This document shows positions 1 to 34,271 of a stretch of 34,271 nucleotides of DNA, piece after piece. Made by a program: the position numbers and the translations under genes. This stretch comes from Pseudonocardiales bacterium (lineage in GTDB: Bacteria > Actinomycetota > Actinomycetes > Mycobacteriales > Jatrophihabitantaceae): NCBI GenBank assembly GCA_003243915.1, contig QHCC01000041.1:53076-87346 (forward strand). The letters run 5' to 3'. Within the stretch, counting starts at the first letter, position 1; each line of letters opens with the position of its first letter. Below the pieces are notes generated by a model, which had not been told where the DNA came from, did not search any database, and saw only the letters and a program-made list of their open reading frames with translations.

Positions 1-669
1 GAAGGAGCCACCGTATTTCTGCTCGACGTGGCCGACAAGGAAGGGCGGCGAGTTGTCACCGAGATCACCTCGGCCGGCGGGGTCGCCCACTACATTCACT
101 GCGACGTCTCGGTCGAGGTCGATTGGGCGCAGGCCCGCCGCATCGTCTTCAGCAAACAGGACCGCCTCAACGTCCTGTTCAGCAACGCATTCTGGGCCAA
201 GGTTCAACCACTGCACGAACTCAGCGCGGTTGACTGGGACCGCCAGCTGGCTGTCTCGTTGAGGGGCACCTACCTCGCAGCGCACACCTTTCTGCCGGCG
301 CTGCGCCGCTCGCGCGGTTCGATCGTGCTCACCTCCTCGGTACACGCCCACATCGGTCTACCCGGACGCCCGGCCTACGCCGCCGCGAAGGGAGCACTGT
401 GCTCGATGGGACGCCAACTTGCCGTCGAGTACGCGCCCGATGTGCGTGTCAATACCGTGCTGCCCGGCCCGATCATGACGGCTGCCTGGGATGAGACGGA
501 TGAGGCCGGGCGGTTGCAGAGCATTGCCGCCACTCCAGCGGGACGATTCGGTCAACCCGAGGAGGTGGCGGCCGCGGTGGCCTTCCTGGCCTCTGAGGAT
601 GCCTCTTTCGTGACTGGTGCAGAGTTGGTGGTTGACGGGGGATGGAGCGTCGCCAAGGCCTCGGCTTGA
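1..669 (+). CDS. SDR family oxidoreductase (5' truncated by window edge)
   Basis: Frame 1 is open from base 1 (EGATVFLLDVADKEG...). SDR motifs: SNA, TSSVHA, YAAAKGA catalytic YxxxK, and terminal FVTGAELVVDGGWS. Confidence 0.92.
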   Translation, partial: EGATVFLLDVADKEGRRVVTEITSAGGVAHYIHCDVSVEVDWAQARRIVFSKQDRLNVLFSNAFWAKVQPLHELSAVDWDRQLAVSLRGTYLAAHTFLPALRRSRGSIVLTSSVHAHIGLPGRPAYAAAKGALCSMGRQLAVEYAPDVRVNTVLPGPIMTAAWDETDEAGRLQSIAATPAGRFGQPEEVAAAVAFLASEDASFVTGAELVVDGGWSVAKASA

Positions 670-729
670 GGCTGACTTCGGCTGACAGACCGCAGAATGG
701 TGCACAACCGCAACGACGACGAGGACTAC

Positions 730-1455
730 ATGGCCGTCTACCAAGGACGAGGTCTGCACGGACAGATCGTGGAACAGATCGGGGTGCGCATCGTCAGCGG
801 CGCCTACGAGCCAGGCGCCACGCTGTTCGCTGAGCACCTCGAGGAAAAATTCGACGTCAGTAAGACAGTCGTGCGGGAAGCGTTGAAGGTGCTGGCCGCG
901 AAGGGGCTCGTCGAGTCGCGGCAGAAGCGCGGAACCGTCGTCCGACCGCGACGGTCCTGGAGTCTTCTTGATGCCGATGTACTGCGCTGGCAGGGCAGCG
1001 AACAGCCTGACTTCGCGTTCCTGGAGAACCTGGCCGAGGTGCGGGCAATCGTCGAACCCGCGGCTGCCCGGCTCGCGGCAGCACGGCGGAGCGACGACGA
1101 TCTCGAAGCAATGCGGCAAGCCCTCGACGCGATGGCGGCAGCTTTGGATGAACCCGACGCGATGGTCTCCGCCGACATCCGGTTCCACCGGGCGTTGCTC
1201 GACTCTGCACACAACGAGTTGCTGAGTCGGATGGAGGTCGTTCTCTCCGCTGGTCTGCAGGTGCGAGATAGGTTCGTGCACCACAGCAGGCATGGTTCGG
1301 ATCCTGTGCCAGCCCACCAGGCGTTACTCGATGCCGTCCGCGATGGCGATGCCGACCTGGCGGGGCAGACGGTGGACGCGCTGTTGGCGCAGGCCGGCGC
1401 GGACCTGGCCGAAGTGCGGGCCCGGACGGAACGATCCGCGCGCAAGGAAGCCTGA
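730..1455 (+). CDS. FadR/GntR-family transcriptional regulator
   Basis: N-terminal winged helix (GQIVEQIGVRIVSGAYEPGATL...VSKTVVREALKVLAAKGLVESRQKRGTVV) and an FCD-like C-terminus with DIRFHRALLDSAHNELL. The ORF opens at 697; ATG at 730 is the more likely start. Confidence 0.92.
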   Translation: MAVYQGRGLHGQIVEQIGVRIVSGAYEPGATLFAEHLEEKFDVSKTVVREALKVLAAKGLVESRQKRGTVVRPRRSWSLLDADVLRWQGSEQPDFAFLENLAEVRAIVEPAAARLAAARRSDDDLEAMRQALDAMAAALDEPDAMVSADIRFHRALLDSAHNELLSRMEVVLSAGLQVRDRFVHHSRHGSDPVPAHQALLDAVRDGDADLAGQTVDALLAQAGADLAEVRARTERSARKEA

Positions 1456-1516
1456 CGTTCCGCAGACGTTCCGCATCAGGCAGGACTCTCTGGATCGAAG
1501 GTTCGCCGGGCAGATT

Positions 1517-3028
1517 TCAGCCAGTCGCAGCCGCAATGCATTGCTGTTGTCGGGTGCGGTGCCACAACACTGCGGCAGCCCCCGTCACTGCGGAGACATT
1601 GAAGGCTGTGGTCACTGCGCCGGGAGCGCCGGTGATGGCGCCGACTGAGGCGATGGCGCAGCCTGCGACGATCCAGTCGCGTTGCCTGCCTGTGGCGGTG
1701 GGTGCGAGGCACAGTACGCCCCACAGCAGGTACCACGGGTAGATCGTCGGGCTGAGCAGTGCCAGGGCCACCAGGCTGAAGCCGACGCTGTGCTCGAGCG
1801 GACGGTTCCTCGCCGTCGCGGAGAGGTAGGTGATGAGGAATGCGGCGGCAAGCAGGCAGCTGATCCGACCGCCGGCAGCCAGATCGTCGAAGGATGCGGG
1901 GGCGACGATCGGTGTGAACAGGTCGCCGATCAGGCTGGCCGGTGCGGCGGGAGTGTATCCCTGGGCTGGGGAGTTCAGGCCACTGATCCAACCCATCCCG
2001 TTGTCGACCAGCAGCGTGAACCCGGCGATGCTGGTCGCGGCCACGAGGAAACCGCGGGCGCCGAGGATGAGCCGTGCCCGCGGGTCCCGTTCCGTGAGAA
2101 CGTGGCTGGCGACGATGGGGAGCAAGGCCACGAATGCCGGGGCTTTGATCGAGCCCGCCGCGCAAGCGAGGAAGACTGCCCAGGCAACATGGTTGCGCCT
2201 GGCGGCGATCAGCGAGGCGAGCAGCAGCGCCCCCATCGGTGCTTCGAGGTGGGCGCCGGACACTAGGTGGAGCAGCACAAGCGGATTGAGCACGATCAAG
2301 ATGAGAGCGCTGGTACGCCGGTTTGCCGTCAGGTGCATGGCCAGGACCCCGATCGCGATGACGCAGCCCACCGCCAGCGCTCGCAGGACAATGACAGCGC
2401 CGAGCGGGCTGCCGCCGCTGATAGCGAGGGCCAGATGCTCGACGGTCGTTCCCAGTGGGCCGTAGGGGCTCGGGGAGCTGCGCCAAGTCGGATCAACCGC
2501 TGCCAGGATCCGTGCTCCAGCATCGGTCGGCACCCGGGTCAGCGCCGAAACCCCCGACGCGTAGGGGTCCAGGCCGCTGCGGACCATCAGCCCTTGTGCG
2601 GCGTAGCTGAAGACGTCCTTGCTGATCAGCGGCGGGCCGATGGCGAACGGCGCAGACCACGCCGCGGCGATCCACCACACCTGCCGCTCGCTGATCGCAG
2701 CGGCCGCCAACCGGCTCAGCACAGCCAGCCACAACAACGCGATGGCCGCGATGGCCAGGAACAGCAGCAGACCCGAAAGCCACGAACCTCCCGGCCGGTA
2801 CCCCGTCGAAGACAACATCCCAAGCCAGCTCGAGAGCGGGATCGTAGTGCCAACTGTGCCGTCCTGACCGCCGGCGATCACGGCCACCCACGCAGCGAGG
2901 AAGCCAACCGTCGCCATCACCGGCGCGGCGCTCACCGCCGCTGTTCCGAACTCGGGCGTCCGCAGCCTGTGGCCGCGGGCCGGCCACGAAACCCACGAGC
3001 GGACGCGACATCGCACGTAAGACAACAT
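1517..3028 (-). CDS. Polyprenol-phosphate-mannose-dependent alpha-(1->6)-mannosyltransferase, MptB-like GT-C membrane protein
   Basis: Multi-TM protein with LISKDVFSYAAQGLMVRSGLDPYASG and SPYGPLGTTVEHLAL, typical of the MptA/MptB family. Start chosen at the internal Met (MLSYVRCRVRSW) to avoid overlap with the upstream gene. Confidence 0.8.
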   Translation of the reverse strand: MLSYVRCRVRSWVSWPARGHRLRTPEFGTAAVSAAPVMATVGFLAAWVAVIAGGQDGTVGTTIPLSSWLGMLSSTGYRPGGSWLSGLLLFLAIAAIALLWLAVLSRLAAAAISERQVWWIAAAWSAPFAIGPPLISKDVFSYAAQGLMVRSGLDPYASGVSALTRVPTDAGARILAAVDPTWRSSPSPYGPLGTTVEHLALAISGGSPLGAVIVLRALAVGCVIAIGVLAMHLTANRRTSALILIVLNPLVLLHLVSGAHLEAPMGALLLASLIAARRNHVAWAVFLACAAGSIKAPAFVALLPIVASHVLTERDPRARLILGARGFLVAATSIAGFTLLVDNGMGWISGLNSPAQGYTPAAPASLIGDLFTPIVAPASFDDLAAGGRISCLLAAAFLITYLSATARNRPLEHSVGFSLVALALLSPTIYPWYLLWGVLCLAPTATGRQRDWIVAGCAIASVGAITGAPGAVTTAFNVSAVTGAAAVLWHRTRQQQCIAAATG

Positions 3029-3045
3029 GGCCGGCGCCAACGAAG

Positions 3046-3333
3046 CTATCTGGGGTTTCCGGGCGGTGCCGAGGGCCGCGGGGTGAGGAGAAGGATGCTG
3101 AGACTGAGTATCGCGACCAACCACGCAATCGCGCACACGAGCGGTTGTCTCGCCAACGCGCCACCGACCTCCAGGGCTAGGGAAGCCGTCGTTAGTCCGT
3201 ACCCGACACGTATCAGTTGTCTGAACCCAACCGCACCCGACACCGATAGTGCTTGGGCCAGGTGCAGATCGTCGCGGCGCCGGTCCTCCCCAATCTCACT
3301 GAGCTGACGCCTCTCAGTCTCGCTCAAGGCCAT
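3046..3333 (-). CDS. Small membrane protein, DUF3040-like
   Basis: 95 aa; N-terminus MALSETERRQLSEIGEDRRRDDLHLAQAL followed by two hydrophobic segments, resembling DUF3040 proteins. Confidence 0.65.
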   Translation of the reverse strand: MALSETERRQLSEIGEDRRRDDLHLAQALSVSGAVGFRQLIRVGYGLTTASLALEVGGALARQPLVCAIAWLVAILSLSILLLTPRPSAPPGNPR

Positions 3334-3460
3334 TGGTCCTGGAGCCGGCCCGGCGCACCCTCGATCGCGAAGACCAGGTCGCGCCTCAGCAGCAAGTCTC
3401 TGACCGGTCGACTCTGATTCGGGACATCAGGCGGGAAGATGCCGTTAGATCCACAGTCCT

Positions 3461-4960
3461 TCATGGTTGTCTCATCCTGGTCCTGGGCTCGGCTTCCTCG
3501 GCGGTCAGCGGAAGTCGAAGTTCGACCAAGGCTCCGCCGCCAGGGGGATTCGTGGCGGTGATGCCACCGGCGTGGGCGTGCACGAGGGCTTCGACGATGG
3601 CCAGGCCCAGCCCGCTTCCGGCGGATGCCGCCGACCGGCCGCGGCCTTGATCGGCGCGGGTGAAGCGGTCGAAGGCGTGCGGAAGGAACGCGGGTGGAAA
3701 GCCGGGGCCGGTGTCGCCGACACGAAGCACCAGCTGCGTGCCGCCAGGGGATTGGCCGGGGCTGATCGTTTCGATGCCGGCGTGCAGGGAGACGGCGCCC
3801 CCGGCGGGGGTGTGCCGCAGACTGTTGCCCAGCAGGTTGTCCAATATGCGGCGCAGTGCGGTCGGGTCAAGGTCTGCGATCAGCGTGAGTGGCACCTCGG
3901 TGCGCATGGTGAGACCGCCTGTCGCGGCCCGGTCGTAGTAGGCGCGCGCCACGTCGTCGAGCAACTCGGTCACGTCAGTGAGTTGTCGTCGCACGATGGG
4001 ATGCCCGCTGTCGGCCTGAGCCAGGAGCAACAGGTCTTCGGCCAGGGCGGTCAGTCGGGTGACCTCGAGCCGGGCGTGGTTGATGGAGTCCACCAGGTCG
4101 GCGCGGCTGCGGGTGGGACGCACTGCGGTTTCCAGTTCGGTCTGTAGCACCGCGAGCGGGGTGCGAAGTTCGTGTCCCGCGTCGGCGATCAAGCTGCGCT
4201 GCCGGTCCAGGGAGTTGTGCAGCCGATCGAGCAGCGCGTTGAAGGCTTGGGCCAGGTGGTTGAGACTGTCACGGGTCGCTGGTTCGGTTATCCGCCCGGC
4301 CGGGTCGTGTTCGCCCAAGTTCTGCGCATCGGCGCTCATCCGGTCGACCGGTTTGAGCGCGGCGCCGGAGAGGAGGAAGGCGCCGATGCCGAGCAGGGCG
4401 AGCAGGATCGGCACCGCGATGAAGAGTGCTTGGCGCACCTGTGTACCGGCCTCATCGGCCGCCCCGAGACTCTCCCCGGCGACAACCAGCCAAATACCAT
4501 CGCTGCGCGCAACCGGCTGAACCAGGATCCGGAACGATTCACCACCGTAGCGGGCGGTACGGATCGTGGTCACCAACGGCGGGGTGCGGACCTGGTCGGC
4601 GGGCACCGGCGCCCCAGGCAGAATCGGCGGTTGCGCATCGACCATGTGCCCGCCAGCAGCGTAGATGGCGGTGAACGCCTGCGCATCCTTCGCGGCCCGA
4701 CCAGCAGCGGTGATCCGCGGCGGCGGGTCGACCAGTTCGACGTTGCCGGCGACCAGGTCCGCGGCCAGGGAGCTTGCTCGGGCTTGTAGCGCTGCATCGA
4801 CATTGGCTCGCAAGCCGCGGCTGAGGGTGAGCGTGAACAACGCCACCCCTGCTGCGGCGAGGATTGCCGCGGCCAGCAAGTACGTAGCCACCAGGCGGCC
4901 CCGAACTCCGCGCAGCCATCGGAAGATCACCTGTCTGCTGCGCGCCAGTTGTGAGCTCAC
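3461..4960 (-). CDS. Two-component sensor histidine kinase
   Basis: TM segments, HAMP-like linker, H-box DAGHELRTPLAVLQTELE, N-box LDNLLGNSLRHTPAGG, G-boxes GDTGPGFP and GSGLGLAIVEALVHAHAG. GTG start overlaps the response-regulator stop (GTGA). Confidence 0.95.
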   Translation of the reverse strand: MSSQLARSRQVIFRWLRGVRGRLVATYLLAAAILAAAGVALFTLTLSRGLRANVDAALQARASSLAADLVAGNVELVDPPPRITAAGRAAKDAQAFTAIYAAGGHMVDAQPPILPGAPVPADQVRTPPLVTTIRTARYGGESFRILVQPVARSDGIWLVVAGESLGAADEAGTQVRQALFIAVPILLALLGIGAFLLSGAALKPVDRMSADAQNLGEHDPAGRITEPATRDSLNHLAQAFNALLDRLHNSLDRQRSLIADAGHELRTPLAVLQTELETAVRPTRSRADLVDSINHARLEVTRLTALAEDLLLLAQADSGHPIVRRQLTDVTELLDDVARAYYDRAATGGLTMRTEVPLTLIADLDPTALRRILDNLLGNSLRHTPAGGAVSLHAGIETISPGQSPGGTQLVLRVGDTGPGFPPAFLPHAFDRFTRADQGRGRSAASAGSGLGLAIVEALVHAHAGGITATNPPGGGALVELRLPLTAEEAEPRTRMRQP

Positions 4961-5649
4961 CCCGACCCGGCCGAATCCTCGCCGCCGCGCAGCCGGTAGC
5001 CGGCGCCGCGGACGGTCTGCACATCGTCGCGGTCGAAGGGCTTGTCCAGCTTGCGGCGCAGCGAGCCGATGTACTGGTCGACGACGTTGCTCGTCGGGTC
5101 GTAGGTGAAGTCCCACACGTGCTCGAGAATGTGGGTTCGGGACAAGACATCCCCTCGATGGCGCATGAGCAGCTCCAACAACGCGAATTCCTTCGCGGTC
5201 AGCTCGATTCGCAGTCCCGCCCGGGTGACGCGCCGCGATGCCGGATCCAACACGAGGTCGCCGGCCTGCAGAGTCGCTGGCCGTTCTCCGGCGCCGCGGC
5301 GGACCAGGGCGCGGATACGGGCGCTGAGCTCCCCGAAATTGAACGGTTTAGCGAGATAGTCGTCCGCGCCGGCATCCAGCCCCTCGATTCGAGCGTCGAC
5401 GTCAGTGCGGGCGGTGAGCATCAATACGGGAGCCCAACGCCGTGCTGCGCGCCATTGCCGCACGACCTCGAAGCCGTCCAATCCGGGTAACATCCCGTCG
5501 AGCACCACTGCGTCGTAGTCATTTTCCTGCCCTAGCCACAGAGCCTCGGCGCCGTCCCCGGCAACGTCCACGGCGTACCCGTCCTCCTCCAAGGCACGTC
5601 TAAGCAGCAGCACCATCCGCTCGTCGTCCTCCACCACCAGCAGCCGCAC
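4957..5649 (-). CDS. OmpR/PhoB-family response regulator
   Basis: VRLLVVEDDERMVLLLRRAL receiver, DAVVLDGMLPGLDGFEV phosphoacceptor site, and C-terminal winged helix (LTAKEFALLELLMRHRGDVLSRTHILEHVW...VDQYIGSLRRKLD). GTG start preceded by GGGAGGA. Confidence 0.95.
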   Translation of the reverse strand: MRLLVVEDDERMVLLLRRALEEDGYAVDVAGDGAEALWLGQENDYDAVVLDGMLPGLDGFEVVRQWRAARRWAPVLMLTARTDVDARIEGLDAGADDYLAKPFNFGELSARIRALVRRGAGERPATLQAGDLVLDPASRRVTRAGLRIELTAKEFALLELLMRHRGDVLSRTHILEHVWDFTYDPTSNVVDQYIGSLRRKLDKPFDRDDVQTVRGAGYRLRGGEDSAGSG

Positions 5650-5800
5650 GAGGCATCCTCCCGATTCATTCTCCTCCGGTCGCAGATGTGACCCTCCTAT
5701 CCTCGTCCGGGCGAGGTGTAGCAACCGTGTCGGGCCATGTGTCGCGGCGGCCGACCAGGAACCCCTCCACCGGGCGTTGCTGCCTCGCGTCAGGCTTAGC

Positions 5801-5816
5801 TAGCGTCGAAACGCTA
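5801..5816 (-). terminator. Hairpin with UUCG tetraloop on the minus strand (TAGCGT-TTCG-ACGCTA)
   Basis: Plus strand TAGCGTCGAAACGCTA, 62 nt downstream of the minus-strand secreted protein gene stop at 5878. Confidence 0.5.
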
Positions 5817-5877
5817 TACGTCCCCAAGGACACTGCGACCGTCGTCCTGAAGAGCGCTTGCCGGTAGGGCCAGGAAT

Positions 5878-6870
5878 TCACACCGGGTCGTGATGGCTAT
5901 GTTCCGCGGCTCGCCGATTGAGCACGCCGTCCTGTGTCGGTAGGGCAAGGTGGCCGAGAGGTGGGGCCGTGACACCGTCGGGGGTGTCGTGTTGCGTCCC
6001 GGGCAACGAGTCAGCCGATGAGTAGGAGTACAACAGCGTCGAGCTGCGGCAGGGTGTCGGCTCGACTTGGGCCAGCCGCAGGTGCCGCCCGTGGATGTCG
6101 ATACCCTCGGTCTCCCCAAGACCTGGACACGCCGACAGGTGCGGTACGGCGCCGAGAAGCGACGGCGCGCCCGTGACGGCGCGCCCATCAAGCGGACGAG
6201 CCAGCTGAACGGTGAGGATCTGCTGCGCTACGCCGTACAGATCGGCGCGGCGATCGTCGGTCGAGCACACCAGACTGGTCGGCGATGCGAACGAACATCC
6301 CTGCACTCTGCGCATCGGCCGGGTCAACGTGATCATGGCTGCCAGCACCAGGTTGCGCCCAGGCCTCGGCGCCGCGAGGTTGAATCCGGGCATCGCGAAC
6401 ACGAGCAGGCGCCTGATGGTCCCCCACTCGCCCGCGACAAACCACTGCCCCCCGGGCGCAATGGCGATGAAGGAGTTGTTGAACATCTCGCCGCGAAGAA
6501 GATGGTGCACGTACCCGCTGCGGCTGCCATCGGGAGCGGTAAGCACGAAGAGCTTGGCATCTGCATTGGGGCGGCCCTGGTAGGCATCGAGGAGGTAGCC
6601 GGCGTGGGAATCTGGATCGCCCACATGAACCCACCCCTGCCGCCGCAAGTCAGCCGGGACGGTGCCGCTGCCACGGGTCACGACCCGGACATGCCCGGCT
6701 GGCTCGACGATGGACGTGACACCCTGATCGGCGACGTCATTGGTCAAGGTCGTCCACCCCTGGAGAACCCATGGTCCGGCGCGGACCACTCCCGGAGCGC
6801 CGGCGGCTGGAACCGGCGGGGACAACACGGCGCTACCCGCGAGCAGAGCGCCCACCAAGATGAGTCTCAT
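5878..6870 (-). CDS. Secreted protein of unknown function
   Basis: 330 aa with signal peptide MRLILVGALLAGSAVLSPPVPAAGA; no recognised family. Real-protein composition in this frame. Confidence 0.75.
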   Translation of the reverse strand: MRLILVGALLAGSAVLSPPVPAAGAPGVVRAGPWVLQGWTTLTNDVADQGVTSIVEPAGHVRVVTRGSGTVPADLRRQGWVHVGDPDSHAGYLLDAYQGRPNADAKLFVLTAPDGSRSGYVHHLLRGEMFNNSFIAIAPGGQWFVAGEWGTIRRLLVFAMPGFNLAAPRPGRNLVLAAMITLTRPMRRVQGCSFASPTSLVCSTDDRRADLYGVAQQILTVQLARPLDGRAVTGAPSLLGAVPHLSACPGLGETEGIDIHGRHLRLAQVEPTPCRSSTLLYSYSSADSLPGTQHDTPDGVTAPPLGHLALPTQDGVLNRRAAEHSHHDPV

Positions 6871-7351
6871 GACCTGCCTGGGTTCAACATCGACTAGGGG
6901 CGAGGGTGCGCCGACGTTGATGTACGCACGATGTCGGCATGCCGTTGGATCTGCCCGGCAGACACCCGAACTGCCGTCAGCGATGGCATCTACCGAACCG
7001 ATCACGGCGTGGCCGCTCGGTCACTCCGGACGCAAGCGGCGGCAAACGATGCAGCTATGGATGGTCGCAAAGGGGGCCGCACCGGTGCCCAGGATTGGCG
7101 GCGCCGCGGGTAGGCGCAGTCGCTTACGCGTCGGCCGCGCGACATCCTCGCTACATGTTCTACACGTCACTCTGGAGTCCTGAGGACAGCAATCTGATCA
7201 TGAATGAGGTGGCTCCCCGAGTGTCCTTCGTGACGTTGCTGGGTGTGGTGGCGGTTCCCGGTGCGAACTGCAGGCCGCCGGAATGACCGAAGCGTTTGCG
7301 GCGCACGGAATCCAGCTGAACGGCGTGAGCGGGTTGGCTGGGCAGCAGTAA

Positions 7352-8266
7352 ATGTCTTTCCCTGAGCGTGCCGGCTTGGACCCGGGTTTGGACAATGGCG
7401 GGTACTGCCCGTGTTGCCGGTCCGAAACCCGATTTCTCGTCGACCAGGCGTGGCTACGTGATCACTACATTTGCACCCGATGTCGATCGATCCCGCGCCA
7501 ACGCCACCTGCAAACAGTGCTCGACGCCAGGTTTTCCGGCTGGGAGGCCTTGCGGATCCATGAGTCCTCCCCCTCGTCTGACTTCATCGGCCGGTTTGCA
7601 GAGAACTACACTTGTTCTCAGCTGATCCCCGGCGTCGCCGGGGGCGAGTTCCGCGACGGTGTGCGTTGTGAAGACGTCGAGAAGCTGACCTTTCCCGACG
7701 AGTCGATCGACCTATTCATCACCCAGGACGTGTTGGAACACGTATTTGACCCGCGCGGCGCAATCAAGGAGATCCATCGCGTGTTGCGCCCGGGCGGAGC
7801 CCATATCTTCACCACACCCAAGCACCCGGGGCTGATCCAGACGGTTCAGCGTGCGCGATTGTCCAATGCCGGCACGGTCGAGCCACTCCTCGAAGCGCAG
7901 TACCACGACAGCCCGATCGGTGACGGCCGAGCGTTGGTGACCTACGATTACGGCCACGACTTCGAATCGTTGTTGTCCACCTGGGCGGGCGCCAGTGTCG
8001 TCACCGTCAACACCGTGGATCGCTCTCGCGGGCTCGACGCGGAGTTCAACGAGGTCTTCGTCATCGCCAAGCCACTGCACTACCCTCACCATTCCAGCCA
8101 AAAACTGATAAACCGGCTCCAAGGGTCGATCGACACCCGCGACCGGCGGATCGCGGCGCTACAGGACGCCGTCACGGAGCTGAGGGAATCGACCTCATGG
8201 CGTGTCACAGCACCCCTCAGAGCCACGACGAACAGGGTCAGATCACTCCGCAAACGGCCCTCGTGA
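7352..8266 (+). CDS. Class I SAM-dependent methyltransferase with N-terminal zinc-ribbon-like motif
   Basis: GYCPCCRSETRF...YICTRCRSIPRQRHLQ (two CxxC), DLFITQDVLEHVFDPRGAIKEIHRVLRPGGAHIFTTP methyltransferase motifs, C-terminal coiled-coil STSWRVTAPLRA tail. Confidence 0.88.
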   Translation: MSFPERAGLDPGLDNGGYCPCCRSETRFLVDQAWLRDHYICTRCRSIPRQRHLQTVLDARFSGWEALRIHESSPSSDFIGRFAENYTCSQLIPGVAGGEFRDGVRCEDVEKLTFPDESIDLFITQDVLEHVFDPRGAIKEIHRVLRPGGAHIFTTPKHPGLIQTVQRARLSNAGTVEPLLEAQYHDSPIGDGRALVTYDYGHDFESLLSTWAGASVVTVNTVDRSRGLDAEFNEVFVIAKPLHYPHHSSQKLINRLQGSIDTRDRRIAALQDAVTELRESTSWRVTAPLRATTNRVRSLRKRPS

Positions 8267-8381
8267 GCCGTCGTCCGCGAATTGCACGCAGGCGATCAGG
8301 ACTATGAATTTGAGGTGGCTCAGCCGGACGGATCCGGCGTCGCCGTCACATCGGATCTTCAACGAGGGCCAATAGGCTGGT

Positions 8382-9218
8382 TTGATGAAGGTCCGGGTCG
8401 TGTTCGCGGCGGTACTGATTACCGCCTCGGCCTGTTCATCCGGCGCGGGCGGTCTGCGCATCAGCGCGGCAAGGTGCGCCGCCGTTACTCCTGCAAGGAC
8501 CGTCGGACACTCCACACTCGACCAGTGGATCGAGAACAGGCCCCTGTACGTGGCGCACCGAGGCGGCGACGCCGATTGGGTGGAGGGGACCAGCGCCGCG
8601 TACACGAAGGCAGCGGAGTGGAATCCCCAACTTGCCCTCGAAGTGCCCGTCTGGCGGACCTCCGACGGCGTGTGGGTAGTGTCGGAGAGCCCGACCACCG
8701 GCAGAGTGTTCGACCACGACTATGACATCCGCTCCAATACCTGGACGACGCTGTCGAAGTTGTCGACCAAGACCGGCGGTCATCGAATGGCGCGGCTCGT
8801 CGACGACATCCTGGTTCCCTACGGCCGGTCCCGCATTCTGTTCATCGACAACAAGTCCGACGCGCAGGTGAACACATTCTTCAATCTTCTCGATTCCTAC
8901 GCAGGCAATACCCGGTATGTGTCAAAGGGCTATTACCGTTCGATGAGCACAGCTGCCGAAGCCCGCAAGCGCGGCTACCTGACGTGGGGTTACTACTACG
9001 ACCGTGACATGACGAAATTCGCCGCGACGCAATCCCGATTCGACCTGTTGGGCTTGAGCTACTCCGCGCCCCTCTCGGACTTCGCAACGATGACCGCCAC
9101 CGGGAAACCAGTCATCGCGCACGTAATCGCGAGTCCGTTCTCAGCGGCCACAGCGTCGTGCAAGGGGGCCAGCGGCTTCATGGTGTCCGGCGTCAAGGAG
9201 GTCGTTCACAGGGCCTGA
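8382..9218 (+). CDS. Glycerophosphodiester phosphodiesterase-like lipoprotein
   Basis: Lipobox-like VLITASACSS; LYVAHRGGDADWVEGTSAAYTKAAEWNPQLALEVPVWRTSDGVWVVSE resembles the GDPD HRG signature region. Confidence 0.8.
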   Translation: MMKVRVVFAAVLITASACSSGAGGLRISAARCAAVTPARTVGHSTLDQWIENRPLYVAHRGGDADWVEGTSAAYTKAAEWNPQLALEVPVWRTSDGVWVVSESPTTGRVFDHDYDIRSNTWTTLSKLSTKTGGHRMARLVDDILVPYGRSRILFIDNKSDAQVNTFFNLLDSYAGNTRYVSKGYYRSMSTAAEARKRGYLTWGYYYDRDMTKFAATQSRFDLLGLSYSAPLSDFATMTATGKPVIAHVIASPFSAATASCKGASGFMVSGVKEVVHRA

Positions 9219-9364
9219 TCGAGAACTCTCGGGATCGTCGCTTCCTGGGAGGCCCCTAGGTAGCTGGCCCTGCACGCGTGGCGGTGGCAGTTGCTCGCGT
9301 GGTTGAAGCAGCCCGACGACGCCGGTCGTTCTTGCCGAATCGACGAGGCAGACAGCCGGATGAG

Positions 9365-10054
9365 TCATCCGCCCCCACCGGTCCCGAGTCCGGCGATGAG
9401 ATTGATGGTGGAGGCGAGGATCACGGCACCGAACAGGTAGGACAGCATGGCGTGGCGCAAGGCCGAATGGCGGATCGCGGGGGTCTGCAAGTCAGTGTCG
9501 GACACCTGGAAGGTCATGCCGATGGTGAATGCCAGGTAGGCGAAGTCGAGATAGCGAGGCTGAGCGTCCTGGTTGAAGTCCACGCCGCCGGCTTTGCCGG
9601 TGTAGTACAGCCGCGCGTAACGCAGCGTGAACAGGGTGTGCACGGTGAACCAGGACAGCGCGACGCTGGCCACGCCGAGTCCGGCGAGTAGGTCCTGCTG
9701 TGCGCCCTTGGCCGAGCTGGCCTGGATGAGCACGAAACCCACCGCGGCCAGGCTGGCCACGCTGGCGATCACCACAATGAGGTCGGTGCCGGCGTGCCCG
9801 GGGTCTTCGCGGGTCGCGTGGGTGGCTGTCGCTGATGAACTCATCGGGCGTATCGATAGCCACACCCAGACTGTGAAGATCAGCGCCGCGCCATCCCAAC
9901 CCGACAACGGCGCGTAGCCCCAGCTGCCTGCCAACCCGGTGGCCACCGCGCCTGCCAGCCCCCCGAGAACCATCACGGCGAACCTGGTGCGAGATCCGAT
10001 CGAAGCCCAAGCAGGCTCGCCGGTCGCGGGATTCTTGCTCTGTTGATCCGTCAT
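9365..10054 (-). CDS. DUF1345 family membrane protein
   Basis: DLLAGLGVASVALSWFTVHTLFTLRYARLYYTGKAGGVDFNQDAQPRYLDFAYLAFTIGMTFQVSDTDLQTPAIRHSALRHAMLSYLFGAVI is a typical DUF1345 sequence. Confidence 0.88.
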   Translation of the reverse strand: MTDQQSKNPATGEPAWASIGSRTRFAVMVLGGLAGAVATGLAGSWGYAPLSGWDGAALIFTVWVWLSIRPMSSSATATHATREDPGHAGTDLIVVIASVASLAAVGFVLIQASSAKGAQQDLLAGLGVASVALSWFTVHTLFTLRYARLYYTGKAGGVDFNQDAQPRYLDFAYLAFTIGMTFQVSDTDLQTPAIRHSALRHAMLSYLFGAVILASTINLIAGLGTGGGG

Positions 10055-10295
10055 AGGCTCAGTCAACCAAGCTGCCACTGCCAGCACCGGATCACGACCA
10101 GACATTCAGCGGTGGCGGCTCACAGCATCGGCTAAGCAAGAACACGGCACAACGGAGGCAGCGGCGGCATCCCTGGCGCAACCGAACGTGCGCACCGACG
10201 ACTACCGTGTCGACACTGGTCACCAATGTCCGCCCTGCTACCCGACTACTCAGATCGGACGGCTGACCGGGCGCTCAGCAGCGCTGGGTTGTGCG

Positions 10296-10322
10296 CCGGT
10301 CTGGACCCGGAGCCCAGACCGG
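10296..10322. other. Strong hairpin CCGGTCTGG-N9-CCAGACCGG in the non-coding region before tRNA-Ser
   Basis: Perfect 9-bp arms; flanked by AGCAGC and GCTGCT that could extend the fold. Confidence 0.7.
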
Positions 10323-10547
10323 ACCGCTGGGCGGCTGCTTTGCGCACGTTTGCGACTCGGTCCACGACCATAGTCACGACCTGGAGGTCGGAGAATGGCG
10401 GCAGTTTGGAGCCTGTGGAGCGGGCAGTGCGTTGCCAGCGGGTGGGGGCGCCCGTGCGCGCAGAGACTGCTGGCGGATTGCTGGCGGTAGGCATTCAACT
10501 TCGCGCTTGCTGCTGGAGCCCAGCAACTACGGTAGCTTCGGTGGCCT

Positions 10548-10634
10548 GGAGGGCTCGCCTAGTGGCCGATGGCGGCGGTCTTGAAAACCGCTATGGGGTT
10601 ACACCCATCAAGGGTTCGAATCCCTTGCCCTCCG
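10548..10634 (+). tRNA. tRNA-Ser (anticodon TGA)
   Basis: Acceptor stem GGAGGGC/GCCCTCC, discriminator G, anticodon region GGTCTTGAAAACC, long variable arm, T-arm GGGTTCGAATCCC; 87 nt, CCA not encoded. Confidence 0.95.
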
Positions 10635-10905
10635 CCGAGAACTACTGGATCGCAGGTGGATGCCGGGGTCGCCGGCTGGTCAGTCAGCCCCACGTCATCC
10701 CTAAACGGTCGTGCGGCGACTGGATCGACGAAGAACATCGCTCCGTGCGCTGTGACACCATCGCCACCCTCGGGCTGCCGACACCCTTGATCCGATCGTC
10801 GCGCGCGTGAACGCCGATCCCATAGAGTCCGCCGGGGATAGCCCGGGACACTTCACGCGTGTCCTGGAACGTGTCGAGGCGCACGTCACCGAGGAGGAGG
10901 CGCGG

Positions 10906-11757
10906 ATGGCTCGGGTAGCGGTCACCGGTAGCAGTGGCAAGCTCGGGCGCGTCGTGGTCGAGCACCTGCAGGAGCACGGCTGGGACGTCGTCGCCCTGGA
11001 CCGGGCAGCTGCTGTGCGGGCCGGGATCGTGTCGAGCCAGGTCGACCTGACCGACTTCGGACAGGCCTGCGAGGCGATGGCCGGCATCGACGACCGGCAC
11101 GACGGGGTCGACGCTCTCGTCCACCTCGCGGCAGTCCCGGCTCCCGGCCTGCGGGCGAACGCGGCGACGTTCCACAACAACATGATCACGACGTACAACG
11201 TGTTCTCGGCGGCCTTGCGGGCAGGTGTCCGCAACATCGTCTGGGCCTCGAGTGAGACGGTCCTCGGCCTGCCCTTCGACGAAGCCCCGCCCTACGTGCC
11301 GGTCGACGAGGATTACCCGCCCCGCCCGAACAGCACTTACTCGCTCGTGAAGACCCTCGAGGAGGAGCTGGCGCGGCAGCTGTGCCGCTGGCATCCCGAC
11401 CTCAAGCTGCTCGGCCTGCGGTTCTCCAACGTGATGTATCCCGAGGACTACGACGAGTTCGCGTCCTTCGACGCGGACGCCCACCTGCGCAAGTGGAACC
11501 TGTGGGGCTATATCGATGCCCGCGACGGCGCGCAGGCGGTTCGCCGGGCCCTCGAGCACGACGGCACCGGCACTGATGTGTTCATCATCGCCAACGCCGA
11601 CACGGTGATGTCGCGCCCGAACGAAGAGCTCCTAGCCGAGGTGTTTCCCGGCGTGGCGCTCAAGCGTCCGGTCGGGCCGAACGAGACCCTGCTGTGCATC
11701 GACAAGGCCCGCCGGGTACTGGGCTACGAGCCGCAGTTCTCGTGGCGCGCCTCGTAG
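10906..11757 (+). CDS. NAD-dependent epimerase/dehydratase family protein
   Basis: MARVAVTGSSGKLGRVVVEHL (GxxGxxG), LVHLAAVPAPG, YSLVKTLEEELARQL (YxxxK). Confidence 0.9.
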   Translation: MARVAVTGSSGKLGRVVVEHLQEHGWDVVALDRAAAVRAGIVSSQVDLTDFGQACEAMAGIDDRHDGVDALVHLAAVPAPGLRANAATFHNNMITTYNVFSAALRAGVRNIVWASSETVLGLPFDEAPPYVPVDEDYPPRPNSTYSLVKTLEEELARQLCRWHPDLKLLGLRFSNVMYPEDYDEFASFDADAHLRKWNLWGYIDARDGAQAVRRALEHDGTGTDVFIIANADTVMSRPNEELLAEVFPGVALKRPVGPNETLLCIDKARRVLGYEPQFSWRAS

Positions 11758-11764
11758 GGGCGCC

Positions 11765-12763
11765 TCACTGCAACGGGAACGGGACCTGGACCCACCAGCG
11801 CCGGTGGTCGTGCTCGACCCGGGTCACCCACTTGACCCAGTGGTAGCCCCGCCGCCCTGGTACCACCAGCCGCGCCGGAGCTCCGTGTTCGGGGGACAAC
11901 GGCGTGCCGGATACGTCCACGGCCAGCAGCAGATCGTCGGTGAGCGGCAGCCGCCGTCGATACCCGGTCGCGCTGGTGACCTCGACGCTGCCCGTCGCAC
12001 CTGGCGGGAGCAGGGTGGACAGCCGCACGCCTGACCACTCCTGCCGCGACCACCAGCCACCGGTGCAGTCGAGGATCGCGCTGGTCCGCTCACCCACCGC
12101 GCGGATCTCCGCGACGCTCCATTCGCGTCGCACACCCCCGGACCGGACCGAGACCCGCCAGGAAGCCGAGTCGATCGACGGGATCTCATCCAACAGCCAC
12201 GACGTGGTCGGCATCCCGTCCGGCTTGCCCGAGGACCGTTCGTAGGACCCGCTCGCCCGACGCCTGGCCCCGGGTAGCGAGAGGCCGGCGGCGATCACCT
12301 CGAGCGCACCGTAACTGGCGGAGCCGGCTCCGAGCAGCAGCCCCATCCGCAGCAGGTTGCGACGCGACAGATCGGTCCTGCGCACCCGAGCCCGCCGATG
12401 CCGCACGTGCACCAGCAACGGCACCAACGCGAGCAGCGCCGCCGCGACATGGACCTGCAGGGCGCTCACGCCGGCGGCACCGATCAGCAGCCCGGTGCTG
12501 TGCGCCAAGCCGGTGGCCAACGCCGCCACGACCCCCGTCGCGAGGATCACGGACATCAGCTGGTCCGCCCGTCGCCGGCGCAACCCGCGCCGGACGATGA
12601 TCGACTTCCAGGGCACCAGCACCAACAGCGTCAGACCGAGCACGCCGTGCGCAATGACAACCAGGCCGACGGTTCCGCCACCGACAAGGAAGGTGGCCGC
12701 TCCGCTGGCCGCGGCCGCAGGCAGCAACACCAGCAATGCGAGGTTCGTCGCCCGACCGGCCAC
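11765..12763 (-). CDS. Membrane-anchored molybdopterin-dependent (sulfite oxidase-like) oxidoreductase
   Basis: N-terminal TM helices then [52 protein letters not shown]...[25 protein letters not shown]. Likely GTG start at 12763; the longer ORF to 14614 is antisense to other genes. Confidence 0.85.
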
Positions 12764-12814
12764 CGCCCAACGATAGGCCCCGGCCCGAGGTGCCCGTGCG
12801 GCACAATCATGGCC

Positions 12815-13699
12815 ATGACGAGCATCGAGCTTTCCGACGGACGCTCCCTGGACGTGGACGTCTCCGGGCCTGACGGCGGTTTCCCGCTGGTGTTCCATCA
12901 CGGCACTCCCGGCTCGCTGCACCAGTTCCGCCTGATCCAGCGGGCTGCGCATGATCGCGGGCTGCGGTTGGTGACGTACTCGCGCCCCGGCTACGGCGCC
13001 TCGACCCGCCAGCCCGGGCGGCGGGTCGTCGATGCCGCCGCCGATGTAGCGGCGGTGCTGGCACATCTCGGGGCCCCGCGCTGCGTCGCCGCGGGATGGT
13101 CCGGGGGAGGCCCCCATGCGCTGGCCAGCGGTGCCCGGCTCGGCAAGCAGGTGGCCGGCGTCCTCGTCATCGCCGGGGTCGCCCCGTCCGACGCGCCGGA
13201 CCTGAACTTCCTCGACGGGATGGGCGAGCAGAACGTCATCGAGTTCGGGCTGGCGATCGAGGGCGAGGCGGCGATCCGGCCCAACCACGAGGCCGAGGCT
13301 GTGGGGCTGCGCGACACCGACGCCGCCGGCCTGATCGAAGGCATGGCCACCCTGCTGCCCGACGTCGATCGCGCGGTGCTCACCGCCGAGTTCGGCGAGG
13401 ATCTGGCCGCCAACTTCGCCGAGGGGTTGAGCCTCGGCGTGGACGGCTGGGTCGACGACGATCTCGCGTTCGCCGCCCCGTGGGGCTTCGCGCCGGCCGA
13501 GGTGGCGGTACCCACATTCGTGTGGCAGGGCAGCGAGGATCTCATGGTGCCGTTCGCCCACGGCCAGTGGCTCGCAGCGAACCTCCCCGGTGCGACGGCA
13601 CACCTGGAGCAGGGGCAGGGCCACCTGTCGATCGCGCTCGGCGCGCTCGATCAGATGCTCGACGAACTCCTGACGGCTGTCGACGCCCGGATAGCGTGA
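12815..13699 (+). CDS. Alpha/beta hydrolase
   Basis: [15 protein letters not shown], nucleophile elbow [13 protein letters not shown], late [18 protein letters not shown] and GHLSI. Confidence 0.93.
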
Positions 13700-13771
13700 C
13701 GACCAGGACGCTCGCGGTTTCCATCCGGCCAGGGTCACTGGTCCGGCGCGAGCGAGATCGGAGAGTTCACG

Positions 13772-14788
13772 GTGGTTGACGGCCGTGCTGCGGGGTATTC
13801 GCCCACGGTGACGGTGATAGGCGAGGCTCTCGTCGACCTGGTCGCCGCGGGCAAGCGAGGTGACTTCCACGCCTCGCCCGGCGGGAGTCCGTTCAACGTG
13901 GCGATCGGCCTGGCGCGCCTCGGTCATCGGACGTCGCTGATGGCGCGGCTGTCGGACACGGCGTTCGGCGGGATCCTTCGCGACCACGCAGCGGCCGAGG
14001 GCATAGATCTGACGGCGGCCCCGCACGCGATCGAAGCGACCACGCTCGCCGTCGTCTCGATGGACGCCGACGCCCAGGCGAGCTACGACTTCTACGTCGA
14101 CGGCACTGCTGACTGGCAGTGGACCGCTGCCGAGACCGCCCGGGTACCCGTCGAGACGGCTCTGCTGCACTTCGGCTCGATTGCCTCCTGGACAGCTCCC
14201 GGGGACGAGCACATCCTGGCCATCGTGACCGAACTGCACCGCCGCGGACGCGTGCTCGTCAGCTACGACCCGAATGTCCGCCCGAAGCTGCTGGGTGACC
14301 CGGCGCGCGCCCGCCGGCTGATCGAACAGTGTGTCGCCGTCGCACACGTCGTGAAGGCCAGCCGCGAGGATGTCCAGTGGCTCTACCCAGGCATGTCCAT
14401 CGAGCAGGTAAGTACGCACTGGGCTGGACTCGGTGCAGCGCTCGTGCTCGTCACCGATGGCGCCGACGGCGCGCACGCGTTCCGTGCAGGGTGCGCGCCC
14501 ATCGCCCGCCCCGGCCGCCGAGTCGACGTGGTCGACACGGTGGGAGCCGGGGATGCGTTCACGGCGGGCCTGCTGAGCGCTTTCCTGCGGCGTGGGGTGC
14601 TCACCCCCGAGCACCTGGCCCGCTGCACCACCGAGACGGTGGGCGCGGCCGTCGACGACGCCGTGCTGGTCTCGGCGCTCACCTGCCGGCGCGTCGGCGC
14701 CGATCCGCCACGGGCCCTCGCTCGATCGACCGACCGGGCCGGTGCACCATTGTCGGTTCAGGATCTTCGATTCGCCGATCGGTCCTGA
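13772..14788 (+). CDS. PfkB-family carbohydrate kinase (fructokinase-like)
   Basis: VTVIGEALVDLV, GGSPFNVAIGLARLGHRTSLMARLSDTAFG, and C-terminal signature VDTVGAGDAFTAGLLSAFL. Confidence 0.93.
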   Translation: MVDGRAAGYSPTVTVIGEALVDLVAAGKRGDFHASPGGSPFNVAIGLARLGHRTSLMARLSDTAFGGILRDHAAAEGIDLTAAPHAIEATTLAVVSMDADAQASYDFYVDGTADWQWTAAETARVPVETALLHFGSIASWTAPGDEHILAIVTELHRRGRVLVSYDPNVRPKLLGDPARARRLIEQCVAVAHVVKASREDVQWLYPGMSIEQVSTHWAGLGAALVLVTDGADGAHAFRAGCAPIARPGRRVDVVDTVGAGDAFTAGLLSAFLRRGVLTPEHLARCTTETVGAAVDDAVLVSALTCRRVGADPPRALARSTDRAGAPLSVQDLRFADRS

Positions 14789-14921
14789 CGCGGATCGCCG
14801 GTCGCTTCGCTAGTTGGGCCGGGCAGGCAACCGAAGGTCCTCCGTCTGCGTCCTGTTAGTGCGTACCCGTCTGAGTATGCAAACCGGGGCTTGATCAGTC
14901 CCCCTGTGACAGGAGCAGCAC

Positions 14922-15731
14922 GTGACGACGCAGTCGCCAATCCTCTCGAACCTGACGTCTCTGCATCGGTTGCATCGCCTCGTCGCCGGCGGCGCCGCAG
15001 TGCTTGCCGCCGCGGTCGGGCTGATCCTGGCAGCGCCAGGTCAATCGAACGCGGTGACCCCGAACCCGGCGTTGACCGGACACCTGGATTCGGTCACCGC
15101 CCTGCCCGGACAGGTGAAGCTCAGCGGCTGGGCCGCCGACACCGCGACGCCCCGGGTACCGATCAACGTCAGCTACTCCGTCGGTTCCGGCGCCGGAGCC
15201 CACACCGGTGCCGCGCGAGCACATGATCTGCGTACCGATGTAGGGCAGGCTTTCCCGAACCTGGGCAACTACCACGGGTTCACCGTGACCGTCTACGTGA
15301 GCCCGGGTACGTATCCGGTCTGCGCCTGGGCACTCGATCCGACCGGCGGCCCCAGCCGGCCGATCGGCTGCCAGACGGCGCGAGTACCCGTAGACCGTTC
15401 CGCCCGCGGTCACCTCGACGTCGTACGGTCGATCGGTGCCAACCACATCCAGGTCGCCGGCTGGGCCGTCGACGACGACACCGTTACCACGCCGGTAAGT
15501 GTCGGGATCTACCTCGGCGGTACGGCCGGTCACGCCTACTCGGCGGTCTCCGCCACGGCCAACCAGTCCCGGCCCGACGTCGCGGCGGTGTTTCCCGCCA
15601 TCGGACCCAACCACGGGTTCAGTGCCACGATCGCGGCGCGCCCCGGCACCTTCCCGGTTTGCGTGTACGCGAACGACAGCTACATCTTCGGCGCTGCCAC
15701 CCTCCTGGGCTGCCTGAACGTCACTGTCTGA
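14922..15731 (+). CDS. Secreted protein with two tandem repeats of about 105 aa
   Basis: Signal-like N-terminus (RLVAGGAAVLAAAVGLILAAPGQSNA). Two copies of GHLD-V-...-GWA-D-...-FP--G--HGF-...-PGT-PVC-(A/Y)A-...-GC. GTG start preceded by AGGAGC. Confidence 0.85.
   Translation: MTTQSPILSNLTSLHRLHRLVAGGAAVLAAAVGLILAAPGQSNAVTPNPALTGHLDSVTALPGQVKLSGWAADTATPRVPINVSYSVGSGAGAHTGAARAHDLRTDVGQAFPNLGNYHGFTVTVYVSPGTYPVCAWALDPTGGPSRPIGCQTARVPVDRSARGHLDVVRSIGANHIQVAGWAVDDDTVTTPVSVGIYLGGTAGHAYSAVSATANQSRPDVAAVFPAIGPNHGFSATIAARPGTFPVCVYANDSYIFGAATLLGCLNVTV
15078..15728 (+). repeat. Tandem protein-level repeat, units starting about 15078 and 15408
   Basis: Unit A GHLDSVTALPGQVKLSGWAADTA...FPNLGNYHGFTVTVYVSPGTYPVCAWA...IGC; unit B GHLDVVRSIGANHIQVAGWAVDDD...FPAIGPNHGFSATIAARPGTFPVCVYA...LGC. 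Confidence 0.85.
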
Positions 15732-15742
15732 CGCTGGTGACG

Positions 15743-16474
15743 TCAGGGGGTGGAGATGATCTGCCGTGTCGAGGTCGCCCGGCCGTAGATGGCTCCCGAG
15801 CCGTACGCCGGGTCGAGATGACCCTCGGTCTGTCTGGTGGTCGTCAACGTGAGCGGGCAGCTATCCGCCCGCGTGGGCCCGGTCGGCGACGATGCCGGCC
15901 GGGCCACGATCGAGTGCGCAGCGATGCTGACGCTCGAGTACCCCGGCGCGACGTCGATGCTGCCACCCAGGACGCATGGGCCGGCCCATCCCACGGTGAT
16001 CGCTCCTGGGGCCGCGCCACCGTCGATGCTCACCGTCACGGTGTCGTGACTCCGTGAGAACGTGGCACCGGCGGACGGGTTGGACATATGCACCGGCGCG
16101 GCGAGTGCGACCGTCGAGTTGGGCGCAGACGTGTCGTCCGGGCCGCGCTTGAACGCGATCGTCACCACGGTGCCGGCCGCCCGGACCCCGTCCAGCTTGC
16201 CGAGGTAGGCGATATTGCCGAGCACCGTGCTCTTGCGCAGCCGAACCGACGACGTCGCGCTGGTGGCCACCAGGCTGTCGGCCTTACCGAGCTTCACGTA
16301 GGTCAGCGTCCCGACGTTCAGCGTCACCTCGACCTGAGCACCGGATCCGCCTTCGGCTACGGTCACCGCGATCGCGGCGCGAAGCCCGCCGGTGCGGATC
16401 TTCGTCGAATCGACCGATGAGCATCCGTCAGCGACGAGTAGGCAGCAAGCGCCCACGAGCAGGGTTCGCCACAT
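15743..16474 (-). CDS. Putative lipoprotein of unknown function
   Basis: MWRTLLVGACCLLVADGCSS gives a plausible but non-canonical lipobox; body rich in V/T/S beta-type sequence. Confidence 0.7.
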   Translation of the reverse strand: MWRTLLVGACCLLVADGCSSVDSTKIRTGGLRAAIAVTVAEGGSGAQVEVTLNVGTLTYVKLGKADSLVATSATSSVRLRKSTVLGNIAYLGKLDGVRAAGTVVTIAFKRGPDDTSAPNSTVALAAPVHMSNPSAGATFSRSHDTVTVSIDGGAAPGAITVGWAGPCVLGGSIDVAPGYSSVSIAAHSIVARPASSPTGPTRADSCPLTLTTTRQTEGHLDPAYGSGAIYGRATSTRQIISTP

Positions 16475-16632
16475 GGTGAATTCCGATCGACGGCCACGGC
16501 AGCGAGCAAACTAACACGTTCAACGGCTCGGCCGACCGGCCGTGTCCGACGTCAGCGACGGACGGAGGCAGGACCGTCGCTCCCCGCGCAAGAAGATCTG
16601 GCGGAGGGCGCGTGGAGAGGGTTGTCGTCCAA

Positions 16633-17640
16633 TCAGGTACGACCCGGGGTCTGCGCCCGATGGTGGCGCTCGATGAGCCGCGAGACCAGCACCGATCCGA
16701 AGGCAGTGAGCACGTCGGCCGCAGTGCACAGCAGGCGTGAGATGAGTGCGACGGCCAGCGCCGGGCCGGTGGCCAGCACGGCGCTCAGCCCGGCCACGAC
16801 GACGACCTCGCGCACGCCTACCCCTGAGGGCAGGACGAAGGCGAAGAAGCCGGCGCATACCGCAACCGCGAAGGCACCGGTGATCCCGAAGTACGACCCT
16901 GCGGCGACCGGGTGGACGGCATGCACGAGGATCCACAGCTGGGCGCCGGAAAGCAGCCAGGCGATGACCGACCACCCGGCGGCCTGCGCCACCACCGCAC
17001 CCGGGATCCGCGCCGAGAGCTGCGGACGCCTGATGATCGCGAGCATCCTGTTCGTGACGAACGTCAGCAGTCGCGGGACCAGGATCACCAACCCGAGGGG
17101 CGCCAACAGCAGCAGCCAGGCGAGCGCCCCCCACTTCACCCGCAGTGCCGGCAGCGCCGCCATCGCGAAGCACATCCCCGTGACGAACGTGACCATGACC
17201 GCGAGCAGGAGCGCGACCAGGGACCGGTTCCGGGGGACCTCGTGGCGGCGGCCCAGGTGGGCCTGCAGCGCGAACGCCCACACGCTGCCGGGCAGGTAGC
17301 GCGCCAGCTGACCGGTGAGGTAGACCTGCGCGGCGTGCGCCCCGTGCAGCTGCGTGCCGACGCCGCTGAGCACCGCCTGCCACACCTTGGAGTTGGCCAG
17401 CAGCGCTGCACAGGCCGCGCCCAGGGCCAGCACGATGTCGAGCCAGGTCAACCGACCCACGGTCGTGCGCACCGCGGACCAGTCGTGGGCGACCGCCACC
17501 CCGACGGCTGCGACGACGGCAAGGACGACCAGCACACGCAGGGCGGCGAGCACCGGTCCCGTCCACGCCTTCGCGCGTAACCGGGCCAGCGGGGATCCGG
17601 CGCCGTCGGCCGCGCGCGGTAACGCGTCGGTCTTGCTCAC
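16633..17640 (-). CDS. Lysylphosphatidylglycerol synthase TM-domain (UPF0104/flippase-like) integral membrane protein
   Basis: LTGQLARYLPGSVWAFALQAHLGRRHEVPRNRSLVALLLAV and VLPSGVGVREVVVVAGL are typical of this family. GTG start overlaps the upstream GT2 stop by 4 nt. Confidence 0.85.
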   Translation of the reverse strand: MSKTDALPRAADGAGSPLARLRAKAWTGPVLAALRVLVVLAVVAAVGVAVAHDWSAVRTTVGRLTWLDIVLALGAACAALLANSKVWQAVLSGVGTQLHGAHAAQVYLTGQLARYLPGSVWAFALQAHLGRRHEVPRNRSLVALLLAVMVTFVTGMCFAMAALPALRVKWGALAWLLLLAPLGLVILVPRLLTFVTNRMLAIIRRPQLSARIPGAVVAQAAGWSVIAWLLSGAQLWILVHAVHPVAAGSYFGITGAFAVAVCAGFFAFVLPSGVGVREVVVVAGLSAVLATGPALAVALISRLLCTAADVLTAFGSVLVSRLIERHHRAQTPGRT

Positions 17641-18371
17641 GACGGCCTGGCGCCCGCGGGCCGGCGCAGCGACGTGGCCGTGAATCGCAGCCGGAGCACC
17701 ATGCTGATCATCTCCAGGCCGAGCCGGATCGTCTTGCCGAGTTCGCCGGTGACCGAGGAGACCCCCACCCGCGGGTGATAATTCACCGGCACCTGGACGA
17801 CCTTGGTCCGGCGCAGTAGGGCGATCAGCAGCATCTCCAGCCCGAACGAGGAACCGGCCACCGTGAACATCGGCTTGATGTCGTCGATGCACTCACGCGA
17901 GAGCACCCGGAAGGTGCAGCCGACGTCACTCAGGTAGCCGGTGTTGTAGAGGACCTCGATCAGCTTGGCGACGGCCCAGTTGCCCCACTGCAGGAACGCG
18001 CCCATGTTCGCGCCCTCCCAGATGAAGTTCGAGACCGTCCGCGAACCGAGCACGAAACCGCACTCGACAGTGAACGGGAGCAGCTTCAGCAGGTCTTCGG
18101 GGTTGAACGTGCCGTCCGGTTCGCAGATGCAGACCAGGTTGGTGTTGACCTCGGCCAGGCCGCGCTGGATGGCGGCGCCGTAGCCCTGCCGGGTCTCGAC
18201 GACCTCGCGCGCGCCGGTGAGCGCCACCTCCTCCGACGTGCCCGCCGCCGCGTTGTTGTTCACGACGAGAATCTCGTCGACAATGCCGATGGCCTCGAAG
18301 CGCCGGATGGCGTCGGCGATGCTGTCCTTCTCGTTGTAGGTCGGCAGCACGACGCTCAGCGACTTACCCAT
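17637..18371 (-). CDS. Family 2 glycosyltransferase (polyprenol-phosphate sugar synthase-like)
   Basis: LSVVLPTYNEKDSIADAIRRFEAIGIVDEILVVNNNAAAGTSEEV...ICEPDGTFNPEDLLKLLP; VGCTFRVLSRECIDDI. Confidence 0.92.
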   Translation of the reverse strand: MGKSLSVVLPTYNEKDSIADAIRRFEAIGIVDEILVVNNNAAAGTSEEVALTGAREVVETRQGYGAAIQRGLAEVNTNLVCICEPDGTFNPEDLLKLLPFTVECGFVLGSRTVSNFIWEGANMGAFLQWGNWAVAKLIEVLYNTGYLSDVGCTFRVLSRECIDDIKPMFTVAGSSFGLEMLLIALLRRTKVVQVPVNYHPRVGVSSVTGELGKTIRLGLEMISMVLRLRFTATSLRRPAGARPS

Positions 18372-19944
18372 CCACACTGGGCACCGCCTCCCGCGGGCCG
18401 TGAATGCGGGGGGGCCGGATGCCGGCGGTCACGACGACCAGGCCCGCCGCCCCGAGCGCACCCAGCACCAGCCACGGCGCCCAGCCGAGGTAGGGATGCC
18501 ACTGCGACTTGCCGAAGAAGAGCATCGGGCCGTTCGCCCCGACCGCGTACCTCCTGGCGTTCAGGTAGAGGCCCACGAACTGCAACGCCGGCATCACCAC
18601 CGCGGCGATGCCGACGAATCTGCGCATCGCCGACGGCGCTGCGGTGCCGAATCTCTCTGCCACCACGACGCCGGCCAGGACCGGCACCATCATGAAGAAC
18701 GGCAGCATGTGCCGTCCCTGCAACCCCGCGGCTATCGGGAAGAACACGGTCGCGTACGTCACGTATGCCAGCAGGACGGTGGCCACCAGCCAGCCCGCGA
18801 GTGACCACCGATCCGCTCGGGATCCGACGAGGACGGCCAGGCCGACCAGCAGCACGAGCAGGACGAGGTAGGCGGCGTAGGACCAGCGCGGCATGTTGGT
18901 GTCCAGCCAGCCGAACTGCCCGATGGCCGAGTGCACGATCCCGTAGGCCTGCTGACTGAACACGCCCAGCGCGGCCCCGCTCACCGGGCGGCCGGTCAGG
19001 GCGGGATGGTCATAGCGGCTCTCCCAGGTCGCGACCGCCGCCACCGCCACGATGGGAATCACCGCCGCCGAGACGAAGGCGGGGCGGTGTGCCTTGATCA
19101 GGTCCCAGAAGAACCGCCAGCCCAACCGGCAGACCAGCAGCACGATCACCGCGCCGAACGTGACGGCGCCGAGCTGACGACTGAGGATCAGTGCCGCACC
19201 CACCCCGGCCAACAGCAGCTGCGTACCGCCCTCCTGCAGCGACTCCGGCCTGCGAATTGCCGTGACGGCGATCGCCGCGACGGCGAGGGCTCCCGCGATC
19301 TCGACCCCGCTGAGGCTGACGGTGGCCGAGACGAAGACCGTCATCGGAGTGAGCGCGATGACCGCGCCGAACAACGCCGTGCGACCCAACCAGCGCTCCA
19401 GGTGCGCGCACCCGAGCCAGATCAGCACCGCCGACATCAATCCGCACACGAGACGAGCCGCGACGAAGGCGTGGTACGGCGTCGCAGTCAGTGCGGCCGC
19501 GAACCCGATCGGGACGTAGAGGAAGGGCGGATAGCTGCCGAGTGCAGTGGCCACGTCACGCCGGCCGGACCCGGACGGCCGCTTGGTCGGCAGGCACGCG
19601 GCAGACCTGTCAGGCTTGAACGCCTCGCACGCGTAGCCGGCTGGCGAGAGCCGCGACGGGATCGCCACGACCCGGCTGATCGAGGCATTGCGGATGCTGA
19701 TGAGGCGCTGGTCCGCGGGCGGTTTGGGGTAGGCAGACCCGATGTCGAGCCTGGCCATGCCGAGTGCCTTGACGAGGTGATCCGGCTCGTCGGGCGCCGC
19801 ACCGGCCGGGTTCGAGAACGCCCACGCGAGCATCATCAGCAGGTAGGGCAACACGAAGATCGCGGCGACGGTCTTCGCTCCTGCCGAGCGGCGCGCCGCA
19901 GCCGGAGTGTCGGTCGCCGCCGCGGCAGTCTCTGTTCCGGTCAT
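18364..19944 (-). CDS. DUF2142 domain multi-TM membrane protein (putative glycan/lipid glycosyltransferase)
   Basis: NPAGAAPDEPDHLVKALGMARLDIG is the DUF2142-type N-terminal motif; repeated TM helices; LQGRHMLPFFMMVPVLAGVV. ATG overlaps the upstream methyltransferase stop (ATGA). Confidence 0.88.
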   Translation of the reverse strand: MTGTETAAAATDTPAAARRSAGAKTVAAIFVLPYLLMMLAWAFSNPAGAAPDEPDHLVKALGMARLDIGSAYPKPPADQRLISIRNASISRVVAIPSRLSPAGYACEAFKPDRSAACLPTKRPSGSGRRDVATALGSYPPFLYVPIGFAAALTATPYHAFVAARLVCGLMSAVLIWLGCAHLERWLGRTALFGAVIALTPMTVFVSATVSLSGVEIAGALAVAAIAVTAIRRPESLQEGGTQLLLAGVGAALILSRQLGAVTFGAVIVLLVCRLGWRFFWDLIKAHRPAFVSAAVIPIVAVAAVATWESRYDHPALTGRPVSGAALGVFSQQAYGIVHSAIGQFGWLDTNMPRWSYAAYLVLLVLLVGLAVLVGSRADRWSLAGWLVATVLLAYVTYATVFFPIAAGLQGRHMLPFFMMVPVLAGVVVAERFGTAAPSAMRRFVGIAAVVMPALQFVGLYLNARRYAVGANGPMLFFGKSQWHPYLGWAPWLVLGALGAAGLVVVTAGIRPPRIHGPREAVPSVDG

Positions 19945-20624
19945 CGAGCCGGATTCGAGGCCACGACGAGCATCTGACCGGCGAGCGGTTTGATCGGTGA
20001 GCGCAGGTACCACGGGACGAGGAAGCTCAGGCGTGATCCGCGCGACTTCATCGTCAGCGGCAGGAACCTGGCGAAGGTGTGCTCGACGTGCCAGCCGAGG
20101 GACGTGAGCAGATCGGTCAGCGAACGGTCGGTGTAGATCGCGACGTGGGTGTAGTCGTCGAAGTACTCCTTCGGGTTGAGCCGGAAGTTCGGCTGGATCA
20201 GCAGCAGCCGCCCGCCCGGACGCAGGACCCGCCGCGCTTCGTGCAGCAGCCGTTCGGCGTCGGCGCGCTCCAGGTGTTCGAGCAGGTTGGAGGCGAGCAC
20301 GCAGTCGAACGAGCCGTCGCCGAAGCGGGACAGGTCGGTGCAGTCGCCCACGATCGCGGTGACCCCCGCATGGGCCGCCTTGAGCACCGTCGCATCGAGG
20401 TCCATCGCGGTGACGCTGCGAGCGGCGACGGCGTTGGCGAAGTCGCACCACCCGGCGCCCAGCTCGAGCACGTCGGAGTCGGCGGGTATCCAGCGGCGCA
20501 GGTAGTCGCAGATGTGGCGCCAGACCACGGCACGGTTTGGGTCTGCGGCCAGCCTGGTCTCGAAGTAACCCGTGCGGTAGACGCCGTCGCCGGCACCGGC
20601 ACTGCCGGCCGGTGTCGCGCTCAT
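19941..20624 (-). CDS. Class I SAM-dependent methyltransferase
   Basis: DVLELGAGWCDFANAVAA, DCVLASNLLEHLERADAERLLHEARRVLRPGGRLLLIQPNF. Confidence 0.92.
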   Translation of the reverse strand: MSATPAGSAGAGDGVYRTGYFETRLAADPNRAVVWRHICDYLRRWIPADSDVLELGAGWCDFANAVAARSVTAMDLDATVLKAAHAGVTAIVGDCTDLSRFGDGSFDCVLASNLLEHLERADAERLLHEARRVLRPGGRLLLIQPNFRLNPKEYFDDYTHVAIYTDRSLTDLLTSLGWHVEHTFARFLPLTMKSRGSRLSFLVPWYLRSPIKPLAGQMLVVASNPAR

Positions 20625-20764
20625 CGGCACTCCTCGGGCGGGCGATCGGCCTGATGGCCACACTGTCGCCCGGCGAAGATATCAGGGGCATCGGGTCGAA
20701 TCGGGCATCACTGCGGCGCTGCGATGACGGCAACTCTTCGCGCTGCCGGCTGGCATCACAGCTG

Positions 20765-20785
20765 CAAACGTGGTATTTACGTTTG
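20765..20785. promoter_or_regulatory. Perfect inverted repeat CAAACGT-N7-ACGTTTG upstream of the HTH gene; candidate operator
   Basis: CAAACGTGGTATTTACGTTTG read directly, in a locally AT-rich divergent intergenic region. Confidence 0.6.
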
Positions 20786-20838
20786 TTAATTGAGCGGGCG
20801 GGTTGCCGGCTGATCTCGAGAGACGGGCGGGGGACATC

Positions 20839-21306
20839 GTGTCGGACGACATCGTGAGCCGCAACCGGGCGCTGCAACAGGCCTGGTACGGCGAGCCCAT
20901 CGGGGATACCGTGCGCCGCTTGACCGGGGCGCTGCGCGTGACGCAGGCCCAACTCGCCGACGTCGTGGGGTTATCAGCCCCGATGCTCTCGCAGCTGGCC
21001 AGCGGGCAGCGCGCCAAGATTGCCAACCCGGCGGTGCTGAGCCGGGTCCAGCAGGTGGCCGAGATCGCGAGCGACCCCACCCTGGGCACGCTGCCACCCT
21101 CGGAGGTCGAGCGGCGCCTGCAGGCGATACGGATCAGCATCGCGACGTCGACGTTCACCGGGGCGGTGCCGGCCCCGGACCTGTCGGTCATCCGGACCGA
21201 GCTACAGGCGCGGGCCTCCCCGGCCGAGATCGAGCAGGCCGCCCGCCTGTTGGACGGCAGTCACCCGGCGCTGGCGAAGTTCCTGCGCGCCTACGGGTGC
21301 CATTGA
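20839..21306 (+). CDS. Helix-turn-helix DNA-binding protein
   Basis: LTGALRVTQAQLADVVGLSAPMLSQLASGQRAKIANPAVLSRVQQV is an Xre/Cro-type HTH. GTG start preceded by GGGGGA. Confidence 0.85.
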   Translation: MSDDIVSRNRALQQAWYGEPIGDTVRRLTGALRVTQAQLADVVGLSAPMLSQLASGQRAKIANPAVLSRVQQVAEIASDPTLGTLPPSEVERRLQAIRISIATSTFTGAVPAPDLSVIRTELQARASPAEIEQAARLLDGSHPALAKFLRAYGCH

Positions 21307-21360
21307 CTACCGGGTGCTCGCCAGCTAAACCGGTCTAGGTGACTGCGGAGGGGAGCGGCG

Positions 21361-21864
21361 TTGGCTGACATCATCGAGCTCATCTATGCCGACCACGACT
21401 GGTTTCGTCGGCACTTCTTCTACCTCGACGACGCGAAGTCCGATGCGGAGTTGACGGCGATATGGCAGCCGTTGGCCACCAGGCTCGACACCCACGCTGA
21501 TGCAGAGGAGACCGTGTTCTATCCCGCGCTGCTGAAGGTCGGCGACAGCGGTGATCCCGAGGACGAAACCGAGGACGCGATCGAGGACCACAACGCCATT
21601 CGGGACGCGGTCAAGCAAGCCCGCACACACGCGGTCGGTACGCCGGAATGGTTCGAGGCCGTCGGGAAGGCACGCACCGAGAACGGCAAACACATCGATG
21701 AGGAGGAGCGCGAGGCGCTGCCCGACTTCATCAAGAGCGCAACTGCAGAACTGCGCCACGAGCTTGCGATGAAGTGGTTGCAGTTCTATCACCAGCACCC
21801 GGACGGCAAGGGCGTCGATGAGTCGGACAAGGACCCGCAGGACTACATCAGCGAGAACAGCTGA
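21361..21864 (+). CDS. Hemerythrin HHE domain protein (TTG start)
   Basis: IIELIYADHDWFRRHF, LDTHADAEETVFYPALL, EDHNAIRDAV, HIDEEEREALPDF cover the expected ligand set. Start TTG preceded by GGAGGGG. Confidence 0.92.
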   Translation: MADIIELIYADHDWFRRHFFYLDDAKSDAELTAIWQPLATRLDTHADAEETVFYPALLKVGDSGDPEDETEDAIEDHNAIRDAVKQARTHAVGTPEWFEAVGKARTENGKHIDEEEREALPDFIKSATAELRHELAMKWLQFYHQHPDGKGVDESDKDPQDYISENS

Positions 21865-21926
21865 CATCGCTGCGGGCCGCAATTCGCAATCCGGGCGTTG
21901 TCGTAGATGGGTGCGAGGCTGCGGAC

Positions 21927-22649
21927 ATGAACGATCTCGGCAACGGTGCCCCGCTCTCGCGGACGGCTGCCTCGCGGGCCGTCGAAGCGATCGGCTGGCG
22001 CTACGTGCTCGGCGCCCTGTGCACCTCCGTGGCGGTGACGTCCCTCGACCGGGCCCTACAGATCACGTCCGACGTGGTCGCGGTCGGCGGGCAGCAGGTC
22101 GATGATCACCTGCGTGTCGACCTGCGGCCCGACCGGGTCGAACTGTCGCTGCAGACCCGCGCGATCGGTGCCCTGACCGTGCGCGACACCGAGCTTGCGC
22201 GCGACATCTCCGCGGCCGTGGCCCGGCGCGGCGCGGTGACCGGCGGCGCCACGGCCACCGAACTGGCGCGGCCGGTACAGATGCTCGAGATGGCGATCGA
22301 CGCCCTGGACATACCGACGATCCGGCCGTTCTGGAAAGCGGTGATGGCCTACACCGACGAACCCGGCACCGGCGGACCCGACGATGCCATCGTCGACCCT
22401 GTCGGGCAGTTGCCGGCTATCTGGTTCCAGCAGATGGACGCCCCGCGCCCGCAACGAAACCGGGTGCACTTCGACATCACGGTCGCCCACGACGAGGCCG
22501 AGCCACGCGTGCGGGCGGCCCTGGACGCCGGCGGGGTGCTGGTCGACGACTCCTACGCCCGCTCGTTCTGGGTTCTGGCCGACGTCGAGGGCAACGAAGT
22601 CTGCGTGTGCACCTGGACCGACCGCGACGAGCGCCTCCCGGACGGCTGA
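21927..22649 (+). CDS. Pterin-4a-carbinolamine dehydratase-like domain fused to a VOC/glyoxalase-like domain
   Basis: N-terminus SRAVEAIGWRYVLGALCTSVAVTSLDRALQITSDVV...VELSLQT..GALTVRDTELARDISAAV; C-terminus RPFWKAVMAYTD...IWFQQMD...RNRVHFDITV...SFWVLADVEGNEVCVCTW. Confidence 0.82.
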   Translation: MNDLGNGAPLSRTAASRAVEAIGWRYVLGALCTSVAVTSLDRALQITSDVVAVGGQQVDDHLRVDLRPDRVELSLQTRAIGALTVRDTELARDISAAVARRGAVTGGATATELARPVQMLEMAIDALDIPTIRPFWKAVMAYTDEPGTGGPDDAIVDPVGQLPAIWFQQMDAPRPQRNRVHFDITVAHDEAEPRVRAALDAGGVLVDDSYARSFWVLADVEGNEVCVCTWTDRDERLPDG

Positions 22650-22749
22650 GGTGATGCTGCCCGCCGCGCTGGTGGCCAAAGCCCGGAGCTGGACCGTCGA
22701 GGTCTGTGCCGAGAGCGCCTGTGCGGACGCTCGCTGGGATGAGTCCTGC

Positions 22750-23007
22750 TCAGGATTCGAGGCTTGGAGCTGCGCCTGAGTCGTCACGGGTCATCGCGAT
22801 CCCGTGCCGCAAGGTGAGGATGGTCAGGCTCGCCTGCACCTGGGCACGGTTCGTCTGACGCCGCACCGCGAGCGGCAGGCGCCCCCACACTGCGTCGATG
22901 ATCTCCTCCACCGTCACGGTCGCGTCGGCCTCTTCGCGTTCGCGGGTGTCACGGTCGTGGCGGGCCAGCGCATCCTCGATCCATCGGCGCAGCTCGGTCC
23001 GGTCCAC
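22750..23007 (-). CDS. Small hypothetical protein (85 aa)
   Basis: MDRTELRRWIEDALARHDRDTREREEADATVTVEEIIDAVWGRLPLAVRRQTNRAQVQASLTILTLRHGIAM; plausible helical composition, no family recognised. Confidence 0.55.
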   Translation of the reverse strand: MDRTELRRWIEDALARHDRDTREREEADATVTVEEIIDAVWGRLPLAVRRQTNRAQVQASLTILTLRHGIAMTRDDSGAAPSLES

Positions 23008-23075
23008 GATGAGAGTCTGCTCCCGGGCCGGGGATGGGCTGTCTCGCAGTGCCGGGATGGTCGCAGACCGTCGGC

Positions 23076-23591
23076 TCAGCCTGTGGGAAACGCATCCACT
23101 TCGCTGCGCTCTTCGGCGGCGCCGACCGCATCGGCATAGAACGCCGACTCGGCGACGTGAACCGCGACCTGGCGCAGCGTCCAGGCCTCACCAGCTGGCT
23201 CGTCCAGCTGCTGGTCGGTGAGCGATCGCAGTCTGAGCTCCCAGATCAGGGCGAGGCGTCGCAGTCGGCTGCCGGCTTCGTCCAGGTCGTCCGCAGTGAA
23301 CACCGCGAGGTCCGCGGGGGTGGTGACGGCCGACGCGTGCCAGGCGTCCGGCTCGGTCTCTCGGCCGGCCAGCCGGGCCTCGACCTCGGCGAGGTGGTCG
23401 AGGAGATGATCGGCCACCCGCCGAATTGCCTTGTGGGGCGTGTACGTCCGCGGCGCCTCTCCCTCGACGGCGACCGTGATCGGTGCGCCGTCCCAGTTCG
23501 GCCAGGTCGCGGCCAGCTCGAGGACATGGTCGACCATGCCGGTGACGCGCTCGGCGGGATGCCGCTCGTCCACGGCAGCTACCTCAGTCAT
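23076..23591 (-). CDS. DinB-like / mycothiol-dependent maleylpyruvate isomerase-type protein
   Basis: AIRRVADHLLDHLAEVEARLAG...WTLRQVAVHVAESAFYADAVG matches the DinB-like pattern with the C-terminal HVAES motif. Confidence 0.75.
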   Translation of the reverse strand: MTEVAAVDERHPAERVTGMVDHVLELAATWPNWDGAPITVAVEGEAPRTYTPHKAIRRVADHLLDHLAEVEARLAGRETEPDAWHASAVTTPADLAVFTADDLDEAGSRLRRLALIWELRLRSLTDQQLDEPAGEAWTLRQVAVHVAESAFYADAVGAAEERSEVDAFPTG

Positions 23592-23678
23592 ACCGGCCAC
23601 CTTCCCAAGCGTCACCGACAACCATCGCAGCCAGGTCAGGTCGGGGCGGTGCCGCTCGCTGGCCCGGGCGGGCGCCGC

Positions 23679-24125
23679 TCACCACGCGGGGCGCAGCCGT
23701 CCGGGAACCACGACCGCCTGCAGAGCGGCCCGTAGCCCGGTCATGGCAGCGGCATCCAGCTGGCCCTGCCAGGCCGCCACGGTTTCGGCCGCAGCCTGCT
23801 CTGCTGCCCGGGTGCAGGCCCGACCCCGCGCCGTCAGGGCCAGCAGCCGGGACCGGGCGTCGCGAGGGTCGACCGCCCGCGTCAGGTAACCGCGCTGCAC
23901 CAGGTGCTCGACCAGCTGGCTCGCGGCCTGCTTGGTCACGCCGAGGTGGCCGGCCACATCCGCCACCGTCGCGTCGCCGGCCCTCACCCGCGCGAAGACG
24001 AAGCCGTGCGACGGGCGGACGTCGTGGAATCCACGCCGCGCGAGGCCGTGCTGGATCCCGTCGACGACCTGGGTCGAGGCCCGCAGGACCAGCATGGCCA
24101 CGTCCAGGTGCTTCTGATCGCTCAC
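23679..24125 (-). CDS. MarR-family transcriptional regulator
   Basis: RPSHGFVFARVRAGDATVADVAGHLGVTKQAASQLVEHLVQRGYLTRAVDPRDARSRLLALTARGRA. Confidence 0.95.
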   Translation of the reverse strand: MSDQKHLDVAMLVLRASTQVVDGIQHGLARRGFHDVRPSHGFVFARVRAGDATVADVAGHLGVTKQAASQLVEHLVQRGYLTRAVDPRDARSRLLALTARGRACTRAAEQAAAETVAAWQGQLDAAAMTGLRAALQAVVVPGRLRPAW

Positions 24126-24133
24126 CCGACCAG

Positions 24134-24172
24134 CTTGACATGACAGTCAAGTTCCTTGACCATATAGTCAAC
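24134..24172. promoter_or_regulatory. Two tandem CTTGAC-N6-GTCAA(G/C) operators in the marR/cupin divergent intergenic region
   Basis: CTTGACATGACAGTCAAG at 24134-24151 and CTTGACCATATAGTCAAC at 24155-24172; a third CTTGAC half-site at 24176. Confidence 0.8.
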
Positions 24173-24195
24173 TTACTTGACTGTATGGAGGTTTC

Positions 24196-24567
24196 ATGTC
24201 CGTCGTCCGCGCCGCCGACGCCGTTGATCATCACGTGCACGGCAGCACGTTCAGCTCCTATGTTGCCCCGTCCCGGGGCAGTGCCCAACTCTGCGCCTGG
24301 CGCCTGAGCGTGCCGGCGGACCTGGCTGGGGTCGCGCACCGACCCACGCGCGAGGAGGTCCTGCTGATCCTCGACGGCGAGGTGCGGGTCACCGTGGACG
24401 GAGAGCAGGCGAATCTCACCGCCGGCGACGTAGTCATGGTGCCGCCCGACAGCGAGCTGCGGCTGGACGGCGGGCCCCGCGGCGCGACCGCCTGGGTTAC
24501 CACGACCGCGGGGCTGGAGGCGGTGATGGCCGACGGCACCCGCTTCGCCCCACCCTGGGCGAACTGA
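24196..24567 (+). CDS. Cupin domain protein
   Basis: HRPTREEVLLILDGEVRVTVDGEQANLTAGDVVMVPPDSELRLDGG; ATG preceded by GGAGG. Confidence 0.92.
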   Translation: MSVVRAADAVDHHVHGSTFSSYVAPSRGSAQLCAWRLSVPADLAGVAHRPTREEVLLILDGEVRVTVDGEQANLTAGDVVMVPPDSELRLDGGPRGATAWVTTTAGLEAVMADGTRFAPPWAN

Positions 24568-24664
24568 TGCGCTCACCGCCGCTCGGTCCCGGGCGAAACC
24601 GCCCAGCCCGCCTTGACGCGTGCGCCAGCGGGACAAAGCGAGGTGTTCAACTACAGTCCGCGGT

Positions 24665-25504
24665 GTGCAACGCAGCCGAGCCGGCGCGCACGAGGGCGCC
24701 GCGTCACTCCTGCGGGCGCTGCACCACGGCCCGGAAGCCTTCGTGCTGCCCAACGCGTGGGACGTCGCCTCGGGCGTGCTGCTCGCCGACGCAGGCTTTC
24801 CTGCCGTCGGCACCACCAGCCTGGGGGTGACCGCGGCGGCCGGGCTTCCGGACGGCGCGGCCGCCGGAGTGGAGCTCACCGTTGCACTGGCCCGAGCGCT
24901 CGTGGAGCGGCTGGCGGTGCCCGTCACCGTCGACCTGGAAGGTGGCTACTCGGAGGATCCCGCCCGGGTCGCGGCCCTGGCGGCGCAGCTCGCCGAGCTC
25001 GGCGTGGCCGGCGTCAATCTCGAGGACGGGCGGGGCAGCGGGCAGCTGCGCACGGCCGCCGAACATGCCGCGGTCATCCGTGCCGTCGCGAGTGCTGCAC
25101 CGGGACTGTTCATCAATGCCCGCACCGACACCTACTGGCTGCAGGTCGGTCACGAGGATGACCGGCTCGCCGAGACGACGACGCGGCTGGTGGCCTATCG
25201 CCACGCGGGCGCGTCCGGTGTGTTCGTCCCCGGACTGTCCGACCTGGCCGCCATCGCGACCGTGGCCGACAGCGTGGCCCTGCCGCTGAACGTGTTGTGG
25301 CGTCCCGGCGTCAGCCTGTCGGCACTCGCCGCGGCCGGTGTTGCCCGCATCAGTACCGGCTCCGCGCTCTACCGCCACGCGCTGGGGGCGGCCGTGGCGG
25401 TGGCCCACGCCGCCCGGACGGACACGCAGCCGCCTACGGTCCCGGTCGACTACGACCGCCTGCAGCACCTTCTCGGTGCTCCGCCGGGACGTGCGGGCCG
25501 GTAG
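24665..25504 (+). CDS. Isocitrate lyase/PEP mutase family protein
   Basis: FVLPNAWDVASGVLLADAGFPAVGTTSLGV, VPVTVDLEGGYSEDPARV, GVAGVNLEDGRGSGQL, FINARTDTYW. Confidence 0.93.
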   Translation: MQRSRAGAHEGAASLLRALHHGPEAFVLPNAWDVASGVLLADAGFPAVGTTSLGVTAAAGLPDGAAAGVELTVALARALVERLAVPVTVDLEGGYSEDPARVAALAAQLAELGVAGVNLEDGRGSGQLRTAAEHAAVIRAVASAAPGLFINARTDTYWLQVGHEDDRLAETTTRLVAYRHAGASGVFVPGLSDLAAIATVADSVALPLNVLWRPGVSLSALAAAGVARISTGSALYRHALGAAVAVAHAARTDTQPPTVPVDYDRLQHLLGAPPGRAGR

Positions 25505-25514
25505 CGTCCCGGCG

Positions 25515-26852
25515 GTGACGCGTACCGTCGCCGAGATTGCCGCCGCTGTGCGCAGCGGCACGCTCTCCGCGCGCGCCGCGACCGAACACGCGCTGGAACG
25601 CATCGAGCAACTCGACGCCGCGATCGGTGCGTTCCAGGAGGTTCGCGTCTTCACGTCTCTGCGCGAGGCCGACGCCGTCGATTGCCGCCCGGACAGGGAC
25701 ACGCTGCCGCTGGCGGGCGTCCCGATCCCTATCAAGGACAACGTTCCCGTGGCCGGCGAGCCGATGCGGATGGGTTCCTCCGGCAGTGACCCGGCACCCC
25801 AGAAACATGACCACGAGATCGTCCGCCGCCTGCGCGCGGCCGGCGCAGTGATCGTCGGCCTGACCCGGGTGCCCGAGCTATGCGTGTTCGGCGCCACCGA
25901 CTCCGACTTCGGCATCACCCGCAATCCGTGGGACCTGGACCGTACCCCCGGTGGTTCCTCCGGCGGCGCCGCGGCGGCGGTCGCAGCCGGCATGGTCCCC
26001 GCCGCCCACGGCAACGACGGCATGGGTTCGATCCGGATCCCGTCGGCGTGCTGCGGGCTGGTCGGCATCAAACCGGGCTTGGGCGTCGTGCCGGCCGAGC
26101 TGGGCAACGGGTCGTGGTTCGCCATGGCGGAGAACGGCCCGCTGGCTACGACGGTTCAGGACGCCGCGCTGGTCTTGTCGGTGCTGGCCGGTCGCGCCGA
26201 GCTTGCCACGATCGCGCGCCCGGGCAGCGTGCGTGTCGCGATCTCGACCAAGGCGCCGGTGCCGGGCACGCCGGTCGACGAGCACTGGGCGGCCGCCGCG
26301 CGCGAGACCGCGGTGCTGCTACGCGGCGTAGGGCACTCGGTGCATGACGCCGATCCGCCGTACGGGCAGGCCGCCGGGGCGTCGGAGGCTGTCCGCTGGT
26401 TCGCCGGCACCGAACTCGACGCCCGGCTGCTCGCCGACCGCGACCGGATGGCGCCCCCGACCCGGCGCCATGCCGCGGTTGGGCGGCTAGCTTTGCGCGC
26501 CGGCCTGCCCCGGCCCAGGGGCCGCGAGCGCTGGCAACGCAGGGCGGAGGCGTTCTTCGCCGGCCACGACGTGCTCGTCACGCCTGCGCTCGCGCAGTCG
26601 CCGGTCGCCGCGAAGGCCTGGGCGCAGCGGGGTTGGCTGGCCAACGTCTGGGCCAACGCGCGCTACGCGCCGTTCGCCGCCCATTGGAACCTGGCCGGCT
26701 GGCCCGCGATGGTGGTACCAGCGGGGCTGCACCCGGACGGAACGCCGCTGTCCGTCCAGCTCGTCGCCCGGCCCGGCGGCGAGGTCCTGCTGCTGTCGGT
26801 CGCCACCCAACTCGAGAAGTTGCGACCGTGGCCCCGCACCGCTCCGATGTGA
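25515..26852 (+). CDS. Amidase (amidase-signature family)
   Basis: LAGVPIPIKDNVPVAG (Lys of triad), TRNPWDLDRTPGGSSGGAAAAVAAGMVPAAHGNDGMGSIRIPSACCGLVGIKPG (Ser-Ser-Lys signature). Confidence 0.95.
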   Translation: MTRTVAEIAAAVRSGTLSARAATEHALERIEQLDAAIGAFQEVRVFTSLREADAVDCRPDRDTLPLAGVPIPIKDNVPVAGEPMRMGSSGSDPAPQKHDHEIVRRLRAAGAVIVGLTRVPELCVFGATDSDFGITRNPWDLDRTPGGSSGGAAAAVAAGMVPAAHGNDGMGSIRIPSACCGLVGIKPGLGVVPAELGNGSWFAMAENGPLATTVQDAALVLSVLAGRAELATIARPGSVRVAISTKAPVPGTPVDEHWAAAARETAVLLRGVGHSVHDADPPYGQAAGASEAVRWFAGTELDARLLADRDRMAPPTRRHAAVGRLALRAGLPRPRGRERWQRRAEAFFAGHDVLVTPALAQSPVAAKAWAQRGWLANVWANARYAPFAAHWNLAGWPAMVVPAGLHPDGTPLSVQLVARPGGEVLLLSVATQLEKLRPWPRTAPM

Positions 26853-26938
26853 CCGGTATCGGCAGTTCGACACCCCCTACGACAACAGTCTTGACCTGCC
26901 TACGGCCTGGTTACCCGTTGGCGTCTGGAGCTCAGGCG

Positions 26939-26957
26939 GGGAACTGCGGTAGTTCCC
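26939..26957. other. Inverted repeat GGGAACT-GCGGT-AGTTCCC
   Basis: Perfect 7-bp arms with 5-nt loop, 86 nt after the amidase stop. Confidence 0.6.
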
Positions 26958-27004
26958 AGTTCTGAGACGCTCGGCCACCGCTTGCGTGATCAACACGCCG
27001 CACG

Positions 27005-27020
27005 CATGGCTGTAGCCATG
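27005..27020. promoter_or_regulatory. Near-perfect 16-bp palindrome CATGGCTGTAGCCATG
   Basis: 7-bp arms CATGGCT/AGCCATG around GT, upstream of the aminotransferase gene. Confidence 0.5.
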
Positions 27021-27033
27021 TTCTGAGGCTGTG

Positions 27034-27100
27034 GATCAACGTGGCGCCGGTGATCAACGTGGCGCGGTTAGCAACGTGGCGCCGGTGATCAACGCGGCGC
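27034..27100 (+). repeat. Four tandem degenerate units of about 18 bp with core (GAT/AG)CAACGTGGCGC
   Basis: CAAC cores at 27037, 27055, 27072 and 27090 (spacing 18, 17, 18), just upstream of the probable start at 27142. Confidence 0.75.
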
Positions 27101-27141
27101 CCCTGCTACGCCCGCCCCGCGGACGTGGCAAGGTCGTGCCC

Positions 27142-28509
27142 ATGACAGATGTGCTCGGCGGAATCGCCACCGATGAAGCTCGCGTCCGCGCCGACGACCG
27201 GGCCCACGTGTTCCATTCCTGGTCGGCGCAGGCGTTGATCGACCCACTGCCGATCGCCAGCGCGAGCGGCTCCTACTTCACCGACTACAACGGCAAGCGC
27301 TACCTCGACTTCTCCTCGCAGCTGGTCAACGTCAATATCGGCTATCAGCACCCCAGGCTGGTGGCCGCGATCCAGGAGCAGGCCGCAAGGCTGTGCACCA
27401 TCCAGCCGTCCTTCGCCAACGATGCCCGCAGTGAGGCGGCGCGCCTCATCGCCGAGGTCGCGCCCGGCGATCTCAACCAGGTGTTCTTCACCAACGGCGG
27501 CGCCGAGGCCACCGAAAACGCGCTGCGGATGGCCCGCCTGCACACCGGACGGCACAAGGTCTTCGCCGCCTACCGCAGTTACCACGGCGCCACGGCGGGC
27601 GCGATGGCGATGACCGGCGACCCGCGGCGGTGGGCCAGTGAGCCCGGCCTGCCGGGCATCGTGCGGTACTGGGGCCCGTACCTGTACCGCTCGGCGTTTC
27701 ATGCGAGCACACCGGAGCAGGAGACCGAGCGTGCGTTGCAGCACCTGCGTGAGCTGGTGATGGTCGAAGGTGCGCACACGATTGCCGCGATCATCCTCGA
27801 GACGGTGGTCGGTACGAACGGCATCCTGGTCCCGACGCCGGGCTACCTGGCCGGGGTTCGCGCGCTGTGCGACGAGTTCGGTTTCGTCATGATCGCCGAC
27901 GAGGTGATGGCTGGCTTCGGCAGGTCCGGCGAGTGGTTCGCGATCGATCACTGGGGCGTGGTTCCGGACCTGATCGCCTTCGCCAAAGGCGTCAACTCCG
28001 GCTACGTGCCGCTCGGTGGTGTGCTCATCAGCGACGCGATCGCGGCGACGTTCCAAGAACGCCCCTACCCGGGCGGCCTGACCTACTCCGGCCACCCCCT
28101 GGCCTGCGCCAGCGCAGTCGCGTCGATCAACATCTTCAAGGACGAGGGCATCGTCGAGCATGCCCGCGCACTGGGCACCGACGTCATCGGGCCCGAGCTG
28201 GCCAAGCTCGCCGACAACCACCCCTGCGTCGGCGAGGTGCGCGGCCTCGGCGTGTTCTGGGCACTCGAGCTCGTCCGCGACCGCGCCACCCGTGAGCCGC
28301 TGGTCGCCTTCAACGCGGGCGGCGCCGACGCCAAGCCGATGAGCGAGTTCGCCGCGGCATGCCGCCAGCGCGGGTTATGGCCGTTCGTGCACTTCAACCG
28401 CACCCATGTCGTGCCGCCGTGCACCACCAGCGCGGACGAGGTGCGGGAGGGCATCGCCATCCTCGACGAGGCGCTCGAAGTGGCCGACGGGTACTACACC
28501 GGCAGCTGA
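27142..28509 (+). CDS. Class III PLP-dependent aminotransferase
   Basis: YLDFSSQLVNVNIGYQHPRLV, FFTNGGAEATENALRMAR, YRSYHGATAGAM, MIADEVMAGFGRSGEWFA, IAFAKGVNSGYVPLGGV (PLP lysine). Confidence 0.94.
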   Translation: MTDVLGGIATDEARVRADDRAHVFHSWSAQALIDPLPIASASGSYFTDYNGKRYLDFSSQLVNVNIGYQHPRLVAAIQEQAARLCTIQPSFANDARSEAARLIAEVAPGDLNQVFFTNGGAEATENALRMARLHTGRHKVFAAYRSYHGATAGAMAMTGDPRRWASEPGLPGIVRYWGPYLYRSAFHASTPEQETERALQHLRELVMVEGAHTIAAIILETVVGTNGILVPTPGYLAGVRALCDEFGFVMIADEVMAGFGRSGEWFAIDHWGVVPDLIAFAKGVNSGYVPLGGVLISDAIAATFQERPYPGGLTYSGHPLACASAVASINIFKDEGIVEHARALGTDVIGPELAKLADNHPCVGEVRGLGVFWALELVRDRATREPLVAFNAGGADAKPMSEFAAACRQRGLWPFVHFNRTHVVPPCTTSADEVREGIAILDEALEVADGYYTGS

Positions 28510-28529
28510 GTGCTGCGCTCAGCGGCGGA

Positions 28530-29537
28530 TCAGCTCAGCGTCGGGCTGTCGGTGTGCCCCGCGCGCGCGGCGATGACGCCGGCCTGGAAACGACTGGTGG
28601 CGCCAACTTGTGTCATGTAGTCGGCGATGTGGCGCCGGCAGGTGCGCACCGAGATCGATAACCGGCGCGAGATCGCTTCGTCCTTCTCGCCCTCGGCCAT
28701 CAGCCGCAGGATTGCCGCACGGGTGTGGTCGAGCTCGGTCTCGTCGCGCTGATGGTGGATCACCTCTTCCAGCGGCGAGGCCTCCGACCACAGCTGCTCG
28801 AATGTGGCGACGATCCAGGCGATGACATTCGGCTCGCGCACCACGACCAGGCCGTGCATGCCGGCGTCGTTGGTCGGGATCGGCAGCAGGGCGACGTCGC
28901 GGTCTACCACGAGGCTGCGGCCAGGCACCGACGAGGCGAAGCGGATCTTGGCACCGTTCTCGGCAAGCTCGTACAGATATGACCTGCTGGCCCGGTCGCG
29001 CAGTGCAGTGTGCTGATACAGAGCTCGGGTCCGGACCCCACGGCGCAGCGAGTACAGGTTCGCGATTCGGGTCCGGCTGTCGATGCGAGTGGTGGGCAGC
29101 CGGCCCGGCGCGACGGAGAGCAGCTCGTTCTGGCAGCGGTCGGCATAGTGCATCAGGACGTTGGCCATCTCGGTCTGATCTGAGATGACGTCGACGGCGA
29201 CGTCCTGGGCCGGCCCGCTGAGCACGGCATTCCAGTCGGGCACCAGTCCGCGGATGGCGTTGCGCCGGGCCTCGGCCGACGCGCGACGCGCCCCGAGTTC
29301 GAGGTCTTCGGCGCCCAGGACGATCGCCTCGGCCAGCATCGGGCTGATGGCGATGACCCGATCAGAGCCGTCCGGGCGGAGCAGACCCAGGTCGGTCAGG
29401 GCGGCCGCAGGTTTGTCCAGTTCGCCGGCTGTGCGACCGAGACTCTCGGCGACCTGCCCGAGCGTGCTCGCGGGTTGCGAGAGCAGGGCACGGTACAACT
29501 CCACCTCGAGGTCGCTCAGCTGTCCGGTTTCACTCAT
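28530..29537 (-). CDS. LuxR-type HTH regulator with TrmB-like N-terminal winged helix
   Basis: N-terminus LSDLEVELYRALLSQPASTLGQVAESLGRTAGELDKPAAALTDLGLL; C-terminus ILRLMAEGEKDEAISRRLSISVRTCRRHIADYMTQVGATSRFQAGVIAARAG (LuxR/GerE HTH). Confidence 0.88.
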   Translation of the reverse strand: MSETGQLSDLEVELYRALLSQPASTLGQVAESLGRTAGELDKPAAALTDLGLLRPDGSDRVIAISPMLAEAIVLGAEDLELGARRASAEARRNAIRGLVPDWNAVLSGPAQDVAVDVISDQTEMANVLMHYADRCQNELLSVAPGRLPTTRIDSRTRIANLYSLRRGVRTRALYQHTALRDRASRSYLYELAENGAKIRFASSVPGRSLVVDRDVALLPIPTNDAGMHGLVVVREPNVIAWIVATFEQLWSEASPLEEVIHHQRDETELDHTRAAILRLMAEGEKDEAISRRLSISVRTCRRHIADYMTQVGATSRFQAGVIAARAGHTDSPTLS

Positions 29538-29561
29538 CTCGCCATCCCGGAGTACGTGCCA

Positions 29562-29575
29562 GGCAGCTAACTGCC
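29562..29575. promoter_or_regulatory. Imperfect palindrome GGCAGCTAACTGCC in the regulator/peptide divergent intergenic region
   Basis: 12 of 14 positions match its reverse complement; 25 bp upstream of the regulator ATG. Confidence 0.45.
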
Positions 29576-29696
29576 AGTTGGAGGATTTGAATTGCACCCG
29601 ATAGCGCTGAATCCTATTCACAGCGCAGGATTTTCTGGGCATCGGCACCAGAAACCGGCGTGTCAAATGCGCCTAACTCCGATCAAAGGGGACAGA

Positions 29697-29873
29697 GTGA
29701 CTGTTGGTCTACGTCGCCGCGTCGCAAGTGTTCTCGCTTTGGCGGTGGGGTTCGGCGTCTGCATCAGCTCTACGCCTGCGTCGGCCACGCCGGTCCGAAG
29801 TCAGCCGACCACGACATCGGACAGTTCATACATCGCTCCCGTCGATCACCGTCTCGCAGACTGGTGGTGGTAG
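29697..29873 (+). CDS. Small secreted peptide precursor (58 aa) with C-terminal WWW
   Basis: GTG start preceded by AAAGGGGA; VTVGLRRRVASVLALAVGFGVCISSTPASA signal peptide with an ASA cleavage motif, then TPVRSQPTTTSDSSYIAPVDHRLADWWW and stop. Confidence 0.7.
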   Translation: MTVGLRRRVASVLALAVGFGVCISSTPASATPVRSQPTTTSDSSYIAPVDHRLADWWW

Positions 29874-29895
29874 CCAGCACCACCCACAGGCGTTG

Positions 29896-29916
29896 CGGCC
29901 GTAGTCCTGGCGGCCG
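29896..29916. terminator. Possible hairpin CGGCCG-N9-CGGCCG after the peptide gene
   Basis: Six-bp arms starting 23 nt after the peptide stop; no T-tract. Confidence 0.3.
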
Positions 29917-30036
29917 TGACAAGTAGGAACCGGTCCCGCCTTCTGCTGTAGTGCAATCCGCGCCTCGTATCTCGACGTGGCGAGGTCTTGAGAGGGCGGG
30001 ATCGGCCACGTCCGGGCCGCCGGCTGTTCTGCGAAG

Positions 30037-30942
30037 ATGGCCGGTGTGACCGAGCTCGGGCTGCCCGACGGCCTCACCCATCTGCACAGCGGCAAGGTGC
30101 GCGATCTCTATCGCAGCGCCGACGGCCAGTTGGTGATGCTCGCGAGCGACCGCATCTCTGCCTTCGACCACATCCTGCGCCCCACCATCCCTGACAAGGG
30201 CCGGATTCTCACCGCGATGACGGTGTGGTGGTTCGAGCAGTTGGCCGACATCGTGCGCACCCACCTGCGAAGTGTGGACGACCCGCTGATCCCACCGCAG
30301 TGGCGGGGCCGGGCAATGGTGTGCACGCCGCTGGTCATGGTTCCGGTCGAGGCGGTCGCCCGCGGCTACCTGGCCGGCTCGGGGTTGCTGGACTACCGCG
30401 CGAACGGGAGCGTGTGTGGCCTGCCGCTGCCGCCAGGGCTGCGCGACGGCGACCGGCTCCCGGAACCGATCTTCACGCCCGCGACCAAGGCCGGCGTGGG
30501 TGAGCACGACCAGAACATCTCCTACGAGGCGGTGCTCGCCACGGTAGGCGCCGCCACCGCGGGGCGGGTCAAGGCGCTGACGTTGGCGATCTACGCGCGA
30601 GCTGCCGCCGTCGCAGCCGAGCGGGGCGTCATCCTGGCCGACACCAAGTTGGAGTTCGGCCACGATCCCGAGACCGCCGAACTCGTCCTCGGCGACGAGG
30701 CCCTCACCCCGGACTCGTCACGATTCTGGCCCGTCGAGCAGTGGCGGCCCGGTCGCGCGCAGCCGAGTTTCGACAAGCAGTACGTCCGCGACTGGCTGCT
30801 CTCGGATGCTTCCGGGTGGGACCGTGCCGCCGACACCCCGCCCCCCGCGTTGCCCGACGACGTCGTGGGCGCGACGCGAGCGCGCTACGTGCAGGCCTAC
30901 GAGCGGCTCACCCGGCTGCGCTTCGACGACTGGCTCGGGTAG
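30037..30942 (+). CDS. purC: Phosphoribosylaminoimidazole-succinocarboxamide synthase
   Basis: HSGKVRDLYRSADGQLVMLASDRISAFDHILRPTIPDKGRILTAMTVWWFEQL; VEAVARGYLAGSG; LADTKLEFG; PSFDKQYVRDWL. Confidence 0.97.
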   Translation: MAGVTELGLPDGLTHLHSGKVRDLYRSADGQLVMLASDRISAFDHILRPTIPDKGRILTAMTVWWFEQLADIVRTHLRSVDDPLIPPQWRGRAMVCTPLVMVPVEAVARGYLAGSGLLDYRANGSVCGLPLPPGLRDGDRLPEPIFTPATKAGVGEHDQNISYEAVLATVGAATAGRVKALTLAIYARAAAVAAERGVILADTKLEFGHDPETAELVLGDEALTPDSSRFWPVEQWRPGRAQPSFDKQYVRDWLLSDASGWDRAADTPPPALPDDVVGATRARYVQAYERLTRLRFDDWLG

Positions 30943-30970
30943 CGGGCGCATCCCACCAGTCGGCGGTCAC

Positions 30971-31025
30971 TCTTCCCCGCTGGCGACCGGTTCGGGTGCC
31001 CGCAACCGGTTACCAACGGGGAAGA
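30971..31025. terminator. 55-bp long hairpin between convergent purC and a methyltransferase gene; candidate bidirectional terminator
   Basis: TCTTCCCCGCTGGCGACCGGTTCGGG / CCCGCAACCGGTTACCAACGGGGAAGA; nested stems TCTTCCCCG/CGGGGAAGA and ACCGGTTCGGG/CCCG(c)AACCGGT. Confidence 0.75.
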
Positions 31026-31045
31026 CCGGAAACCGGACAACCCGG

Positions 31046-31633
31046 TCAGCCGGGCTTGGTCGCCACCCAGCGCAACGTCAGCAGGCCCGGCCTCAGCCTG
31101 GGCTGGACGGCACCGGCCGCGGTGAGTGCTGCGCGGAACGACGGCTCGGTGATGCTGCGCAGGTCATGGATGCCGTCGGCGTGGTGCAGCGCCCGCGAAG
31201 CGGCGGTGTCGAGCAGGTCGTAGCCGACGAAGCGTCCCCCCGGTCGCAGCACCCGCATCGCCTCGACAACGGCGTCCTCCCAGCGCCCGATGTGATGCAA
31301 CATCAGGTAGCTGACGACGACGTCGAAGCTGGCGTCGTCGAACGGCAGCGCCGTGGCGTCGCCGACCTGCGTCGTGGCTCGCGAGCCGAACCCGGCCAGG
31401 CGGCGGGCGGTAGCCCGGACCATCATCGGGTCGAGGTCGGCCACGCACACCCGGACGGTTGGGTACCGGCCCAGCGTGCCGGCCGCCATCGCCCCCCCGC
31501 CACCGCCGATCTCCAGCACATCGCCGGCCACGCTCAGGCCGGACAGCACCCACGGCAGGACCAACCGCCTGGCCAGCACCCCCCAGAACGCGGTGCGGCA
31601 GAAGACCCGCTCGCCCACCGGCATGATCGGCAT
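31046..31633 (-). CDS. Class I SAM-dependent methyltransferase
   Basis: DVLEIGGGGGAMAAGTL, VGDATALPFDDASFDVVVSYLMLHHIGRWEDAVVEAMRVLRPGGRFVGYDLLDT. Confidence 0.93.
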   Translation of the reverse strand: MPIMPVGERVFCRTAFWGVLARRLVLPWVLSGLSVAGDVLEIGGGGGAMAAGTLGRYPTVRVCVADLDPMMVRATARRLAGFGSRATTQVGDATALPFDDASFDVVVSYLMLHHIGRWEDAVVEAMRVLRPGGRFVGYDLLDTAASRALHHADGIHDLRSITEPSFRAALTAAGAVQPRLRPGLLTLRWVATKPG

Positions 31634-31734
31634 CGCAACCTCCGGGGTGTCCGCGTCATCAACGTCGTCCGCGGCCCGGCGCGGGCCAACGCCTTAGGCT
31701 AGGTCCACTGCCCCCGAGTTGCTCAGGAGTTGCT

Positions 31735-31965
31735 GTGGCCCGCGTGGTCGTCGACGTCGTGCTCAAACCCGAGATCCTCGATCCGCAAGGCCAGGCGATC
31801 GTCGGGGCGCTGGGGCGGCTCGGCGTTCACGGCGTCACCGACGTGCGGCAGGGAAAGCACTTCGAACTGGATGTCGATGAGGGCATCGACGACGAGGCGG
31901 TGGCCCGGCTGGCCGACACCCTGCTGGCGAACCCGGTGATCGAGAACTTCACTATCCGGCGCTAG
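31735..31965 (+). CDS. purS: Phosphoribosylformylglycinamidine synthase subunit PurS
   Basis: MARVVVDVVLKPEILDPQGQAIVGALGRLGVHGVTDVRQGKHFELDVD...LLANPVIENFTIRR. Confidence 0.96.
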   Translation: MARVVVDVVLKPEILDPQGQAIVGALGRLGVHGVTDVRQGKHFELDVDEGIDDEAVARLADTLLANPVIENFTIRR

Positions 31966-32272
31966 CGGCTAGCGGAACCCTGAGCTCGTCGGGCACCGTG
32001 GCCAGCACCTGGTGCGGATCGCCGCCCAGCAGTCGACAGTGGTTCTTGGATCGCCGGCGTCGAGAGTGAGCAGGCTTGGCTGGGCATCGTAGAAGCCGCG
32101 CTCGACGGCAGGCGGGCGACAAGACCGACCCCGCCGTGCCGTGATCGGCGCCTGCGACGCGTTGGGGGCCACTCGCCGACCGAACTCCAAACAGGCCGGC
32201 ACCACCACGCCACGGGTGTTGCTCGGATCAGGTCAGGACGCGGTCCGGATTGGGATAAGAAAACGCCGCGCC

Positions 32273-33064
32273 ATGCATAGGCTGGCTGACATGCTGCAGA
32301 ACCTGTTGCTGGACAAGGTCGTCCTGGTCAGCGGAGGCACCCAGGGCGTCGGTGCCGCCGTCGCGCGGGCGGCGGCTCGCGAGGGTGCGGCGGTCGCGAT
32401 CACCGGCCGGCGGCGCGAGCCCGGCGAGGCGCTGGTCGCCGAGTTGGGGTCGCCCGCGCTGTTCGTGCAAGCCGATGTCGGCGAGGTCGCGGCAGCGCAG
32501 GCGTCGGTCGCTGCCGTGATCGAGACGTACGGTCGCGTCGACTGCCTGGTCAACTGCGCAGGCCTGACCACGCGCGGCGCGCTGCTTGACACCACGCCCG
32601 AACTGTTCGACGCGCACATCGCGGTCAACCTGCGCGCGCCGTTCTTCCTGATGCAGGCGGCAGTCGCGGACATGATCGCCCGAAAGGGTCCGGGCACGAT
32701 CGTGAACGTTATCTCCTCCTCCGAGCTCGGCGGGCAGCCCTACCTGGCGCCCTACGTCGCGGCCAAGGCCGGCCTGGCCGGCCTGACCCGCAACGTCGCG
32801 TACGCGCACCGCTGGGACCGCATCCGCATCAACGGCCTGGACATCGGCTGGACCGAGACCGAGGGCGAGGACGCCGTCCAGCGCTCGTTCCACGGTGCCG
32901 GCGACGACTGGCGCGAGCGCGCCGGCCGGGCCTTGCCGATGGGCAGGCTCGGTCAGGTCGACGAGATCGCTGACTTCGTCGTGCTGCTGTTGTCCGAGCG
33001 CAGCGGCGTCGTCACCGGCTCAGTGATCGACTGGGATCAGAACGTCAACGGCGGCCTGGACTAG
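32273..33064 (+). CDS. SDR family oxidoreductase
   Basis: KVVLVSGGTQGVGAAVARAAAREGAAVAITGRR, LVNCAGLTTRG, NVISSSELGGQPYLAPYVAAKAGLAGLTRNVA (YxxxK), GSVIDWDQNVNGGLD. Confidence 0.94.
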   Translation: MHRLADMLQNLLLDKVVLVSGGTQGVGAAVARAAAREGAAVAITGRRREPGEALVAELGSPALFVQADVGEVAAAQASVAAVIETYGRVDCLVNCAGLTTRGALLDTTPELFDAHIAVNLRAPFFLMQAAVADMIARKGPGTIVNVISSSELGGQPYLAPYVAAKAGLAGLTRNVAYAHRWDRIRINGLDIGWTETEGEDAVQRSFHGAGDDWRERAGRALPMGRLGQVDEIADFVVLLLSERSGVVTGSVIDWDQNVNGGLD

Positions 33065-33084
33065 CCACTACTGAGGTGATCAAC

Positions 33085-34092
33085 ATGCGACTCGGCCTCA
33101 TCGGCCTAGGCAGGATCGGCAGCTTCCACGCCCAGACGCTCAGCGCGCTCCCGGACGTCGATCTCGTCCTCTGCGATGCCGTGCCTGCGCTGGCCAAGGC
33201 CGCCGCCGAGCGGTTCGGGGGCCAGGCCGTCGACACTCCGGAGGCGCTGCTCGCCGCCGGAGTCGACGGCGTGGTCATCGCGGCCGCCACGGACGCTCAC
33301 CCGGAACTGCTCATCGCCTCCGTCGACGCCGGTCTGCCGGTGTTCTGCGAGAAGCCGCTCGCTCGCAGCTCGGCTGCGGCGGAGCGGGTCCGCGACCATG
33401 TCGTTGACGCTGGGGCGACCGTCCAGATCGGCTATCCGCGCCGCTTCGATCCTGCGTTCATCGCCGCCCGGGCGGTCGACGCCGCGGGCGAACTGGGCTG
33501 GCTGCACACCGTGCGCTCGACGACCCTCGACCCGGCGCCGCCACCGCGCGAGTACGTGGCGGCGTCCGGCGGGATCTTCCGGGACTGCAGCGTGCACGAT
33601 TTCGACGCCGTTCGGTGGGTCACCGGGCAGGAGGTCAGCGACGTCTACGCCACCGGAAGTAACCGGGGCGCTCCGTTCTTCGGCGAATACGGCGACGTCG
33701 ACACCGCCGCCGCCGTCCTGACCCTCACCGACGGCACCCTGGCCCTCGTGTCGAACAGCCGCTACAACGGCCGCGGCTACGACGTGCGTCTCGAGGTGCA
33801 CGGCAGCGCCGACAGCATCGCCGTCGGCTTGGACGACCGGCTGCCGCTGCGTTCGGTCGAGCCGGGGACGACGTTTCCCGCGGGGTCGCCGCACGTCCTG
33901 TTCATGGATCGGCTAGCCGTGGCGTTCCGGGCCGAACTGGGGGCGTTCACCGACGTGGTCGCCGGGCGGGTCGAGTCCCCCTGCACCGTCGACGACGCCC
34001 TCGAGGCCAGCTGGATCGCGGAGGCTTGCGTGTTGTCCCGCGAGCTGCGCCGCCCCGTTGCGATGACCGAGATCCGTCCGGCCGCCCGGTAG
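33085..34092 (+). CDS. Gfo/Idh/MocA family oxidoreductase (inositol 2-dehydrogenase-like)
   Basis: MRLGLIGLGRIGSFHAQTLSALPDVDLVLCDA, PVFCEKPLA, GYPRRFDPAF, GGIFRDCSVHDFDAVRWVTG. Confidence 0.95.
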   Translation: MRLGLIGLGRIGSFHAQTLSALPDVDLVLCDAVPALAKAAAERFGGQAVDTPEALLAAGVDGVVIAAATDAHPELLIASVDAGLPVFCEKPLARSSAAAERVRDHVVDAGATVQIGYPRRFDPAFIAARAVDAAGELGWLHTVRSTTLDPAPPPREYVAASGGIFRDCSVHDFDAVRWVTGQEVSDVYATGSNRGAPFFGEYGDVDTAAAVLTLTDGTLALVSNSRYNGRGYDVRLEVHGSADSIAVGLDDRLPLRSVEPGTTFPAGSPHVLFMDRLAVAFRAELGAFTDVVAGRVESPCTVDDALEASWIAEACVLSRELRRPVAMTEIRPAAR

Positions 34093-34101
34093 CCTGGGCC
34101 C

Positions 34102-34271
34102 GTGCGCGTCGGTGTGGTGAGCTTTCCGGGCAGCCTCGACGACAGGGATGCCGCGCGGGCCGTGCGGATCGCGGGCGCCGAATCGGTGCCACTCTGGCAC
34201 GCTGACCCGTCCTTGCACGACGTCGACGCCGTCGTTCTGCCGGGTGGCTTCTCCTACGGCGACTACCTGCG
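34102..34271 (+). CDS. purQ: Phosphoribosylformylglycinamidine synthase subunit PurQ (3' truncated by window edge)
   Basis: GTG start; [57 protein letters not shown] is the PurQ N-terminus. Confidence 0.95.

Follow-up and report, generated by a model that had tools for sequence, protein, structure and literature searches.

A candidate peptide-pheromone module in actinomycetes: secreted DxxW peptides beside TrmB/LuxR-type regulators

Introduction

In the window, by which we mean the whole stretch of 34,271 nucleotides that was analysed, a LuxR-type regulator stands divergent from a very small gene with a signal sequence. What is the function of this peptide, and what does the regulator next to it sense or control? 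Quorum sensing by peptides is a familiar trait of Bacillota. The signals of Actinomycetota are typically small molecules made by enzymes (PMC10075063), a survey of RRNPP systems places peptide signals in Bacillota, and a 2026 review of quorum sensing mentions butyrolactones alone for Streptomyces.

Results

The propeptide gene and its orthologues

The first-pass annotation had proposed a 58-codon ORF with a Shine-Dalgarno sequence and a signal sequence, and this proposal was borne out at 29697-29873. The features of the gene are as follows:

29685..29692, plus strand: Shine-Dalgarno sequence AAAGGGGA of the peptide gene, identified from the sequence, its position conserved
29697..29873, plus strand: propeptide gene with GTG start, 58 codons and TAG stop; orthologues in L003-L011 and L038
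29697..29786, plus strand: signal peptide, residues 1-30, with predicted cleavage after ASA (from the sequence; conserved between the window and L003)
29859..29870, plus strand: C-terminal core DWWW (D-x-x-W with x = W), which is DWWW in 10/11 orthologues, DIWW in L009 and DxxW class-wide
30037..30942, plus strand: purC, the conserved downstream neighbour (ORF listing and comparison of family neighbourhoods)

The propeptide reads MTVGLRRRVASVLALAVGFGVCISSTPASA up to the predicted cleavage site and TPVRSQPTTTSDSSYIAPVDHRLADWWW after it, so that the predicted mature segment has 28 residues and ends in ADWWW. Propeptides were compared with Pfam and NCBIfam, neither of which holds a propeptide model, and matched no family above its curated cut-off; that of L148 gave a sub-threshold match to Phr_nterm (16.3 bits, cut-off 25). 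Between the window and L003, the sole comparison made, the peptide gene differs by 13 synonymous and 23 nonsynonymous codons.

The genome of the window is a 3.67-Mb assembly of 228 contigs that is 82% complete, and its relatives on public contigs are named Jatrophihabitans sp. or are Pseudonocardiales MAGs. Our ortholog set comprised 10 genomes of this family, including that of the window, and L038, a separately binned MAG labelled Streptomyces. The regulators of the family are 65-100% identical, and each of the 11 has a divergent ORF of 44-68 residues that bears a signal peptide. DWWW stands at the end of the peptide or at most two residues from it in 10/11 (followed by N in two and by GP in one), and DIWW takes its place in the remaining one; the stretch that links signal peptide and tail is conserved neither in sequence nor in length. 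That a short ORF with a D..WWW tail should be conserved together with the regulator had been set beforehand as a test of the pairing, and the family passed it. The opposite finding, a homologous regulator without a signal-peptide ORF, was made only in part: every regulator orthologue of at least 65% identity (10 genomes and L038) stands divergent from a signal-peptide ORF with a D(W/I)WW end, whereas at the sensitivity used no such ORF was detected beside many distant homologues or at the nearest orphan locus (L012:1498-2493), where the regulator is 54% identical and lies in a different neighbourhood without purC.

purC follows the family peptide gene wherever the contig extends far enough, and beyond the regulator there is usually an aminotransferase or amidase gene; purS also belongs to these neighbourhoods. 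Their comparison within the family revealed no conserved modifying enzyme and no conserved dedicated transporter or immunity gene beside the peptide gene. The codons GAYTGGTGGTGG gave 49 matches in 24 family genomes, 30 of them fetched as loci and 19 unfetched, several of the latter at the regulator locus itself. Every fetched match that ends a signal-peptide ORF belongs to this peptide gene; at one of these loci, L062, the contig edge leaves no more than the tail of the L042 peptide. DWWW as a DNA pattern is so common that by itself it cannot serve as a marker.

Domains of the regulator

The regulator had been described in the first-pass annotation as a TrmB-like winged HTH (wHTH) and a LuxR HTH separated by a middle domain. 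This description holds, with the LuxR HTH above and the wHTH below its Pfam cut-off:

28530..29537, minus strand: regulator of 335 residues, ATG at 29537, with TrmB-like wHTH, coiled coil, PLD-like sensor domain and LuxR/GerE HTH (Pfam, AF2, Foldseek)
29349..29519, minus strand: N-terminal TrmB-like winged HTH, residues ~7-63 (weak Pfam TrmB/HVO_A0114 matches; AF2 model like TrmBL2/TrmB)
28839..29195, minus strand: middle PLD-like domain, residues ~115-233, proposed to bind the peptide (Foldseek matches to NucT, Nuc (1byr), Zucchini and the TrmB sugar-binding domain; covariation among homologues)
28572..28715, minus strand: C-terminal LuxR/GerE HTH, residues 275-322 (PF00196, 30.1 bits, cut-off 23.5)

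As the orthologues begin at the position equivalent to the ATG at 29537, a longer version starting at TTG is disfavoured. The TrmB/HVO_A0114-like match falls near residues 7-58 and reaches 16.7 bits for Pfam TrmB, under the cut-off of 25.6, and the middle domain matches DUF7436 weakly. A sequence search of the PDB covered the LuxR HTH only. The AF2 model, built on a 14-member alignment, has a mean pLDDT of 78 and a pTM of 0.49, and for this reason its single domains are usable while their mutual arrangement is uncertain. Foldseek matched the model to TrmBL2 (E 6e-13; about 1e-12), TrmB and PLD-like proteins, and the PLD-like domain that follows the wHTH to 2f5t, 1byr and 6ehi. No TPR was predicted by Pfam or by AF2/Foldseek, and Pfam gave no match to an autoinducer-binding domain, the middle domain being PLD-like.

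TrmB binds sugars, and its PLD-like domain is the part that binds the small ligand. The resemblance of the regulator's fold to that of TrmB therefore supports the idea that a peptide could serve as ligand of the PLD-like domain here.

A palindrome between the two genes

Alignment of the intergenic regions of the family showed three shared elements, GTGCCAGGCAGCTAGCTGCCAG, TTTGAA and ATCCTATT, and gave two features:

29556..29577, plus strand: palindromic operator GTGCCAGGCAGCTAACTGCCAG, the proposed binding site of the regulator, conserved in 10/11 orthologous intergenic regions
29586..29618, plus strand: TTTGAA (29586-29591) and ATCCTATT (29611-29618), the likely promoter of the peptide gene (intergenic alignment)

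The one region that lacks the palindrome is that of L010. A simple sigma-70 scan of the promoter region of the peptide gene found no match. The exact palindrome (0 mismatches) occurs once per genome in all 6 genomes tested, with a close variant at each such locus, and looser matches were in no excess over a reversed-pattern control in these genomes. Since the exact operator is confined to this locus, no wider regulon was found by these scans, which were pattern matching only.

Similar sites occur beyond the family. Scores of a weight matrix made from the family sites were raised upstream of distant regulator homologues relative to 880 control windows (Mann-Whitney p = 3e-10), and also downstream of them (p = 7e-5). 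The best cases, L081 and L084 (GTGTCAGGCAACAAGGTGCCAC), reached 22.6 bits, whereas no control window exceeded 10.6. In a paralogous subfamily, many members have a palindrome of their own (TCCTG-N6-CAGGA or similar), at a distance of about 95 bp upstream of the propeptide.

Secreted partners across the class

Homologues of the regulator (E <= 1e-25) were found in 110 of 247 Actinomycetes genomes, with up to at least 8 matches per genome, which is as many as were scored. They are rare in the phylum outside the class, and the non-class loci that were fetched had no partner. One fixed detection rule was applied both to the regions flanking 114 regulators that lie outside the DWWW set and, as a control, to 400 kb of DNA from the same genomes. 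Signal-peptide-like ORFs were present at 0.226 per kb in the flanks and at 0.055 per kb in the control. Trp occurred within the last 15 residues in 33 of the 51 flank ORFs and in 5 of the 22 control ORFs, and the mature part contained DxxW in 18/51 and 0/22, respectively (Fisher p = 7e-4). In the generalised form D-x-x-W(-G/N/T/Q/D), which the mature peptides take class-wide, the co-conservation of tail and regulator is therefore not limited to the family of the window. At the sensitivity used, most of the distant regulator homologues had no detected partner within 1-1.5 kb.

Tails of another type, among them CGNCW, CGVCW and CIGCW, were seen beside distant members. The small secreted peptides next to five distant homologues (L015, L016, L023, L026 and L152) end in CxxCW and are perhaps a disulphide-containing branch of one peptide family with the DxxW peptides. 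A like layout is found on annotated Streptomyces plasmids, where the small gene is labelled hypothetical protein (L072, WP_331733218.1; L073, WP_330315467.1; L240, L242, L243 and L244).

Repeat units and the sensor domain

Some propeptides contain several copies of the DxxW unit, for example DTGWG x3 in L083, DSGWN/D x5 in L148, DSGWT and DLSWS x7 in L154 and L217, and DSGWG and DSTWx x9 in L222 and L228. In a Streptomyces-type genus there are 2-9 copies per propeptide. A converse search of this genus with the L148 propeptide yielded 30 loci, 25 of which have the regulator within 1.5 kb; four of the other five are weak matches without a signal-peptide propeptide. The fifth (L238:1474-1800) encodes a secreted propeptide in which GAGWD occurs at least five times, and has no regulator within 1.5 kb; it is possibly an orphan or eavesdropping signal. 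A further core variant, the VIGWD-repeat propeptide of L236:1513-1782, stands beside a regulator and has no Asp three residues before the Trp.

Among 23 distinct propeptides, the two middle residues of the unit are identical in 187 of 188 within-gene repeat pairs and in 12.4% of comparisons between genes. Across repeats the D, x, x and W positions are 99-100% identical, the spacers 22-48%, and identical residues are often encoded by different codons (37% at the second x). That D-x-x-W stays constant despite varied codons and spacers indicates that the unit is kept by selection, or by conversion that affects the unit alone; part of the identity within a gene could come from homogenisation of the repeats through recent duplication or gene conversion. 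A core that is constant within a gene and changes between lineages would be the pattern expected of a signal with specificity variants.

We then compared the domains of the regulators in 24 repeat-type regulator-peptide pairs. Regulators whose peptides share the same DxxW have a PLD-like identity above expectation from their other two domains (+0.076, permutation p about 5e-4), with shared ancestry incompletely removed and the same-motif pairs being mostly DSGW. Neither wHTH nor LuxR HTH identity tracks the shared DxxW in these pairs. When pairs were matched on the identity of the other domains, 27/27 comparisons were positive and 0/1000 permutations reached the value. Of the 14 columns in which variation follows the motif best, 13 fall within residues 121-228; residues 139, 188, 191 and 220 are positions that follow it.

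Two observations concern the surroundings of these genes. A conserved protein of about 105-111 residues (MTxPPDDRxFRREMATAYRSGWHFIDL...) is encoded directly after the propeptide in L148, L150, L154 and L209-L237; in most repeat-type loci its start falls on the stop codon of the propeptide or adjoins it, and the gene is translationally coupled. One member shows weak Rieske similarity (18.7 bits, under the Pfam cut-off), no such gene was found next to the other DxxW propeptides examined, and the protein is possibly a modifier, a chaperone or a co-signal. What looks like the tail of a heat-shock operon adjoins the regulator in L148:1-1249, with a MerR-type (HspR-like) gene and a DnaJ C-terminal gene.

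Discussion

These findings make it probable, as judged from comparative sequence data, that the secreted DxxW peptide and the TrmB/LuxR-type regulator form a peptide-pheromone (autoinducer) module in which the regulator acts on the peptide's own promoter. The module is supported by the co-conservation of the pair and of the D(W/I)WW tail with unconserved spacers in the family, the conserved operator and promoter, the class-wide enrichment of DxxW ORFs, the matching repeat units and the covariation of the PLD-like domain. The signal peptide would direct export of the 58-residue propeptide, and processing would release either the mature peptide or a short piece of its C-terminus that contains DWWW. 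Uptake, presumably by an oligopeptide ABC importer, would bring this product back into the cell, where it would bind the PLD-like domain of the divergent regulator. The regulator would bind the GTGCCAGGCAGCTAACTGCCAG operator and switch the peptide promoter and probably its own, thus closing a feedback loop. This feedback would presumably be positive.

Other readings have to be weighed against this one. A Trp-rich C-terminus would also suit an effector, that is, an antimicrobial or envelope-active peptide made under the control of a regulator that senses something else, and the sole exact operator per genome, at the peptide promoter, makes the peptide the one evident target. We nevertheless consider an effector unlikely: the sensor-like domain covaries with the peptide core, matching repeat units and a very short invariant core with free spacers fit a ligand better, the core is acidic and not cationic, and no transporter or immunity gene is conserved beside the family peptide gene. 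Of the roles offered in the first-pass annotation, it is therefore the pheromone that gains over the antimicrobial, through the matching middle residues of the repeats and the covariation confined to the sensor domain, with direct sensing of the peptide as its presumed basis. Distinctly unlikely, in our view, is that the DxxW units are RiPP cores modified at Trp, with the regulator serving the cluster. Identical cores in multi-core propeptides do resemble multi-core RiPP precursors, the coupled Rieske-like gene of the Streptomyces-type subfamily makes peptide modification possible, and an HMGL-like gene follows the propeptide in L083. However, the family peptide gene has no conserved modifying enzyme, its downstream neighbour being purC, and the Rieske-like protein is under the Pfam cut-off and was not found beside the other DxxW propeptides that were examined. 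Since a signal may itself be a modified peptide, this reading overlaps with the pheromone.

Three Trp codons in a row before the stop, together with purC downstream in nearly all family members, bring to mind a leader or regulatory ORF, such as a Trp-codon attenuator for purC, instead of a secreted peptide. This is very improbable, as every orthologue has a signal peptide, the D is invariant in addition to the W, no terminator-like hairpin was found between the ORF and purC, and elsewhere the cores have one Trp each (DSGW, DTSW), come in 2-9 repeats and are not accompanied by purC. Many spurious ORFs arise in high-GC DNA, but conservation in 11 genomes and signal-peptide ORFs and DxxW tails far above control DNA leave next to no room for a chance ORF beside a LuxR regulator.

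In its layout the proposed pheromone module resembles the RRNPP systems of Bacillota (Rap-Phr, PlcR-PapR, Rgg-SHP, PrgX), where a small secreted propeptide adjoins a dedicated cytoplasmic regulator and a short core, the presumed signal, varies by lineage. It differs from them in belonging to Actinomycetes, in propeptides that often have 2-9 units, in an acidic-aromatic DxxW core and in a receptor of TrmB-like wHTH, PLD-like domain and LuxR HTH. The module would work like RRNPP signalling without being a member, because its receptor has no predicted TPR and a different fold. Foldseek finds the wHTH, coiled coil and PLD-like domain, which make up the first ~250 residues, to be folded as in the archaeal regulators TrmB and TrmBL2, whereas the present regulator is only 14-17% identical to them, has an added C-terminal LuxR HTH and is paired with a gene for a secreted peptide. 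With LuxR-family quorum-sensing regulators and LuxR solos it has the C-terminal GerE/LuxR HTH in common, but it has no Pfam match to an autoinducer-binding domain and it is paired with a peptide gene in place of one for a LuxI-type synthase. No prior description of a DxxW peptide-regulator system was found in the literature searched, preprints and most subscription papers lying outside its reach.

A possible link to gamma-butyrolactone (AfsA-type) signalling of Streptomyces, which has a different chemistry and a different receptor family, lies in gene order. On the plasmids L072, L073, L074, L240 and L242 the regulator, mostly with a divergent peptide gene, is immediately upstream of an AfsA-related gene, which in L072-L074 is preceded by an operator-like site. 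The peptide pair may sit above butyrolactone signalling in the hierarchy. Neighbours of Streptomyces homologues include AfsA-related genes, an NRPS with MbtH, SARP/BTAD regulators and an ATP-grasp gene, which makes control of specialised metabolism plausible there.

We lean towards a broader interpretation, in which actinobacteria across the class use DxxW peptides as one family of pheromones that has pherotype-like variants. The receptors would be TrmB/PLD-like/LuxR proteins whose PLD-like domain has turned into a peptide receptor, and the system would sometimes be placed upstream of gamma-butyrolactone genes and biosynthetic clusters. This looks like a widespread system of bacterial peptide communication that includes Streptomyces and many soil actinobacteria. 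If so, a ligand could be tested at once for the many orphan LuxR-type regulators that make up a large group, and antibiotic-producing actinomycetes would have a signal that is directly readable and synthesizable: four or five residues could be read from a genome, synthesized and supplied to cultures in an attempt to activate silent gene clusters.
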